Below are positions 1 through 64,000 of a stretch of DNA of 64,000 nt, piece by piece (the stretch's first letter is position 1; each line of letters begins with the position of its first letter). Under the pieces are notes generated by a model that did no database searches, was not told where the DNA came from, and saw nothing but the letters and a program-made list of their open reading frames with translations. Source of the DNA: Stutzerimonas stutzeri TS44 (GTDB lineage: Bacteria > Pseudomonadota > Gammaproteobacteria > Pseudomonadales > Pseudomonadaceae). The DNA is taken from NCBI GenBank assembly GCA_000263395.1, contig AJXE01000006.1, forward strand, positions 62,001-126,000, written 5' to 3'. The position numbers and the translations under genes are program-made.

Positions 1-356
1 TGACGCACGCCCAGTCCCTGCACGAGCGTGGCGTGGACGAATTCGGCGGCACTCAGCTCGCGCAGGCGCCGATTGAACGCCAGGCACAACACCCGGTCGA
101 CCCCCTGTTCGCTCAGCAGGCAGAGCTTTTCGCGCAGACGGGTCAGGCGCGCCGGTGCCCTGTCCGGGGCGAAGAATTCACGCGGCTGCGGCTCGAAGAT
201 GACCACGCAGCTGGGCACCCCCAGTTCGGCCGCACGCTCGCGCAGACGCGCCAGGATGGCCTGATGCCCCCGGTGCACGCCGTCGAAGTTGCCGATGGTG
301 GCGACGCAACCCCGATGCCGGGGGCGCAGGTTGTGAAGGCCTCGAACCAGCTGCAT
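1..356 (-). CDS. ribF: Riboflavin kinase/FAD synthetase, N-terminal part (cut by window start)
   Basis: Only the first 118 codons are present; the gene runs off the left edge. The product adenylylates FMN to FAD and, through a C-terminal domain not visible here, phosphorylates riboflavin. Reading leftwards from the ATG at 354-356 the protein begins MQLVRGLHNLRPRHRGCVAT and continues with IGNFDGVHRGHQ, the nucleotidyltransferase signature of the FAD synthetase domain, then a conserved FEPQPREFF segment. It sits downstream of murJ on the same strand, as in other pseudomonads, where murJ-ribF-ileS-lspA form one cluster. The 83-base gap to murJ suggests co-transcription. The family call is secure; nothing can be said of the kinase half. 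Confidence 0.93.
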   Translation of the reverse strand, partial: MQLVRGLHNLRPRHRGCVATIGNFDGVHRGHQAILARLRERAAELGVPSCVVIFEPQPREFFAPDRAPARLTRLREKLCLLSEQGVDRVLCLAFNRRLRELSAAEFVHATLVQGLGVR

Positions 357-439
357 ACGCACTTCTTGCTTGAAAAGTGGCCGATTATACGCATGTACGG
401 AGCATCCCGGACAGGTTTGCTCCCCACCGCCCGGTGCGA

Positions 440-1987
440 TCAGTGACGCAAATGCCGCGGCCGCAGGCCGAGCAGCACCAGCCCGGCGATGAATGCCGCC
501 AACCCGGCGCAAATCAGCAGTGCCAGACGCAGCGCCCGCTGCTGCCAACCCCAGGCGAACCATTCCGCCGCCGGCACATTGAGCCACCAGACCACCGCCA
601 CCATCGCGGCGCAACCGCCGGCCAGGCGTAGCGCAAACAGCCACCAGCCGGCAGCGGGACGATAGACACCGATCTTGTAGAGCCCCCAGAACAGCAGGAA
701 CGCATTGAGCATCGACGACAGCGAGGTCGCCAGCGCCAGGCCGACGTGCTTGAGCGGCCAGATCAGGATCAGGTTCATCACCATGTTCGCCACCATGCAG
801 ATGATCGCCACGCGCACCGGCGTCTTCAGATCCTGGCGGGCGAAGAATCCCGGGGCCAGCACCTTGATCAGCATGAACGCCAGCACGCCGAGCGAATACG
901 CCTGCAACGCGCGAGCCGACTGGACCACGGCCTCCTCGGTCATCGCCCCATAGAAGAACAGCCCGGCGATCATCGGCTCGGCGAGGATGCCCAGCGCCAG
1001 CGCGGCAGGCACGCCCACCAGCAGGACCATGCGCAGCGCCCAGTCGAGCGTGGCGGAAAACGCCTGCGGATCGTCACCGGCATGCTGGCGCGACAGGCTG
1101 GGCAGAATCACCGTACCGATGGCAATGCCGAACGCACCCAGAGGCAGCTCGGACAGGCGGTCGGCGTAATACAGCCAGGAGACACTGCCGGTCTGCAGGA
1201 ACGAGGCCAGCACCGTATCCAGCAGCAGGTTGATCTGGCTGACCGACACACCGAACAACGCCGGCACCATCAGCAACATGATCCGCCGCACCCCCTCGTC
1301 GCCCGGCTTGAACCTGGGCCTGGGCAGCAAACCCAGCTTCGCGACGTAGGGCAACTGGAACGCCAGCTGGGCAAAGCCGGCAATGAACACGCCCCAGGCC
1401 AGCGCCATCACCGGCTGATCGAAATACGGCGTCAGGAACACCGCCGACGCGATCATGCAGACATTCAGCAGCACGGGAGTGAAGCCGGGTACAGCGAAAT
1501 GCCCGTAGCTGTTGAGCACGCCGGAAGTGAAGGCGGTGAGCGAAATCAGCAGCAGGTAGGGAAAGGTGATGCGCAACAGCTCGCCGGCCAGCTGCATCTT
1601 CGCCGGATCGTCATGGAAGCCCGGCGCGAACAGCATCACTACATAAGGCGCAAACAACACACCCATGGCAGTCAGGCCGGCCAGCACCAGGCCGAGCATG
1701 CCAGCGGTGCGGTCGACTAGCTGCTTGACCTCAGCCAGCGAGCGCTTGGCGCGATACTCCGACAGCACCGGCACGAACGCCTGGGCGAAAGCCCCCTCGG
1801 CGAACAGCCGGCGCAGGAAGTTGGGAATCTTGAAGGCAATGAAGAAGGCATCCGCCGCCGCCCCGGAGCCGAAATAGCTGGCCACGACCATATCGCGTAC
1901 CATGCCCAGCACGCGCGACAGCAGGGTCATGGCACTGACCACCGCGCTGGAACGCAACAATCCGCCCTTGCCGTTGTTTTCGGACAT
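440..1987 (-). CDS. murJ: Lipid II flippase MurJ (MviN)
   Basis: This inner-membrane protein of the MOP exporter superfamily flips lipid II for peptidoglycan synthesis. The predicted 515 residues match the family's usual 510-520. The reading frame is open well upstream, but the start chosen at 1985-1987 gives MSENNGKGGLLRSSAVVSAM, followed by TLLSRVLGMVRDMVVASYFG, the canonical MurJ N-terminus with its conserved arginines. About 14 hydrophobic segments follow, and the ...AFKIPNFLRRLFAEGAFAQ stretch is typical of the family. The upstream codons translate into low-complexity basic sequence and overlap the rpsT promoter region, so the longer start is unlikely. It is divergent from rpsT and probably transcribed with ribF. 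Confidence 0.96.
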   Translation of the reverse strand: MSENNGKGGLLRSSAVVSAMTLLSRVLGMVRDMVVASYFGSGAAADAFFIAFKIPNFLRRLFAEGAFAQAFVPVLSEYRAKRSLAEVKQLVDRTAGMLGLVLAGLTAMGVLFAPYVVMLFAPGFHDDPAKMQLAGELLRITFPYLLLISLTAFTSGVLNSYGHFAVPGFTPVLLNVCMIASAVFLTPYFDQPVMALAWGVFIAGFAQLAFQLPYVAKLGLLPRPRFKPGDEGVRRIMLLMVPALFGVSVSQINLLLDTVLASFLQTGSVSWLYYADRLSELPLGAFGIAIGTVILPSLSRQHAGDDPQAFSATLDWALRMVLLVGVPAALALGILAEPMIAGLFFYGAMTEEAVVQSARALQAYSLGVLAFMLIKVLAPGFFARQDLKTPVRVAIICMVANMVMNLILIWPLKHVGLALATSLSSMLNAFLLFWGLYKIGVYRPAAGWWLFALRLAGGCAAMVAVVWWLNVPAAEWFAWGWQQRALRLALLICAGLAAFIAGLVLLGLRPRHLRH

Positions 1988-2207
1988 CAGTCTTTCCTGG
2001 AATTGCAGCGGGTATTGGACATGGCGCAGCGCGCCAGCCGTCTCGCTGGCCTGATACGACACGCAACGAGGCGGCGAGTTTAGCCGCAGCCCTTCGGTCC
2101 GACCAGTTTCGCGATCCAGCGGCACAGGCTTGACAAGCGCGCGATGCATCGGCATGATTCGCGGCCTTATTTGCTTTGCAATCCCCACGTTTTCGAGGAG
2201 TTCGACG

Positions 2208-2486
2208 GTGGCCAACAGCCCTTCCGCCAAAAAACGCGCAATCCAGGCTGAGAAGCGTCGCAGCCACAACGCCAGCTTGCGCTCCATGGTTCGCACCTAC
2301 ATCAAGAATGTGGTCAAGGCTATCGACGCCAAGGACCTGGACAAGGCCCGCGCAGCCTATACCGCAGCCGTACCGGTCATCGACCGCATGGCCGACAAAG
2401 GCATCATCCACAAGAACAAAGCTGCTCGTCACAAGAGCCGCCTGAACGGCCACATCAAGGCCCTCGGCGAAGCTGCTGCAGCCTGA
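2208..2486 (+). CDS. rpsT: 30S ribosomal protein S20
   Basis: This primary 16S rRNA-binding protein of the small subunit has 92 residues including the initiator. The start is a GTG at 2208-2210, preceded by CGAGGAG at the right distance, and gives (M)[20 protein letters not shown], the standard S20 beginning. The longer frame upstream of this point has no S20 similarity. The protein is basic and alanine-rich with three helices, as expected. A GTG or TTG start is common for rpsT and is associated with its translational autocontrol in E. coli. It stands alone, divergent from murJ, and ends in a strong terminator. The call is certain. Confidence 0.97.
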
Positions 2487-2505
2487 TTACGCTGCAGGTT
2501 CTTTG

Positions 2506-2532
2506 AAAAAACCGGCCTTGCGCCGGTTTTTT
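2506..2532. terminator. Rho-independent terminator of rpsT
   Basis: A perfect inverted repeat, AAAAAACCGGC and GCCGGTTTTTT, separated by CTTGC, lies 20 bases after the rpsT stop. Because the A and T tracts are symmetrical it can also stop transcription coming leftwards from creA, which converges on it. Confidence 0.93.
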
Positions 2533-2572
2533 CATGCCCTCGATTCAGCTTCTTAACGAGCCGCCGACGCGA

Positions 2573-3037
2573 TCAGCGCGCGGTCGGCCAGGGCAGTACC
2601 GGGATCGCCGTTACCGCATTCTGCGGGCTACCCTCGATCACGCGATCGCTATAGACCAGGTACACCAGCGTATTGCGCGCCTCGTCGAAGAAACGCACCA
2701 CCTGCATGGTCTTGAACACCAGCGACGTACGCTCCTTGAAGACCACCTCGCCATCCTCGAGCTTCCCGGCGAAGCGAATCGGCCCGACCTGGCGACAGGC
2801 GATCGAGGCCTCGGCTCGGTCCTCGGCCAGCCCCAGGCCACCCTTGACCCCACCAGTCTTGGCCCGTGACAGATAACAGGTCACGCCCTCAACCCTGGGA
2901 TCGTCGAACGCCTCGACCACGATCTTGTGGTTCGGCCCGAGCCACTTGAACACCGTATCGACCGAACCGACCTCCTCGGCCATCGCCAGCCCCGACAGCG
3001 CCAAACCCGCCGTCAACGCTACAAACGCAGCACGCAT
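2573..3037 (-). CDS. creA: CreA family protein
   Basis: A small exported protein of 154 residues. The first 20 or so ([20 protein letters not shown]) form a signal peptide with an Ala-X-Ala-like cleavage site. The mature part matches the CreA family ([20 protein letters not shown], then [19 protein letters not shown] and the conserved [17 protein letters not shown] end). The biochemical function of CreA is not known, despite its place in the E. coli creABCD locus. The start was set at the ATG 3035-3037 because AGGTG sits just upstream; an in-frame GTG two codons earlier overlaps that ribosome site. It lies 7 bases after proB on the same strand, so it is probably the last gene of an obgE-proB-creA unit. 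Confidence 0.9.
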
Positions 3038-3044
3038 AGCCACC

Positions 3045-4163
3045 TCAGACCAGAATCATGTTGTCGCGATGAACCAGCTCCGGCTCGTCGACATAGCCGA
3101 GCAGCTTTTCGATTTCGTCCGACGGATGGCCGAGGATTCGCTGCGCCTCGGCAACGCTGTAGTTCACCAGGCCACGCGCGACCTCTTCGCCCCGCGGGCC
3201 GACACAGACCACCATCTCGCCGCGACGAAAACTGCCCTGCACGGCCTTCACGCCGACCGGCAACAGGCTGCGGTTGCCCTGACGCAGCGCATGCACGGCC
3301 CCCTCGTCCAGCGTCAGCGTGCCGCGAGTCTGCAGATGCCCCGCCAACCACTGCTTGCGCGCCGCGTGCCGGCTGCACTCGGGCGCCAGCAGCGTCCCCA
3401 GACGCTCTCCAGTCTTGAGTCGCGCCAGCACCCGCTCAATGAGCCCGCCCACGATCACCGTATGCGCACCGGAGCGCGCCGCCAGGCGCGCCGCGCGCAG
3501 CTTGGTCTGCATGCCGCCGCGCCCCAGCGCTCCGCCGGTACCGCCAGCCACGGCGTCCAGCGCCGGATCGTCGGCACGTGCCTGACTGATGAGATTGGCG
3601 TCAGGATGGGTGCGCGGATCGGCATCGAACATGCCGTCACGATCGGTAAGAATGACCAGCAGATCGGCCTCGACCAGATTGGCCACCAACGCAGCAAGCG
3701 TGTCGTTGTCGCCAAAGCGGATTTCGTCGGTGACCACGGTATCGTTCTCGTTGATCACCGGCACCACACCGAGGTCGATCAGCGTGCGCAACGTGCTGCG
3801 CGCATTGAGATAGCGCTTGCGGTCGGAAAGGTCGTCATGGGTGACGAGGATCTGCGCGGTCTGCTGGTCGCAGCGCGCAAAACTCGACTCCCACGCACGG
3901 ATCAGCCCCATCTGCCCCACCGCCGCCGCCGCCTGCAGCTCGTGCACAGCCTTCGGCCGCGCCGCCCAACCCAGGCGACTCATGCCGGCAGCCACCGCGC
4001 CGGACGACACCAGCACCAGTTCGACGCCAGCGGCACGCAGGGCCACCATCTGCTCCACCCAGACCGCCATCGCCGCCTGGTCTAGGCCGCGCCCATCGGC
4101 GGTCAGCAGCGCACTGCCGATCTTCACCACCCAGCGCCGCGCGCCGCTCACCTTGTCCCGCAT
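3045..4163 (-). CDS. proB: Glutamate 5-kinase
   Basis: This enzyme catalyses the first step of proline synthesis, ATP-dependent phosphorylation of glutamate to gamma-glutamyl phosphate. The 372 residues have the usual two-domain layout: an amino-acid kinase domain from about residue 9 ([11 protein letters not shown], then [10 protein letters not shown] and INENDTV) to about 260, and a C-terminal PUA domain (about 280-360, with [17 protein letters not shown]). It follows obgE by 100 bases on the same strand, the standard pseudomonad arrangement. The kinase is normally feedback-inhibited by proline. No unusual residue changes were seen. Confidence 0.97.
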
Positions 4164-4263
4164 CGTTCCCGCCTTGTCATTCGGCCAAAACCTTTCCGGG
4201 ACGACTGCGCATGAGCACGCCTTCCCGACCTCTCACCCGAACCCGCTCGCCGTGCCGTCGAAC

Positions 4264-5508
<1,245 letters not shown>

Positions 5509-5588
5509 TTAGGAAACAGAAACGTAAGGTTCTTGCAAAACGCCTGAGCCACACAGCGCTTTGCAAGAGCCTCACAGGATACAGAAAC

Positions 5589-5619
5589 AAAAAAGCCCCG
5601 TCGCATGACAGGGCTTTTC
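5589..5619 (-). terminator. Terminator after rpmA
   Basis: Read on the minus strand, AAAAGCCCTG and CGGGGCTTTTTT pair around a short loop, followed by a T tract, about 15 bases after the rpmA stop. It separates the ribosomal genes rplU-rpmA from obgE, so obgE needs read-through or its own promoter in the 5482-5588 gap. Confidence 0.88.
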
Positions 5620-5633
5620 CAGCAACGCCGCAG

Positions 5634-5891
5634 TTAGGCTGCGACGACGCTCACGTAGCGACGGCCGAAAGCGCCCTTCACTTCGAACTTGATCACGCCT
5701 TCGACCTTGGCGAAGAGCGTGTGATCCTTGCCCATGCCAACGCCGTAACCGGCGTGGAACTGGGTGCCGCGCTGGCGAACGATGATGTTGCCGGCCTTGA
5801 TGACCTGACCACCAAACATCTTCACGCCAAGGCGTTTGCTTTCGGAATCGCGACCGTTGCGGGTACTACCGCCAGCTTTTTTGTGTGCCAT
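5634..5891 (-). CDS. rpmA: 50S ribosomal protein L27
   Basis: An 85-residue large-subunit protein whose N-terminal tail reaches the peptidyl transferase centre. It starts [20 protein letters not shown] and contains [20 protein letters not shown] and [18 protein letters not shown], diagnostic of L27. There is no Firmicutes-type cleaved N-terminal extension. It follows rplU by 35 bases on the same strand and ends at a good terminator. Confidence 0.98.
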
Positions 5892-5926
5892 GAGTTCAAT
5901 ACTCCTGTAGGGGGATTCAGGCCCGA

Positions 5927-6238
5927 TTAGCCCTGAATACCGGTGATTTTGACCTCAGTGAACCACTGACGGTGGCCCTGACGCTTCATGTGGTGCTTGC
6001 GGCGACGGAACTTGATGATGGTGACCTTGTCATGGCGGCCCTGGGCAACCACTTCAGCGGTAACCTTGGCACCGTCGACCACCGGAGCGCCGATCTTCAC
6101 GTCGTCGCCGTTGCCGACCAGCAGAACGCGGTCGAAAGTGACAGCTTCGCCAGTCGGAACTTCGAGTTTTTCAATCTTGAGGTATTCGCCTTCGGCAACC
6201 TTGTATTGCTTGCCGCCGGTCACGATAACTGCGTACAT
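5927..6238 (-). CDS. rplU: 50S ribosomal protein L21
   Basis: A 103-residue 23S rRNA-binding protein. The ATG at 6236-6238 gives [20 protein letters not shown], the exact family start; the open frame upstream adds 23 unrelated residues. The C-terminal [16 protein letters not shown] basic stretch is the usual rRNA contact region. It is the first gene of rplU-rpmA, and the shared 243-base region 6239-6481 must carry its promoter and that of the divergent ispB. Confidence 0.98.
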
Positions 6239-6481
6239 CTGTGTATCTCCGTTGATCCTGCTCACCCAGCGCTTTATAGAAGGTATTGGTGGCTGGCATG
6301 GCTGCATGGGGCCGGATGAGACGCCCGTGCAATTGCGTAAGGCAGGGAAAATGCCCGTGGGGAAAGTTCAGGGTCCGCGATTGTACGCACGCGACCAGGG
6401 CTATGCAAGGCCCGGCAGGGCTCGCCTTGACAGTGCCGGAGCCGGCTCATAGCATGCCGCGCAATCTGCGAGGAGTCCCCG

Positions 6482-7450
6482 ATGCAACCCCAGTCTTTCT
6501 ACCAGGTAGTGGCCGACGATTTTGCCGCTGTCGACGGCATCATCCGCAAGCAACTGACCTCGCGCGTTCCGCTGGTGGAAAAGATCGGGGACTATATCAC
6601 CTCGGCGGGCGGCAAGCGCCTGCGCCCCCTGCTGGTGCTGCTCAGCGGCAGCGCGCTGGGGCACCAGGGCGACCAGTTGCGCCTGCTGGCGGCGATCATC
6701 GAATTCCTGCACACCTCCACGCTGCTGCATGATGACGTGGTCGACATGTCCGGCATGCGCCGCGGCCGCTCGACGGCCAATGCCCTGTGGGGCAACGCGC
6801 CGAGCGTGCTGGTGGGCGATTTCCTTTATGCCCGCTCGTTCGAGATGATGGTCGAGCTCGGCTCGATGCCGGTGATGCGCATCATCTCCCAGGCGACCCG
6901 CGTGATCGCCGAAGGCGAAGTGCTGCAACTGTCGAAGGTTCGCGACGCCAGCACCACCGAAGCCATCTACATGGAAGTGATCCGCGGCAAGACCGCGATG
7001 CTCTTCGAGGCCTCCACCCATAGCGCCGCTACTCTGGCGGGCGCGACTGCAGAGCAATGCGAAGCGCTGCGCACGTTCGGCGACCAACTCGGGATCGCCT
7101 TCCAGCTGGTCGACGACCTGCTGGACTACCAGGGCGACGCGGAAACGCTGGGCAAGAACGTCGGTGACGACCTGGCCGAGGGCAAGCCCACGCTACCGCT
7201 GATCTATACCATGCGCGAAGGCAGCGCCGAGCAGGCCGAACTGGTCCGCCGGGCCATCCAGAAGGGCGGCGTCGAGGACCTGGAAAGCATCCGCAGCGCG
7301 GTCGAAGCCTCGGGCGCACTGGCCTACACCGCGCAACTGGCGCGCGACCATGTCGAGCGTGCCATCGCCTGCCTGGAACTCATCCCGGCCAACCACTACC
7401 GCGACGCGCTGGTGGAGCTGAGCCGTTTCGCCATCGCCCGCACCCACTAG
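6482..7450 (+). CDS. ispB: Octaprenyl (polyprenyl) diphosphate synthase
   Basis: This trans-prenyltransferase makes the polyprenyl side chain of ubiquinone. In its 322 residues the first aspartate-rich motif is LLHDDVVDMS (about 82-91) and the second is QLVDDLLDYQGD (about 209-220). GGKRLRP (about 42-48) binds the pyrophosphate of isopentenyl diphosphate. Divergent from rplU, as in most gammaproteobacteria. An AGGAG lies 9-10 bases before the ATG. Chain length (C40 or C45) cannot be read from sequence; pseudomonads make Q-9. Confidence 0.95.
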   Translation: MQPQSFYQVVADDFAAVDGIIRKQLTSRVPLVEKIGDYITSAGGKRLRPLLVLLSGSALGHQGDQLRLLAAIIEFLHTSTLLHDDVVDMSGMRRGRSTANALWGNAPSVLVGDFLYARSFEMMVELGSMPVMRIISQATRVIAEGEVLQLSKVRDASTTEAIYMEVIRGKTAMLFEASTHSAATLAGATAEQCEALRTFGDQLGIAFQLVDDLLDYQGDAETLGKNVGDDLAEGKPTLPLIYTMREGSAEQAELVRRAIQKGGVEDLESIRSAVEASGALAYTAQLARDHVERAIACLELIPANHYRDALVELSRFAIARTH

Positions 7451-7503
7451 GTAGGCCAGCCTCCACGCCGATCGGCGCTAGCAAAACCAATCCCCCCCTT
7501 TCC

Positions 7504-7532
7504 GGACCACCGTCTCGTGCGGTGGTCTTTTT
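7504..7532 (+). terminator. Terminator of ispB
   Basis: GACCACC and GGTGGTC pair around a short loop and are followed by five T residues, 54 bases after the ispB stop. Confidence 0.88.
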
Positions 7533-7536
7533 GCGC

Positions 7537-7570
7537 TTGCACTTCTGCAAATAACAATTATTCTCATTAA
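7537..7570 (+). promoter_or_regulatory. Fur box overlapping the promoter of the PA4570-like gene
   Basis: On the opposite strand 7551-7569 reads TAATGAGAATAATTGTTAT, a close match to the Fur 19-mer (GATAATGATAATCATTATC) and to the pseudomonad form AATGAGAATNATT. A possible sigma-70 promoter is TTGCAC (7537-7542), 16 bases, TATTCT (7559-7564), so the Fur site would cover the -10 element. It lies 23 bases before the start codon. Predicted effect: iron-replete repression. Confidence 0.8.
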
Positions 7571-7592
7571 TAAATTCAACTGGAGGTGCCGC

Positions 7593-7820
7593 ATGACTTA
7601 TCTGATCGATGCCTGGCTGGATCGGCCACAGCCCTACCTGCGCATACTCGACCGGCAGACGGGAACGATTTGCGTATCGCTGGAAGGCGAAGCCCTGGAA
7701 GAACTGCGTGAGCAGGGGGATCTCGATCTGCACGAGCTGAGCACCAGCGAACCCTGCGTGCTCAAGGAACAGGTACGCAACCTGTTCCTGTTCAGCTACG
7801 CCCGGGCCTTGCGCCCGTAG
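7593..7820 (+). CDS. Small conserved protein, PA4570-like, iron-regulated
   Basis: A 75-residue soluble protein (MTYLIDAWLDRPQPYLRILD...) with no signal peptide or membrane segment. It holds the position of P. aeruginosa PA4570, between ispB and fklB. I recognise no domain of known function. An SD sequence GGAGG (7582-7586) precedes the ATG at 7593. The Fur box immediately upstream suggests it is made during iron starvation, which fits my recollection that PA4570 appears in iron-starvation expression sets. It could be a small regulator or an adaptor; nothing in the sequence decides this. The cytochrome c gene that follows PA4570 in P. aeruginosa is absent here. Confidence 0.85.
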   Translation: MTYLIDAWLDRPQPYLRILDRQTGTICVSLEGEALEELREQGDLDLHELSTSEPCVLKEQVRNLFLFSYARALRP

Positions 7821-7827
7821 CGAGGTG

Positions 7828-7848
7828 AGGCGGCGCGGGGCGCCGCCT
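7828..7848. terminator. GC-rich hairpin between convergent genes
   Basis: AGGCGGCG and CGCCGCCT form a perfect 8-bp stem around five bases in the 33-base gap between the PA4570-like gene and fklB. There is no T tract, so intrinsic termination may be weak. Confidence 0.45.
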
Positions 7849-7853
7849 GCGAC

Positions 7854-8471
7854 TCAGAGTACGTCGAGCAGTTCGACATCGAACACCAGCACGCTGTGCG
7901 GTGGGATGCTGCCGACGCCCTGCTCGCCATAGGCTAGCTCGCTGGGCACATAGAGGCGCCATTTGCTGCCGGCATTCATCAGTTGCAGGGCCTCGGTCCA
8001 GCCGGCGATCACGCCACCGACCGGAAATTCGGCCGGCTGGCCGCGCTCGTAGGAACTATCGAACACGCTGCCATCGATCAGCGTGCCGTGGTAATGCGTG
8101 CGCACACTGTCCTCGCGGGTCGGACGAGCGCCCTCGCCGGTGGCCAGCACTTCGTACTGCAGGCCGGACGCCAGCACCGTGACGCCCTCGCGCCGGGCAT
8201 TCTCGTCCAGGAAGGCGCGCCCTTGCGCGGCAGCCGCCTCGGCCTTCTGCTGCGCCTCGGCCTGCATGCGCTCGCGAATGACCGCGAAGCTGGCGTTGAG
8301 CTCCTGCGGGCTGACCTGGCTGGCAGCCCCGGCGAACGCATCGCGAATACCGGCGATCACCGCATCCAGGCTGACGCCCGGCGGCGGGTTGTCGCGCAAC
8401 TGGTCGCCCAGCTGGCGGCCGATGCCGTAGCTCACGCGGGTTTCGTCGGTAGAGAGGTTGAGTTCGGTCAT
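7854..8471 (-). CDS. fklB: FKBP-type peptidyl-prolyl cis-trans isomerase (FklB)
   Basis: This protein-folding catalyst speeds X-Pro isomerisation. Its 205 residues match FKBP22/FklB: an N-terminal dimerisation and chaperone helical region (about 1-90, ending in an Ala/Gln-rich helix) followed by the FKBP domain (about 95-205). The FKBP core motifs are visible: HYHGTLIDGSVFDSSYERG, FPVGGVIAGWTEAL and YVPSELAYGEQGVG.IPPHSVLVFDVEL. There is no signal peptide, so it is cytoplasmic, unlike FkpA. It is convergent with the iron-regulated small gene. Confidence 0.95.
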   Translation of the reverse strand: MTELNLSTDETRVSYGIGRQLGDQLRDNPPPGVSLDAVIAGIRDAFAGAASQVSPQELNASFAVIRERMQAEAQQKAEAAAAQGRAFLDENARREGVTVLASGLQYEVLATGEGARPTREDSVRTHYHGTLIDGSVFDSSYERGQPAEFPVGGVIAGWTEALQLMNAGSKWRLYVPSELAYGEQGVGSIPPHSVLVFDVELLDVL

Positions 8472-8538
8472 GCCGAGGCTCCGAAAGGCGAAAAAGGGCC
8501 GCTAGCCTAGCACAGCTCGCGCGCCGTTCTGCGCCGGC

Positions 8539-9027
8539 TCAGTGCTTGGTGAGCTTGTCCAGGTAGCCCATGACGAACGCCGAGAGCACGAAGGTCAGGT
8601 GGATGATCACGTACCACATCAGTTTCTCGCTCTCCAGCTGCTGGGCGTCCATGAACATGCGCAGCAGGTGGATCGAGGAAATCGCGACGATGGACGCCGC
8701 GACCTTCATCTTCAGCGAGCCGGAGTCCATCTTGCCGAGCCAGTCGAGCTTCTCCTTGCCCTCGGCGATGTCCAGCTGCGACACGAAGTTCTCGTAGCCG
8801 GAAATCATCACCATCACCAGCAGGCCACCAACCAGCGCCATGTCGATCAGCGACAGCAGCTTGAGGATCAGCTCGGCTTCGCTGAGCGCGAGGATCGCCG
8901 GCAGGATGTGGAAGATTTCCTGAAAGAACTTGATCGCCAGCGCCAGCAGCGCAAATGCCAGGCCGAAATAGATGGGCGCCAGCAGCCAGCGCGCCGCATA
9001 CATGGTGTTCTCAAGAAGGCGTTCCAT
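8539..9027 (-). CDS. UPF0114 family inner-membrane protein (YqhA/PA4574-like)
   Basis: A 162-residue integral membrane protein of the UPF0114 family. It starts [20 protein letters not shown] and has four hydrophobic segments (about 10-35, 52-75, 105-128 and 136-157). The family signature [11 protein letters not shown] follows the second segment. Function is unknown for the whole family. Same position as PA4574. A DnaA box lies 91 bases upstream of its start, in its probable promoter region. Confidence 0.9.
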
Positions 9028-9117
9028 GAGGCTCTCACAACAAGGGAGGAAATTCGGCTGGCGAGTATACGCAGCGCTAAATGACGGACAAGCCGAGGAT
9101 GTGCCGCGATATTACGT

Positions 9118-9126
9118 TGTGGATAA
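9118..9126 (+). promoter_or_regulatory. DnaA box (perfect 9-mer)
   Basis: TGTGGATAA is the exact complement of the consensus DnaA box TTATCCACA. It lies in the gap between the UPF0114 gene and a small hypothetical gene. A second perfect copy is at 9610-9618. Confidence 0.55.
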
Positions 9127-9190
9127 CGCCGCGCCCGGATGGCATCGCCGCGGCGCGCAGCGCTGCGCAAACATCACCCGCACGGCGCTC

Positions 9191-9532
9191 TCACGCCTCC
9201 GGCCGCGACTCCCAACCGCCGAGAAAGCGCGCCTGATTGGCGTTGACCCGGCGCAGCTCGGCCTGCATGTGCAGTTGCCAGATGGCCGGTTCCTCGGAGG
9301 TGCAGTAGCCCTGCCCCTGCAGGTTGCTGGCGATCATCTCCAGCACCGACTCGGCCATGCGTGCCCCGCGGAACGGGCCCTGCACCTTTATCGCCGTGGG
9401 CTGCGAGCCCGCCAGACCGGCCGCGCAGAGCAGCGTCCACAAGCCGTTGCCGCCTGCCAGCGGGCGGATCATGCATTCGACACGGGTCACCAGACCCAGG
9501 CATTGACGGTTCAGGCATAGCGCGTGCGACAT
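9191..9532 (-). CDS. Hypothetical protein (PA4575 position)
   Basis: A 113-residue protein from the ATG at 9530-9532 (MSHALCLNRQCLGLVTRVEC). The frame is open 25 codons further upstream, but that sequence is arginine-rich and unlike a protein N-terminus. The segment MIRPLAGGNGLWTLLCAAGL is hydrophobic. Later IWQLHMQAELRRVNANQARF looks like an amphipathic helix. I recognise no domain. It occupies the place of P. aeruginosa PA4575, between the UPF0114 gene and the Lon-like protease, and is flanked by DnaA boxes on both sides. Four cysteines in the first 45 residues (CLNRQC...C...C) could bind metal but do not form a standard motif. Confidence 0.65.
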   Translation of the reverse strand: MSHALCLNRQCLGLVTRVECMIRPLAGGNGLWTLLCAAGLAGSQPTAIKVQGPFRGARMAESVLEMIASNLQGQGYCTSEEPAIWQLHMQAELRRVNANQARFLGGWESRPEA

Positions 9533-9609
9533 GGCGGCGGTCCTCGCGACCTGGCTGCCGCAACGCCGAAGGCCAGCGCTGCCGGGCAGCCTGCTCATCC
9601 TCCACAAGC

Positions 9610-9630
9610 TGTGGATAAGCCTGTGGATGA
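9610..9630 (+). promoter_or_regulatory. Paired DnaA boxes
   Basis: TGTGGATAA (9610-9618, perfect) is followed three bases later by TGTGGATGA (9622-9630, one mismatch), in the same orientation, 78 bases upstream of the small hypothetical gene. The direct repeat at 12-base spacing resembles DnaA-regulated promoters more than chance. Confidence refers to the site, not to function. Confidence 0.55.
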
Positions 9631-9703
9631 ACGGTGAGTGGAGTCTTGCCCGGTAGACCTGCCGCTCGCGCTATCGTTCCGCTTGCCAGACAAAAAGTGC
9701 CAT

Positions 9704-12142
9704 CTATTTGCCTTCTTCTGTCGGCGCCTTGGCGCCGTCCGGGCGAGGGTCTTCCGCCTTGTCGTCATCCTCGAGGTCGATGGCGGCGATATCGCGCAGC
9801 CGCTCCACCACCCGCGCGTTCACGCTGCCGGACGGAAAGCGCCCCTGCTCGTCCGCTGCGCCGACCTGCTCGCCGACCAGCAGCGACAGCGCCTCATCGA
9901 CCTGGCGCACCGCGTAGACGTGGAAACGCTCGCAGCGCACCGCCTCCAGCACGCGCTCGTCGAGCATCAGCGTGTTGACGTTGGCGCAGGGGATGATCAC
10001 GCCCTGCTCGCCGGTCAGCCCGCGCGCCTCGCAGAGGCGGAAGAAGCCTTCGATCTTCTCGTTGACGCCGCCAACCGCCTGCACCTCGCCGAACTGGTTG
10101 ATCGAGCCGGTGATGGCGAAACACTGTTTGAGCGGCGTGCGCGACAGCGCCGAGATCAGCGCGCAGCATTCGCCCAGCGAGGCGCTGTCGCCATCGACGT
10201 AACCGTAGGACTGCTCCAGCGCGATGCTCGCCGAGATTTCCAGGGGAAATTCCTGCGCGTAGCGGCTGCCCAGATAACCGGTGAGGATCATCACGCCCTT
10301 GGAGTGGATCGGCTGGCCGAGGTTGACCTCGCGCTCGATGTCGACGATGCCCGAGCCGCCGGGATAGACGGTGGCGGAGATGCGTGCCGGCATGCCGAAC
10401 GCCGAGTCGCCCACCTCCAGTACCGTCAGCCCGTTGCACTTGCCGATCGCCGCACCTTCGCTGTCGATCAGGATCACACCGGCGAGAATGTCGTCGAGGA
10501 TGCGCGCCGACACCCGGCCGGTGCGGGTGGCCTTGGCCTTCAGCGCACGCTCGATGTGGCCGACGTCAGTCACCTCGTCCTTGGCCAGCTGACGAATGAA
10601 ATCAGCCTCGCTGACCAGCTGGAACAGATCGCCGATACGCGCCGACAGCCGTCCCTGGTGCTCGGCCAGCCGCGCGCTGTAGGTCGCCAGGCGCGCCACC
10701 GCGGCGGCGCTCAGCGGTGCCATGCCCTCCTCCGAGGTGCGCGTCTTCATCAACTGGGCGAACTGCTCGAGGCTGTCCTCGGCCAGCGGGATGTCCTCGT
10801 CGAAGTCCACCAGCACGCGGAACATCTCCTGGAAGTCCGGATCCAGGTCCTGCAGCGTGTAGTACAGCTGCCGCGAGCCGATGATGACCACCTTTACGTT
10901 GAGCGGGATCACTTCCGGCGTCAGCGTCACTGTGGCCAGGCGGCCCAGCTCGGCCAGCGGCGATTCCATCTTCAGCTTGCGCGACTGCAGCGCGCGCTTG
11001 AGCGCCTCCCAGACGAAGGGCTCGCTCAGCAGTTTCTCCGCCTCTAGCATCAGGAACCCACCGTTGGCGCGGTGCAGCGCACCCGGGCGCAGCTGCCGGT
11101 AGCTGGTGTAGAGCGCGCCCTGGTCGGTGTTGTATTCGATGCGGCCGAACAGGTTGTCGTAGGTCGGATGCGGCTCGAAAACCACCGGCGCGCCGGCGTC
11201 GAGGCTGTGACCGACCATCAGGCTCGGGCTGTACTGTTCTTCCAGCAGCACGCGGCTCTGCGCTTCCGGGCGGTTCTCGTCCACCAGTTGCTCGACCACC
11301 GTCTTCAGCAGGTTGACCTGCACCGCCTGCAGGTAGGCCTCGACCCCGGCGTTCTCCGCATACTTCTGCGACAACGGCGCCAGCAGCGGCTGCAACGCCT
11401 GGCTGATGGTCTCGTCATTGAGCAGGCGCAGCTGGTTGGTCGATTCGCGCTTCCACTGCGGCAGGCTGGCCAGCTCCTCGTTCAGGCGCACTTCCAGCGC
11501 GGAAATATCGCTGTGATAGCGCTCGCGCTCGGCTTCGGGCAACTGGGCGAAATCCGCCTCGTCCAGTGCCTTGCCTTCCTTCATCGGGGTGAAGGCGATG
11601 TTGCTGGCGTCGCGGTAGAGCGCGATCTCCTTCTCCAGCGCGAGCTTCTCGATCACATCGAGGGCCTTGTCGTAGCGCTGATTGAAGACGCGATCGATGG
11701 CGCTCTTCTTCTGCTGGAAGCTCGGATGCTCGAACACCGCCGGGAAGGTCGCCAGCAGGTTGTCGATCAGCTGGTTGATGTCGGCGATGAAGGCCGCCGC
11801 GCTGCCCGGCTCCAGCCTGAGCACGCGCGGCTCGCGCGGCTCGTCGAAATTGTTGATGTACAGCCAGTCGGCCGGCGTGTGCAGGCGCTTGCCCTCGGCG
11901 CGCAGATAGCGGCGCACGAAGGAGAAACGGCCGGTGCCCGGCTCGCCCATGACGTAGACGTTGTAGCCGGGACGCGGCATCGCCACGCCAAATTGCAGCG
12001 CCTCGACGGCGCGCTCCTGGCCGAGCACGCCGAGGAACGGCTCCAGCTCGTCGGTGTTGATGAAGTTGAACTGGCTGGGGTCGAACGGTCGGGTCAGCGC
12101 ATCGGGTGCCAGGCGCAGCCCGGCCGCGATAGATTCAGACAT
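9704..12142 (-). CDS. Lon-family ATP-dependent protease (LonB-like, PA4576 type)
   Basis: An 812-residue AAA+ protease from the ATG at 12140-12142, which has AAGGA upstream; the longer open frame is unrelated sequence. The N-terminal part carries a divergent ATP site (VMGEPGTGRFSFVRRYL, about 50-66) of the AAA_32 type, followed by a long helical insertion (about 100-300). The second nucleotide-binding block includes RANGGFLMLEAEKLL. The C-terminal third is a Lon protease domain with the Ser-Lys dyad: Ser in YVDGDSASLGECC and Lys in GGVNEKIEGFF. Walker A is degenerate (GEPGTGR rather than GKT), as in this subfamily. A cytoplasmic quality-control role is inferred. It is divergent from the cupin-nor operon. 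Confidence 0.9.
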   Translation of the reverse strand: MSESIAAGLRLAPDALTRPFDPSQFNFINTDELEPFLGVLGQERAVEALQFGVAMPRPGYNVYVMGEPGTGRFSFVRRYLRAEGKRLHTPADWLYINNFDEPREPRVLRLEPGSAAAFIADINQLIDNLLATFPAVFEHPSFQQKKSAIDRVFNQRYDKALDVIEKLALEKEIALYRDASNIAFTPMKEGKALDEADFAQLPEAERERYHSDISALEVRLNEELASLPQWKRESTNQLRLLNDETISQALQPLLAPLSQKYAENAGVEAYLQAVQVNLLKTVVEQLVDENRPEAQSRVLLEEQYSPSLMVGHSLDAGAPVVFEPHPTYDNLFGRIEYNTDQGALYTSYRQLRPGALHRANGGFLMLEAEKLLSEPFVWEALKRALQSRKLKMESPLAELGRLATVTLTPEVIPLNVKVVIIGSRQLYYTLQDLDPDFQEMFRVLVDFDEDIPLAEDSLEQFAQLMKTRTSEEGMAPLSAAAVARLATYSARLAEHQGRLSARIGDLFQLVSEADFIRQLAKDEVTDVGHIERALKAKATRTGRVSARILDDILAGVILIDSEGAAIGKCNGLTVLEVGDSAFGMPARISATVYPGGSGIVDIEREVNLGQPIHSKGVMILTGYLGSRYAQEFPLEISASIALEQSYGYVDGDSASLGECCALISALSRTPLKQCFAITGSINQFGEVQAVGGVNEKIEGFFRLCEARGLTGEQGVIIPCANVNTLMLDERVLEAVRCERFHVYAVRQVDEALSLLVGEQVGAADEQGRFPSGSVNARVVERLRDIAAIDLEDDDKAEDPRPDGAKAPTEEGK

Positions 12143-12279
12143 CGGAAATCCTTGGAGGATGGCACGCGGGCCACGATTGATGCCGTCATTCTGGCGTCGC
12201 CACCGGCACGCCGCAAGGCTGGCAGCGGCGCAGAAGCGGCGGCAGCGCGCACGGGCGAAGTCCGAGTAAACGGCCCGGC

Positions 12280-12305
12280 GCTCCCGCTGTCGCCGCAGCG
12301 GGAGC
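12280..12305. repeat. Perfect inverted repeat between the Lon-like gene and the nor operon
   Basis: GCTCCCGCTG and CAGCGGGAGC pair perfectly over 10 bp around a six-base loop, with no T tract. It lies in the 247-base divergent region. A second, shorter dyad (GGTTGGACAACC) is at 12335-12346. Either could be an operator or an RNA hairpin in a leader; no known regulator site is recognised. Confidence 0.5.
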
Positions 12306-12389
12306 ACGCCAAGGGCAACGGCGCTCGTCCGGCCGGTTGGACAACCACCGATACCTCTACTAGCCTCGGGCAAGACATGACTAAAGTGA

Positions 12390-12734
12390 ATGTCGCTCAT
12401 GGCCCTGAAGCATGCCCGCTCCGGTGAAGTGATCCATCTGCTGCGCGCAGACCAGCTTCCCGAACTCAAGTCGCAAGCCCTCGTCAGCACGCCCGAGCTG
12501 GAGGTCATGCGCCTGGTGCTCAACGCCGGGCACGTCGTTCCCCGCCACGCCGTGGCCGGCGCCATCACCATCCATTGCCTGCAGGGCAGCATCGAGGTCC
12601 AGGCCGAGGAGCGCCGGCAGACGCTGCACGCCAACGACCTGATATATCTGGCCGGCCAGGCCGGGCACGCCCTGCAGGCCATCACCGACACGGTCACGCT
12701 GGTGACCATCCTGCGCATTCCGGCGCCGCCCTGA
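12390..12734 (+). CDS. Cupin-domain protein upstream of the nor genes
   Basis: A 114-residue single-domain cupin. The conserved barrel region runs from about GHVVPRHAVAGAITIHCLQG through LHANDLIYLAGQAGHALQAI to TLVTILR. The first metal motif keeps one histidine (H of PRH) and a second (H of IHC); the later motif has GHALQA. Two starts are possible, 12390 (MSLMALKHARS) and 12399 (MALKHARS); neither has a strong SD. It ends 59 bases before a candidate 36-codon gene and 189 bases before norC on the same strand, with no terminator between, so it may be the first gene of the nor transcript. Metal binding and a sensory or detoxification role are inference only. Confidence 0.82.
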   Translation: MSLMALKHARSGEVIHLLRADQLPELKSQALVSTPELEVMRLVLNAGHVVPRHAVAGAITIHCLQGSIEVQAEERRQTLHANDLIYLAGQAGHALQAITDTVTLVTILRIPAPP

Positions 12735-12793
12735 TCGCGCCGCCCAAGCACCGAACCGCCCCCGCCACGTCACCTGCACAGAGGAATGCGGCC

Positions 12794-12904
12794 TTGGAAA
12801 GAGCTTTTCGGATACTCAGCTTCGTGGTCCTCGCGCTGATGCTGGTTGCCATTCTGTACGCCGGCGGCATCGGAATCACTCACTGGACAGGCATCGGCGT
12901 GTGA
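12794..12904 (+). CDS. Candidate 36-residue single-span membrane protein before norC
   Basis: A TTG start at 12794-12796 with AGAGGA eight bases upstream opens a frame giving (M)ERAFRILSFVVLALMLVAIL and then YAGGIGITHWTGIGV. One hydrophobic helix (about residues 7-27) is flanked by positive residues on the N-side, giving an N-in topology. It ends 19 bases before the norC ATG. Small single-span subunits are common in haem-copper oxidase operons (CcoQ-like proteins, for example), which makes translation plausible, but this is a short frame with a rare start codon and no family I can name. Confidence 0.42.
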   Translation: MERAFRILSFVVLALMLVAILYAGGIGITHWTGIGV

Positions 12905-12923
12905 CGGCCGTTGAGGCATCTCC

Positions 12924-13793
12924 ATGAACAAACGACAAACTCGCTCCTTCGCCGTCATCTCCACCGCCATCGCCACGGTGGTCTTCCTCGGCCTCACGGT
13001 GGACAGCCACCGGCAGTTTCCCAAGCTGACCAACGCCGAGACGATCACCCCCGAGGTGACGCGCGGCAAGGACGTCTGGCACGCGAAGAACTGCATCAAC
13101 TGCCACACCCTGTTCGGCGAAGGCGCCTACTACGCGCCGGACCTGACGAAGATTTCCCAGCTGCGCGGCGCGCCCTACCTCACCGCCTTCCTCAAGGACC
13201 CGGGCAAGTTCTACGACGAACAGCGCCACCGCCGGCTGATGCCCGACCAGAACCTCAGCGACGAGGAAATCGCCGCGCTGATCGCCTTCTTCGACTGGGT
13301 CGCCAACGTCGACAACCAGGGCTGGCCGCCGCGACCCATTCTGGTCACCGGCTCGTCGATCCCCGGCACCGACCTGACGCTGGCGCAGCAGGATGCGTCC
13401 GGCCCGGGCAAGGCCGATGCCGCGCTGCCACCGGGCGCACGCCCGATCAGCGGCGCCGAGGACCCGATCGCCAAGGGCGAGGCACTGTTCCGCACCGTCA
13501 GCCCTGCCTGCAACGCCTGCCACTCCATCGCCCCGGGGGTGAACCTGGCCGGGCCGACGCTGGCCGGCATCTCCGCGCGGGCCGAGCAGACGATGGCCTC
13601 GGCGGACTACAAGGGCAGCGCCGACAGCGTCGAGGCGTACATCCGCGAATCCATCGTCTCCCCCAGCACCTACCTGCATCCGGGCGAGATGTATTCGGCC
13701 GGCGGCACCTCGTTCATGCCGAACACCTACGCCCAAGCGCTCACCGACGAACAGCTCGACCAACTGGTCGCGTACCTCGCGACATTCAAATAA
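12924..13793 (+). CDS. norC: Diheme NorC-type cytochrome c subunit of nitric oxide reductase
   Basis: The membrane-anchored electron-entry subunit of a cytochrome c-dependent NO reductase, but 289 residues long where NorC is usually about 146. Residues 8-26 form the membrane anchor. The first domain is a full NorC: CINCH (57-61), HTLFGEGAYYAPDL, axial Met106 in RRLMPDQNLSDEE, ending NQGWPPRP (131-138). After a Gly/Ala/Pro-rich linker (about 140-178) a second class I cytochrome c domain follows: CNACH (196-200), LAGPTLAGI and axial Met265 in SFMPN. The second domain resembles the cytochrome c tails of caa3-type CoxB. GAGG precedes the ATG. The gene precedes norB by 42 bases. The diheme fusion suggests an internal electron-transfer wire that replaces or docks a soluble donor. 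Confidence 0.9.
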   Translation: MNKRQTRSFAVISTAIATVVFLGLTVDSHRQFPKLTNAETITPEVTRGKDVWHAKNCINCHTLFGEGAYYAPDLTKISQLRGAPYLTAFLKDPGKFYDEQRHRRLMPDQNLSDEEIAALIAFFDWVANVDNQGWPPRPILVTGSSIPGTDLTLAQQDASGPGKADAALPPGARPISGAEDPIAKGEALFRTVSPACNACHSIAPGVNLAGPTLAGISARAEQTMASADYKGSADSVEAYIRESIVSPSTYLHPGEMYSAGGTSFMPNTYAQALTDEQLDQLVAYLATFK

Positions 13794-13835
13794 CAGCGGC
13801 TGCGGCCGCAGGACGATACTTGTAGAGGTCAGGCC

Positions 13836-15206
13836 ATGCGCTACAAATCACAGTCCGTCGCTTACTGGTATTTCGCCTTCGCCATGGTGCTGTTCGGCCT
13901 GCAGATCGTGTTCGGCCTGCTCTCGGCATCGAAGTACCTGGGCCCCGATCCGCTGCTGAACCTGCTGCCCTTCGACATCACCAAGACGATCCACACCAAC
14001 CTGCTGATCGTCTGGGTACTCACCGGCTTCATGGGCGCCACCTACTGGATGGTCCCGGACGAGTCGCGCAGCGAGCTGCACAGCACCAAGCTGGCGTACA
14101 TCCAGCTCGGCCTGTGGGCGGTGATGGGCGTCAGCGCCGTCATCGGCTACCTGTTCCGCTACGGCACCGGCAACAAGCTGCTGGAGCAGCCGCTACCGCA
14201 CAAGATCGTCATCGTCATCTGCATGCTGATGTTCCTCTACAACATCGGCATGACGATCAGGAAGTCCGGGCGCTTCACCACCACCGAGGGCGTGCTGCTG
14301 CTCGGTCTGGCCAGCGCCGCGGTGCTCTACCTGCCGGCACTGCTGCATTACGAGAACTACACGGTGTCGATCTACTACCGCTGGTGGACCATCCACCTGT
14401 GGGTCGAGGGCGTGTGGGAGATGATCCAGGGCGGCTTCCTCGCCTATCTGCTGATCCGCCTGTCCGGTGCCGACCGCGAGGTGATGGAGAAGTGGCTGTA
14501 CGTGATCGTCGGCCTGGTGTTCATCGCCGGCATCCTCGGCACCGCGCACCACTATTACTGGGTCGGCGTACCCGGCTACTGGCTGCCGCTCGGCGGCTTC
14601 TTCAGCGCGCTGGAACCGCTGGCGCTGATCGGCATGGCGATGTACGCCTACTACGCCATGCGTCGCTCGGGCCTGGCGCATCCGAACAAGCTGGCGCTGC
14701 ACTGGACACTCGGCAGCGCGGTATTCACCCTGTTCGGCGCGGGCCTGCTGGGCTTCGCCCACACCTTCCCCAGCGTCAACAAGTGGACCCACGGCACGCT
14801 GATCACCGCCATGCACGGCCACGCCGCGTTCTACGGTGCCTACGCGATGATCGTCATGGCGATGATCGTCTACGCCCTGCCATCGCTGACGCGCGGGCGT
14901 GAAGAGGAAGGCGGCACGCTCGGCTACTGGGCGTTCTGGCTGCAGCTGACCGGCATGTTCGGCATGACCCTGTCGTTCGCCACCGCCGGCATCGGCCAGG
15001 TCTACCTGGAGCGCATCCTCGGCATGGGCTACCTGGATACGCAGCTGAAGATCCAGATCCACTTCCTCATGCTGGTGGCCACCGCCTCGATCTTCGCCTG
15101 CGGCGTCGGCCTGTTCATCTACGACTTCTTCCGTTGTCCGCGACGCAGCGAGGTCGAGGCGGACGAAGCGCGGCCCGGCGGCGCACCGGCCAGGCCGGTA
15201 CCGTGA
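13836..15206 (+). CDS. norB: Nitric oxide reductase catalytic subunit NorB
   Basis: The membrane subunit reduces 2 NO to N2O at a haem b3-FeB site. Its 456 residues carry about 12 membrane helices. All cNOR signature residues are visible: haem b ligand in IHTNLLIVW, FeB histidine and glutamate in IHLWVEGVWE, the HH pair in GTAHHYYWVG, the conserved Glu in SALEPLA, and the haem ligands in TAMHGHAAFYGAY. The N-terminus lacks the extra domain of quinol-type qNOR, so electrons must come through NorC. It looks diverged from the NorB of the main P. stutzeri denitrification cluster as I remember it, with a shorter loop after the third helix. The last 20 residues are a Pro/Ala/Arg tail. Overlaps norQ by four bases. 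Confidence 0.95.
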   Translation: MRYKSQSVAYWYFAFAMVLFGLQIVFGLLSASKYLGPDPLLNLLPFDITKTIHTNLLIVWVLTGFMGATYWMVPDESRSELHSTKLAYIQLGLWAVMGVSAVIGYLFRYGTGNKLLEQPLPHKIVIVICMLMFLYNIGMTIRKSGRFTTTEGVLLLGLASAAVLYLPALLHYENYTVSIYYRWWTIHLWVEGVWEMIQGGFLAYLLIRLSGADREVMEKWLYVIVGLVFIAGILGTAHHYYWVGVPGYWLPLGGFFSALEPLALIGMAMYAYYAMRRSGLAHPNKLALHWTLGSAVFTLFGAGLLGFAHTFPSVNKWTHGTLITAMHGHAAFYGAYAMIVMAMIVYALPSLTRGREEEGGTLGYWAFWLQLTGMFGMTLSFATAGIGQVYLERILGMGYLDTQLKIQIHFLMLVATASIFACGVGLFIYDFFRCPRRSEVEADEARPGGAPARPVP

Positions 15207-16024
15207 CGGACCTGAACGTCGCGCCGATGCCGCGCGTGCCGCCGCCCGCCGCCGAGCCCTGGTACCAGCCGAGCGCCGACGAGGTACAGGTGTTCGAGCA
15301 GTGCCACGCGCGCCAGCTGGCGGTGATGCTCAAAGGGCCGACCGGCTGCGGCAAGACACGCTTCGTCGAGCACATGGCCTGGCGTCTGGGCCGGTCGCTG
15401 GTCACCGTGTCCTGCCATGACGACATGACCGCCAGCGACCTGCTCGGTCGCTTCCTGATCGGCAGCGACGGCACCCGCTGGATCGACGGCCCGCTGACCC
15501 GCGCGGTGCGCGAGGGCGCCATCTGCTACCTCGACGAAGTCGTCGAGGCGCGCCAGGACACCATCGTCGTGCTGCATCCGCTGACCGACTACCGGCGCAT
15601 CCTGCCACTGGACAAGACCGGCGAAACCCTCGAGGCGGCGCCGGGCTTCCAGCTCGTGGTGTCCTACAACCCGGGCTACCAACGCATGCTCAAGGACCTG
15701 AAGCCCAGCACCCGCCAGCGCTTCGTCGCGCTGGAATTCGACTTCCCCGAAGCCGAGCGCGAGGCCGCCATCGTCGAGCGCGAAGGCGCTATCGATGCGC
15801 CCACCGCGCGCGCACTGGTCAGCCTCGCCGGGCGCCTGCGCGCGTTGCAGGATCGCGGATTGGCGGAACTGCCCAGCACCCGCCTGCTGATCGCCACCGC
15901 GCGCCTGATCGGCAGCGGCGTCGCGTTGCGCAGCGCCTGCAACGTCGCGCTGATCGCCCCCCTGTCGGACGACCCCGCGCTGGTCGGCGTCATGCGCGAG
16001 CTGGTCGACCTGACCTTCGTCTGA
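15203..16024 (+). CDS. norQ: NorQ/CbbQ-type AAA+ activator of nitric oxide reductase
   Basis: A MoxR-class AAA+ ATPase that, with the VWA protein NorD, inserts the non-haem iron of NorB. The 273 residues start at a GTG (15203-15205) inside the norB stop region (GTGA), giving (M)TDLNVAPMPRVPPPAAEPWY. Walker A is LKGPTGCGKTRF (about 49-60), Walker B ICYLDEVVEAR, and sensor 1 VVSYNPGYQRM. This matches NirQ/NorQ in length and order. The overlap with norB and with norD (ATGA at 16024) implies translational coupling. NirQ and NorQ are indistinguishable by sequence alone; context makes this NorQ. Confidence 0.93.
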   Translation: MTDLNVAPMPRVPPPAAEPWYQPSADEVQVFEQCHARQLAVMLKGPTGCGKTRFVEHMAWRLGRSLVTVSCHDDMTASDLLGRFLIGSDGTRWIDGPLTRAVREGAICYLDEVVEARQDTIVVLHPLTDYRRILPLDKTGETLEAAPGFQLVVSYNPGYQRMLKDLKPSTRQRFVALEFDFPEAEREAAIVEREGAIDAPTARALVSLAGRLRALQDRGLAELPSTRLLIATARLIGSGVALRSACNVALIAPLSDDPALVGVMRELVDLTFV

Positions 16025-18039
16025 TGGCCGAAGCCGAAGACGTCGTCACCGACGTCGCCCGCCATGCCACCGTCTACGTCCAGGCGCTCTGGCGCCGTCA
16101 TCGCGAATCGGCCGCCGGGCCGGCGCTACCGACCCTGGCGGACCTCGCCGACCACCTCGACCTGCTGCTGCATGCCAGCCTCGGCCAACGCTTCACGCTG
16201 CGCGCGGCGCAGCCGCCGGCGCCACCGACGCTGCTGGAGAAACTGTTCCGCCGCGTCGAGGCGCCCTACCCGCGGCACGCCGTGCCGGCCACCGATGGCC
16301 GCACGATCTGGCTGCCGGCACGCCTGGAAGCGGCCGATCCGATCGGTGTCCGCACGCTGTACCGCACCCTCGCCCTGCAACAGGCGATGCGCGCGCGGCG
16401 GGGTGCGGCATCGCTTGTGCAAAGCATCGGATCACCGTTGCAGCGCAGCCTGTTCCTGCTGCTCGAAGCCTGGGCAGCGGACACGCAACTGATCGCGCAG
16501 CTGCCGGGCCTGCGCGCCGCCATACAGCAGCAGCGCAGCCAGATGCTGGCCACACGTCCGCCGCTGGCACGCTTCAGCGTCGCGCGCCGGCCGCTGGAAG
16601 AATTTCTCCGCCGATTGCTGCAAGCGCCCGACAACGCCGCGCCCTACGAACTGCCCGCATCCTTCGACAGCCAGCAGGCGCTGCAACTGGCGGCGCGCCT
16701 GGCGGCACGGCTCTATCCACACGGCGAACCGACCGCCGCCGCGCTGTTGCCGGATCTGTGGACCGGCGAGCTGCGCGCGCCGTCCCGCCAGGATGCGCTC
16801 GATGCCACGGCGCCGGAACCGGACCCCGCCGCCGCGCCGCCGCGCAGCGCCCACCTGCCGCGCCGGCCGCAGGTGCGCGAGGCCGCCGAAGGCGAGGACG
16901 ACGACACGCAGCCGGGCGTCTGGATGGTGCAGCCTTCACCTCCGCTGGAGCATGTCGAAGACCCGCTCGGCATGCAGCGTCCCAGTGATCGCGACGAGGC
17001 GACCCCGGCCGAGGACTTCGCCGATTCGCTCAGCGAACTCAACGAGGCGCGACTGGTGACCAGCCCCGGCAGCCCGAAGGAAGTGCTGCTGTCCGACGAT
17101 CCACCCGAGCCGCGTGCGCGCTTCAGCCGAGACACACCGAACGCCACCGCCGCTCTCTGCTACCCGGAATGGGACTACCGCAGCCGCAGCTACCGCCACC
17201 CCGGCGCGCGGGTACTGCTGCTGCCGGCGGAGCCCGGTCCGCAGCAGTGGATCGAGCAGACGCTCGAACGCCACCGCAGCATGCTGGCGACCATCCGCCG
17301 CCAGTTCGAGCAGCTCAGCGCGCGACGCCTACGTCTGCGCCGTCAGCTGGATGGCGACGAGGTGGACCTGGACGCCTACCTCGACGGCCTCGCCGAGGCC
17401 CGCGCCGGCCTGAGCATGCCGCAGGCGCTGTACCAGACGCAGCGGCTGCAGCAGCATGACCTGGCAATCACGCTACTGGTCGATGCCAGCGGCTCCACCG
17501 ACAGCTGGCTGAGCAATCACCGGCGGGTGATCGACGTCGAACGCGAGGCGCTGCTGCTGGTGTGCCTGGCGCTCGACGGGCTGGGCGAGCCGTACTGCGT
17601 GCAGAGTTTTTCCGGCCAGGGGCCGAACGCAGTGACCGTGCGCAGCCTCAAGGCCTTCGGCGAGCGCTACGGCGAGAGCGTCGGCCGGCGCATCGCCGGC
17701 CTGGAACCGGAACACTACACGCGCGCCGGCACCGCCATCCGTCATGTCAGCAGCCTGCTGATGCAGCAACCGGCGACGCACCGGCTGCTGTTGCTGCTCT
17801 CCGACGGCAAACCCAACGACGTCGACGAATACGAAGGCCGCTATGGTGTCGAGGACCTGCGCCAGGCGGTCACCGAGGCCCGGCTGCAGGGCATCCGACC
17901 GTTCTGCCTGACCATCGATCGTCAGGCCGCCAGCTACCTGCCAGCCGTGTTCGGCGTGCACCAGTACGCCCTGCTGCCCAAGCCGGAGCTGCTGCCGCGG
18001 GTACTGCTGGACTGGCTTAGGCGGCTGATCGCGGCCTGA
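16024..18039 (+). CDS. norD: NorD, VWA-domain activator of nitric oxide reductase
   Basis: A large partner of NorQ needed to mature NorB. The protein has 671 residues, within the range for NorD. The N-terminal two thirds are helical and Arg/Ala-rich. A low-complexity acidic and proline-rich linker sits at about residues 260-350. The C-terminal von Willebrand A domain starts near 475 with the MIDAS motif ITLLVDASGSTDSW; LLLLSDGKPNDVDEYEGRYG supplies further MIDAS residues. There is no signal peptide, so it is cytoplasmic. The ATG overlaps the norQ stop. This is the last gene of the operon; no norE, norF or regulator gene follows. Confidence 0.92.
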   Translation: MAEAEDVVTDVARHATVYVQALWRRHRESAAGPALPTLADLADHLDLLLHASLGQRFTLRAAQPPAPPTLLEKLFRRVEAPYPRHAVPATDGRTIWLPARLEAADPIGVRTLYRTLALQQAMRARRGAASLVQSIGSPLQRSLFLLLEAWAADTQLIAQLPGLRAAIQQQRSQMLATRPPLARFSVARRPLEEFLRRLLQAPDNAAPYELPASFDSQQALQLAARLAARLYPHGEPTAAALLPDLWTGELRAPSRQDALDATAPEPDPAAAPPRSAHLPRRPQVREAAEGEDDDTQPGVWMVQPSPPLEHVEDPLGMQRPSDRDEATPAEDFADSLSELNEARLVTSPGSPKEVLLSDDPPEPRARFSRDTPNATAALCYPEWDYRSRSYRHPGARVLLLPAEPGPQQWIEQTLERHRSMLATIRRQFEQLSARRLRLRRQLDGDEVDLDAYLDGLAEARAGLSMPQALYQTQRLQQHDLAITLLVDASGSTDSWLSNHRRVIDVEREALLLVCLALDGLGEPYCVQSFSGQGPNAVTVRSLKAFGERYGESVGRRIAGLEPEHYTRAGTAIRHVSSLLMQQPATHRLLLLLSDGKPNDVDEYEGRYGVEDLRQAVTEARLQGIRPFCLTIDRQAASYLPAVFGVHQYALLPKPELLPRVLLDWLRRLIAA

Positions 18040-18055
18040 GCGGCGCCGAAACGAA

Positions 18056-18079
18056 AACGCCCTGCAGGTGCAGGGCGTT
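18056..18079 (-). terminator. Terminator shared by norD and mscL
   Basis: AACGCCCTGCA and TGCAGGGCGTT form an 11-bp dyad between the convergent norD and mscL. On the minus strand it is followed by TTTTCGTTTC, so it mainly serves mscL; rightward termination of norD is weaker. Confidence 0.75.
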
Positions 18080-18102
18080 CGACCATCGCGAAGACGCTCA
18101 GC

Positions 18103-18519
18103 TCAGGGCTGGTTGCGGTTCTGTTCGCGCAGCAGGTCGCGGATCTCGGTGAGCAGCAGCTCCTCCTTGGTCGGTGCCGGCGGAGCCGAAGGAGCCTCGG
18201 CTTCCTTGCGGCGCAGCGAATTCATCGCCTTGATCGCCAGGAAGATGGCGAAGGCGACGATCAGGAAATCCACCACGGTCTGGATGAACGCACCGTAGCG
18301 CAGCAGCACCGCCGGAGTTTCGCCGACCGCCTCCTTGAGCACGATCGCCAGGTCGGAAAAGTCCACGCCGCCGATCAGCAGCCCCAGCGGCGGCATGATC
18401 AGCCCGTCGACGAACGAGGAAACGATCTTGCCGAACGCCGCCCCGATGATGATACCGACGGCCATGTCGATCACATTGCCGCGCATGGCGAACGCCTTGA
18501 ATTCGCTGATCAGGCTCAT
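18103..18519 (-). CDS. mscL: Large-conductance mechanosensitive channel MscL
   Basis: An inner-membrane channel that opens under hypo-osmotic tension. The 138 residues start at 18517-18519 with [20 protein letters not shown], the classic MscL N-terminus; the open frame upstream is not MscL-like. TM1 ([20 protein letters not shown]) has the glycine-rich gate, TM2 is [19 protein letters not shown], and the C-terminal helix ends [12 protein letters not shown]-like sequence before a Gln/Asn tail. Convergent with norD; the 220 bases upstream (18520-18739) hold no gene. Confidence 0.97.
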
Positions 18520-18739
18520 ATGAGAAATCCTTAACTGATGATGGAATGCCACTACGCCCGCCGCCCCCACGGCGGCTGAGGCCCGCGCTAGAGCATAGGC
18601 GTTCGCTCGTGAGTCGACCACACCGATAGCGCATTCGTCGCGCGTCGCCAGCGCCGCGGCGATCGCTTGATCGCCGTCAACCGAGTAACGCCGGGGCGCG
18701 GCTAAGGTAGTACCTCCCTGTACATCCCGGAGCAGTTCC

Positions 18740-19012
18740 ATGCACGTTGAACATCACCCCCTGGTCAAGGATTTCCCCGAAAAGCGCGAACAGCTGCAGA
18801 AACTGCGTCAGGAAGATCCGGTTTTCGCCCGCAAGGCCGAGGAATACGAAGCACTGGACAAGCAGATCTGCCGCGTCGAAGACGGCGTTGAAACCCTTGA
18901 CGATGCCGCACTGAGCGCCCTCAAGCAGGAGCGTGTGAACCTGAAAGACGACATCGCCCGCGACCTCAAGCGCGCCTCCGGTGGCAGCTGCTGCGGCGGC
19001 TGCTGCGGCTGA
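18740..19012 (+). CDS. YdcH/DUF465 family protein with a Cys-rich tail
   Basis: A 90-residue protein. Residues 1-75 match the DUF465/YdcH family: two antiparallel helices starting [20 protein letters not shown], with [20 protein letters not shown] in the second half. The tail [10 protein letters not shown] adds two CC pairs in six residues and is not part of the helical domain; it resembles metal-binding or thiol tails. Family function is unknown. A strong AG-rich site precedes the ATG. It is followed by a bidirectional terminator and sits between mscL and a CopD-like gene, as in other pseudomonads. Confidence 0.88.
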
Positions 19013-19028
19013 AGCCCGGCAGATCGTC

Positions 19029-19056
19029 AAGAAGCCCGCATTCGCGGGCTTCTTTG
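19029..19056. terminator. Bidirectional terminator
   Basis: AAGAAGCCCGC and GCGGGCTTCTT form an 11-bp perfect stem with an ATTC loop and T tracts in both directions, between the convergent YdcH-like and CopD-like genes. Confidence 0.92.
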
Positions 19057-19069
19057 TTTCAGCAGTCGG

Positions 19070-19504
19070 TCAGAACAGCCCGCCGAAGCGGAACCCCGCG
19101 CCGACCCAGACAAACGCCACGCCGGTCAACGTAATCAGCACGATGTGTGCACCCAGCTGCGGCAAACGCTGCGCGTCGAGCTTGGGGATCAGCGCCAACC
19201 GCGCGTGCACGCCCAGCGCCGCGGTCAGCCCGAGCAGCACCAGCTTGGCCTGAATCAGCTGCGCCGCCGGCGTCGTGCCGAACCATTGCGCATGCGGCAG
19301 CCACAGGCTGGCCATCCACAAGCCCGTGACGATCTGCACCAGCAGCGCCGGAATGCCGATGCGCTCGTAAATCTGCTCGAAGTTGCGCACCGGCTGCGGA
19401 TCGCGCTGGCGCAGCGCCTTGGGCAGCACGCCGAACAGCAGCACCAGATGGCCGCCAACCCAGACGCTGGCCCCCAGCAGATGTAGAAACAGCAGATAGC
19501 GCAT
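19070..19504 (-). CDS. CopD-like four-helix membrane protein (PA4610 position)
   Basis: A 144-residue inner-membrane protein. It starts MRYLLFLHLLGASVWVGGHL and has four hydrophobic segments; the first contains HLLGASVWVGGHL, the histidine pattern of the CopD and related cytochrome b-like domain. A second histidine (GVHARLALIP) lies in the loop of helix 3 and a third in QLGAHIVLITLTG. CopD domains are linked to copper uptake or haem binding, but this stand-alone version has no established role. The start at 19502-19504 was chosen because the upstream open frame is low-complexity. Divergent from radA by 117 bases. Confidence 0.8.
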   Translation of the reverse strand: MRYLLFLHLLGASVWVGGHLVLLFGVLPKALRQRDPQPVRNFEQIYERIGIPALLVQIVTGLWMASLWLPHAQWFGTTPAAQLIQAKLVLLGLTAALGVHARLALIPKLDAQRLPQLGAHIVLITLTGVAFVWVGAGFRFGGLF

Positions 19505-19621
19505 GGCAACGACTCCTGTGCGTTTTGTTGACAGTCTCGCGCGGCCGGCGCGCCCCTGTAGCTGATGGCAATCAAGCCAGCCGTTATCATGCGGCTCCAT
19601 TTGCCCGACGCGGAGTTTCTC

Positions 19622-20983
19622 ATGGCCAAGGCCAAACGCATGTATGGCTGCACCGAATGCGGCTCGACCTTCCCCAAGTGGGCCGGCCAGTGCGGCGACT
19701 GCGGCGCCTGGAACACGCTGGTGGAAACCCTCATCGAAGGCGCCGCGCCGCCTTCCGGGCGCGCCGGCTGGGCCGGGGATCAGGCCAACATCAAGACCCT
19801 GGCCGAGGTCAGCGTCGAGGAAGTGCCGCGCTTCTCCACCGCCTCCGGCGAGCTGGATCGGGTGCTCGGCGGCGGCCTGGTGGACGGCTCGGTGGTGCTG
19901 ATCGGCGGTGACCCGGGCATCGGCAAGTCGACCATCCTGCTGCAGACGCTCTGCGCCATCGCCCAGCGCTACCCGGCGCTCTACGTCACCGGCGAGGAAT
20001 CGCAGCAGCAGGTCGCCATGCGCGCGCGCCGCCTGGACCTGCCGCAGGACAAGCTCAAGGTAATGACCGAGACCTGCATCGAGGCCATCATCGCCACCGC
20101 GCGGCTGGAAAAGCCCAAGGTGATGGTGATCGACTCGATCCAGACCATCTTCACCGAGCAGTTGCAGTCCGCGCCCGGCGGCGTCGCCCAGGTGCGCGAG
20201 AGCGCGGCCTTGCTGGTGCGCTACGCCAAGCAGAGCGGCACGGCGATCTTCCTGGTCGGCCACGTGACCAAGGAAGGCGCCCTGGCCGGCCCACGGGTGC
20301 TCGAGCACATGGTCGATACGGTGCTGTATTTCGAGGGTGAGTCCGATGGGCGCCTGCGCCTGCTGCGCGCGGTGAAGAACCGCTTCGGCGCGGTCAACGA
20401 GCTGGGCGTGTTCGGCATGACCGACAAGGGCCTGAAGGAAGTCACCAACCCCTCGGCGATCTTCCTCACCCGCGCCCAGGAAGCGGTGCCCGGCAGCGTG
20501 GTCATGGCGACCTGGGAAGGCACCCGGCCGATGCTGGTGGAGGTGCAGGCGCTGGTCGACACCAGCCACCTGGCCAACCCGCGCCGCGTCACCCTGGGCC
20601 TGGACCAGAACCGCCTGGCCATGCTGCTGGCCGTGCTGCATCGGCACGGCAGCATTCCGACCTACGACCAGGACGTGTTCATCAACGTGGTCGGCGGGGT
20701 CAAGGTATTGGAAACCGCGGCGGACCTGGCGCTGATGGCCGCGGTGATCTCCAGCCTGCGCAACCGCCCGCTGGATACCGACCTGCTGGTGTTCGGCGAA
20801 GTGGGACTGTCCGGTGAGATCCGCCCGGTGCCGAGCGGTCAGGAGCGCCTGAAGGAAGCGGCCAAGCACGGTTTCAAGCGTGCCATCGTGCCCAGGGGCA
20901 ACGCGCCGAAGGAGGCGCCGGCGGGCTTGCAGATCATCGCCGTGACGCGCCTGGAGCAGGCGCTCGACGCACTGTTCGAGTGA
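19622..20983 (+). CDS. radA: DNA repair protein RadA (Sms)
   Basis: A RecA-like ATPase that drives branch migration of recombination intermediates. The 453 residues start MAKAKRMYGCTECGSTFPKW at 19622. The N-terminal zinc finger is CTECGSTFPKWAGQCGDCG (10-28), Walker A GGDPGIGKST (about 98-107), Walker B VMVIDSIQT, and the RadA-specific KNRFGAVNELG (about 257). The C-terminal Lon-like domain (about 290-453) lacks a catalytic Ser-Lys dyad, as expected. An upstream ATG at 19565 would add 19 residues ahead of the conserved start. The stop lies three bases from that of the convergent PilZ gene. Confidence 0.97.
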   Translation: MAKAKRMYGCTECGSTFPKWAGQCGDCGAWNTLVETLIEGAAPPSGRAGWAGDQANIKTLAEVSVEEVPRFSTASGELDRVLGGGLVDGSVVLIGGDPGIGKSTILLQTLCAIAQRYPALYVTGEESQQQVAMRARRLDLPQDKLKVMTETCIEAIIATARLEKPKVMVIDSIQTIFTEQLQSAPGGVAQVRESAALLVRYAKQSGTAIFLVGHVTKEGALAGPRVLEHMVDTVLYFEGESDGRLRLLRAVKNRFGAVNELGVFGMTDKGLKEVTNPSAIFLTRAQEAVPGSVVMATWEGTRPMLVEVQALVDTSHLANPRRVTLGLDQNRLAMLLAVLHRHGSIPTYDQDVFINVVGGVKVLETAADLALMAAVISSLRNRPLDTDLLVFGEVGLSGEIRPVPSGQERLKEAAKHGFKRAIVPRGNAPKEAPAGLQIIAVTRLEQALDALFE

Positions 20984-20986
20984 CTG

Positions 20987-21355
20987 CTAGGGGCTGCCCA
21001 GCGCCGCCAGTTCGCGCTCCAGCAGCGTCTCGTCGCCGAGGTTGAGCTCGACCAGCCGGCGCAGATGGGCGATCGAGTCGAGATCGATGTGCCGGCAGGC
21101 AAGGCCGATCAGATCGCCCTCCTCGTGGACCATCGCCACCTCCATGCACACCTCGGCATCGCCGGACAGCCGCACGAGCGCCTGGAACGGCTGCGCCGGG
21201 TCGGCATCCCACTGCTGCGGCCGACGCACCAGCAGGCCCCGGAGCGACAGATCATGCAGCTCTACCGGCCAGCGCCGCTCACCCTGGAACAACTCGGTGG
21301 CGGCGTCGAATTCGATGCGCTGGAAGCGCCGACGCTCGCTGGGGGAATCAGTCAT
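20987..21355 (-). CDS. mapZ: Single-domain PilZ protein, MapZ-like (PA4608 type)
   Basis: A 122-residue c-di-GMP receptor. The binding motifs are both present: RRRFQR (RxxxR, about 8-13) and DLSLRG (DxSxxG, about 35-40). The sequence matches PA4608/MapZ along its length as I recall it ([18 protein letters not shown] and [20 protein letters not shown]). In P. aeruginosa, MapZ bound to c-di-GMP inhibits the chemotaxis methyltransferase CheR1. The ATG at 21353-21355 has GGAG nine bases upstream; an earlier TTG would add two residues. Same place beside radA as in PAO1. The symbol rests on similarity and synteny. Confidence 0.88.
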
Positions 21356-21412
21356 CAGCAATCACTCCGCAAAACCTGGAATCACTATAGACAGCAACGC
21401 CGGCGTGCGCCG

Positions 21413-21874
21413 TCACAACCAGCGGCGCACGCGCCGGCAATAGCTGCGGTAGTCGTCGCCGAACAGCTCGTTCAGCAGGCGTTCCTCGTGCACGATCACC
21501 CCGCGCTGCATGCTGTAGATCAGCAACGGCAGCAGCAGCCACGGCCACAGCGTGCCCCATAGCAGCGCGATGCCGGCGTAGATCAGGCTGTCGGCCAGGT
21601 AGATCGGATTGCGCGAGACGCGGAACGGCCCCTCCTCCAGCAGCTTGGCCGGCTTGCCGTAGGGATTGACCGTGGTGCGCCGCCAGAGCATCAGCAGGCC
21701 GGCCCAGAGCATCAGCAACACGCCGGCGTCGATCAGCCCCCAGCCCAGGTAGTGCGTCCACAGATTGCGCGGCAACCCGAGCGGCAGCAGCCCGTCGAGC
21801 ACCCAGGCGGCGGCGAGGAACAGCAGGTAGATCAGCGGAGGCGGCAGCACGACGCCGGTGGCACGTTTGAACAT
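21413..21874 (-). CDS. Isoprenylcysteine methyltransferase (ICMT)-like membrane protein
   Basis: A 153-residue membrane protein with four hydrophobic segments. The C-terminal half has the ICMT/PEMT pattern: LLEEGPFRVSRNPIYLADSL (about 79-98), then VIVHEERLLNELFGDDYRSY, which carries the glutamate and the aromatic residues used to bind S-adenosylmethionine. Bacterial members are of unknown substrate; several methylate lipids or isoprenoids. It lies 75 bases beyond the response-regulator gene on the same strand and could be read from the same transcript. Confidence 0.85.
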   Translation of the reverse strand: MFKRATGVVLPPPLIYLLFLAAAWVLDGLLPLGLPRNLWTHYLGWGLIDAGVLLMLWAGLLMLWRRTTVNPYGKPAKLLEEGPFRVSRNPIYLADSLIYAGIALLWGTLWPWLLLPLLIYSMQRGVIVHEERLLNELFGDDYRSYCRRVRRWL

Positions 21875-21948
21875 GGAGAACTCCGGGGCGGGGCGGGTCG
21901 TTGCAGTCTACGCGGTTCGCCGGGGCACCGCTGCGCTGCGCCTGATGC

Positions 21949-22581
21949 CTAGCGCGGGGTGATGCTCAGCGCGTACTTGATCAGCGCCGCCGTGCCGTCG
22001 ATGTTCAGCTTGCGGCGGATGCTCAGGCGGTGGGTCTCCACGGTGCGCACGCTGATCGCCAGTTCGCGCGCCATCGCCTTGCTGTCTAGGCCGCGCGCGA
22101 GCATCTGCAGGATCTGCTCCTCGCGCGGGGTGAGGTTGTGCGCGGCGGCGTCCTGTCGCTGTTCGGCCAGCCGCCGGGTGATCTCCGCGCTGTAGAAGGT
22201 GCCGCCGGCAGCGACCGCCTCGATCGCGGCGATGATCTCCCGCGCCGAGGAATCCTTGAGGACGTAGCCACGCGCACCGGCATGGATCGAGCTGCGCACG
22301 TATTCGAGGTTGTCGTACATGCTCAGCATCAGCACCTGCAGCCGCGGATACAGCTGGCACAGGCGCCGGGTCAGTTCCAGGCCGTTGGTGTCCTTCAGGC
22401 CGATATCCAGCAGCAGCAGGTCCGGCTGCAGCCGTTCGAGCAGTTCGAGCGCCGCGGTGCCGCTGTCGGCCTCGCCGACCACCTCGATCTGCGGCATCAC
22501 CGCCAGCAGCGCACGGATGCCGTCGCGCACCAGCGCGTGGTCGTCGACGAGGGCTATGCGGATGGGGGTGCCGGAATTCAT
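21949..22581 (-). CDS. NarL/LuxR-family response regulator
   Basis: A 210-residue transcription factor. The receiver domain (about 7-120) has [13 protein letters not shown], the phospho-acceptor Asp in [13 protein letters not shown] and the conserved Lys in GYVLKDSS. The LuxR-type helix-turn-helix is [20 protein letters not shown] and [17 protein letters not shown] (about 148-190). It lies 34 bases downstream of the cache-domain kinase, its obvious partner. By position beside cstA it probably controls carboxylate (pyruvate-type) uptake, in the manner of MctSR or BtsSR. A palindrome at 24033-24046 is a candidate binding site. Confidence 0.92.
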
Positions 22582-22615
22582 GGGGCGACTCTTCTGGCAG
22601 GCGATGGCTCGCGGC

Positions 22616-23965
22616 TCAACTCGCCGGGACCGGCAATACTACATGCATCACGCTGCCCTCAGAGCTGGACGAAAGGCTGAGTTGCCCGCCGAGGTGCTCG
22701 ACCCGCTCGCGGATGTTGCGCAGGCCGATGCCGCCGGGCATCCGCTCGATGGTGCGCGGGTCGAAGCCGATGCCGTCGTCGCGCACCTGCAGCTGCACGC
22801 CCTCGACACTCGGCGCGAGGTCGATGCGCACCGTGCTGGCGCCGGCATGCCGCTCGATGTTGGTCAGCGCTTCCTGGACGATGCGAAACAGAGCCACGGC
22901 CAGCGCGTCGGGCAACGGCGCATCGCCCAGTCGCTCACGGTAGATCACCGTCAGCCCGCAGTGCTGCTCGAATTCGGAGGCCAGCTGGCCGATGGCGGCA
23001 GGCAGACCGAGGGTGTCGAGCAGCGAGGGACGCAGATCGTGGGAGATGCGCCGCACCTCGCCGATGGCGCCGCCGAGCCGTTCGATGGCCTGCTCGAGAC
23101 TGCCCAGGCCGCCGCTGGCACCGCTGTGCAGCTGGTGGGCGGCCAGCTCGAACTGGAATTTGATCGATACCAGCAGTTGGCTGATGCCGTCGTGCAGCTC
23201 GCGCGAAACTCGCGAGCGCTCGTCTTCCTGCAGGCTGAGCAGGCGCTGGTTGAGTGCCTGCAGCTTGCAGTCGGCCAGGCGATGCTCCTTGATGCTCAGC
23301 ATCAGGCTGCCGATGAACACCAGCAGCACCACGATCAGCGTGACCCCGGCGATGGCGATCATCGTCGTGCGGATGCCGCTGGCCACCTCCGTGCGCACCT
23401 GGCGGGTGGCCCGCTCGATGTCTTCCAGATAGATGCCGGTGCCGACCATCCAGCCCCAGCCGTCGAGCATGGTCACGTAGGCCAGCTTGTCGGTTTCCTG
23501 CCCGCTCGACGGCTTGCGCCAGGAGTAGCGCTGGAAGCCGTCGCCGCTCATGGCGCTTTTGAGTAGCGCCTGGATCACCGGCAGGCCGTGGATGTCGGTC
23601 ATGGACCAGAGATCGCGGCCGACCAGTTCCGCCTGGCGCGGGTGCATCAGGTTACGACCGTGGGCATCGTAGACGAACAGGTAGCCATCCTCGCCGAAAC
23701 TGATCTTTCCCAGCGCATCCAGCGCCTGTGCCTGCGCCGTGGCGTCGCCGCGCCCGCCGTCGTGCAGCGGCGCGATCACGCTCAGCGCCATCGCCACGTA
23801 GTTCTTCAGCTCGGCCTGCTTGCTGGACAGGATGGCGCTCTCGATCAGCTGCACCTGCTGCTCGCCGAGCCGCTGGTTCTGCAGGATCACCAGCGCGCAG
23901 ATGATCGCCGCGGCCAGCAGCAGCGGCAGGATGCCGAGGGCAACGATCTTGTGCTTGAGCTGCAT
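22616..23965 (-). CDS. Cache-domain sensor histidine kinase (HisKA_3 type)
   Basis: A 449-residue sensor from the ATG at 23963-23965 (MQLKHKIVALGILPLLLAAA). TM1 spans about 8-30. The periplasmic sCache_2 domain (about 40-200) contains GEDGYLFVYDAHGRNLMHP and LDGWGWMVGTGIYLEDI, typical of sensors for small carboxylates. TM2 lies at about 212-235. The HisKA_3 H-box is RVSRELHDGISQLLVS (about 265), followed by a HATPase domain with VQEALTNIERHA and GGIGLRNIRERV. The upstream open frame is low-complexity and was excluded. Divergent from cstA; likely senses pyruvate or a related compound, by analogy only. Confidence 0.92.
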   Translation of the reverse strand: MQLKHKIVALGILPLLLAAAIICALVILQNQRLGEQQVQLIESAILSSKQAELKNYVAMALSVIAPLHDGGRGDATAQAQALDALGKISFGEDGYLFVYDAHGRNLMHPRQAELVGRDLWSMTDIHGLPVIQALLKSAMSGDGFQRYSWRKPSSGQETDKLAYVTMLDGWGWMVGTGIYLEDIERATRQVRTEVASGIRTTMIAIAGVTLIVVLLVFIGSLMLSIKEHRLADCKLQALNQRLLSLQEDERSRVSRELHDGISQLLVSIKFQFELAAHQLHSGASGGLGSLEQAIERLGGAIGEVRRISHDLRPSLLDTLGLPAAIGQLASEFEQHCGLTVIYRERLGDAPLPDALAVALFRIVQEALTNIERHAGASTVRIDLAPSVEGVQLQVRDDGIGFDPRTIERMPGGIGLRNIRERVEHLGGQLSLSSSSEGSVMHVVLPVPAS

Positions 23966-24032
23966 GGGGCTTCTCGCGAAAACGGGGGGCGCAGGCGCGC
24001 CAGACGGGGCAGGCCTGCCCGGAGTCTGCGTA

Positions 24033-24046
24033 GTTCTACGTAGAAC
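24033..24046. promoter_or_regulatory. Perfect 14-bp palindrome between the kinase gene and cstA
   Basis: GTTCTACGTAGAAC is a perfect palindrome in the 216-base divergent region, 68 bases upstream of the kinase start and 136 bases before cstA. A related half-site, TAGTACT, follows at 24054-24060. LuxR-family response regulators bind such dyads, so it is a candidate site for the regulator encoded at 21949-22581. Confidence 0.5.
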
Positions 24047-24181
24047 CCCTGAGTAGTACTGCGAATACCGGCGATTGCGGGATGCCGCGATAGTAACAAG
24101 GCTCGCCGAGATGCGCGCCAACACCACCATGCCAATAACAATGACGCCGCAGACCTACCGTCGGCGGCGGGAGATCTTCTT

Positions 24182-26239
24182 ATGAACCGATTGGTCAGCC
24201 AGCTCGCCTGGTTCGCCCTCGCAGTGCTGGGCGCCGTCGCCCTGGGTGTCGTCGCCCTGCGCCGCGGCGAAGCCATCAACGCACTCTGGATCGTGGTCGC
24301 CGCCGTGGCGATCTACCTGGTCGCCTACCGCTACTACAGCCTGTTCATCGCCACCAAGGTGATGCAGCTGGACCCCGCCCGCGCCACCCCGGCCGTACTC
24401 AACAACGATGGCCTGGACTTCGTGCCGACCAACAAGCACGTGCTGTTCGGTCACCACTTCGCCGCTATCGCCGGCGCCGGCCCGCTGGTCGGCCCGGTAC
24501 TCGCCGCGCAGATGGGCTACCTGCCCGGCACCCTGTGGCTGATCGCCGGCGTGGTGCTGGCCGGTGCGGTGCAGGACTTCATGGTGCTGTTCCTCTCCAC
24601 CCGCCGCAACGCCCGCTCGCTGGGCGACATGGTGCGCGAGGAGATGGGCCGCATCCCCGGCACCATCGCGCTGTTCGGTTGCTTCCTGATCATGATCATC
24701 ATCCTCGCGGTGCTCGCGCTGATCGTGGTGAAGGCGCTGGCGCACAGCCCGTGGGGCATGTTCACGGTGATGGCGACCATCCCGATCGCGATGTTCATGG
24801 GCGTCTACATGCGCTACCTGCGCCCGGGTCGCATCGGCGAAATCTCGGTGATCGGCGTGGCGCTGCTGCTCGGCTCGATCTGGCTGGGCGGGGCGATTTC
24901 CACCGATCCGTACTGGGCCGGCGTGTTCACCTTCACCGGCGAGCAGATCACCTGGATGCTGGTCGGCTACGGCTTCGTCGCCGCGGTGCTGCCGGTGTGG
25001 CTGATCCTCGCGCCGCGTGACTACCTGTCGACCTTCCTCAAGATCGGCACCATCCTCGCGCTGGCCATCGGCATCCTGATCCTCGCCCCCGAGCTGCGGA
25101 TGCCGGCGCTGACCCAGTTCACCGACGGCACCGGCCCGGTGTGGAAGGGCGCACTGTTCCCGTTCCTGTTCATCACCATCGCCTGTGGCGCGGTGTCCGG
25201 CTTCCACGCGCTGATCAGTTCGGGCACCACGCCCAAGCTGCTGGCCAACGAGACCCACGCGCGCTACATCGGTTACGGCGGCATGCTGATGGAGTCGATG
25301 GTCGCCATCATGGCGATGGTCGCCGCTTCGATCATCGATCCGGGCGTGTACTTCGCCATGAACAGCCCGCCGGCAGTGGTCGGCGCCGACGTCGCCAGCG
25401 TGGCCGCGGCGGTCAGCAACTGGGGCTTCACCGTCACCCCGGAAGTGCTCGAAGGCGTCGCCCGCGACATCGGCGAAACCTCGATCCTCAACCGTGCCGG
25501 CGGCGCGCCGACGCTCGCCGTGGGCATCGCGCAGATCCTCCACCAGGTACTGCCGGGCGAGAACATGATGGCGTTCTGGTACCACTTCGCGATCCTATTT
25601 GAGGCGCTGTTCATCCTCACCGCAGTGGACGCCGGTACCCGTGCCGGACGCTTCATGCTGCAGGACCTGCTCGGCAACTTCGTGCCGGCGCTCAAGCGCA
25701 CCGACTCCTGGACCGCCAACGTGGTCGCCACCGCCGGTTGCGTGGCGCTGTGGGGCTACCTGCTGTACCAGGGCGTGATCGACCCGCTGGGTGGCATCAA
25801 CACGCTGTGGCCGCTGTTCGGCATCTCCAACCAGATGCTCGCCGGCATCGCGCTGATGCTCTGCACCGTGGTGCTGATCAAGATGAAGCGCCAGCAGTAC
25901 GTCTGGGTCACCCTGCTGCCGGCCCTGTGGCTGCTGATCTGCACCACCGCGGCGAGCCTGATCAAGCTGTTCGACGCCAACCCGGCGGTCGGCTTCCTGG
26001 CCCTGGCCAACAAGTACGAGACCGCGCTCGACGCCGGTCAGGTACTGGCACCGGCCAAGGACCTCGGGCAGATGCAGAACGTGATCATGAACGCCTACAC
26101 CAACGCCGGTCTGACCGTGCTGTTCCTGGTGGTGGTATTCAGTATCCTGTTCTACGCGTTGAAGGTCGGCCGCGCCGCCTGGATTCGCCGCGAGCGCACG
26201 GACAAGGAAATGCCCTTCGAGGGCATGCCCAGCGCCTGA
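24182..26239 (+). CDS. cstA: CstA family carbon-starvation transporter
   Basis: A 685-residue inner-membrane transporter; E. coli members CstA and BtsT take up peptides or pyruvate. About 17 hydrophobic segments are visible. Family motifs include KHVLFGHHFAAIAGAGPLVGP-type sequence (about 83-103), GAVQDFMVLFLSTRRNARSL, HALISSGTTPKLLANETHAR and the C-terminal LWPLFGISNQMLAGIAL. GGGAGA lies nine bases ahead of the ATG. It is followed by ybdD, its usual partner, and divergent from a two-component system. Upregulation in poor carbon conditions or by external pyruvate is expected. Confidence 0.96.
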   Translation: MNRLVSQLAWFALAVLGAVALGVVALRRGEAINALWIVVAAVAIYLVAYRYYSLFIATKVMQLDPARATPAVLNNDGLDFVPTNKHVLFGHHFAAIAGAGPLVGPVLAAQMGYLPGTLWLIAGVVLAGAVQDFMVLFLSTRRNARSLGDMVREEMGRIPGTIALFGCFLIMIIILAVLALIVVKALAHSPWGMFTVMATIPIAMFMGVYMRYLRPGRIGEISVIGVALLLGSIWLGGAISTDPYWAGVFTFTGEQITWMLVGYGFVAAVLPVWLILAPRDYLSTFLKIGTILALAIGILILAPELRMPALTQFTDGTGPVWKGALFPFLFITIACGAVSGFHALISSGTTPKLLANETHARYIGYGGMLMESMVAIMAMVAASIIDPGVYFAMNSPPAVVGADVASVAAAVSNWGFTVTPEVLEGVARDIGETSILNRAGGAPTLAVGIAQILHQVLPGENMMAFWYHFAILFEALFILTAVDAGTRAGRFMLQDLLGNFVPALKRTDSWTANVVATAGCVALWGYLLYQGVIDPLGGINTLWPLFGISNQMLAGIALMLCTVVLIKMKRQQYVWVTLLPALWLLICTTAASLIKLFDANPAVGFLALANKYETALDAGQVLAPAKDLGQMQNVIMNAYTNAGLTVLFLVVVFSILFYALKVGRAAWIRRERTDKEMPFEGMPSA

Positions 26240-26296
26240 CCCAGCCGTGCCGGGTGCCGCGAGGCGCCCGGCCATACCGCAAGAGGAGCATCCGCC

Positions 26297-26500
26297 GTGT
26301 TCAATGACCTCAGCCGCATGGGCAAGTACCTCGGCCAGGCCGCGCGCATGCTGGTCGGCATGCCCGACTACGACACCTACCTCGAGCACATGCGCAGCAC
26401 CCACCCGGACCAGCCGGTGATGAGCTACGAGGCGTTCTTCCGCGAGCGCCAGGATGCCCGTTACGGTGGTGGCAAGGGCCGGCCGATCCGCTGCTGCTGA
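26297..26500 (+). CDS. ybdD: YbdD/YjiX (DUF466) small protein
   Basis: A 67-residue protein beginning at a GTG (26297-26299) with AAGAGGAG seven or eight bases upstream: (M)[20 protein letters not shown]. The motif [37 protein letters not shown] is the complete DUF466 signature; it ends RCC. The family always sits beside cstA-type genes and is thought to support transporter function, but its mechanism is not known. Encoded 57 bases after cstA. Confidence 0.93.
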
Positions 26501-26560
26501 ACCTGTCACCCCAGGCTACTGCGCTTGGCGAGACAGGTTGTCGCTGAAACAACCAAACCC

Positions 26561-26590
26561 CGCGCCACGCCTTGCCGTGGCGCGTTTCGT
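26561..26590 (+). terminator. Terminator-like hairpin after ybdD
   Basis: CGCGCCACG and CGTGGCGCG form a 9-bp stem with a six-base loop followed by TTTCGTT, 61 bases after ybdD. It may attenuate read-through into yjiA. Confidence 0.65.
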
Positions 26591-26606
26591 TGCGAGGATT
26601 GCCTTC

Positions 26607-27578
26607 ATGTCGCAAGCCCCCATCCCGGTCACCGTGCTGACCGGCTTTCTCGGCGCCGGCAAGACCACCCTGCTCAGGCACATGCTGCAGGCCGAACACG
26701 GCCTGAAGCTGGCGGTGATCGAGAACGAGTTCAGCGAGACGCCCATCGACGGCCAGCTGCTCGGCAGTGAGCCCGTCGAACTACTGACCCTGGCCAACGG
26801 CTGCGTCTGCTGCTCGATCCATGTCGAGCTGGAGAAGGCGCTGTACCTGCTGCTGGACAAGCTGGACAGCGGCGAGCTGGCCTTCGAGCGCCTGGTCATC
26901 GAATGTACCGGGTTGGCCGATCCGGCGCCGGTGGCGCAGACCTTCTTCGCCGGCGACGAGCTGTGCGAGCGCTACGTGCTCGACGGCATCATCACCCTGG
27001 TCGACGCGGCCAATGCCGAGCGCCATTTGCAGGAATCCATCGCCCAGGCGCAGGTCGGTTTTGCCGACCGCATCCTGCTGAGCAAGACCGATCTGGTCGC
27101 CAGCGAGCAGGTCGAGGCGTTGACTCAGCGCCTGCAGCGGATCAACCGCCGCGCGCCGATCCATATCGTCGAGCACGGGCGCATCGAACTGGCCGAACTG
27201 CTCGATATCCGCGGCTTCAACCTCAACGCCGACGTCGCCCCGGCGCCGGCTCTGCGGCCGCTGCTGCCGACTGCCAGCAAGGACCGCATCGCCACGCTGG
27301 TACTGCACAGCGAGCGCCCGCTGGACATGCAGCGCCTGAGCGCCTTCATGGAGGACCTGCTGGAGCGCCACGGCAATTCGCTGCTGCGCTACAAGGGCGT
27401 GCTGGAGGTGGCCGGCGAGCCACGCCGGCTGGTGTTCCAGGGCGTGCTGCGGCTGTACGGCTTCGACTGGGACGCCGAATGGGCCGCTGGCGAGGCGCGG
27501 CGCAGCGTGCTGGTGTTCATCGGCGACAACCTGCCGGAAGAGGACATCCGCAACGGCTTCGCCGCCGTGCAGGCGTAG
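26607..27578 (+). CDS. yjiA: YjiA/CobW family GTP-binding metallochaperone
   Basis: A 323-residue COG0523 protein. It starts MSQAPIPVTVLTGFLGAGKT (Walker A GFLGAGKTT), then the metal motif CVCCS (GCVCCSI, about 64-70, the CxCC motif), the G3-like ECTGLADP and G4-like SKTDL. The C-terminal CobW_C domain (about 225-320) ends ...LVFIGDNLPEEDIRNGF. COG0523 proteins deliver metals such as zinc; which metal cannot be told here. No Zur site was noticed upstream. It follows cstA-ybdD as in E. coli yjiYXA, and a hairpin separates it from ybdD. Confidence 0.93.
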   Translation: MSQAPIPVTVLTGFLGAGKTTLLRHMLQAEHGLKLAVIENEFSETPIDGQLLGSEPVELLTLANGCVCCSIHVELEKALYLLLDKLDSGELAFERLVIECTGLADPAPVAQTFFAGDELCERYVLDGIITLVDAANAERHLQESIAQAQVGFADRILLSKTDLVASEQVEALTQRLQRINRRAPIHIVEHGRIELAELLDIRGFNLNADVAPAPALRPLLPTASKDRIATLVLHSERPLDMQRLSAFMEDLLERHGNSLLRYKGVLEVAGEPRRLVFQGVLRLYGFDWDAEWAAGEARRSVLVFIGDNLPEEDIRNGFAAVQA

Positions 27579-27612
27579 GGCGTTCAACGGCGCGGCATTT
27601 CCTGCAGACAAA

Positions 27613-27640
27613 AAGAAACCCGGCCGAGGCCGGGTTTCTT
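27613..27640. terminator. Bidirectional terminator between yjiA and glyA
   Basis: AAGAAACCCGGC and GCCGGGTTTCTT form a perfect 12-bp stem with a CGAG loop and A/T-rich flanks on each side. Confidence 0.94.
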
Positions 27641-27658
27641 CATGGCAGCGCGCGAACC

Positions 27659-28912
27659 TTAGTTGCCGTACACCGGCAGCCTGGCGCAGATCGCCTGGAC
27701 CTTGGCACGCACCGCGTCGACCACGGACTCGTCGCCCATGTTGTCGAGGATGTCGCCGATCCAGCCGGCCAGTTCACGGCACTCGGCTTCCTTGAAGCCG
27801 CGGGTGGTCACGGCCGGGGTGCCGATGCGCAGACCGGAGGTGACGAACGGCGAACGCGGGTCGTTCGGCACGCTGTTCTTGTTCACGGTGATGAAGGCGC
27901 GGCCCAGAGCGGCGTCAGCATCTTTACCGGTGACGTCCTGCTTGATCAGCGAGAGCAGGAACAGGTGGTTCTGGGTGCCACCGGACACCACGTCGAAACC
28001 ACGCTGGATGAACACCTCGGCCATCGCCTGGGCGTTCTTCACCACCTGCTGCTGGTAGGCCTTGAACTCGGGCTGCAGGGCTTCCTTGAAGCAGATCGCC
28101 TTGGCGGCGATGACATGCTCCAGCGGGCCGCCCTGGGCGCCGGGGAAGACCGCGGAGTTGAGCTTCTTCTCGATCTCCTCGTTCTTCTTCGCCAGGATCA
28201 GGCCGCCGCGCGGGCCGCGCAGGGTCTTGTGGGTGGTGGTGGTGACCACGTCGGCGAACGGCACCGGGTTCGGATAGACGCCAGCGGCGACCAGACCGGC
28301 CACGTGGGCCATGTCGACGAACAGGTAGGCACCGACCTTGTCGGCGATGGCGCGGAAGCGGGCGAAGTCCAGAATCTGGGAGTAGGCGGAGAAGCCGGCG
28401 ACGATCATCTTCGGCTTGTGCTCGACGGCCAGACGCTCGACTTCGTCGTAATCGATCAGGCCGGCGTCGGTGATGCCGTACTGCACGGCGTTGTAGAGCT
28501 TGCCGGAGGACGACACCGACGAGCCGTGGGTCAGGTGACCACCGTGGGCCAGGCTCATGCCGAGGATGGTGTCGCCAGCGCTGAGCAGCGCCAGGTAGAC
28601 GGCGGCGTTGGCCTGGGAGCCGGCGTGCGGCTGGACGTTGGCGTAATCGGCGCCGAACAGCTGCTTGGCGCGGTCGATGGCCAGTTGCTCGACCACGTCG
28701 ACGTGCTCGCAACCGCCGTAGTAGCGCTTGCCCGGGTAGCCTTCGGCGTACTTGTTGGTCAGCACCGAACCCTGGGCTTCCATCACCGCCGGGCTGGTGT
28801 AGTTCTCCGAGGCGATCAGCTCGATGTGGTCTTCCTGACGCTGGGCTTCCTGCTGCATGGCAGCGAAGAGTTCGGCGTCGAAGCGTTCGATGGTCAAGTC
28901 ACGGCTGAACAT
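27659..28912 (-). CDS. glyA: Serine hydroxymethyltransferase
   Basis: This PLP enzyme interconverts serine and glycine with tetrahydrofolate, feeding one-carbon metabolism. The 417 residues are full length. The PLP lysine is in [17 protein letters not shown] (about 220-236). Other motifs are [18 protein letters not shown] and [14 protein letters not shown] near the N-terminus. Pseudomonads carry two or three glyA copies; by position after cstA-yjiA this corresponds to the PA4602 copy (glyA3). Monocistronic, with its own terminator. Confidence 0.96.
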
Positions 28913-29163
28913 GGCAGTCCTCTGAGGTCAGCTGGCGGTAAAAATAGAGCCGCGGATTCTACCCCAATCCACCGCGCGGCGGGTATGAGCGCCGGTCATG
29001 CGCAAGATGAGCGCGGCAGCCGCCAGGCGCCGCCACGACCGGGCGCCGCGGTTTGCCCTGCCCGGTGCATTCGGGTAGCGTTGCTCCCTTTAAGCGCGCC
29101 CCGGCTGTGCGGTTTCGCGCAGCGGGTTCGAGTCTCTTCATCACCGTCACGGGCATCGTTTTC

Positions 29164-30831
<1,668 letters not shown>

Positions 30832-30840
30832 TGGTGCACG

Positions 30841-30866
30841 ACGGAGCCGCAAGGCTCCGTTTTTTG
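30841..30866 (+). terminator. Terminator of ettA
   Basis: ACGGAGCC and GGCTCCGT form an 8-bp stem with GCAA loop followed by six T residues, nine bases after the ettA stop. Confidence 0.95.
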
Positions 30867-31002
30867 TCCAGCGAACTCCCACTGCGCCAAAACAGCGCTC
30901 ACTAGCAGCCTCTCCGCCTTTTTGCCTGCGACATTTTCGCGCACGGCAAGCGTCACGCCAGCCAGGCTACACGCCAATTCCCATCAGGCATTCGGTTGCG
31001 AA

Positions 31003-31019
31003 TGCACCAATATAGTGCA
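31003..31019. promoter_or_regulatory. NtrC binding site upstream of gdhA
   Basis: TGCACCAATATAGTGCA matches the NtrC dyad (TGCACC-N5-GGTGCA type) with a single change. It lies 147 bases before the gdhA start, in the 334-base gene-free stretch 30832-31165, which otherwise holds the ettA terminator and no other site I can name. NtrC directly represses gdhA in P. putida under nitrogen limitation, so the same is expected here. No -24/-12 sigma-54 promoter was evident. Confidence 0.72.
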
Positions 31020-31135
31020 AACAAAATCGGCGAACAGGATGCGTTTTGCACCCGAGCAGCGCACCACGATTCATGTTGCCCTTTCATGAAGCGAAGCAGG
31101 TTTGCTAAAGTCGCCCGCCAAAAAAATTTTAGTGA

Positions 31136-32506
<1,371 letters not shown>

Positions 32507-32540
32507 CAGCCGCGGCAAGCTCCAGGCTGCAAGCGACAAG

Positions 32541-32577
32541 AAAAGCCCCCGCCGGATCGTCCGGCAGGGGCTTTTTT
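32541..32577 (+). terminator. Terminator of gdhA
   Basis: AAAAGCCCC pairs with GGGGCTTTTTT, enclosing an inner CCGG-rich dyad, 34 bases after the gdhA stop. Confidence 0.93.
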
Positions 32578-32590
32578 CATTTCAGGTGGA

Positions 32591-33140
32591 TGCCGTACCG
32601 CCGCAGGGTGGGCTTTAGCCCACCAAGAGTTATCGATCCGGTGACGGCGGGCTGAAGCCCACCCTACAAGTGCAGCCTGCGTCTACCAGTAGTTCTCCAC
32701 CGCCACCGGCCCCGGCTTGCGCGTCAACTGCAGTACCGCCGTAGGGTGGGCTTCAGCCCACCAAGAGCTATCGATCCGGCGACGGTGGGCTAAAGCCCAC
32801 CCTACAAGTACAGCCTGCACCTACCAGTAATTCTCCACCGCCACCTGCCCCGGCTTGCGCGTCAGCTGCCGTACCGCCGTAGGGTGGGCTTCAGCCCACC
32901 AAGGGTATCGATCCGGCGACGGCGGGCTAAAGCCCGCCCTACAAGTGCAGCCTGCGCCTACCAGTAATTCTCCACCGCCACCTGCCCCGGCTTGCGCGTC
33001 AGCTGCAGCACCGCCGTAGGGTGGGCTTCAGCCCACCAAGGGTATCGATCCGGTGACGGCGGGCTAAAGCCCGCCCTACAAGTGCAGCCTGCGCCTACCA
33101 GTAATTCTCCACCGCCACCTGTCCCGGCTTGCGCGTCAGC
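32591..33140. repeat. Tandem 137-138-bp array: duplicated fpr gene tail plus REP pair
   Basis: The stretch between gdhA and fpr is a direct repeat. Units start at 32683, 32821, 32958 and 33095 (spacing 138, 137, 137), with a truncated REP-only unit at 32591-32682. Each unit has two parts. The first 46 bases, read on the minus strand, encode LTRKPGQVAVENYW and the stop codon of fpr; the copy at 33095 is the real gene end and the other three are duplicates. The remaining 91 bases are a pair of REP-like hairpins (GTAGGGTGGGCTTCAGCCCA and, in inverse order, GGGCTAAAGCCCGCCCTAC). Copies differ by a few substitutions. No transposase or RAYT gene is in the window. Confidence 0.93.
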
Positions 33141-33871
33141 GCCAGGTTGAGGTCGCGGGCCTTCAGCACGGCGCGGGTGTCTTCGATCATCTGCGGGTTG
33201 CCGCAGAGCATGATGCGCGAATGCTCGGGCGTCAGCTGCAGATCGGCGGCACGTTCCAGCTCGCCATTCTCGATCAGCGTGGTGACACGCGCGTGCAGGG
33301 TGCCAGGCACCTGTTCGCGGGTGACCACCGGCAAATACAGCAGTTTCGACCCCAGCCCCTCCAGATACTCGCGCTGCGGCAGTTCGGCGATCAGCTGCTG
33401 ATAGGCCAGCTCGCGCGCCTCGCGCACGCTGTAGACGAGGATGATGCGCTCGAAGCGCTGCCAGGCCTGAAAGTCCTGCAGGATCGACAGGAACGGCGCG
33501 ATGCCGGTGCCGGTGGCCAGCAGCCAGAGGTCGCGGCCATCGGGGAAACGGTCCAGGGTCAGGAAGCCGAAGGCCTGCTTGTCGATCAGCAGCTCGTCGC
33601 CGACCTGGAGCCGGCTCAGCTCGCTGGTGAACTCGCCGTCCGGCACGACGATGGAGAAGAAGTCGAGAAACTCGTCGTGCGGCGCCGAGACCATCGAATA
33701 GGCGCGCCAGACGATGCAGCCGCTGGGCTTGCGCACGCCGAGGCGGGCGAACTGGCCGGCGCTGAAACGAAATCCCGGATCGCGGCTGGTGCGCAGGGTG
33801 AACAGGCTGGGCGTCAGCGTCTGCACCTCGAGCAAGCGCTGGCGGGTGAACTTCTCTTCGCTGGCGGTCAT
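33095..33871 (-). CDS. fpr: Ferredoxin--NADP reductase
   Basis: A 258-residue flavoenzyme that exchanges electrons between NADPH and ferredoxin or flavodoxin and is part of the oxidative-stress response in pseudomonads. FAD binding is by WRAYSMVSAPHDEFLDFF (RxYS); NADP binding by LLATGTGIAPFLSIL and GNPQMIEDTR. The C-terminus AVENYW is typical of the bacterial subclass I. The ATG at 33869-33871 gives MTASEEKFTRQRLLEVQTLT; the open frame upstream is rejected as it overlaps rlmG. Three extra copies of its last 15 codons lie downstream. Divergent from rlmG. Confidence 0.96.
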   Translation of the reverse strand: MTASEEKFTRQRLLEVQTLTPSLFTLRTSRDPGFRFSAGQFARLGVRKPSGCIVWRAYSMVSAPHDEFLDFFSIVVPDGEFTSELSRLQVGDELLIDKQAFGFLTLDRFPDGRDLWLLATGTGIAPFLSILQDFQAWQRFERIILVYSVREARELAYQQLIAELPQREYLEGLGSKLLYLPVVTREQVPGTLHARVTTLIENGELERAADLQLTPEHSRIMLCGNPQMIEDTRAVLKARDLNLALTRKPGQVAVENYW

Positions 33872-33967
33872 ACTTCGCTCCCTCCGAGCCTCTGTCGGAC
33901 CTGCCGCACGCAGCGTCCGTAACGCCTTGATACTCCTTTCCGATGCCGACAAACACCGCCAGTTCTC

Positions 33968-35095
33968 ATGCCTATTCTCGACACGCCCTACGCCCGCCTC
34001 GATCTGATCCGCCAGCCGGAGCAACCGAACGAGCCGCTGCAGGCCTTCGATGCCGCCGACGAGTACCTGCTCGCCGAGCTGCATCCGCGCGCCCTGCCGG
34101 CGACCACGCGGGTGCTGATTCTCAACGACAGCTTCGGCGCGCTGGCCTGCGCCCTGGCGGCGCATGTCGAAGTGACCAGCAGCGGCGACTCGCATCTGGC
34201 CCACCTGGCGCTGCAGAAGAACCTGGCGCGCAACGGGCTGCCGGCCGAGCGTGTGCGTTTCGTCCCGGCCAGCGAGGTGGCCCAGGGTCCGTTCGATCTG
34301 GTGCTGATTCGCGTACCGAAGACCCTGGCCCTGCTGGAAGAACAGCTGATCCGCCTGCACGGCCAACTGGCACCAGGCGCCCAGGTGATCGCCGCGGCAA
34401 TGATCAAGCACCTGCCGCGCGCCGCCGGCGATCTGCTGGAGCAGTACATCGGCCCGCTACAGGCCTCGCTGGCGGTGAAGAAGGCGCGTCTGCTCAGCGC
34501 CACGCCCGCGCAAAGGCCGGCGCCCGTCTCGCCCTACCCGACCCGCTACCGGCTCGATCAGCCAAAACTCGAACTGCTCAACCACGCCAACCTGTTCTGC
34601 CGCGAAGGCCTGGATATCGGCACCCGCGCCTTCCTGCCGCATCTGCCCAAGGCGCTGGGCGCGCTGCGCGTGGCCGACCTCGGTTGCGGCAACGGCGTGC
34701 TCGGCATCGTCTATGCGCTGAACAACCCGCAGGCCGAACTGACGCTGGTGGACGAGAGCTACATGGCGGTGCAGTCGGCGCGGGAAAACTGGCAGGCCGT
34801 TCACGGCCAGCGCCCGGTGGAGATTCGCGCCGGCGACGGCCTGGCCGAGCAGCCGCCCGCCTCGCTGGACCTGGTGCTGTGCAATCCGCCGTTCCACCAG
34901 CAGCAGGTGGTCGGCGACTTCCTCGCCTGGCGCATGTTCACCCAGGCCAAGGCCGCGCTGCACCAGGGCGGCGAGCTGTGGATCGTCGGCAACCGCCACC
35001 TGGGCTATCACCTCAAGCTCAAGCGCCTCTACGGGCGGGTCGAGCAGGTCGCGGCGACGCCCAAGTTCGTCATCCTGCGCGCGATCAAGGGTTAG
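33968..35095 (+). CDS. rlmG: 23S rRNA (guanine-1835-N2) methyltransferase RlmG
   Basis: A 375-residue SAM-dependent rRNA methyltransferase with the duplicated Rossmann-type architecture of the RsmC/RlmG family: a degenerate N-terminal domain (about 1-180) and a catalytic C-terminal domain with VADLGCGNGVLGIVYAL (about 237-253) and the NPPF active-site motif in VLCNPPFHQQQ (about 305-315). RsmC is the alternative, but length and the N-terminal sequence favour RlmG. Its stop codon overlaps that of the convergent DJ-1 gene by four bases (TTAG). Confidence 0.92.
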   Translation: MPILDTPYARLDLIRQPEQPNEPLQAFDAADEYLLAELHPRALPATTRVLILNDSFGALACALAAHVEVTSSGDSHLAHLALQKNLARNGLPAERVRFVPASEVAQGPFDLVLIRVPKTLALLEEQLIRLHGQLAPGAQVIAAAMIKHLPRAAGDLLEQYIGPLQASLAVKKARLLSATPAQRPAPVSPYPTRYRLDQPKLELLNHANLFCREGLDIGTRAFLPHLPKALGALRVADLGCGNGVLGIVYALNNPQAELTLVDESYMAVQSARENWQAVHGQRPVEIRAGDGLAEQPPASLDLVLCNPPFHQQQVVGDFLAWRMFTQAKAALHQGGELWIVGNRHLGYHLKLKRLYGRVEQVAATPKFVILRAIKG

Positions 35096-35649
35096 CCGGC
35101 TACCAGCATATCGGCAGCCACCTCGCGGCGCCGGGCCTTGCCGACCAGGCGCTCGACCAGCGTCAGGGCGAACTCCAGCGCGGTCGCCGGGCCCTGGCTG
35201 GTGATGCAGTTGCCGTCGACCACCACCGGCTGATCGACGAACACGCTGCCGCCCAGCCTGTCGCTCATGCCCGGATAGCAGGTGACGCGGCGGCCCTTGA
35301 GCACGCCGTAGGCATGCAACGCCACCGCCGGCGCGGCGCAGATCGCGGCGAACTCGCGACCGCCGGCCGCCTGCTGACGCACGCGCTCGGCCAGCGGCTC
35401 CAGCTCGCCGAGCGTCTGCGCGCCGGGCATGCCACCGGGCAGCACGATCAGGTCGAAATCCTGCGCCAGCACGTCGAGCAGCATGGCATCGGCGGTGATC
35501 CGCGTGCCGCGCGCGCAGGTCAGCATGCGCCGCTCCTCGGCGCTGGCGACGGTGACGTCGAGGTCGGCGCGGCGCAGCACGTCGATCAGGGTGACGGCTT
35601 CGAGATCCTCGGAACCGTCGGCGATCGGAATCAGGACACGTTTGCTCAT
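35092..35649 (-). CDS. DJ-1/PfpI family protein (YajL-like)
   Basis: A 185-residue protein of the DJ-1 superfamily. It starts MSKRVLIPIADGSEDLEAVT, where the Glu of GSEDLE matches the DJ-1 active-site glutamate, and has the nucleophile cysteine in FAAICAAPAVALHAYGVL (about 103). VVDGNCITSQGPATALEFAL is the conserved end. Members act as chaperones, protein or glyoxal deglycases, or redox sensors; the activity is debated. It converges on rlmG with overlapping stops, and is divergent from the purine permease gene. Confidence 0.9.
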   Translation of the reverse strand: MSKRVLIPIADGSEDLEAVTLIDVLRRADLDVTVASAEERRMLTCARGTRITADAMLLDVLAQDFDLIVLPGGMPGAQTLGELEPLAERVRQQAAGGREFAAICAAPAVALHAYGVLKGRRVTCYPGMSDRLGGSVFVDQPVVVDGNCITSQGPATALEFALTLVERLVGKARRREVAADMLVAG

Positions 35650-35783
35650 GGACTTCTCCTGCTTGATGAAAATTCAAACGTGCATTCGGGCGATGTAACA
35701 TGCGCCGCCTTTGCGAGCGCCCTGCGGATGGGCTTTGCTGTAGCAGGCCCACCTCCCCTACGACCGGCACGAGAGAATCGACC

Positions 35784-37076
35784 ATGCTGGAAAAGCTGTT
35801 CCAACTCAAGGCGCACGGCACCAACGTGCGTACCGAGATCCTGGCCGGTGTCACCACCTTCCTGACCATGGCCTACATCCTCTTCGTCAACCCGAGCATC
35901 CTCAGCGAAACCGGCATGGACAAGGGCGCGATCTTCGTCGCCACCTGCCTGGCGGCGGCCATCGGTTCGGCGGTGATGGGCATGATCGCCAACTACCCGA
36001 TCGCCCTGGCGCCGGGCATGGGCCTCAACGCCTTCTTCACCTACACCGTGGTGCTGGGCATGGGCCATACCTGGCAGGTCGCGCTCGGCGCGGTGTTCGT
36101 TTCCGCGTGCCTGTTCTTCCTGCTGTCGATCTTCAGAATCCGCGAATGGATCATCAACAGCATCCCGCTGGAGTTGCGCTCGGCCATCGCCGCGGGGATC
36201 GGCCTGTTCCTCGCGCTGATCGCCCTGCAGAGCGCCGGCATCGTCGTCGACAACCCGGCCACCCTGGTCGGCATGGGCGACTTGGGCAAGCCGCAGGCGC
36301 TGCTGGCGATCCTCGGCTTCTTCCTGATCATCGGCCTGGAGGCCCGCGGCGTCACCGGCGCGGTGCTGATCAGCATCCTCGTGGTGACGGTGATCAGCAT
36401 CCTGCTCGGGGTGTCCGAGTTCGCCGGCGTGGTGTCGATACCGCCGTCGCTGGCGCCGACCTTCCTGCAACTCGACATCCTCGGCGCGCTGGATGTGGGG
36501 CTGGTCAGCGTGATCTTCGCCTTCCTCTTCGTCGACCTGTTCGACAACTCCGGCACCCTCATCGCGGTGGCAAAGAAGGCCGGGCTGATGCGCAAGGACG
36601 GCTACCTGCCGAAGATGGGCCGCGCGCTGATCGCCGACAGCACCGCGGCGCTCGGCGGCTCGCTGCTGGGCACCTCGACCACCACCAGCTACATCGAATC
36701 GGCCGCAGGCGTCAGCGCCGGCGGGCGTACCGGACTGACCGCCATCGTGGTCGCCGTGCTGTTCCTGCTGGCGCTGTTCTTTGCGCCGCTGGCCGGCAGC
36801 GTGCCGGCGTTCGCCACCGCGCCGGCGCTGCTGTTCGTCGCCGTGCTGATGGCCTCGGGCCTGGCCGAGATCGACTGGCATGACCTCACCGTCGCCGCGC
36901 CGGTGCTGATCACCGCCCTGGCGATGCCGCTGACCTACTCCATCGCCACCGGCATCGCCTTCGGCTTCATCGCCTGGGTCGCCGCCAAGTTCCTCGCCGG
37001 CCGCGCGCGCGAGCTGAGCGTGGCGATGTGGGTGCTGTCGGCGCTGTTCGTGGTCAAGCTGGCGTTCCCCGGCTGA
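35784..37076 (+). CDS. NCS2/AzgA-type purine permease (adenine/guanine/hypoxanthine)
   Basis: A 430-residue inner-membrane proton symporter. The start [20 protein letters not shown] is conserved in the AzgA-like branch; the upstream open frame is not. Key motifs include [20 protein letters not shown] (about 71-90), [20 protein letters not shown] and [20 protein letters not shown]. About 13 membrane segments. Related E. coli proteins are GhxP, GhxQ, PurP and AdeQ; which purine is carried cannot be fixed from sequence. No guanine riboswitch or PurR box was found in the 134 bases upstream. Confidence 0.92.
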
Positions 37077-37200
37077 TCGCGACCGCCGCTCAGGTCGGGC
37101 GCCCACGCGCGCGCGGCCTGACAACCCTCCCCGCCGCCCGTACAATCGTCGCCCCGCCGCGGGCGCTCGCCGCCGGCTCCATCACGCAACGACCGCCGCC

Positions 37201-38289
37201 ATGACCCAGCTTCGCTTCGACCCCGCCTGCTACGACAGCCAACTCGCCGACAAGGCCGCGCGCCTGCAGGCACTGCTCGCGCCCTTCGCCGCACCCGCCG
37301 CGGAGATATTCGATTCGCCACGCGAGCACTACCGCCTGCGCGCCGAGTTCCGCCTGTGGCGCGAAGACGGCCAGCGCCATTACGCGATGTTCGAGCCGGG
37401 CGACAAGCACAAGGCGATCCTGATCGACGAGTTCCCCATCGCCAGCCGCCGGATCAACGAACTGATGCCGCAGCTGAAGGCTGCCTGGCAGGCGTCCGAA
37501 GTGCTGAGTTTCAAGCTGTTCCAGGTGGAATTTCTCACCACCCTGGCCGGTGACGCGCTGATCACCCTCGCCTATCACCGCCCGCTGGACGAGGCCTGGC
37601 AGGCCGCAGCCGAGCAGCTCGCCGCGCAACTGGGCGTGAACCTGGTCGGCCGCTCCAAGGGCAAGCGCATCGTCATCGGTCGCGATTATGTGGAGGAGGA
37701 ACTGGTGGTCGCCGGCCGCAGCTTCCGCTACCGCCAGCCGGAAGGCGCCTTTACTCAGCCCAACGGTGAGGTCTGCCAGAAGATGCTCAACTGGGCCTTT
37801 GATGCCCTCGGGCAGCGCGACGACGACCTGCTGGAGCTCTACTGCGGCAACGGCAACTTCACCCTGCCGCTGGCCACCCGCGTGCGCCGGGTGCTGGCCA
37901 CGGAGATCAGCAAGACCTCGGTCAACGCCGCGCTGGCCAATATCGCTGACAACGGCATCGACAACATCGCGCTGGTGCGCCTCTCCGCCGAGGAGCTGAC
38001 CCAGGCGCTCAACGAGGTGCGGCCGTTCCGCCGTCTGGCCGGCATCGACCTGAAGAGCTACGACTTCGGCAGCGTCTTCGTCGACCCGCCGCGCGCCGGC
38101 ATGGACCCGGACACCTGCGAACTGACCCGCCGCTTCGAGCGCATCCTCTACATCTCCTGCAACCCGGAAACCCTGGCGCAGAACATCGCCCAGCTGGCCG
38201 ACACCCACCGTATCGAACGCTGCGCACTGTTCGACCAGTTCCCCTACACCCACCACATGGAGTCTGGCGTGTTGCTGGTCCGCAAGTGA
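37201..38289 (+). CDS. trmA: tRNA (uracil-5-)-methyltransferase
   Basis: A 362-residue enzyme that forms m5U54 in the T-loop of tRNA. SAM-binding motif is [16 protein letters not shown] (about 212-227), [10 protein letters not shown] (about 296-305) is motif IV, and the catalytic cysteine is in [14 protein letters not shown] (about 320). The C-terminal glutamate base is in [12 protein letters not shown]. There is no TRAM domain, which separates it from RlmD and RlmC. Length equals the E. coli enzyme (366). An inverted repeat follows the gene. Confidence 0.96.
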
Positions 38290-38300
38290 CCGCCCGCGAC

Positions 38301-38353
38301 TGAACGCCAGCGGTGCACCGGCGTTCACATCCGTAACCGCTCACGGATTACGG
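38301..38353. promoter_or_regulatory. Overlapping inverted repeats before the CstB-like gene
   Basis: TGAACGCC (38301-38308) pairs with GGCGTTCA (38320-38327) around GGTGCACC, itself a palindrome. ATCCGT (38329-38334) pairs with ACGGAT (38343-38348). The second dyad abuts the ribosome site GGAGG. The first may end trmA; the second may be an operator for a sulfide-type regulator. No such regulator gene lies nearby. Confidence 0.4.
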
Positions 38354-38363
38354 AGGTGCACGC

Positions 38364-39758
38364 ATGCTGATTTTCGAGCCGATCTATACCGACGGTCTGG
38401 CGCAGATTTCCTACCTGGTGGGTGACAGCAAGGCCGCCGTCGCCGCGGTGATCGACCCGCGCCGCGACATCGACATCTACCTCGACCTGGCCCGCGAAAA
38501 GGGCCTGCGCATCGCCTACGCCATCGAGACCCACATCCACGCCGACTTCGTTTCCGGTGCCCAGGCACTGGCCGAACGCTGCGGCGCCGCGATCATCGGC
38601 GGACGTTCGGCGGATTACGCCTTCGGCCTGCGTCAGGTGGACGACGGCGAAGTGCTAACACTGGGCCAGGTCAGCCTGCAGGCGCTGCACTCGCCGGGTC
38701 ACACCCCCGAGCACATCTCGCTGCTGCTGCGTGACAACCAGCAGGGCGAGGCGCCGTTCGCGCTGTTCACCGGCGATACGCTGTTCAACCTCGACGTCGG
38801 CCGCCCAGACCTGCTCGGCGCGGACAGCACCAAGCAGCTAGCGGCGCAGCTCTACGCCACGCTGTTCACCCGCTACCTGCCGCTGGGCGAGCGCATCGAG
38901 ATCTACCCTTGCCACGGCGCCGGCTCGGCCTGCGGCAAATCCATCGGCGACCGTCGCCACTCCACGCTCGGCAACGAATTGCTGTTCAACCCGGCGCTGA
39001 ACCAGCGCCGCACCGAGCAGGAGTTTGTCGACTGGCTGCTCGACGGCATGCCCGAGCCGCCGCGCCACTATGCGCGGCTCAAGCAGCTCAACGCGCGCCC
39101 GCTCGAGCGCCTGCATGGCCCGGCGCTGCCGCCACCGCTGGCGCCGGAGGCGTTCCGCCAGCGCACCGCCGATCCCAGCGCCGTGCAACTGGTGGATGTG
39201 CGCTCGATCCTGGCCTTCGGCGGCGGCCATGTGCCGGGTGCGCTGAACATTGCGCTGCGCGACGAGTTCGCCAGCTGGGCCGGCTGGATGCTCGACGACC
39301 AGCGACCGATCTACCTGATCGGCGAGGACAGTGTGGAGGTCCACCAGGCGACGCTGCAGCTCTATCGCATCGGCCTCGACCAGGTCGCCGGCTACCTGCG
39401 CAACGGCATGAGCGACTGGCAGAACGCCGGCCTGCCGCTGGCATGCGTCGACCAATGGACGGTACATGAACTCGACCGCCGGCGCGGCGACGCCGAGGTC
39501 CAGGTGCTCGACGTGCGTTCACCCGAGGAGGTTGCGCAGGGCCGTGTGCCCGGCGCCCGGCATGCCTTCGTCGCGCATCTGCCGCAGCATCTCGCGCAGC
39601 TGGACCGGGACGGCACCGTGGCGGTCTATTGCGGCAGCGGCTATCGCGCCTCGATTGCCGCAAGCCTGCTCAAGCGCCACGGTTTCAGCCAGGTGGTCAA
39701 CGTGCCGGGCTCCTGGGCCGCCTGGCGCAAGCACGACCTGCCGGTGGCGGAACGCTGA
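38364..39758 (+). CDS. CstB-like persulfide dioxygenase-rhodanese fusion
   Basis: A 464-residue sulfide-detoxification protein with three domains. The metallo-beta-lactamase domain (about 1-235) is of the ETHE1/persulfide dioxygenase type: ETHIHADFVSGA (HxHxD), LHSPGHTPEHIS, LFTGDTLFNLDVGRPDL and PCHGAGS. The first rhodanese domain (about 265-350) has IYLIGEDS at the active loop and lacks the cysteine. The second (about 365-460) has an intact loop, AVYCGSGYRAS. This matches S. aureus CstB (dioxygenase, dead rhodanese, live rhodanese), which turns persulfides into thiosulfate. GGAGG precedes the ATG. It is monocistronic here, without sqr or a CstR gene nearby. Confidence 0.9.
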   Translation: MLIFEPIYTDGLAQISYLVGDSKAAVAAVIDPRRDIDIYLDLAREKGLRIAYAIETHIHADFVSGAQALAERCGAAIIGGRSADYAFGLRQVDDGEVLTLGQVSLQALHSPGHTPEHISLLLRDNQQGEAPFALFTGDTLFNLDVGRPDLLGADSTKQLAAQLYATLFTRYLPLGERIEIYPCHGAGSACGKSIGDRRHSTLGNELLFNPALNQRRTEQEFVDWLLDGMPEPPRHYARLKQLNARPLERLHGPALPPPLAPEAFRQRTADPSAVQLVDVRSILAFGGGHVPGALNIALRDEFASWAGWMLDDQRPIYLIGEDSVEVHQATLQLYRIGLDQVAGYLRNGMSDWQNAGLPLACVDQWTVHELDRRRGDAEVQVLDVRSPEEVAQGRVPGARHAFVAHLPQHLAQLDRDGTVAVYCGSGYRASIAASLLKRHGFSQVVNVPGSWAAWRKHDLPVAER

Positions 39759-39849
39759 TCAGCTGCGGCGTGGCCGACGATAGCGTGGTAAGCCGTCGAC
39801 GGCCTGTTCCACCCGTTCTGGGTGCGCAACCTGGGTCGGTGACCCGGCC

Positions 39850-39940
39850 ATCCGGTGGATAAGGCGGCGCCGTTATCCCCCCTACACCGCGCCGAATCAC
39901 GCGATCCGTAGGGTGGAAAACGGCCGACAGACTTTTCCAG
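39850..39940. repeat. REP-like palindromic elements
   Basis: Two hairpins lie between the CstB-like gene and the b561 fusion gene. GGATAA (39857-39862) pairs with TTATCC (39873-39878) over a GGCGCC core, followed by CCCTAC. GGAAAA (39915-39920) pairs with TTTTCC (39933-39938) and is preceded by GTAGGGT. The GTAGGGTGG edges match those of the array at 32591-33140, so they are probably members of the same or a sister REP family, in a convergent intergenic region. Confidence 0.65.
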
Positions 39941-39941
39941 C

Positions 39942-41525
39942 TCAGTACTCCACCTGCAATTCGGCGCTGCGCGGTTCGGCCTGGCAGGCCAGCGCCCAGC
40001 CCTGGCGCACCTCGCTCTCGCTCAGCACCTGGTTGCTGCGCATGCTCACGCTGCCCGCCACCACGCGGCACTTGCAGGCGGCGCAGACACCCGAGCGGCA
40101 CGCGCTCGGTGGTTGCAGGCCGGCCTGTTCCATCGCCTCCAGCAGCACCTCGCCGCGCGGCACGTCCAGCTCGTGGCGGCGGCCGTCGAGCGCAACCCGC
40201 AGGCGGCTGCGGCGACCGCCCGCTGTGGCCGTCGGCGCTGCGGCGGCAAAGCGCTCCAGATGGATGCGCGCCGCATTCACACCCAGCTCGCCCAGCGCCG
40301 CGCTGGCGGCATCCATGAACGGTTGCGGCCCGCAGATGAAGGCGTCGGCCGCCGACCAGTCGGCGATCTTCGCGGCAATCGCCGGGCCACTCGGCACACC
40401 CTGCTCGGCATCGAGCCAGATGCGCAGTTGCAGGCGTTCGGGGTAACGCGCAGACCACTCGGCCAGCTCCTCGGCAAAGATCAGCGAGGCGGCATCGCGG
40501 CTGGCATAGAACAGCCGTACCTGCCCGCTGCCTTCGACCAGCGCCGCCTGCAGGATCGCCATCAGCGGCGTGATGCCGCTGCCGGCGCCGAGCAGCAGCA
40601 GATCGTCATCCAGGTTGCGCGGCACGAACACGCCGGCCGGCGGCAGCGCCTCGATGCAATCGCCCGTCTGCAGATTGTCCAGCAGCCAGTTCGACGCGCG
40701 GCCGCCGGGCACCCGCTTGATGGTGATGCGCAGTGCGCCATCCGCCTGCGGCCGCTGCGACAGCGAGTAGCAGCGCAGCAGCGCCGGCTCGGCGCCGGGC
40801 ACCCGCAGCGTGAGGAACTGCCCCGGCCGCGCGGCAAAGCGGGCGCGCAGGGCGGCCGGCACCTGCAGGGTGAACGAGCAGCTGTCGGCGGTTTCGGCCT
40901 GGCGCGAGGCGATGCGCAGACGGGTGAACTCACCGGCAACCGGCGCCGGCGACGATGCGGAAGAGGTCGTGCCCGAAGCATGTGTCGGCGCCGGTCCCGA
41001 GGCCGCAGCCGGTTTCGACTTGGGTACGCCACGCAGCATCGGCCACACCGACTTGCGGCGGAACAGCAGCACATAGCCGACATGCAGGCCGATCAGCCAC
41101 AGCCCCAGATTGGCGAAGAACTCGTGCACTTCCTCGGCATCGCCCATCCAGCCGACGAAATCGATGTCGCTGGCGGCGCCGAAGACATCCGGCCCGACAC
41201 CCGGCAGCGCGGCCAGCACGTCGCCGTTGTCGACCATGCCCAGGCCGATCAGGCTGGCGATGGCGAAGCTACCCAGCGCGCCGACCGTCAGCCACTTGCC
41301 GACCGCCGACAGTCCGGGCTTGCGCCGCTGGCCCTTGGGCGGCAGCAGTTGCGGGAAGCCGCGCAGGCGCAGCGGCACGATCAGCAGACGCCACACCAGC
41401 AACACGATCAGGCCGTAACCCAGCCAGTTATGCAGCGACTCGGCGTCGTCACCGCTGAGGTAGACGCCGAGGAAGAACCCGGCCAGCAGCCAGTGGAACA
41501 GACGGAAACGATTGAAAGCAGCCAC
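39942..41525 (-). CDS. Cytochrome b561-flavin reductase-[2Fe-2S] ferredoxin fusion
   Basis: A 527-residue three-module electron-transfer protein. Residues 1-165 form a Ni,Fe-hydrogenase/b561-type cytochrome with four membrane helices and candidate haem ligands His11, His32, His134 and His148. A Pro/Ser/Ala linker (168-196) leads to a ferredoxin-NADP reductase-like module with RCYSLSQRP (FAD) and LLLGAGSGITPLMAIL, then FICGPQPFMDAA (NAD(P)). The end is a plant-type ferredoxin with cluster cysteines 476, 481, 484 and 514 (CX4CX2CX29C). It could pass electrons from cytosolic NAD(P)H to membrane haem and on to periplasmic cytochromes. It is divergent from genes for SHP- and DHC-type cytochromes c, whose usual partner is a plain cytochrome b561. 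Confidence 0.9.
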   Translation of the reverse strand: MAAFNRFRLFHWLLAGFFLGVYLSGDDAESLHNWLGYGLIVLLVWRLLIVPLRLRGFPQLLPPKGQRRKPGLSAVGKWLTVGALGSFAIASLIGLGMVDNGDVLAALPGVGPDVFGAASDIDFVGWMGDAEEVHEFFANLGLWLIGLHVGYVLLFRRKSVWPMLRGVPKSKPAAASGPAPTHASGTTSSASSPAPVAGEFTRLRIASRQAETADSCSFTLQVPAALRARFAARPGQFLTLRVPGAEPALLRCYSLSQRPQADGALRITIKRVPGGRASNWLLDNLQTGDCIEALPPAGVFVPRNLDDDLLLLGAGSGITPLMAILQAALVEGSGQVRLFYASRDAASLIFAEELAEWSARYPERLQLRIWLDAEQGVPSGPAIAAKIADWSAADAFICGPQPFMDAASAALGELGVNAARIHLERFAAAAPTATAGGRRSRLRVALDGRRHELDVPRGEVLLEAMEQAGLQPPSACRSGVCAACKCRVVAGSVSMRSNQVLSESEVRQGWALACQAEPRSAELQVEY

Positions 41526-41665
41526 GACGGCGATCCTCCTTGTATGGATGCCGCCTTTGTATTCCCGCGAGCTGAAATGAAACTGAACGCCGCCGGCCGC
41601 CGCGGTTCAGCTTGGCGTAAGGCAACGCCCCTAGGCTGCGCTCATTCCCAACCGGAGAGCGCACC

Positions 41666-42073
41666 ATGAAAGCCCGCTGGATCGTCGTCCTGACCTGCTG
41701 CCTGAGCCTGCCAGCCCTGGCCGAAACCGAACACCCACTGCTGGCCGGCTACGCCGCCCAGGCGCGCCAGCAGGATGCGAACTTCGCCGGTTTCTCCGCC
41801 GAGCGCGGCAAGGCGCTGTACTTCGCCGAGGAGCAGCGCGACGGCAAGACCATGAGCTGCACCACCTGCCACACCGCCGACCCGCGCAAGCCCGGCAAGA
41901 CGCCCGCGCACCGCAAGGTCGATCCGCTGGCGCCGGCAGCCAACCCGGAGCGCTTCACCGACCTGAAGAAGGTCGAGAAGTGGTTCCGCCGCAACTGCGA
42001 CGACGTCTACGCCCGTGAATGCACCGCGCAGGAAAAGGGCGACTTCATCAGCTGGATCGACAGCATCAAGTAA
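41666..42073 (+). CDS. SHP-type (DUF1924) monoheme cytochrome c
   Basis: A 135-residue periplasmic cytochrome. MKARWIVVLTCCLSLPALAE is a signal peptide. The haem site is CTTCH (65-69). The pattern SAERGKALYFAEEQRDGKTM, TADPRKPGKTPAHRK and ANPERFTDLKKVEKWFRRNC fits DUF1924 and the sphaeroides haem protein (SHP), a high-spin cytochrome with an asparagine sixth ligand that can bind oxygen and NO. Two later cysteines (RRNC and REC) match the SHP disulfide. A GGAG precedes the ATG. It lies ten bases before the diheme cytochrome gene. SHP is a terminal acceptor of unknown substrate. Confidence 0.9.
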   Translation: MKARWIVVLTCCLSLPALAETEHPLLAGYAAQARQQDANFAGFSAERGKALYFAEEQRDGKTMSCTTCHTADPRKPGKTPAHRKVDPLAPAANPERFTDLKKVEKWFRRNCDDVYARECTAQEKGDFISWIDSIK

Positions 42074-42083
42074 GGAGCCCGCC

Positions 42084-42608
42084 ATGAAGATCGCACCCCT
42101 CGCTGCCGCCGCCGGGCTGGGCCTGACCCTGGTACTGGCCGGCCTCAGCTTCGCCGATGACGACGACCATCGCGAGCGCAAGGTCTACAAGCGGCCCAAG
42201 CGCCTGGCGCTGCCCAGCGACGCGCCGCTGGTGTGGCAGGAAGAATGCGCGGCCTGCCACATGCTCTATTCTCCCGGCCTGCTGCCTGCAGATGCCTGGC
42301 GCGAGCAGATGCGCACCCTCGACGAGCACTACGGCAGCAACGCCTCGCTGGACCCGGTACAGGAAAAGGAAATCCTCGACTTCCTGGTCCGCGCCTCGGC
42401 CGCCAACCGTCTGCCGGTGGAGCCGTCACCAAACGCCGGCGAGCCGCCGCGCATCAGCCAGACGCGCTGGTTCGAGCACAAGCACGACGAGGTCAGCGAC
42501 GCCAAGTTCGCCCGCGAGTCGGTCGGCGGCCGCTTCAACTGCGTGGCCTGCCATCGCGACGCGGAAAAAGGCGACTTCGACGAGGACCGGGTGAAGATTC
42601 CGCGCTGA
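42084..42608 (+). CDS. Diheme cytochrome c (DHC type)
   Basis: A 174-residue periplasmic protein. Residues 1-24 are a signal peptide, followed by DDDDH. Haem sites are CAACH (55-59) and CVACH (153-157). Spacing and the motifs WQEECAACHMLYSPGLLPAD, W(FEHKHDEV) and GRFNCVACHRDAEKGDFDED match DHC, the physiological electron donor to SHP in Rhodobacter. GGAG (42073-42077 region) overlaps the end of the SHP gene, so translation is probably coupled. In Rhodobacter, dhc, shp and a cytochrome b561 form one operon; here the b gene is divergent and fused to a reductase. Confidence 0.92.
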   Translation: MKIAPLAAAAGLGLTLVLAGLSFADDDDHRERKVYKRPKRLALPSDAPLVWQEECAACHMLYSPGLLPADAWREQMRTLDEHYGSNASLDPVQEKEILDFLVRASAANRLPVEPSPNAGEPPRISQTRWFEHKHDEVSDAKFARESVGGRFNCVACHRDAEKGDFDEDRVKIPR

Positions 42609-42619
42609 GGCAAAAATAG

Positions 42620-42646
42620 CCGGAACATTTCGCCAACCGTTGCGTT
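42620..42646 (+). promoter_or_regulatory. Predicted ECF-type promoter of the sigma factor operon
   Basis: GGAAC (42620-42624), 16 bases, CGTTAT (42641-42646). GGAAC is the standard ECF -35 core and the -10 is of the CGTTA/CGTCA class. It lies 60 bases before the sigma gene start, as expected for autoregulation. A second copy with the same 16-base spacer is at 44167-44193. Confidence 0.7.
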
Positions 42647-42705
42647 ATATCCATGCAGCAGCGCGGTCGGCAGCCGCACATGGGTTCAACCCAGTCGAGT
42701 GACCG

Positions 42706-43266
42706 ATGAACGACGACGAACAGGACCTCATCCAGCAGGCCGCGCGTGGTGATCGCCAGGCGTTCGGCACGCTGGTGCGCGTCCATCAGGCGCGGGTCTT
42801 CCACTTCCTTCGGCGCCTGCTCGGCAGCGCCGACGAGGCCGCGGACCTGACCCAGGAAACGTTCATCCGCGCCTTCCAGGCGCTGCCCAGGTGGCGCCCG
42901 GAAGCACGCTTGCAGACCTGGTTGCTGCAGATCGCGCGCAATGCCGCGCTGGATACGCTGCGCCAGCGGCAACGCTACGCCGACGTGGCGCCGGAGGCAC
43001 TGGCCGAGCCGGTCGATCCGGCGCCATCGCCGCTGAGCCGACTGCAGACCGGACGCGATCTCGCATTGCTGGAGCGCTTGCTGGCCCGCCTGCCCCACGA
43101 ACAGCGCGAGATTCTGCTGCTGCGCGAAGTGGAAGGACTGGCCTACGACGAACTGGCCGCCACGCTGCAGCTCAACGCCGGCACCGTCAAGTCGCGCCTG
43201 GCTCGCGCCCGCGAGGCGCTGCTGCACGGCTATCGCCAGGCCAACGGAGGCACCCTCGATGACTGA
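42706..43266 (+). CDS. ECF RNA polymerase sigma factor
   Basis: A 186-residue extracytoplasmic-function sigma factor. Sigma region 2 (about 20-95) contains HQARVFHFLRRLLGSADEAA, DLTQETFIRAFQAL and TWLLQIARNAALDTLRQ. Region 4 (about 125-178) has LPHEQREILLLREVEGLAYD and ELAATLQLNAGTVKSRLARA. Between the two is a Pro/Ala-rich linker. It overlaps the anti-sigma gene by eight bases, so the pair is translationally coupled. It is closest in style to RpoE/CnrH-like groups with zinc anti-sigma factors. Its likely targets are preceded by GGAAC-N16-CGTTA. Confidence 0.94.
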   Translation: MNDDEQDLIQQAARGDRQAFGTLVRVHQARVFHFLRRLLGSADEAADLTQETFIRAFQALPRWRPEARLQTWLLQIARNAALDTLRQRQRYADVAPEALAEPVDPAPSPLSRLQTGRDLALLERLLARLPHEQREILLLREVEGLAYDELAATLQLNAGTVKSRLARAREALLHGYRQANGGTLDD

Positions 43267-43687
43267 GCATCTGGACATGGCGACCCTGTCCGCCTACCTC
43301 GACAACGAACTCGACGCCGCCGCACAGCGCTACGCCGACGCCCACCTGGCGCTTTGTCCGCAGTGTCGCGCCACCCTGGCCGAACTCGACGGGCTCGGCC
43401 AGGGCTTGCGTGCACTGGCCTGCCCGGAGTTGCCGGCCGAGCTGCAGGCGCGTCTGCAGCGGCCCTTCGCGCCGCCACCCGTGCGCAGCTGGTGGGCCCG
43501 GCACTGGGCGCAGGGCCTCGGCGCCGCAGCGTCGGTGCTGCTCGGCCTGCTGCTCGGCTATGCCCTGCCCAGCCAGTCGCCGGGCAGCTCACCCAATCAA
43601 AACATGCTCGCCGTCCTCGGCAGCGCCCCACCCGGCGCGCTCTGCGCGCGCCCCGAATTCTGCTACCTGAAGGTAAACCTGAAATGA
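43259..43687 (+). CDS. Zinc-type anti-sigma factor with one membrane helix
   Basis: A 142-residue transmembrane anti-sigma factor. The cytoplasmic N-terminus carries the ZAS motif H29-x3-C33-x2-C36 (ADAHLALCPQC) in an anti-sigma helical domain that begins MTEHLDMATLSAYLDNELDA. One membrane span lies at about 82-105 (GLGAAASVLLGLLLGYALP). The short periplasmic tail contains two cysteines (LCARPEFCYLKVNLK), which could form a disulfide or bind metal. It is encoded between the sigma gene and the periplasmic sensor, overlapping both. Confidence 0.9.
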   Translation: MTEHLDMATLSAYLDNELDAAAQRYADAHLALCPQCRATLAELDGLGQGLRALACPELPAELQARLQRPFAPPPVRSWWARHWAQGLGAAASVLLGLLLGYALPSQSPGSSPNQNMLAVLGSAPPGALCARPEFCYLKVNLK

Positions 43688-44148
43688 GCAACACCACTCT
43701 GCGCAGCGCCCTGCTGCTGTCCATGCTGGTCAACGTCGGCGTGCTCGCCGGCCTCGGCTGGCAGAAACTCAGTCGCGATGGCCTGCCGATGCCCTCTGGC
43801 GCACCGACCGAGCTGTCGCGCGAACTGCAACTGAGCGCCAGCCAGCTGCAGCGCTGGCACGATGCCGAGGCGCCGTTCCTGGCCTACTTGCGCGCATCCA
43901 ACGCCAGCCTCGGCGAACACCGCAACCGGCTGATCGAGGCGATCTTCGCCGAACAGGTGGACCGCACGCTGATCGACGCCGAACAGGCGAAGATCGCCGA
44001 ACTGCAGAACGAACAGCAGCGTCTGCTCATCGACCAGCTGCTGCAGGAGCGCGAGATCCTCGAACCGCAGCAGCGCGCGCGGCTCGCCCAGGTGCTCACG
44101 CAGCAGTCGTTCGGCGCCGACAGCATCGAGCAACTGCACCGCAAATGA
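43684..44148 (+). CDS. Periplasmic heavy-metal sensor-like protein (CnrX/Spy fold)
   Basis: A 154-residue protein with an N-terminal anchor (LRSALLLSMLVNVGVLAGLG) and an all-helical periplasmic domain. TELSRELQLSASQLQRWHDA resembles the LTxxQ helix of Spy/CpxP/CnrX proteins, and the following helices are rich in Glu, Gln and Arg. CnrX-family proteins bind metals and release the sigma factor from the anti-sigma factor. The ATG overlaps the anti-sigma stop (ATGA). The only His residues are in RWHDA, GEHRNR and QLHRK; no cysteine is present. Metal specificity is unknown. Confidence 0.82.
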   Translation: MSNTTLRSALLLSMLVNVGVLAGLGWQKLSRDGLPMPSGAPTELSRELQLSASQLQRWHDAEAPFLAYLRASNASLGEHRNRLIEAIFAEQVDRTLIDAEQAKIAELQNEQQRLLIDQLLQEREILEPQQRARLAQVLTQQSFGADSIEQLHRK

Positions 44149-44166
44149 CGAATTGCACGGCGCGAT

Positions 44167-44193
44167 GGAACAAATCCGTCGCGCCTGCGTTAG
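44167..44193 (+). promoter_or_regulatory. Second ECF-type promoter, before the His-rich periplasmic gene
   Basis: GGAAC (44167-44171), 16 bases, CGTTAG (44188-44193), matching the promoter at 42620-42646 in -35, spacer length and five of six -10 bases. It lies 50 bases before the next start codon. Predicted to be used by the sigma factor encoded at 42706-43266. Confidence 0.68.
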
Positions 44194-44242
44194 AACATCA
44201 GGCGCCGACCTTTTCGCGGCCCGCTCAACAGGAGTCTTAGCA

Positions 44243-44725
44243 ATGATCCGCAAGCCCCACGCTCTCGCCTTCGCCATCATCCTCGCCGGCACCCTCGGCC
44301 ACGCCGGCACCAGTCTCGCCGCCACCAGCCATGACCACGGCCACGGCGAAGGCGCGCCGGCGCTGCAACTCGATGCCGGCAAGCGCTGGGCCACCGATGC
44401 GCCGCTGCGCCAGGCGATGGGCACCATCAACGACGATATGCGCCAGGCGCTGCCGGCGATCCACGAGGACCGTCTGCCCGCCGCCCGCTACGGCGAACTG
44501 GCCGAGACGGTGCGCGGCCAGGTCGCCTACATGGTGGAGAACTGCAAGCTGAGCGCCGAGGCCGACGCGCAGCTGCACCTGATCATCGCCCAGCTGCTCG
44601 CCGGCGCCGACGCCATGAGCGGCGCCCCGGCCGGCCAGCGCGACGGCGCGGTGACGGTGGTCGGCGCGCTGGGCGACTACGCCACCTACTTCGCCGACGA
44701 CAGCTTCAAGCCGCTGGAACACTGA
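44243..44725 (+). CDS. His-rich periplasmic protein (DnrO-like)
   Basis: A 160-residue secreted protein. A signal peptide (MIRKPHALAFAIILAGTLGH, cut near AGTSLAA) is followed by SHDHGHGEG, a likely metal-binding tail. The mature domain is helical and cysteine-poor: ALQLDAGKRWATDAPLRQAM and VAYMVENCKLSAEADAQLHL. This sequence type appears in databases under the name DnrO in gammaproteobacteria, but I know no demonstrated function. It resembles a four-helix cytochrome c'/c556 fold without a CXXCH. An ECF-type promoter precedes it, so it probably belongs to the envelope stress response of the sigma factor upstream. Confidence 0.75.
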   Translation: MIRKPHALAFAIILAGTLGHAGTSLAATSHDHGHGEGAPALQLDAGKRWATDAPLRQAMGTINDDMRQALPAIHEDRLPAARYGELAETVRGQVAYMVENCKLSAEADAQLHLIIAQLLAGADAMSGAPAGQRDGAVTVVGALGDYATYFADDSFKPLEH

Positions 44726-44835
44726 GCGCCTGCCGCGCTCAACTCTGGTCCGGCCGCGCCGGCGCAGCTAAAGCGCAGGCGCGGCCGGAGCTCGCGGGAA
44801 GGCACGCCTGCGATGTCCTTTTGCGAAAACGCGGA

Positions 44836-45216
44836 TCAGAGCAGGATCACACCCCAGACCAGGCCGACCAGGCACAGCGCCAGCAGTTGCGCGGCGCTGC
44901 CCATGTCCTTGGCCCGCCCGGAGAGCGGATGCAGATCGAGGGAGATGCGGTCGACGGTGGCCTCGATGGCCGAGTTGAGCAGCTCGACGATCAGCCCGAG
45001 CACCACCACGCCGATCAGCAGCGCGCGCTCGACGCGGCTGACGTCGAGCAGCAGCGCCACGGGGATCAGCAGCAGGTTCAACCACACCAACTGGCGGAAC
45101 GCCGCTTCGCCGGCATACGCGGCCTTGAGGCCGGCCAGCGAATAGCCGGCCGCGTTACAGATGCGCGCCAGCCCGCCGCGCCCCTTCAGAGCCGCGGCGT
45201 CGGCCTCAGATGACAT
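44836..45216 (-). CDS. dgkA: Diacylglycerol kinase
   Basis: A 126-residue inner-membrane enzyme that phosphorylates diacylglycerol released during lipid A and glucan modification. The start MSSEADAAALKGRGGLARIC precedes the conserved NAAGYSLAGLKAAYAGEAAF, then three membrane helices. The catalytic core is VVLGLIVELLNSAIEATVDR (E..NSAIE) with DRISLDLHPLSGRAKDMGSA. The longer open frame upstream overlaps inaA and is excluded; the ATG at 45214-45216 overlaps the inaA stop by 11 bases. It is the last gene of the colRS-methyltransferase-inaA cluster. Confidence 0.95.
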   Translation of the reverse strand: MSSEADAAALKGRGGLARICNAAGYSLAGLKAAYAGEAAFRQLVWLNLLLIPVALLLDVSRVERALLIGVVVLGLIVELLNSAIEATVDRISLDLHPLSGRAKDMGSAAQLLALCLVGLVWGVILL

Positions 45217-45925
45217 GCCGGTCGGCCTCGCCGGCCGCGTCGTGCGCGGCGAGCAGGCGCAGCCAGTCCTCGACAGGCATGTCCTGGCGGTGCCGATTGA
45301 GCTGGCGCATATCATGGTTGGCCGCGGCGCTGCGGCGCAGGCGGCGGCGGCTCTTCTCCAGATCGAGCAGGGCGACCTCGACCCAGGCCGCCTCGCCCGT
45401 GTCATGCACCTTGAGGAAGATGTGCTTGGGATAGCAGCAACCATGCTGCCAGCGCGCCTGGTGGATGCGGCTCAGCGCCACACCGACGGCCGCCAGCATG
45501 CGCTGGTGGAGCAGCGAGCCGTGGCGTGCGGCGAGGCCGTCGCGATACCAGTCCTGCAGGCTGACGAAGCCGTCCAGCTCAGCCGTGACCAGCAGCGCCT
45601 GCCACTGTCCGGCCTGCCGCCGGGTGCCGCAGTAGATCACCTGCGGCACGCGCACCCCGGCCCCGGCAAATGCCTGCAATGCGCGCAGTTCGCGCAGCGC
45701 GGTGGGCTGGCCGAACGGATGGGCGAGCGAGCGATACAGGTGGCCGACCTGGCGCTTGCAGAACAGCAGCGGCTGCCCGGCATCACGCAGGCGCACGCGC
45801 TGCACGCCGCTTTCGCCATCGCGGCGCTGGTTGGGCGCCTCGACCCATTCGCCCTGGGTATCCCACCAGCGCTGGAAGGTGCTGGTCAGACTTTCGCGGG
45901 CCGGCAATACGAGTGGTTGGCTCAT
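45206..45925 (-). CDS. inaA: InaA-like lipopolysaccharide kinase family protein
   Basis: A 239-residue kinase-fold protein. The ATG at 45923-45925 gives MSQPLVLPARESLTSTFQRW. VRLRDAGQPLLFCKRQVGHL supplies the ATP-binding lysine. PTALRELRALQAFAGAGVRV precedes the hinge. The catalytic loop is HQARWQHGCCYPKHIFLKV, with LLDLEKSRRRLRR as the DFG-like segment. It belongs to the WaaP/InaA/RIO-like family that phosphorylates LPS core sugars or acts as a pseudokinase. The position beside colS and a methyltransferase equals PA4378. Confidence 0.9.
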   Translation of the reverse strand: MSQPLVLPARESLTSTFQRWWDTQGEWVEAPNQRRDGESGVQRVRLRDAGQPLLFCKRQVGHLYRSLAHPFGQPTALRELRALQAFAGAGVRVPQVIYCGTRRQAGQWQALLVTAELDGFVSLQDWYRDGLAARHGSLLHQRMLAAVGVALSRIHQARWQHGCCYPKHIFLKVHDTGEAAWVEVALLDLEKSRRRLRRSAAANHDMRQLNRHRQDMPVEDWLRLLAAHDAAGEADRHVI

Positions 45926-45927
45926 GC

Positions 45928-46605
45928 TCACCCCCGCTTGCGCAGCACGTAGACCCGCCACATGGCGTAGCCGGGCAGGAAGTCGCGGTGCTCGAGGATG
46001 TCGAAGCCGGCCTCGGCGAACTCCGCCGCGATGGTCGAACGGGCGACGACGAAGCGGTTCTGGTTGTCCTTCGCCGGACGGCGGCGCTCCAGGCGCTTGC
46101 GCTTCCAGGCCTTGTAGTTGCCATCCACCCACAGCGAGACGATCAGCGTGTCGCGGGTGACGCGGTGGAACTCGCGCAGCATCGCCAGGCGGTGCTGCGG
46201 ATCGGCGATGTGGTGCAGCAGGCGCATGCAGAAGATGCAGTCGACCGCGTTGTCACCCATGTCGATGGCGAACGCCGAGGTCTGGAAGGTCTCCACGCGC
46301 TCGACCACTTCGCGCGGCTGCGCGCCCTGGGCGGTGGCCAGCATGTCGGCGGAATTGTCCGCGGCGAAGATCATCCGGCTCGGATGCTCGGCCAGCAGCG
46401 GCCAGAAGCGCCCGGCGCCACACGGCAGGTCGAGCACCAGATCGGGATCGCCGGCGACCTTCAGCGCGCGCCGCGCCAGCTGCTCGTCACGCCAGTGCGA
46501 CAGGCGCCGCGCCAGGCCATCCTGGTGCTTGTGCAGGTACTGATGGGCGTGCTCGCGGTCGTACTTGCGCGAGAACTCCAGTTCGACAGGGCTCGATCGG
46601 GTCAT
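45928..46605 (-). CDS. warA: SAM-dependent methyltransferase (WarA-like, PA4379 type)
   Basis: A 225-residue class I methyltransferase. Motif I is LVLDLPCGAGRFWPLLAEHP (about 57-76); FAADNSADMLATAQ is motif II and LLHHIADPQHRLAMLREFHR motif post-III. It starts MTRSSPVELEFSRKYDREHA. In P. aeruginosa the colS-linked methyltransferase WarA interacts with the LPS machinery, and with the same neighbours here (colRS and inaA) that name is likely. It lies two bases before inaA and is probably co-transcribed with colRS. Confidence 0.85.
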   Translation of the reverse strand: MTRSSPVELEFSRKYDREHAHQYLHKHQDGLARRLSHWRDEQLARRALKVAGDPDLVLDLPCGAGRFWPLLAEHPSRMIFAADNSADMLATAQGAQPREVVERVETFQTSAFAIDMGDNAVDCIFCMRLLHHIADPQHRLAMLREFHRVTRDTLIVSLWVDGNYKAWKRKRLERRRPAKDNQNRFVVARSTIAAEFAEAGFDILEHRDFLPGYAMWRVYVLRKRG

Positions 46606-46686
46606 GGCGGACGTTCCGATGGGGAAGGTGACGCCACACTAGCGAGGCCAGGATCAAGGCTCCGTCAAAGGGATGTGAAAAAAACG

Positions 46687-47961
46687 TCAAATGACGCGAT
46701 TCGCCAAGCGCACCCGGAAGCAGCTGCCCTGCGGCTCGCGCGACGTCATGCCGACGTCCCAGCCCTGATGCGCGCAGATCCGCTTGACCAGCGACAGCCC
46801 CAGGCCCAGCCCCTCGCCACGCCCCTCGGCGCCGCGCACGAACGGCTGGAACATGCGCTCCTGCTCCTCCAGCGGAATGCCCACGCCGCTGTCCTCGACG
46901 CGAAAACCGCCGTCGGCGAGCACCAGCGTCACGCTGCCGCTGTCGGTGTAGTGCAGCGCGTTGCGCAGCAGGTTGGACATCACCGTGCCGAGCAGCGTGC
47001 GGTTGTAGACGCCGTGGTCCTCGCCCTCGATCCTGAGCGCGAAGTCCAGGCCCTTCTCCGCCAGCAGCGGCGCCCAGCGTTCGCCCTGCTCGGTGGCGAC
47101 GCCGGCCAGCGTAGCGTCGCCGCCGAACGAGGCCTGCTCCGGCCGCGCGCGCGCCAGCAGCAGGAAGGTTTCCACCAGTTCGTGCATCTCCTGCGCGGCA
47201 CGCTGGATGCGCGCCGCCTGTCGCTGCGCGCGTGGCGGCAGCGCGGCCTGCTCGAGCAGTTCGCAGGCACCGAGCACCACCATCAGCGGCGTGCGCAACT
47301 CGTGGCTGACATCGGCGGTGAACAGCCGCTCGCGCTCCAGGGTCTGGCGCAACTGGCCGAAGGTACTGTCGAAGGCGGCGGCCAGGTGGCCCACCTCGTC
47401 GTCCGGGTACTGCAACGCCAGCGGCGGCGCCAGCGGATGCAGCTGGTCGCGATGGCGCACCTGCTTGGCCAGCCGGCTGACCGGCGCCATGACCTTGTCC
47501 GCCATCAGCCGCCCCAGTCCCCAGGCGCCCAGCACACTGAGCACGAAGCCGGCGAGCACCACGTTGAACAGCGCGTTCTCGCGGGCCTCGAACTCGTTCT
47601 GGTCCTCCATCAGCACGTAGCGCTCGCCCGCCCGGTCGCGGACGAACACGTAGAAGGCCTCGTCGTTGCGCACAAGCTCGGTGAACCCCGGCGCGAGCGC
47701 GGCGAGTTCTTCCGGCAGGCCGTACTGCGGCAAGCCGGAGGCGAAGAAGCGCGTGCTGGCATCCAGGCGCGGCGCCTGGCCGTGGGCCAGGTCGACGTCG
47801 AGCACGGTGTCCATCTCGCGGCTCATTTCCTCGGTGACCAGCTGCGCCTCGATGAAGTACACCACCGCCACGATGCCGATGGAAAACACGCCACTGACCA
47901 GCAGCGTCATCAGCGTGAAGGCGATGACGATGCGCCGGGCGAAGGGCTGTTTAGCGAGCAT
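46687..47961 (-). CDS. colS: Sensor histidine kinase ColS
   Basis: A 424-residue membrane kinase, from the ATG at 47959-47961 that overlaps the colR end (MLAKQPFARRIVIAFTLMTL). TM1 spans about 11-36 and TM2 about 129-150, with an approximately 90-residue periplasmic domain between. That domain ends with EARE (125-128), an ExxE pattern at almost the position reported for metal sensing in P. putida ColS. A HAMP-like linker is followed by the H-box FTADVSHELRTPLMVVLG (about 215-232), then N, G1 and G2 boxes (NLLRNALHYT, VEDSGVGIP, GLGLGLSLVKRI). ColS responds to excess zinc or ferric iron. Confidence 0.93.
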   Translation of the reverse strand: MLAKQPFARRIVIAFTLMTLLVSGVFSIGIVAVVYFIEAQLVTEEMSREMDTVLDVDLAHGQAPRLDASTRFFASGLPQYGLPEELAALAPGFTELVRNDEAFYVFVRDRAGERYVLMEDQNEFEARENALFNVVLAGFVLSVLGAWGLGRLMADKVMAPVSRLAKQVRHRDQLHPLAPPLALQYPDDEVGHLAAAFDSTFGQLRQTLERERLFTADVSHELRTPLMVVLGACELLEQAALPPRAQRQAARIQRAAQEMHELVETFLLLARARPEQASFGGDATLAGVATEQGERWAPLLAEKGLDFALRIEGEDHGVYNRTLLGTVMSNLLRNALHYTDSGSVTLVLADGGFRVEDSGVGIPLEEQERMFQPFVRGAEGRGEGLGLGLSLVKRICAHQGWDVGMTSREPQGSCFRVRLANRVI

Positions 47962-48634
47962 CGCCGTCCTCCGCCAGGCGGAAGCCGACGCCATGCACGG
48001 TGTGCAGCAGTGGCTGGTCGAAGGGCTTGTCGAGCGTCTGGCGCAGCTGGTGGATGTGGCTGCGCAGGGCATCGCTGTCGGGAACGTCGTCGCCCCACAG
48101 CGCCTCTTCCAGTTGCTCGCGGCGCACCACCGCCGGGCTCTTCTGCATCAGCAGCGCCAGCAGCTTGTGGCCGATGGGGTTGAGTCGCAGCGGCTGGCCG
48201 GCACGGCTGGCCTGCAGCGTGTCGAGGTCGTAATGCAGGTCGCCGACCTGCAGCTGGCGTTTGCGCGCGCCCTGGCTGCGGCGCAGGATCGCCTCGATGC
48301 GCGCCACCAGCTCGGACAGCGCGAACGGCTTGACCAGGTAGTCGTCGGCGCCCACGCCCAGCCCTTGCAGGCGGTCGGCCAGGGCGTCACGCGCGGTGAG
48401 CATGATGATCGGCGTATCGCGGCCGGCATCCTCGCGCAGGCGCTTGCACACCTGGTAGCCGTCGATGCCCGGCAGCATCACGTCCAGCACGATCAGGTCG
48501 TAGTGTCCGGTGGCGGCCAGGTGCAGGCCACCGAGGCCGTCCTGCGCACAGTCGACCACGTAGCCCTTGAGTTCCAGGTAATCCAGCACGTTGGCCAGGA
48601 TGTCGCGGTTGTCTTCGATGACCAGGATGCGCAT
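47951..48634 (-). CDS. colR: Response regulator ColR (OmpR family)
   Basis: A 227-residue regulator. Receiver domain: MRILVIEDNRDILANVLDYL, phospho-Asp in DLIVLDVMLPGIDGYQV (about residue 51), Thr in IIMLTARDA, and Lys in DDYLVKPFALSE. The winged-helix DNA-binding domain (about 135-222) contains LNPIGHKLLALLMQKSPAVV, DALRSHIHQLRQTLDKPFD and HTVHGVGFRL. It overlaps colS by 11 bases. Four 11-bp phased repeats 15 bases upstream of its start are a probable operator. ColRS guards membrane integrity in pseudomonads. Confidence 0.94.
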   Translation of the reverse strand: MRILVIEDNRDILANVLDYLELKGYVVDCAQDGLGGLHLAATGHYDLIVLDVMLPGIDGYQVCKRLREDAGRDTPIIMLTARDALADRLQGLGVGADDYLVKPFALSELVARIEAILRRSQGARKRQLQVGDLHYDLDTLQASRAGQPLRLNPIGHKLLALLMQKSPAVVRREQLEEALWGDDVPDSDALRSHIHQLRQTLDKPFDQPLLHTVHGVGFRLAEDGDAR

Positions 48635-48648
48635 GTCGCCTCACGCGG

Positions 48649-48692
48649 ATGACGAAATTTTCACGGCTTCTTTACGAAGGCCTCACGAGGGC
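48649..48692. promoter_or_regulatory. Four phased 11-bp repeats between colR and the LtaS-like gene
   Basis: ATGACGAAATT, TTCACGGCTTC, TTTACGAAGGC and CTCACGAGGGC follow each other with exact 11-base phase, sharing a TNACG or YNACG core. OmpR-family regulators bind such direct repeats, so this is a candidate ColR operator serving colR itself, the divergent LtaS-like gene, or both. The reported P. putida ColR motif also contains a TTTTTCAC-like end, and ATTTTCAC is present at 48657-48664. Confidence 0.6.
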
Positions 48693-48737
48693 ACACGCAG
48701 ACTCCGGCGCGTTCAACCTCGCCCGTGGAATCATACG

Positions 48738-50723
48738 ATGCCTCTTCTGCGCCATGCTCAGCTTCGTTACCTGTCCCTGCTGCTCGGCCTCTGGCTGGGC
48801 GTGTTCCTGCTCACCCGCAGCGTGCTGCTCGCCGCCCACTGGACGGACGCGGCCGGCGGGGCGGGCGATCTGCTGCGGATCTATGCCGTGGGCCTGGTCT
48901 ATGACCTGGCCTATCTGGCCTTCGCCGCGCTACCGCTGGCGCTCTACCTGCTGGCCTGCCCACCGCGCATCTGGCACAGCCGCTGGCATCGGCTCGCGCT
49001 GCAACTGCTGCTGGGCCTGAGCCTGTACGCGATGCTGTTCACCGCGCTCGCCGAATGGCTGTTCTGGGACGAGTTCGGCGTGCGCTTCAACTTCATCGCC
49101 GTGGATTATCTGGTGTATTCCGACGAGGTGCTCGCCAACATCCGCGAGTCCTACCCGGTCTTTGTCCTGCTGACGCTGCTGGCCCTGCTCACGTTGCTCG
49201 CCATGACCGCGCGGCAGCCGCTGCTGCGCCGCGCGCTGGCTGCGCCGAGCCTGGGCCGACGCGGGCGTGCAACGGCCCTGGCCAGCCTGCTGGCGGCGGC
49301 GCTCGGCGCCGGACTGCTGGTCGGTCAGGACTTCCCGCGCGGCAGCGGCGGCAACGCCTACCAGCGCGAGCTGGCGAGCAACGGCCCGTTCCAGTTCTTC
49401 GCCGCGTTCCGCAACAACGAGCTGGACTACCCGCAGTTCTACGCCACCCTGCCCGAGCAGGCGGTCGGCAACGACCTGCGCGCCGAAGTCGCCGAGCCGA
49501 ATGCGCGGTTCATCGGCAGTGATCCACTGGACATCCGCCGGGTGATCGACAACCCCGGCGCAGCGCGGCCACTGAATATCGTGCTGGTCACGGTGGAGAG
49601 CCTCAGCGCCAAATACCTCGGCAGCTTCGGCGACAGCCGCGGGCTGACCCCCAACCTCGACGCGCTGCGCCGGCAGAGCCTGTTCTTCACCGATTTCTAC
49701 GCCACCGGCACGCGCACCGACCGAGGCCTGGAGGCCATCACCCTGTCGATGCCACCGACGCCGGGGCGTTCGATCGTCAAGCGCATCGGCCGCGAGAGCG
49801 GCTTCGCCAGCCTCGGCCAGCAGCTCGCCAGCAAGGGCTACGACAGCGTGTTCCTCTACGGCGGGCGCGGCTATTTCGACAACATGAGCGCGTTCTTCAG
49901 CGGCAACGGCTACCGCGTGGTCGACCAGAGCAGCGCGGACGAGGCGGACATCCACTTCAAGAATGCCTGGGGCATGGCCGACGAAGACCTCTACCGACTG
50001 GCGCTGCGCGAGGCCGACGCCGATCACGCCGCCGGCAAGCCGTTTCTGCTGCAGCTGATGACCACCTCCAACCACCGCCCCTACAGCTACCCGGACGGAC
50101 GCATCGACATCCCTTCGGGCGAAGGCCGCGAAGGCGCGGTGAAGTACACCGACCACGCGATCGGCGAATTCCTCGCCCAGGCGCGCGGCAAGCCATGGTT
50201 CGCCAACACGCTGTTCGTCTTCGTCGCCGACCACACCGCCGGCAGCGCCGGCTCGCAGGACCTGCCGCTGGCCAACTACCACATCCCGCTGTTCATCTAC
50301 GCCCCGGGGCTGATCGAGCCGCGCGAATTCACCGGCGTGGCCAGCCAGATCGATCTGGCGCCGACCCTGCTCGGCCTGTTGAACATGGACTACGTCTCGA
50401 CCTTCTTCGGCCGCAACCTGTTGCGCGAGGACGCCGCGCCGGGCCGCGCGCTGATCGGCAACTACCAGCATCTGGGGCTGTTCGACGGCCAGGACCTGGC
50501 GATCCTCAGCCCGCGCCAGGGCGTGCGCCGCCACGACGATGCGCGCGGCGCGAGCCGTGAATCCAGCGCCGCGGCGGACGACCCGCTGGTTCGCCGCGAC
50601 ATCGCCTACTACCAGGGCGCCAGCTACGACTACCAGCACGCGCTGCTCAGCTGGCAGCCCACGCAGCCGGCGGCAGCCGGCCGTTCAACTTCCACCTCGG
50701 CTTCGGCCTGCCCGCGCTGCTGA
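48738..50723 (+). CDS. LtaS-like/sulfatase-family phosphotransferase
   Basis: A 661-residue membrane enzyme. Five hydrophobic helices fill about 1-205; the large periplasmic domain (about 270-600) is of the alkaline phosphatase/LTA synthase type: VLVTVESLSAKYLGSFGDSR, the probable catalytic Thr in FYATGTRTDRGLEAITLSMP (about 323), FLYGGRGYFDNMSAFFSGNG, and VFVADHTAG (about 496). Gram-negative relatives transfer phosphoglycerol or phosphoethanolamine to glycans or lipids. The ATG at 48738 was taken because the helix starts there; the SD is weak. The last 18 or so residues (PAAAGRSTSTSASACPRC) look like the next gene's N-terminus read in the wrong frame. Confidence 0.85.
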   Translation: MPLLRHAQLRYLSLLLGLWLGVFLLTRSVLLAAHWTDAAGGAGDLLRIYAVGLVYDLAYLAFAALPLALYLLACPPRIWHSRWHRLALQLLLGLSLYAMLFTALAEWLFWDEFGVRFNFIAVDYLVYSDEVLANIRESYPVFVLLTLLALLTLLAMTARQPLLRRALAAPSLGRRGRATALASLLAAALGAGLLVGQDFPRGSGGNAYQRELASNGPFQFFAAFRNNELDYPQFYATLPEQAVGNDLRAEVAEPNARFIGSDPLDIRRVIDNPGAARPLNIVLVTVESLSAKYLGSFGDSRGLTPNLDALRRQSLFFTDFYATGTRTDRGLEAITLSMPPTPGRSIVKRIGRESGFASLGQQLASKGYDSVFLYGGRGYFDNMSAFFSGNGYRVVDQSSADEADIHFKNAWGMADEDLYRLALREADADHAAGKPFLLQLMTTSNHRPYSYPDGRIDIPSGEGREGAVKYTDHAIGEFLAQARGKPWFANTLFVFVADHTAGSAGSQDLPLANYHIPLFIYAPGLIEPREFTGVASQIDLAPTLLGLLNMDYVSTFFGRNLLREDAAPGRALIGNYQHLGLFDGQDLAILSPRQGVRRHDDARGASRESSAAADDPLVRRDIAYYQGASYDYQHALLSWQPTQPAAAGRSTSTSASACPRC

Positions 50724-51385
50724 TGGCGGCCTTGCTGATCGGCGAGCCGAGCCAGCTGGACTTCGCCCTGTCGCGGCTGTTCTACGAGCCCGGCGCGGGC
50801 TTCGTCGGCCGCCACAGCTGGCTGCTCGAAGACTTCCTGCATGATCGCGTCAAGCAACTGGTGATCGTCATCGGCGTGCTGGCCATCGCCGGCTTCCTGC
50901 TCAGCCTGCTGCCCACACGCCTGGCGCGCTGGCGCCGGCCGCTGGGCTACCTGGTGCTGGCGCTGGGGCTGTCGACCAGCATCGTCTCGCCGCTGAAGAC
51001 GCTCACCGGCGTGCATTGCCCGTGGAGCCTGAGCGAGTTTGGCGGCACGGAGACGTTCACGCCGCTGCTCGCCGAACGCGCGCCGACACTCAAGCCCGGG
51101 CGCTGCTGGCCCGGCGGCCATGCGTCGGCCGGTTTCTCGCTGCTGGCGCTGTACTTCGTCCTGCGCGACCGCCATCCACGCCTGGCGCGCGCCGCGCTGG
51201 GCGTGGCGCTGGCCCTGGGCACGCTGATGTCAGCGGGCCGGGTGATGCAGGGTGCGCACTTCGCCTCGCACAACCTGTGGACGCTGCTGCTGGACTGGAC
51301 GATCTGCCTGGCCGGCTACCGGCTGCTGCTCTACCGCCGCGCGCCGGTACCGGCGCCCCTCGCCGTCGGTGCGCCCGCAGCCTAG
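50723..51385 (+). CDS. PAP2-family lipid phosphatase
   Basis: A 220-residue inner-membrane phosphatase from the ATG at 50723, which overlaps the upstream stop. Active-site blocks are KTLTGVHCPWSL (about 91-102), CWPGGHASAGFSL (about 127-139) and GRVMQGAHFASHNLWTLLLD (about 170-189). Five membrane segments are seen. The same frame continues upstream with RPFNFHLGFGLPALL, which looks like the true first helix but has no start codon, so the annotated start may be truncated by an indel. Likely dephosphorylates undecaprenyl or lipid phosphates; it pairs with the LtaS-like enzyme. It overlaps the RIO kinase stop by four bases. Confidence 0.85.
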   Translation: MAALLIGEPSQLDFALSRLFYEPGAGFVGRHSWLLEDFLHDRVKQLVIVIGVLAIAGFLLSLLPTRLARWRRPLGYLVLALGLSTSIVSPLKTLTGVHCPWSLSEFGGTETFTPLLAERAPTLKPGRCWPGGHASAGFSLLALYFVLRDRHPRLARAALGVALALGTLMSAGRVMQGAHFASHNLWTLLLDWTICLAGYRLLLYRRAPVPAPLAVGAPAA

Positions 51386-52272
51386 TGGCGCAGCCACGGC
51401 GGTGGCGGCGGCTCGTCGCGCGGCGCGTCGTCGGCATTGCGCAACGCTTCGCGGTGCGCCTGCTCGGCCAGGGCGGCCTTGATCTCGCGCATCACCGCAT
51501 CCAGATCGGCGGCATCTTCCGGCTCGGCGAACTCACCGGACAGCTCGCTCTCGGGCGTCAGCTTGCCCTGCTCGTAGAGCGCCCACATCTCCTTGGCATA
51601 GCGGGTGAATTTCAGTTCCGGCGCGAAACGCCCGAAGTAGGCCGCCATGTTACCGACATCGCGCTCGAGCATCTCGAAGGCGTGGTTGTTGCCGGCGGCG
51701 TCCACCGCCTGCGGCAGGTCGATGATCACCGGGCCGTGCTCGTCGAGCAGCACGTTGAATTCCGACAGGTCGCCATGCACCAGTCCGGCGCAGAGCATCT
51801 TGACCACCTCGTGGATCATGAAGGCGTGGAACTCGCGGGCATCGTCCGGATGCAGCTCGACGTCGTTGAGGCGCGGCGCCGCATCGCCATCCTCGCCGGC
51901 GATCATCTCCATCAGCAGCACGCCGTCGAGAAAGTCATACGGCTTGGGCACCCGCACGCCGGCGTCGGCCAGACGGAACAGCGCCGCCACCTCGGCGTTC
52001 TGCCAGTTCTCTTCGCGCTCCTTGCGGCCGTGTTTGGAACCCTTGGCCATCGCCCGCGCATCGCGGCTGCTGCGCACCTTGCGGCCTTCCTGATACTTCA
52101 CGGCCTGGCGGAAACTGCGTTTGTTGGCTTCCTTGTAGACCTTGGCGCAACGCAGCTCGTCGCCACAGCGCACCACATATACCGCTGCTTCCTTGCCACT
52201 CATCAGCGGCCGCAGCACCTCGTCGATCAGGCCATCCTCGATCAGCGGTTCGAGTCGTTTAGGCGTTTTCAT
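51382..52272 (-). CDS. RIO1-family serine kinase
   Basis: A 296-residue RIO-fold protein kinase. MKTPKRLEPLIEDGLIDEVL is followed by MSGKEAAVYVV (flexible P-loop region), CAKVYK with the ATP lysine, and NAEVAALFRLADAGVRVPKP. The catalytic loop is LVHGDLSEFNVLLDEHGP and the metal-binding segment VIIDLPQAVDAAGN. Bacterial RIO kinases are common in Pseudomonas but their substrates are unknown; yeast Rio1 acts in ribosome maturation. Its acidic and Pro-rich C-terminus ends PPPPPWLRH. Convergent with the PAP2 gene, stops overlapping. Confidence 0.9.
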   Translation of the reverse strand: MKTPKRLEPLIEDGLIDEVLRPLMSGKEAAVYVVRCGDELRCAKVYKEANKRSFRQAVKYQEGRKVRSSRDARAMAKGSKHGRKEREENWQNAEVAALFRLADAGVRVPKPYDFLDGVLLMEMIAGEDGDAAPRLNDVELHPDDAREFHAFMIHEVVKMLCAGLVHGDLSEFNVLLDEHGPVIIDLPQAVDAAGNNHAFEMLERDVGNMAAYFGRFAPELKFTRYAKEMWALYEQGKLTPESELSGEFAEPEDAADLDAVMREIKAALAEQAHREALRNADDAPRDEPPPPPWLRH

Positions 52273-52429
52273 CAGCGACTTGCAGGTCCTTCTCGGTGAA
52301 TGCGGGGCTGCAGGTTACGGTAATCCCCGGCGGGCTTCCATGCTCGCCCGGCAGTTTGAAAGCGCGCTGCGGATTGGCGCTCGCACAGCGAAGGCGGACA
52401 ATCACTCCAACTCTCATCGGAGCACCGCC

Positions 52430-53470
52430 ATGCTCGACCATGACCGCTGCTGGGAAGCACTCTGCGCGCGCGACGCCAGCTGTGACGGCGAGTTCGTCTT
52501 CGCCGTACGCTCGACCGGCATCTACTGCCGCCCCAGCTGTCCGGCGCGGCGGCCGCGACGCGATCGCGTGCAGTTCTTCGACAACGCCGGGCAGGCCGAA
52601 ACCGCCGGCTTCCGCCCCTGCCGGCGCTGCTGGCCGCAGGCGCAAAGCCCGGCCGAGCAGCTCGATACGCTGGTCGCCGCCGCCTGCCGGCTGCTGGACG
52701 AGGCGCCCGAGGCGCTGACGCTCGCCCAACTGGCGGCGCGCATCGGCCTGTCGCCCTCGCACCTGGCACGTGCGTTCAAGGCACGCACCGGTCTCACGCC
52801 ACGCGCCTGGGTCGCCGCGCGCCGGCGCGAGCGCCTGCAGGCACAGCTGCCCGCCGCCGATAACGTGCTCGATGCGGCGCTGGCCGCCGGCTACCCGAGC
52901 GCCCGCGCGGTGTATGCCGAAGCGCAGGCGCTGAGCCCGGCGCAGCGCCTGCGCAAAGGTGCCGGGGAAACCCTGCGCTATGCCGTCGCCCCCTGCCCGC
53001 TGGGGCTGCTGCTGCTCGCCGCGAGCGAGCGCGGCGTCTGCGCGTTGCTGTTCGGCGACGACGAGCCGGCGCTGGAACAGGAGCTACGCGAACGCTTCGC
53101 CGCCGCCCGGCTGCAGCGCGATCAGGCCGGTCTCGGTGACTGGCTGCAGGCCGTTGTCGGCCAACTCGAAGAACCGGCGCGCGCGGCCAGGTTGCCGCTG
53201 GATCTGCGCGGCAGTGCCTTCCAGCAGCGGGTCTGGCAGGCGTTGCAGGCCATTCCGCCGGGGCAGACGCGGCGTTACGGCGAACTCGCCAGCACCCTCG
53301 ACAGCCACGCCCGCGCCGTCGCCCGCGCCTGCGCGAGCAACCCGGTCGGCCTGCTGGTGCCCTGCCATCGCGTAGTCGGCGCACAGCAGGCGCTGACCGG
53401 CTACCGCTGGGGGCTGGCACGCAAGGCCGCGCTGCTCGCCGGCGAAGCACGGGACAAGCCGGGAGATTGA
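52430..53470 (+). CDS. ada: Ada: bifunctional methylated-DNA repair protein and transcription activator
   Basis: A 346-residue protein. The N-terminal zinc domain (about 1-75) has TGIYCRPSCPARRP with the methyl-phosphotriester acceptor cysteine, and FRPCRRCWP. An AraC-type helix-turn-helix (about 85-175) follows: LTLAQLAARIGLSPSHLARA and AALAAGYPSARAVYAEAQAL. The C-terminal O6-methylguanine methyltransferase domain (about 255-335) has the PCHR site in GLLVPCHRVVGAQQALTGYR. The order is that of E. coli Ada. The ATG at 52430 gives MLDHDRCWEALCARDASCDG; upstream frame is antisense to the RIO gene. An alkA gene is not adjacent. Confidence 0.96.
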   Translation: MLDHDRCWEALCARDASCDGEFVFAVRSTGIYCRPSCPARRPRRDRVQFFDNAGQAETAGFRPCRRCWPQAQSPAEQLDTLVAAACRLLDEAPEALTLAQLAARIGLSPSHLARAFKARTGLTPRAWVAARRRERLQAQLPAADNVLDAALAAGYPSARAVYAEAQALSPAQRLRKGAGETLRYAVAPCPLGLLLLAASERGVCALLFGDDEPALEQELRERFAAARLQRDQAGLGDWLQAVVGQLEEPARAARLPLDLRGSAFQQRVWQALQAIPPGQTRRYGELASTLDSHARAVARACASNPVGLLVPCHRVVGAQQALTGYRWGLARKAALLAGEARDKPGD

Positions 53471-53530
53471 CGGCGTTTTCGCGGTCCGATGTTGTGTCGA
53501 CGCTTCTCGCCGCCGCACCGGACCCGCGCC

Positions 53531-53773
53531 ATGACCGACCTGAAACGCTACCGCATCCATTACCGCATCAATGGCGCGCCCGCCTCGCTGCTGCTGAGCG
53601 CCTTCGAGGAACCGAGCCTGGAGCAGGCCGAGCTGGAAATCCTCCTCACGCACGTACGTAACCCGCAGACGGCGGTCGACGCGCCGTGGGAATCGCCGCT
53701 GCGCGCCAGCGAGCACAGCCGCATGGCCGAGCTGGGCGTCAGCGATATCCAGATCGAAGAAGAGTGCCGCTGA
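53531..53773 (+). CDS. Small hypothetical protein before tatD
   Basis: An 80-residue soluble protein: MTDLKRYRIHYRINGAPASL, then LLSAFEEPSLEQAELEILLT. It is acidic at the end (DIQIEEECR). No signal peptide, membrane segment or recognised domain. A 35-residue internal block (SLEQAELEILLTHV) suggests an alpha-beta fold. It ends eight bases before the tatD start, so the two are likely co-translated. Codon use and GC content are like the neighbours, which supports a real gene. Confidence 0.72.
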   Translation: MTDLKRYRIHYRINGAPASLLLSAFEEPSLEQAELEILLTHVRNPQTAVDAPWESPLRASEHSRMAELGVSDIQIEEECR

Positions 53774-53781
53774 GCGTTAGC

Positions 53782-54612
53782 ATGAGCGCCGAACCCGCCT
53801 CCATCGAGCGCAGACCGTCCGTGCCACTGATCGACACCCACACCCATCTGGACTTCGAGGATTTCGACGCCGACCGTCAGGCCGTGCTGGCACGCTGTGC
53901 GGCCCTCGGCGTCGAGCGCATCGTCGTGCTCGGCGTGCATGCACAGAACTGGCAGCGCGTCTGGCAGCTGGCCAGCGAGCAGCCGGCCGTCTACGCCGCA
54001 CTCGGGCTGCATCCGGTGTACCAGCACCAGCACCGCGACGAGCACCTCGCGGCGCTGGGCGAATGGCTGCAGCGCCTGCGCGGCGAAGCGAAGCTCTGCG
54101 CCGTCGGCGAGATCGGCCTGGACTACTACATCGACGCGCCGGACCATGAACGCCAGCAGTACCTTCTCGAGCGCCAGCTGCAGCTGGCCAGCGACTTCGA
54201 ACTGCCGGTGCTGCTGCACGTGCGCCGCGCCCATGCGGCGATGATCGCCACGCTCAAGCGCCATCGGCTGCGCCGCGGCGGCATCGTGCATGCCTTCAGC
54301 GGCAGCTGGGAGGAAGCGCGCGAGTATCTGAAGCTGGGTTTCAGGCTGGGCCTCGGCGGCGCCGGTACCTGGCCGCAGGCCCGACGCATGCAGCGCGTGC
54401 TCGAGCAGTTGCCGCTGCACGGCATCGTGCTGGAAACCGACGCGCCGGACATGCCGCCGGCGGGCCACGCCGGCGAGCGCAACAGCCCGGAGCTGCTGCC
54501 GGAGATCTGCCAGCGGCTGGCCGAACTCAAGGGCATCAGCACCGCAGAACTGACCGCCGCCAGCTATCGCAACAGCTGCGAACTGTTCGGCTGGCCGCTC
54601 GGCGACGCCTAG
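53782..54612 (+). CDS. TatD-family metal-dependent deoxyribonuclease
   Basis: A 276-residue TIM-barrel hydrolase. Metal ligands: LIDTHTHLDFEDFD (HxH), EIGLDYYIDAPDHERQ (Glu), LLHVRRAHAAMI (His), VHAFSG (His) and LETDAPDMPP (Asp). The start at 53782 gives MSAEPASIERRPSVPLIDTH; the SD is poor and the upstream gene's stop overlaps closely. E. coli TatD, YcfH and YjjV are its relatives; YjjV/TatD type by motif. These are 3'-5' exonucleases in DNA repair. Stop lies seven bases from the convergent chemoreceptor gene. Confidence 0.92.
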   Translation: MSAEPASIERRPSVPLIDTHTHLDFEDFDADRQAVLARCAALGVERIVVLGVHAQNWQRVWQLASEQPAVYAALGLHPVYQHQHRDEHLAALGEWLQRLRGEAKLCAVGEIGLDYYIDAPDHERQQYLLERQLQLASDFELPVLLHVRRAHAAMIATLKRHRLRRGGIVHAFSGSWEEAREYLKLGFRLGLGGAGTWPQARRMQRVLEQLPLHGIVLETDAPDMPPAGHAGERNSPELLPEICQRLAELKGISTAELTAASYRNSCELFGWPLGDA

Positions 54613-54619
54613 TGCCCGG

Positions 54620-56650
54620 CTAGACGCGGAAGGCACCGATCAGCTGCTGCAACTGCCCCACCAGCTGGGTCAGTTCGCGACTGGCCTGCTCGGTATGCCC
54701 GGCGCCCTCGGCGGTGCGTTTTCCGGCTTCGTTGATCGCCACGATGTTGCGGTCGATATCATGCGCCACGGCCGTCTGCTGCTCGGCCGCCGCGGCGATC
54801 TGCTGGCTCTGGTCGACGATGCTGCCGACCGCGCCGAGGATGTGCTCCAGCGCCTGCTCCACCTGCGCCGACTGGCTTACCGTGCCCTCGGCCAGCGCGT
54901 GGCTGGCGTGCATGGTCTTCACCGCCGCACCGACGCCGCCCTGCAGGCGCGCGATCATCTGCTCGATCTCCTCGGTGGACTGCTGCGTGCGCCGCGCCAG
55001 GTTGCGCACTTCGTCGGCAACCACGGCGAAGCCGCGGCCCTGTTCGCCGGCACGCGCCGCCTCGATCGCCGCATTGAGCGCGAGCAGGTTGGTCTGCTCG
55101 GCGATGCCCTTGATCACGTCGAGCACCTGGCTGATCGCCGCGCTGTCGTCAGCCAGGCGATTGATCACCTGTACCGACTGCGCGATTTCCTCGGCCAGGC
55201 GCTGGATGCCGCTGACCTGCGCGCTGACCAGGCCACGACCGCTGACGGTTTCGGCGTTGACGTCCTGCGCACTGCCCACCGCCGCCTCGGCGCTGGTGGC
55301 CACCGCCTGGGCGGTGGCGGACATCTGATTCATCGCGGTGGCAACCTGCTCGATCTGGCTGCGCTGCTCGGAGACCGTCTGGTTGCTCTCGCCGGAGACG
55401 TTCTCCACGCGCCCGGCCTGACGCTCGACTTCACCGACGGTCAGCCCGACCCGCTCGATCAGCTCGCGAATCCGCGCCACGCCATCGTTGAACAGCTGGC
55501 CCAGCTCACCCAGTTCGTCACGGCTCTGCACCGCGTAGCGCGCGGTCATGTCGCCCTCGGCGACACACTCCATGACCCGCCCGAGCCCGCGCAGCGAGGC
55601 CCGCGTCGAGACGTAGAAGCCACCGTAGAGATAGGCCACCAGCAACAGCACGACGCCCAGCGCGCTCAGCAGCAGGGTCATCAGCAGGCGCTTCTGCACC
55701 AGCCGCTCGGCGAGGTCGCCTTCGAGCAGCTGCAGGATCTGGTCGTTGAGCTGGTAGGTCTTCGCCATCTCGGCGCCGATCCGGTCGTAGAACTGCGCCC
55801 AGGGCCGATCGAAATCGTCGGCCATGATCACCTCGTCCTGCAGGATCTCGCTGGCGAGCCCCAGCGAATCGCGGCTGGCACTGGCGTACTGGTCGAGCTG
55901 CGCGCGGGCCGCGGCGCTGCCGGCGAGGCTGTCCTGCAGTTGCGCGGCGTACTGCGCCTGCAGCCGCTCCAGTTCGAGCACGAGGTTGTCCAGCGTGTTG
56001 CTGGCATCGGAGTTCAGGTAGCCCTGACCAAAGGTGTAGGAGCCCACCGCACGCCCCTGGCCGAGCGTCGCGGTGATGGTCGGCGTCACGCTGGTCAGCA
56101 GTTCGGCGAGCTGGCGCACTTCGCGCTGGGCGTCCTGGCTGAGGCCGGACTGCCCGGCGATCAGCCGGATCATCACCTGCACGCGCCCCAGCAGGCTCGC
56201 CGCCATCGCGGCCTTGGACTGCAGCGACTGCTCCGCCTGCGCGCTGCCCAGCGCCGTGCTCAGCTCATCGCGGCGGGCGCTGAATTCGGCGATCTGCTCG
56301 GGATCGTCGCTCACCGGGTGCAGGGCCTGCAGGCGCGTCGACAGCCGGGATTCGACCTGGCCGCGACGCTCGGCGAGCGCCGCGGCATTGCCGGCCTGGC
56401 CGATGATCGCCTCGATCTGCACCAGGTCGTGCCAGTCTTCCACGTCGCGGCGCAGCTGCAGCGCGGAGCCGAGCAGCTCAAGGCTCTGCAGTTCGTTGCG
56501 GGTACCGACGAACTCCCGGTACGAATCACGCACCAGGTAGAAGTTGCTCAGCAGCATGGGGACGAAGAACAGCAGGCTGACGAGACTGAACTTCATGCCG
56601 AAGCTCAGCCGGTTCATGAACGCGACTGCGGGATACAACAAAGTTTTCAC
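54620..56650 (-). CDS. Methyl-accepting chemotaxis protein with large helical sensor
   Basis: A 676-residue transmembrane chemoreceptor. TM1 lies near 20-42 ([19 protein letters not shown]). A long, helical periplasmic region (about 43-325) is rich in Leu, Gln and Ala and contains no PAS or cache core; TM2 is [22 protein letters not shown] (about 327-350). A HAMP domain follows, then the signalling domain with the hairpin tip [20 protein letters not shown] and [20 protein letters not shown] (about 510-550). It has no C-terminal NWETF-type CheR tether. Ligand unknown. It lies downstream of ampE on the same strand with a 220-base gap. Confidence 0.93.
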
Positions 56651-56870
56651 ACGACGTCTCCCAATCTTATTGGTATGTGCTTGCGGCTGTTGCAGCCGCA
56701 GCGGGGCTCGTCAGAGAGAAGTAGCGGATCGAGTTATACGGGATATCGGTAGGCGCTTTTGTAACTTAAGGTAATGGCCTTATGGCATCGCAGCGCCGCC
56801 AGCCCGCGGTGCGGCGGCCCGCGGGTAGTCGCGGGCGGTTATGGCGCATCATTCAGCCAGGCGGGGTGGT

Positions 56871-57713
56871 TCAGGCGAGCAGCGTCCACAGCGCGAGCGC
56901 CGCGTACCAGAGCACGCGCGCGCGCACCAGCAACGCACCGAGCGCGTCGAGCCGGGCGACACCCGCCTCGCCGACGATCGGCGGCTCGAGATCGGCCGCC
57001 TGCGGACCGACCTCGGCGAGCAGCTGGCGCGCCGGCATGTCCCAGTCGAGCAACCGGTGCAGCAGTGCACGGTTGAGCGCGACGAAATTGCCGACCAGTG
57101 CGAAGCTGGCCAGCAGCACCCGTACCGCCAGCCAGTCGAAGGCGTGACGCACCTGGCCGGCGCGCTCGCGCAGCGGGTCCAGCTGCGCGTGCTCGACGGT
57201 CAGCGCCAGCAGCCGGTAGGCCAGCGCCGCCATCGGTCCGAGCAGCACGTACCAGAAGATCACCGCGAAGAAGCCCTGGTAGCTGCGCCACAGCAGCAGG
57301 CCCTGCGCCGCCTGCAGCAGGCCCGCCGGCGCAGCCTCGCGCAGCCCCAGATCACGCTCGGCCACCAGCGCCGCGGCCTCCTCGTCGCCACGCCGCCAGG
57401 CATCGCGAAACGGCCCGAGTTCGCGCTTCACCGCGCCGCGTCCGAGGCTGTACAACACCACCAGCAGATGCAGTGGCAGGCTCAGCCAACCATAGGCCAG
57501 CGGCTCGAGCAGCCACAGCACGACGCCAAGCAGCAGTACCGGCAGCAGCACCAGCAGCGCGAGCGCCAGCCACGGCGATGCGGCCAGCCGCGGCCGCGCC
57601 TCGAGCCGGCGCAGCTGGGCGAGCCAGACGCCATCGCGCTGCAGCCGATGCCGCCAATCGGAGAATTTCTCGATCAGCAGCACCAGCAGAATCACCAGAA
57701 AACTCATCGTCAC
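56871..57713 (-). CDS. ampE: AmpE, inner-membrane protein of the ampDE operon
   Basis: A 280-residue integral membrane protein with about four hydrophobic segments. Its position just after ampD identifies it. Conserved family features are the charged EKFSDWRHRLQRDGVWLAQL after the first helix, and GFFAVIFWYVLLGPMAALAY. The GTG at 57711-57713 is favoured because GAGGAAG lies seven bases before it; an ATG two codons later (57705-57707) is the alternative. AmpE is related to CobD/CbiB and linked to beta-lactamase regulation by operon only; its activity is not established. Seventeen bases separate it from ampD. Confidence 0.9.
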   Translation of the reverse strand: MTMSFLVILLVLLIEKFSDWRHRLQRDGVWLAQLRRLEARPRLAASPWLALALLVLLPVLLLGVVLWLLEPLAYGWLSLPLHLLVVLYSLGRGAVKRELGPFRDAWRRGDEEAAALVAERDLGLREAAPAGLLQAAQGLLLWRSYQGFFAVIFWYVLLGPMAALAYRLLALTVEHAQLDPLRERAGQVRHAFDWLAVRVLLASFALVGNFVALNRALLHRLLDWDMPARQLLAEVGPQAADLEPPIVGEAGVARLDALGALLVRARVLWYAALALWTLLA

Positions 57714-57729
57714 GTCTTCGCTTCCTCGT

Positions 57730-58281
57730 TCAACAGGTGATGGCGGCGGCGCGCAGGCGCAGCCAGTCGAATGCCGGACCGGGATCGGTCTTGCGCCCCG
57801 GGGCGATATCGCTGTGGCCGCAGATCCGCTCGCCGGTGATCGCCGGATAGGCGTGCTGCAACAGCCGGCACAGTTCGATCAGCGCTGTGTATTGCGCGTC
57901 GCTGTAGGGTTCGTAGTCGGTGCCTTCCAGCTCGATGCCGAGGGAAAAATCGTTGCAGCCCTCGCGCTCGCCGAAGCGCGACACCCCGGCATGCCAGGCG
58001 CGATCGAGGCAGGAGACGAACTGGGTGATCGTGCCGTCGCGCTCGATGAGGAAATGCGCCGACACGCGCAGCTCGGCGATCTCGGCGAAGAACGGATGCT
58101 CGCCGCACGGCAGGCAGTTCTGGAAGAACTGCTGGACCCGGCCGGTGCCGAACTGGCCGGGCGGCAGGCTGATGTTGTGTATGACCAGCAGCGAGATCTC
58201 GCCGTCCGGGCGCTCGTTGAAGTTCGGCGAAGGGCAATGGCGGACGCCCGCGCACCAGCCGGTCGCGCGATCCAGATACAT
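57730..58281 (-). CDS. ampD: N-acetyl-anhydromuramyl-L-alanine amidase AmpD
   Basis: A 183-residue cytoplasmic zinc amidase that recycles anhydromuropeptides and so keeps ampC repressed. It has ISLLVIHNISLPPGQFGTG (zinc His), HFLIERDGTITQFV, RAWHAGVSRFGEREGCNDFS (catalytic Glu region LGIELEGTDYEPYS), and GHSDIAPGRKTDPGPAFDW with the second His and the Asp. No signal peptide. Length equals E. coli AmpD (183). First gene of ampDE. Confidence 0.97.
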   Translation of the reverse strand: MYLDRATGWCAGVRHCPSPNFNERPDGEISLLVIHNISLPPGQFGTGRVQQFFQNCLPCGEHPFFAEIAELRVSAHFLIERDGTITQFVSCLDRAWHAGVSRFGEREGCNDFSLGIELEGTDYEPYSDAQYTALIELCRLLQHAYPAITGERICGHSDIAPGRKTDPGPAFDWLRLRAAAITC

Positions 58282-58349
58282 GGGGTGGCCTTGGGTTGAC
58301 GGCAGGCTGGCAGGCTAGCCGCAGCGGACCCGCCGCCGCAAGTCGGGCG

Positions 58350-59063
58350 CTAGCGACGCAGCCGCGCAGCAGCTGCCTTCTCGTCCCGCCGCGAAGCCAG
58401 CCGATCGGCCAGCCGGGTGGGCTCGGGCAGGCGATAGCGGGTGACGTACTGCATCACCAGCTGCGGCGCGCTGGCCAGGCTGACGCGGTTGCCCGGCGAC
58501 ACGATCAGCGGGCGCACGCGCTCCTTGCTGCGCAGCACCGTACCCAGCACCTCGCCGGTCTTGCGATCGCGCAACGGCACCTGCGCGCCGCGCGCATCGC
58601 CCAGTTCATCGTGTTCGCCAGTGAGAATCTTCTTCGCCACGCCGATGGTCGGCAGCCCGGTCACCACGCCCAGGTGCGCGGCGATGCCCAGCCGGCGCGG
58701 ATGAGCGATGCCGTGGCCGTCGGAGAAGATCAGGTCAGGTACCTCCGGCAGCGCTTGCAGCGCCTGCAAGACCGCCGGCAGCTCGCGAAACGACAGCAGC
58801 CCGGGGATGTAGGGCATCGAGGTGGGAATGCGCGTCAGGCTCTGCGCGACCACCTCCAGCGTCTGCGCATCGAGCAGCACGACCGCCGCGCGGGTGATCT
58901 GCCCCTGCTCCTCGAAACCCACGTCGACCCCGGCGATCAGCCGTAGCGGCGGGAAGTCGTCGACCAGCCGCACCTGCGCCGCCAATCTCAGCTGCAGCGC
59001 GCGCGCGGCGGCGGGCGTGCCGTCCCAGTCGGCGAACGGCTCGGACGGATAGGGGCTGCTCAT
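58350..59063 (-). CDS. nfi: Endonuclease V
   Basis: A 237-residue enzyme that nicks DNA near deoxyinosine. It starts MSSPYPSEPFADWDGTPAAA; the open frame upstream is discarded as basic low-complexity sequence. Metal-binding residues are in LRLIAGVDVGFEE (Asp), SFRELPAVLQAL (Glu) and DLIFSDGHGIAHPRRLGIAA (Asp, with HGIAHPRR the family hallmark). GVAKKILTGEHDELGD follows. Full-length for EndoV. Not obviously in an operon; 68 bases from the ampD start. Confidence 0.96.
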   Translation of the reverse strand: MSSPYPSEPFADWDGTPAAARALQLRLAAQVRLVDDFPPLRLIAGVDVGFEEQGQITRAAVVLLDAQTLEVVAQSLTRIPTSMPYIPGLLSFRELPAVLQALQALPEVPDLIFSDGHGIAHPRRLGIAAHLGVVTGLPTIGVAKKILTGEHDELGDARGAQVPLRDRKTGEVLGTVLRSKERVRPLIVSPGNRVSLASAPQLVMQYVTRYRLPEPTRLADRLASRRDEKAAAARLRR

Positions 59064-59211
59064 AGCTTTTCTCCTCGGTGAAATCATGCGCTCGATGGGG
59101 CGACGGGCGGCAATGGCGGCTGGACAGTCACGGCAAAACATACGACGCTTGCGCCGCACAACGGCAGTTTCATCCTACAGCCGGTTCACCACACAACAAT
59201 CAGAAACGCCC

Positions 59212-60201
59212 ATGAACTCGCCCGCTCTCAGTCGCATCAGCATCCTGGCCAGCGCAGGGGTCTTCGCTTCGACCCTCATGCACGCCAAGGATTTCTTTCA
59301 CATGGCCAGCCTGCGTCGCGGCCGGCAACGCGGCGCAGACCTCGCACCCGCGTTCGAAACTCGCCTGGTCAGCCCCGACGGCCTGCCGGTGACGACCTTC
59401 AGCGGCACCACTATAGCCGTCGATGGCGCGCTGGAAGACGCCGATGTGGTGATCCTGCCGGCTTTCTGGGGCGACTTCGATGCGCTCTGCGCGCGCTATC
59501 CGCAGGTGCTGACGTGGTTGCGCCGCTGCCATGCGGCCGGCAGCACGATCTGCGGCGAAGCCACCGGAGTGTTCTGGATGGCCCAGGCCGGGCTGCTGGA
59601 TCATCGCGAGGCGACCACCCACTGGCGCTTCGCCGGCGAGTTCGCCGAGCGCTTCCCGCAGGTACAGCTGAGCCCGGACAAGCACCTGACCGACAGCGAC
59701 AACCTCTACTGCGCCGGCGGCACCACCTCGTCGTGCGATCTGTATCTGTATCTGGTCGAGCGCTTCTGCGGCGCGGCCGTCGCCCAGGGCATGGCGCGCG
59801 ACGTGCTGTTCGAGGTACAGCGCAACTACCGGCCGGGACGGCTCGGCTTCGGTGGGCAGAAGCTGCACCTGGACAGCCGCGTGCTGCAGATTCAGGAATG
59901 GCTGGAAGACCACTTCGCCGAGAAATTCCGCTTCGAGGACGTCGCTCTGCAGCACGGCATGAGCATCCGCAACTTCATGCGGCGCTTCCAGGCTGCCACC
60001 GGCGACAAGCCACTGCACTACCTGCAGCGGCTGCGCATCGAGACGGCCAAGAGCCTGCTGTCGACGACGCGCAAGAGCATCAAGACCATCAGCTATGAGG
60101 TGGGCTACGACGACGCCAGCTTCTTCGCCCGGCTGTTCCGCCAGCACACCGACGTGTCGCCGAACCAGTATCGGCAGCAGTATCGGCACAAGAGCGGCTG
60201 A
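59212..60201 (+). CDS. AraC-family regulator with DJ-1/PfpI-type N-terminal domain (GlxA-like)
   Basis: A 329-residue transcription regulator. The N-terminal glutamine amidotransferase-like domain (about 8-195) has ADVVILPAFWGDFDALCARY, STICGEATGVFWMAQAGLLD and REATTHWRFAGEFAERFPQV, typical of the GlxA/FtrA group. The C-terminal AraC domain (about 225-325) has two helix-turn-helices: FEDVALQHGMSIRNFMRRFQ and IKTISYEVGYDDASFFARLF. Pseudomonad relatives (GbdR, ArgR, CdhR) respond to amino acids or betaines; the ligand here is unknown. A heptamer repeat begins three bases after its stop. Confidence 0.92.
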   Translation: MNSPALSRISILASAGVFASTLMHAKDFFHMASLRRGRQRGADLAPAFETRLVSPDGLPVTTFSGTTIAVDGALEDADVVILPAFWGDFDALCARYPQVLTWLRRCHAAGSTICGEATGVFWMAQAGLLDHREATTHWRFAGEFAERFPQVQLSPDKHLTDSDNLYCAGGTTSSCDLYLYLVERFCGAAVAQGMARDVLFEVQRNYRPGRLGFGGQKLHLDSRVLQIQEWLEDHFAEKFRFEDVALQHGMSIRNFMRRFQAATGDKPLHYLQRLRIETAKSLLSTTRKSIKTISYEVGYDDASFFARLFRQHTDVSPNQYRQQYRHKSG

Positions 60202-60203
60202 CG

Positions 60204-60287
60204 GCTGGAAGCTGGAAGCTGGAAGCTGGAAGCTGGAAGCTGGAAGCTGGAAGCTGGAAGCTGGAAGCTGGAAGCTGGAAGCTGGAA
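60204..60287. repeat. Twelve exact tandem copies of a 7-bp repeat
   Basis: GCTGGAA is repeated 12 times without a break (84 bases). The array begins immediately after the AraC-gene stop and lies in the 134-base gap before the convergent zapE. The following GCTTCCAGC (60301-60310 region) can pair with the array end to form a hairpin. Copy number is likely to vary between strains. Confidence 0.97.
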
Positions 60288-60335
60288 GCGAGTCAGGGTG
60301 TTGCTTCCAGCTTCAGGCTTCAAGCCAGCGCTGCA

Positions 60336-61430
60336 TTACGGCTTGTGCGGCCGTGACAGATATTCGTGCGACTGCATCTCCAGCAGACGGCTGAGGGTGC
60401 GCTGGAATTCGAACTCCAGGCGTCCGCCGGCATACAGGTCCTTGAGCTCGACCTCGGCGGAGAGGATCAGCTTGACGTTGCGGTCGTAGAACTCGTCGAC
60501 CATGTTGATGAAGCGCCGCGCCATGTCGTCCTTGGCCACGGTCATCCGCTCGATGTTGGATACCAGCACCGCCTCGAAGATCTTGCCCAGCTCGATGTAG
60601 TCGTTCTGGCTGCGCGGGCCGTCGCACAGGGCGCGGAACTCGAACCAGGCGACGTCGTTGGCCACCCGGCGCGCCATGATCTCGCGGTTCTCGATCAGCA
60701 GCGCCTCGTTCTCCTGCACCGTGCAGTTTTCCGTCAGCAGGCTGCGGAAGCTCTTTTCCAGGCTCAGTTCGGCCTCGGCATCCAGCGGGAAGTGATACAG
60801 CTCGGCCTGTTCCAGCGCGCGCAGGCGGTAGTCGATGCCGCTGTCGACGTTGACGATCTCGGTGTGCTGCTTGAGCAGGGCGATCGCCGGCAGGAAGCGC
60901 GCGCGCTGCAGGCCGTCCTTGTACAGGCCGTCCGGCACGATGTTGGAGGTCGCGACCAGGGAAACGCCGTTCTTGAACAGCTCCTCGAGCAAGGTGGCGA
61001 GAATCATCGCGTCGGTGATGTCGGAGACGAAGAATTCGTCGAAGCAGATCACCCGTGCCTCGTCGGCGAAGCGCTTGCCGATGATGGTCAGCGGGTTCTT
61101 CTCGCCCTTGAGCGTGCGCATTTCCTCGTGCACGCGCTTCATGAAGCGGTGGAAGTGCGTGCGCATCTTCTGCTTGAACGGCAGCGCATCGAAGAAGGTA
61201 TCGACCAGGTAGGTCTTGCCGCGACCGACCCCGCCCCAGAAGTAGATGCCCTTGATCGGTTCCTGCGACTTTTTGCCGAACAGCTTGCCGAACAATCCGC
61301 TGCCGCCGCGCTCGTTGGCGACCAGGTCGTCGTACAGCCGCTGCAGATGGCGCACCGCGTTTTCCTGGGCGGCATCGTGGAAGAAGTCAGGTCGTTGCAG
61401 GTCGGCCCGATAGCGCTCAAGAGGGGTCAT
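60336..61430 (-). CDS. zapE: Cell division protein ZapE (AFG1-like ATPase)
   Basis: A 364-residue P-loop ATPase that modulates Z-ring behaviour in E. coli. The ATG at 61428-61430 gives MTPLERYRADLQRPDFFHDA; the open frame upstream is discarded. Walker A GIYFWGGVGRGKTYLVDTFF (about 62-81), the conserved HFHRFMKRVHEEM, Walker B ARVICFDEFFVSDITDAMIL, and VATSNIVPDGLYKDGLQRAR (sensor). Length matches the family. Its start is 149 bases from the trpS end. In many gammaproteobacteria zapE and zapG (yhcB) are divergent neighbours; here trpS and a hydrolase gene lie between. Confidence 0.95.
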   Translation of the reverse strand: MTPLERYRADLQRPDFFHDAAQENAVRHLQRLYDDLVANERGGSGLFGKLFGKKSQEPIKGIYFWGGVGRGKTYLVDTFFDALPFKQKMRTHFHRFMKRVHEEMRTLKGEKNPLTIIGKRFADEARVICFDEFFVSDITDAMILATLLEELFKNGVSLVATSNIVPDGLYKDGLQRARFLPAIALLKQHTEIVNVDSGIDYRLRALEQAELYHFPLDAEAELSLEKSFRSLLTENCTVQENEALLIENREIMARRVANDVAWFEFRALCDGPRSQNDYIELGKIFEAVLVSNIERMTVAKDDMARRFINMVDEFYDRNVKLILSAEVELKDLYAGGRLEFEFQRTLSRLLEMQSHEYLSRPHKP

Positions 61431-61548
61431 GGCGGAGTCTGGGTAGTGAAACGGGGCCGACACTTTAGCGGCGCCCTCGATCGTTGGCAATTTGCTCAGC
61501 TTGGTCAAACCTCTCGCCCTCCTCTATGAATTCGTCACATATCGCACC

Positions 61549-61575
61549 GGCCGGGCGCAGCGGTTGCGCCCGGCC
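61549..61575 (-). terminator. GC-rich hairpin after trpS
   Basis: GGCCGGGCGCA and TGCGCCCGGCC form a perfect 11-bp stem with a five-base loop, four bases after the trpS stop. It lacks a T tract, so it may act as an RNA end or a weak terminator. Confidence 0.55.
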
Positions 61576-61579
61576 CGAC

Positions 61580-62938
61580 TCACTCGACCAGCGTCGCCAG
61601 CGCCGCGCGTACCCGCAGCATGGCCTCATCCATAGCCTCGGCGCTGTCGTAGCTGGGACTGTCGGCGATGCACTCCTCGCCCAGCCACAGGGTGAACTGG
61701 CTGCCTTCGTCCTCGCGCAATTCCAGCGCATCCGGCCCGCCGGCGATCAGTCGCTGGGTCAGTTGGCCGATCGCCTGCGGATTGCTCAGCGGTCGCGACA
61801 GCAGCAGCTCCTCGCCATCGGCGGCGAAGAAGCGGAAGCGGAAGGCGCCGTCGGCCTCGCGAAAACTGGCGAAGCGCGCGACCTTGCCGGCTTTTTTCTT
61901 CACCGGTGCCGCGCTCTGCGTTGCGCTGGCGAAGTTGCGCAGGCCCACCGCCTCGCGCAGCTCGCCGAGGAACGGGGTGGCGATCCGGCGTGCCTTGGCG
62001 GCGCCGGCCTGGAGGATGTCCTCGAGTTCGGCAGGCTTGGCGATCAGCTGGCGGTAGAGCTCGCGGGGCTCGCCCAGTTCGTTGTCGAGCAGCTCGAACA
62101 GGCGCTGCTTGGCCTCGCCCCAGGCCAGGCCGTCACACAGCTCGGCACGGAAGGTGGCCAGTTGCGCCGGGGTGGCGAAGGCCTGGTAGAGCGTGAACAG
62201 GTGCGAGCTGTCCGGGTCCTTCGGCTCGCCCGGCAGTTTGGAGTCGGTGACGATGCGCGCCACCGCGGCCTTCAGCTCCTTGGCGCTGCCGAACAGCGGG
62301 ATGGTGTTGTCGTAGCTCTTGGACATCTTGCGCCCGTCGAGGCCCGGCAGCGTTGCCACGCTCTCCTCGATCACCGCTTCCGGCAGGGTGAACAGCTCGC
62401 GGCCCTGGCCGAACAGGTGGTTGAAGCGCTGGGCGATGTCGCGCGCCATCTCGACGTGCTGGATCTGGTCGCGGCCGACCGGCACCTTGTGCGCGTTGAA
62501 CATGAGGATGTCGGCGGCCATCAGCACCGGGTAGCTATACAGCCCCATCGTCACGCCGGCGTCCGGGTCCTCGCCGTTCTCGACGTTCTTGTCCACCGAG
62601 GCCTTGTAGGCGTGCGCGCGATTGAGCAGGCCCTTGGCGGTGACGCAGGTGAGCAGCCAGGTCAGCTCGGGGATTTCCGGCACGTCGGACTGCCGGTAGA
62701 AGGTCACGCGCTCGGCATCCAGGCCGCAGGCCAGCCAGGTGGCGGCGATTTCCAGGCGCGAACGCTGGATGCGCAGCGGGTCATCGCACTTGATCAGCGC
62801 ATGGTAGTCGGCGAGGAAATAGAACGAGTCGGCGCTGGCTGCGCGACTGGCAACGATCGCCGGGCGGATGGCGCCGGCGTAGTTGCCCAGGTGAGGCGTA
62901 CCGGTGGTGGTGATACCGGTGAGGATTCGGGTCTTCAT
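61580..62938 (-). CDS. trpS: Tryptophanyl-tRNA synthetase with C-terminal extension
   Basis: A 452-residue class I synthetase. The start at 62936-62938 gives [20 protein letters not shown], with the HIGH-type motif PHLGNY; KMSKS is present as [13 protein letters not shown]. The catalytic core ends near residue 335. After [10 protein letters not shown] a C-terminal domain of about 95 residues follows ([20 protein letters not shown], ending [15 protein letters not shown]-like helix), resembling YegP/DUF1508. This long form is normal in Pseudomonas; E. coli TrpS is about 334 residues. The role of the extra domain is not known. Confidence 0.95.
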
Positions 62939-63006
62939 CGCGTTGATCTCGTTTCGATGCGACGCAGGCACGGGCAAGGACGTGCCTGCGAGTGGCGGGC
63001 GGAAAG

Positions 63007-63633
63007 CTACAGACGGGGCGTCACCAGCTCCTTCAGCTCCACCAGCTTGGTGTGGAAAAAGTGGCCGCATTCTGCCACTTTCAGCAGTTCATGGGGGCGC
63101 GTCAGCGCAGCCGAGTAGGCGTACACCGAGGCCGGATCGATCACCTCGTCCTGCTCCGGCTGGATGATGGTCAGCGCGCCCTGTGCGACCGCTGCCTGGC
63201 CGGCCAGGCGCGACACCGCCGGCGCCACCAGAAACAGCTTGTCCAGCGCCCGACCCTGCGCCTCGAGGCGCGCAGCCAGGGCCGCGGCGACGAAACCACC
63301 GAAGGAGAACCCCAGCAGGCACAGCGGCAGGTCCGGGTGTTGCGCCGTCAGCCAGCGCAGCGCGGCTTCGGCGTCATCCACCTCGCCTTCGCGCATGTCG
63401 TGTTCGCCGGCGCTGGCGCCGACGCCGCGATAGTTGAAGCGCAGCGTGCTGTAGCCCAGGTCGCGCGCCGTGCGCTGCAGGGTCGAGACGACCTTGTTCA
63501 GCATCGTGCCGCCCTTGACCGGGTTGGGATGGCAGATCAGCGCCAGCCCCCGGGCCTGCGGCTGATCGTAATACAAGGCTTCCAGCGCGCCGCAGGGGCC
63601 GTCGAGAGAGAGAGAGGTTTCACGTTTCAACAA
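63007..63633 (-). CDS. Alpha/beta hydrolase (COG2945-like)
   Basis: A 208-residue hydrolase with no ATG at its start. The likely start is a TTG at 63631-63633 with GGAG eight bases upstream, giving (M)[20 protein letters not shown]. It contains [20 protein letters not shown] (oxyanion region, family hallmark HPxPxxGGTM), the nucleophile Ser in [17 protein letters not shown], Asp in [10 protein letters not shown] and His in [12 protein letters not shown]. This group is widespread in proteobacteria and of unknown substrate. It is upstream of trpS on the same strand, 68 bases away, and divergent from zapG. Confidence 0.9.
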
Positions 63634-63770
63634 GGAAGGAACTCCGTGACCTTGGGACGAGTCGACTCGTCTTGCTTACCAGCTGCCAGATGCCGCGGCC
63701 TCGCCACGGTGTACAGCGCAGGTATGAGAAGTTAACGTAGGCACAGCCGTTTACATAGAAGGAAGGACTC

Positions 63771-64000
63771 GTGGAACAGACCCTCGCGACCTGGTTGCTC
63801 CCGGTCGCCGGCCTCATCGCCGGCGTCGCCATTGGCTACCTGGTGGCCCGCAACAGCGCGCCCAATCGTACGCAACGCCAGGTGGACGACCTGCAGGAGC
63901 GCTTCGACACCTACCAGAGCGAAGTGGTTACCCATTTCAACACGACTGCCTCCCTGCTGCACAAGCTCACCAACAGTTACCAGGACATCCAGGAGCACCT
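63771..64000 (+). CDS. zapG: ZapG/YhcB (DUF1043), N-terminal part (cut by window end)
   Basis: The first 76 codons of a small inner-membrane protein, beginning at a GTG (63771-63773) with GGAAGGA four bases upstream. One membrane helix (WLLPVAGLIAGVAIGYLVAR) is followed by a coiled coil (QRQVDDLQERFDTYQSEVVT), then FNTTASLLHKLTNSYQDIQEHL, the DUF1043 signature. YhcB/ZapG interacts with cell-division and cell-wall synthesis proteins in E. coli. The gene continues past the right edge. Confidence 0.92.
   Translation, partial: MEQTLATWLLPVAGLIAGVAIGYLVARNSAPNRTQRQVDDLQERFDTYQSEVVTHFNTTASLLHKLTNSYQDIQEH

Follow-up and report, generated by a model that had tools for sequence, protein, structure and literature searches.

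Results

Layout of the locus

The window, by which we mean the whole 64,000-nucleotide stretch of Stutzerimonas stutzeri TS44 DNA analysed, carries on its plus strand a NO reductase cluster in which norC (12924-13793, ATG start, 289 codons) encodes a 289-residue protein with two haem c sites and norB (13836-15206) encodes the catalytic subunit. As norB is followed on the same strand by norQ, for a CbbQ/NirQ/NorQ AAA ATPase (15203-16024), and by norD, for a VWA-domain protein whose Pfam match falls just below the curated cut-off (16024-18039), the cluster reaches 18039. The GTG start of norQ, which overlaps the norB stop, is a chosen one, and a TTG at 15134 is listed in the same frame. The same gene order is found in Aquabacterium olei, and when diheme loci were clustered, 82/91 contained the norD family and 61/91 the norQ family, the misses being due to cut contigs and antisense frames.

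On the 5′ side, also on the plus strand, a 36-codon open reading frame with a single predicted transmembrane (TM) segment, which we propose to encode a third subunit, lies at 12794-12904; it starts at a TTG just downstream of an AGAGGA, and its stop is separated from norC by 19 nt. Further upstream is a cupin-domain gene (12390-12734, plus strand), the family of which has a member in 9 of the 91 clustered diheme loci, the window copy going uncounted since the clustering chose a longer antisense frame at that place.

NorC contains a second cytochrome c domain

Both CXXCH motifs claimed for NorC by the first-pass annotation were located on the plus strand, at residues 57-61 (13092-13106) and 196-200 (13509-13523), with proposed axial Met residues at 106 and 265. 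In an alignment of 107 diheme loci (94 distinct sequences, the distant locus L161 excluded), the eight residues C57, C60, H61, M106, C196, C199, H200 and M265 are invariant in 94/94. The first half of the protein is a NorC, as claimed: residues 15-137 match the 146-residue P. aeruginosa NorC (3o0r_C, E 9.1e-22), and both the N-terminal TM helix (residues 3-35 in the structure model) and the haem c domain are present.

Pfam detects two cytochrome c stretches in NorC. Alignment and structure model place between them a Gly/Pro/Ala-rich linker at residues 141-180 (13344-13463, plus strand), with weak conservation from residue 144 onwards (mean majority fraction 0.55 at 144-180), a length varying from 20 to 45 residues between the alignment positions of residues 141 and 183, and pLDDT below 50 at 131-151 and 153-172 in a model of moderate quality (mean pLDDT 69). 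The C-terminal domain, residues 181-289 (13464-13790, plus strand), was delimited by alignment, profile and fold match. Its best fold match is 1w2l, the cytochrome c fused to a caa3 oxidase (Z 11.5, rmsd 2.8, 96 aligned), which is also its best single-domain profile match (E 5.6e-7); a diheme cytochrome from Kuenenia scored better in the profile search (E 3.7e-10). The complete set of ligands and the fold bear out the earlier view of this half as a class I cytochrome c, which would be loaded with haem.

NorB keeps its metal ligands and differs at calcium and proton-channel positions

We found that the earlier statement on NorB, according to which every catalytic residue of a cNOR is retained, is correct for the metal ligands and for Glu138, Glu211 and Glu280 (P. 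aeruginosa numbering), and does not extend to the calcium ligand Glu135 or to the majority of the proposed proton-channel residues. Of 90 distinct diheme NorBs, 89-90 have the FeB and haem ligands (H207, H258, H259, E211; H60, H347, H349, P. aeruginosa numbering), and the lone departure is a gap in a truncated row. Glu135, a calcium ligand in studied cNORs (PMC4816578, PMC10256718), is replaced by Lys114 in the window (codon 14175-14177, plus strand). Lys occupies this position in 90/90 distinct diheme NorBs versus 1/54 monohaem NorBs, 51 of which have Glu; a published survey of the position gave 88% E and 9% K (PMC4816578). Likewise, Arg182 (codon 14379-14381, plus strand) stands in place of Trp202, with Arg in 90/90 diheme and 0/54 monohaem NorBs, all 54 of the latter having Trp. 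Most of the proposed proton-channel residues are also lost in the diheme NorBs, and Arg134, Asp198 and Lys199 are likewise missing.

A conserved small reading frame precedes norC

The small frame is found before norC in 78/78 named diheme loci with upstream sequence and in 0/54 monohaem loci, and its stop lies 8-42 nt 5′ of norC in 104/104 cases. Within the genus, strong matches (E <1e-17) occur in exactly the 23 of 37 genomes with diheme norC and in 0/14 of the others, one of which (G023) gave a weak match (E 0.013) inside a 701-aa frame. The frame evolves as a protein-coding sequence, with pN/pS of 0.25-0.27 versus about 1.25 in the two other frames; a hydrophobic stretch is present in 81/81 distinct peptides, and a C-terminal W-x-G-I-x-V is invariant among ten aligned peptides.

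One of the HMMs used was built from peptides that it later found, so that the other searches, including a profile of the ten peptides, are the fairer tests. This ten-peptide profile missed a divergent copy in G610, and among 369 genomes of the class it gave strong scores only in two (G000, 1.2e-20; G002, 5.2e-19). Matches in 26 other class genomes (E 3.8e-4 to 0.1) were mostly partial and inside long frames, and we read them, judged collectively, as chance TM matches. The small protein matched no known family (the lowest E values, each for one member, were 0.22 against Pfam and 0.25 against NCBIfam), and a PDB search returned one match (E 2.4). Locus L197 has a diheme NorC, Lys114 and Arg182 with a NorB 51% identical to that of the window, and no small frame was found there, so the small protein is not present with every diheme cNOR.

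The fusion recurs and most diheme NorBs share one branch

Full-length diheme norC matches occur in 23/37 genomes of the genus, and in a GTDB scan all 80 named loci kept, from many genera, have full-length frames; the nearest named loci are in Stutzerimonas. This recurrence contradicts the case that would have refuted the first-pass annotation, namely two halves encoded separately in close relatives and a fusion unique to this strain, and it rules out an artefact or strain accident. The expectation that NorBs with a diheme NorC form their own clade was largely borne out: 36/37 fall on one branch with an SH-aLRT of 99, a value obtained again with three long rows excluded. The exception, L161, has a diheme NorC, a separate long NorB branch and Glu at position 135. 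The fusion may therefore have two origins, and it does not have to accompany the NorB change.

Genomic and regulatory context

The genome of the window strain also has a canonical nor locus and cytochrome d1-family matches, and no nirK above the family cut-off was found in it. Across the genus, the diheme cluster lies directly behind nirK in 9 of the 23 diheme genomes. The suggestion that the operon serves outside full denitrification thus holds only in part. An extra norCBQD cluster behind clade II nirK has been described in Stutzerimonas (PMC13086519); with nirK directly before norC in those nine genomes it is probably the same cluster, and the available text of that source mentions no second NorC haem, small ORF or NorB changes.

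The closest named relative, L081, has upstream an FNR-type box with one mismatch and a gene for a di-haem peroxidase, both of which the window strain lacks; the junction corresponding to this roughly 1.2 kb of L081 lies at 12229-12256 (no strand), and expression may have changed here as a result. No FNR-type box with at most one mismatch was found within 2.6 kb upstream of norC, and three such boxes lie elsewhere in the window. With ≤2 mismatches allowed, 27 of 91 distinct loci have an FNR-type box no further than 520 nt from norC, versus 9.9 expected, and in 13 of these 27 the sole match sits within the small ORF (at -30, or at -48 to -51). A stricter DNR-type pattern gave 6 versus 1.0 expected. 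A sigma54-like pattern near norC showed no signal (23 versus 19.3 expected), and Rfam had no match in 8000-20000 of the window.

Comparison with known NO reductases

The locus has the NorB metal ligands, the NorC TM helix with haem c, and norQ and norD of a cNOR; Glu135 is absent, and as this residue is not universal in other cNORs we treat it as typical of the class, not defining. The separate norC and norB frames are unlike a qNOR, in which a single chain combines NorC-like and NorB-like parts. The sNOR, gNOR and eNOR types have a cupredoxin second subunit, with N/Q for an active-site Glu in sNOR and eNOR (PMC8756737); here the second subunit is a cytochrome c and Glu is found at the E211 and E280 positions.

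With the P. aeruginosa (3o0r) and P. denitrificans enzymes the locus shares the NorC TM and haem c core and the NorB ligands of haem b, haem b3 and FeB, and it differs in the extra haem c domain and the small upstream TM protein. Relative to P. aeruginosa, the residue changes are Glu135Lys, Trp202Arg, Arg134Asn, Asp198Ser/Ala, Lys199Ile, Asn54Asp and Arg57Lys in NorB and Glu57His in NorC. The caa3-type oxidase of 1w2l, which we take to be that of Rhodothermus marinus, likewise has a class I cytochrome c fused to its electron-entry subunit; that subunit is of the CuA type, whereas here it is a haem c-containing NorC and the substrate is NO. Pfam detected neither a cupredoxin nor a CuA domain in NorC; the likeness is confined to the fused domain. 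In Thermus thermophilus, NorCBH has been called heterotrimeric (PMC7694296), and that cNOR operon shares a third, small membrane-protein gene. However, norH (98 aa) comes after norB, a place held here by norQ with the small ORF before norC, and the Thermus NorC has one CXXCH.

A diheme NorC has been published before, in 2006 according to the citation in PMC3753534, which describes Tbd_0822 of Thiobacillus denitrificans as a "non-canonical norC (diheme; Beller et al., 2006a)". The gene-inactivation primer printed for Tbd_0822 (PMC3753534) gives VWHENN when its reverse complement is translated, and the His at this place is found in 93/95 distinct diheme NorCs and 0/54 monohaem NorCs, a hint that Tbd_0822 belongs to the same subfamily. 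The shared two-haem-site NorC is likened here by that description and the primer, the available text of PMC3753534 being silent on a small ORF and NorB residues. A Tbd_0822::kan mutant proved viable and oxidized Fe(II) at an undiminished rate (PMC3753534). Our literature search, which covered sources other than subscription journals and preprints, found no description of the small protein or of the NorB changes as a subfamily trait.

Discussion

Our results are best explained, and with reasonable confidence, by a distinct cNOR subfamily of three subunits and four haems whose electron donor is tethered; the sequences, their conservation, the NorB branch, the linkage and the residue swaps are observed, and we infer the haem loading, electron order, subunit status, absence of calcium and proton route. 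An accidental fusion or functionless pseudogene is highly improbable here: the changed upstream region of the window strain would allow altered expression, but invariant ligands and full-length frames across the named loci already refute it as a general explanation. It is also rather unlikely that the second NorC domain is a module for docking or redox buffering, which would hold or store an electron with a soluble cytochrome or azurin still feeding the core haem. The variable linker and the canonical nor locus in the same genome would suit such a module, whereas the equal invariance of both haem sites and the caa3 oxidase cytochrome as nearest fused relative argue for a relay. The caa3-like domain favours the relay idea of the first-pass annotation, which the ligand-complete class I fold and the shared NorB branch support in part.

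For the small protein, a leader peptide or assembly factor absent from the mature enzyme is the less likely reading, although less remote than the docking module. The narrow spacing to norC, as translational coupling would need, and the diheme L197 speak for it; protein-like codon evolution, the invariant C-terminal motif and the hydrophobic stretch fit a membrane protein, which may still be an assembly factor. Closer still is the possibility, on balance not the favoured one, that calcium is retained and Lys114 just swaps one ligand with nothing essential altered. NorC Gly67 and Tyr69, which match the other protein calcium ligands, are kept in 94/94 diheme NorCs, so calcium may still bind, and in P. 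denitrificans changes of the same Glu, E122, left 14-35% (E122A) and 30-83% (E122D) activity in different preparations (PMC4816578). Against this, E122Q left 1% (PMC4816578), and the uniform Lys, together with a second new positive residue, Arg182, and with the disappearance of Arg134, Asp198 and Lys199, looks like a coordinated rebuilding. We put forward, tentatively and at somewhat short of even weight, a calcium-free, three-subunit, four-haem class with positive residues for the calcium bridge, another proton route and no need of soluble donors.

In other haem-copper oxidases, two arginines play the role of the calcium bridge. In the tethered-donor subfamily, Lys114, perhaps with Arg182, would most likely replace the calcium ion by which the two b haems are connected in the cNORs studied so far, and NorB would have a rebuilt input for protons from the periplasm. 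The tethered cytochrome c would most likely take electrons from the bc1 complex directly or from a periplasmic cytochrome and hand them on to the core haem of NorC, from which they would reach haem b and finally the haem b3/FeB site of NorB, where 2 NO would become N2O. The 36-residue protein would most likely sit as a third subunit against NorB/NorC, and its conserved end, H/Y-W-x-G-I-x-V, would probably face the periplasm.

The usual description of a cNOR is two subunits, three haems and a soluble donor, and it was in P. aeruginosa and P. denitrificans that the calcium site and the proton channel from the periplasm were established. A naturally occurring subfamily with an altered donor side, an added small membrane protein and swapped calcium and channel residues, the catalytic metals being kept, would offer a test of which of these features matter. 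It would also be relevant to gene surveys of N2O formation, since a genome may hold both kinds of cNOR and a 36-codon gene is easily overlooked in annotation.

A NorC with a second cytochrome c domain

The norC gene (12924-13793, forward strand) is followed on the same strand by norB (13836-15206) and by norQ and norD, which extend as far as 18039. The first-pass annotation had described a NorC of 289 codons with two CXXCH motifs, its first half a NorC and its second a class I cytochrome c. Both statements are borne out: the motifs lie at residues 57-61 and 196-200 of a 289-residue protein, residues 15-137 match P. aeruginosa NorC and residues 179-289 have a class I cytochrome c fold. The finding is, furthermore, larger than first described. 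The 4.28 Mb draft genome (window, G000:C6:62001-126000) also carries, on contig C3, a canonical monohaem norCB with cytochrome d1-family matches nearby; no copper nitrite reductase above the family cut-off was found in this genome, and its two NosZ-family matches are both under the cut-off of the model used. The nearest named locus, from Stutzerimonas degradans DSM 50238, has a 97% identical NorC.

A search with a profile of 17 C-terminal domains detected a diheme cytochrome from Kuenenia (E 3.7e-10) and 1w2l, the cytochrome c domain of a caa3 oxidase (E 5.6e-7). The AlphaFold model of NorC is moderate (mean pLDDT 69, falling below 50 in the linker and in the loop of the first haem), and its C-terminal part is predicted to resemble 1w2l most closely (Z 11.5, rmsd 2.8, 96 residues), followed by Kustd1711 (Z 10.7-10.8) and then by the next match at 9.0; at E values of 0.001 or less, Foldseek gave only the two NorC structures. 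The C-terminal domain also has 35.5% matches in two coxB records from Methylobacterium. Residues 126-143 (13299-13352, ..DNQGWPPRPILVTG), around and just past the end of canonical NorC, are the best conserved of five segments (mean majority fraction 0.947), which suggests that this stretch may make a fixed contact ahead of the flexible linker.

Distribution and phylogeny

Full-length diheme matches were found in 23 of the 37 genomes of the genus and in none of 21 genomes from the order's other families, three of which have a match of monohaem length. A GTDB scan, whose loci partly overlap with the 37 genomes, yielded 170 stretches fitting the pattern, 146 of them encoding a relative; the best 80 of these were kept and all 80 have two CXXCH motifs. 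The sources are Pseudomonas, Stutzerimonas, Litchfieldella, Marinobacter, Pseudidiomarina, Cellvibrio and Rhodanobacter, together with Alcaligenaceae, Comamonadaceae, Oxalobacteraceae and others. The possibility that the fusion is a peculiarity of one strain therefore fails. Diheme NorC is nevertheless uncommon overall, because among 398 genomes sampled evenly across the phylum full-length matches were confined to the three genus members, joined by one distant diheme NorC (L161 in genome G391). The fusion is also present on two plasmid records, one from Eleftheria terrae and one from Aquabacterium olei, the latter with norR and ytfE upstream.

To avoid selecting loci by the diheme trait, we also searched with NorB. 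Matches at E up to 1e-40 were found in 78 of 369 genomes of the class, and identity to the window NorB, its own genome aside, was 86% in G002, 74% in G610, 52% in G652 and 50% or less in the rest. The NorCs of G610 and G652 are diheme, and those of the 18 other loci fetched, out of some 80 places listed, are monohaem. Among 242 plasmid records, two NorBs are at 80-90% and 240 below 60%. With L161 and L197 (the G652 locus) excluded, the diheme NorBs of the loci collected are 73-95% identical to that of the window, compared with at most 49% for the 54 monohaem NorBs.

The first-pass annotation had proposed a NorB phylogeny to see whether diheme loci form their own clade, and they largely do. In a tree of 91 rows (37 diheme rows that we chose among 108 loci, plus the full set of 54 monohaem rows), 36 of the 37 lie on one side of a branch with SH-aLRT 99, and 35, without L197, share a further branch (SH-aLRT 100); these are quick searches without bootstraps and with long-branch warnings. 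L161 stands apart on a very long branch, and when it and two long monohaem rows are removed the diheme NorBs form one branch (SH-aLRT 99). Stutzerimonas NorBs occupy three places within the clade, which suggests that the diheme NorB may have passed between lineages.

Two loci differ from the rest. L161 (G391:C6:99000-110778) encodes a NorC of 301 aa from the chosen start, with two haem sites, and a NorB only 31% identical, with Arg at 182 and Glu at 135; its separate long branch perhaps reflects an independent fusion. L197 (G652:C44:283000-297000) has a diheme NorC of 240 aa and an adjoining NorB 51% identical, which carries K114 and R182 (window residues at P. aeruginosa E135 and W202) yet retains R134, R57 and D198. 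It is possibly an early branch; if this placement is right, the second haem and the K114/R182 swaps preceded the small protein described below and the other swaps.

Residue changes in NorB and NorC

NorB had been said to keep all catalytic residues of cNOR, the cytochrome c-dependent nitric oxide reductase. In 90 distinct diheme NorBs (L161 and L197 excluded) aligned with 54 monohaem NorBs in P. aeruginosa numbering, this holds for the haem and FeB ligands, E138, E211, N335 and H339 (gaps in one row) and, in 89 of 90, for E280; it does not hold for the calcium ligand E135 or for most residues proposed to line the proton channels. E135 is K in 90/90 diheme NorBs (monohaem: E 51, S 2, K 1 of 54), a register that rests on ungapped NKLLEQP versus REFLEQP, HMMER having set the gap elsewhere. 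W202 is R in 90/90, R134 is replaced by N in 89 rows and by I in one, and D198 by S in 78, by A in 11 and by E in one, whereas W, R and D are invariant in the 54 monohaem proteins. At K199, 89 rows have I and one has T, and N54 to D and R57 to K occur in 89/90 (one row cut). At E215 (residue 195 in the window, 14418-14420), 24 of the 90 have M, for example the NorB of the nirK-linked locus L054. In diheme NorC, E57 is H in 93/94, while E70, G71, Y73 and N60 are kept in 94/94.

The ligands of the calcium in cNOR are both b-haem propionates, E135, the carbonyl of G71c, Y73c (c, NorC residue) and water, and other haem-copper oxidases have two arginines in place of the calcium (PMC4816578; PMC10256718). 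Channel 1 is named as E135, D198, K53c and E57c, with R134, K199 and E70c also near, and channel 3 as E135, E138, R57, N54 and N60c (PMC3431322). Across cNORs, E occupies the E135 position in 88% and K in 9%, so lysine had already been tallied there; the excerpted text of that source carries no comment on it (PMC4816578).

A small gene upstream of norC

Directly upstream of norC lies a 36-codon frame with a TTG start (12794-12904, forward strand), whose product is MERAFRILSFVVLALMLVAILYAGGIGITHWTGIGV. A counterpart precedes norC in all 78 named loci with upstream sequence (the contigs of L133 and L134 end). With an HMM built from those very peptides, it was found in 103 of 106 diheme loci, including genus loci and the two plasmids (80 distinct peptides; exceptions L133, L134 and L161), and in none of 36 monohaem loci. 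Another 20 loci added one divergent copy, 45 nt upstream in L196 (G610; E 0.0096); none was found in L197 or in any of the other 18 loci, all monohaem. A ten-peptide profile gave matches with E below 1e-17 in 23 of the 37 genus genomes, precisely those that have diheme norC, and a single match in the window genome. The genes shown for the A. olei and E. terrae records, in incomplete tables, do not include it.

Its codon evolution is protein-like: pN/pS is 0.27 (198 pairs) or 0.25 (31 disjoint pairs) versus about 1.25 in the other frames. A Fisher test gives 1e-47, which is indicative only as it assumes independent changes. Under a simple start rule that favours such stretches, a Shine-Dalgarno-like stretch precedes 101 of 104 copies, and the starts are ATG 66, TTG 22 and GTG 16. 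A hydrophobic 19-residue stretch is present in 81/81 distinct peptides, and the higher net charge of the N-terminal side in 57/81 suggests, though only modestly, that the conserved end may be periplasmic.

Genomic context

The common core is norC-norB-norQ-norD, with variable flanks. In 9 of the 23 diheme genus genomes nirK lies directly before norC, with the small frame in between; an additional norCBQD cluster described downstream of nirK clade II is probably the same one (PMC13086519). In one genome (G006:C1:2397721-2399727) nirK before norC is split into two parts some 1.1 kb apart, and in six loci (L102, L110, L113, L149, L157 and L196) candidate nirK genes from blastp clustering lie near diheme norC but are placed differently or run on the opposite strand.

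In the window a small cupin-domain gene (12390-12734, forward strand), with relatives in 9 of 91 clustered diheme loci, precedes the small frame. Another gene family begins about 1.7 kb upstream in 8 of the 91, all Stutzerimonas by title or genus, and its member in L081, the closest named relative, is a di-haem peroxidase. Of 25 loci examined, 8 have an FNR-type box, perfect or with one mismatch, at a distance of 1.66-1.78 kb upstream of norC. Relative to L081, the window is without about 1.2 kb holding the peroxidase gene and the box, at 12229-12256 upstream of the cupin-norC cluster, and CCP_MauG has no match in the window genome. The promoter of the cluster may thus have changed relative to L081.

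Relation to known enzymes

Diheme NorC as such is already known, since Tbd_0822 of T. denitrificans is termed a non-canonical diheme norC, citing a 2006 paper, in the excerpted text of PMC3753534; its kan mutant has an Fe(II) oxidation value of 5.2 +/- 0.12 against 3.3 +/- 0.52 for the wild type. The inactivation primer printed there reads VWHENN, the subfamily variant at NorC position 53 that occurs in 93 of 95 distinct diheme NorCs and 0 of 54 monohaem ones. In the excerpts of the open literature consulted, we found no description of how widely diheme NorC occurs, of the single branch formed by its NorBs, of the small gene linked to it or of the altered NorB residues. Collectively, the sequences suggest that the diheme enzyme is a variant form of cNOR, with the catalytic residues of the family and without its usual calcium ligand, and we infer that a tethered electron donor is its likeliest mode of working.
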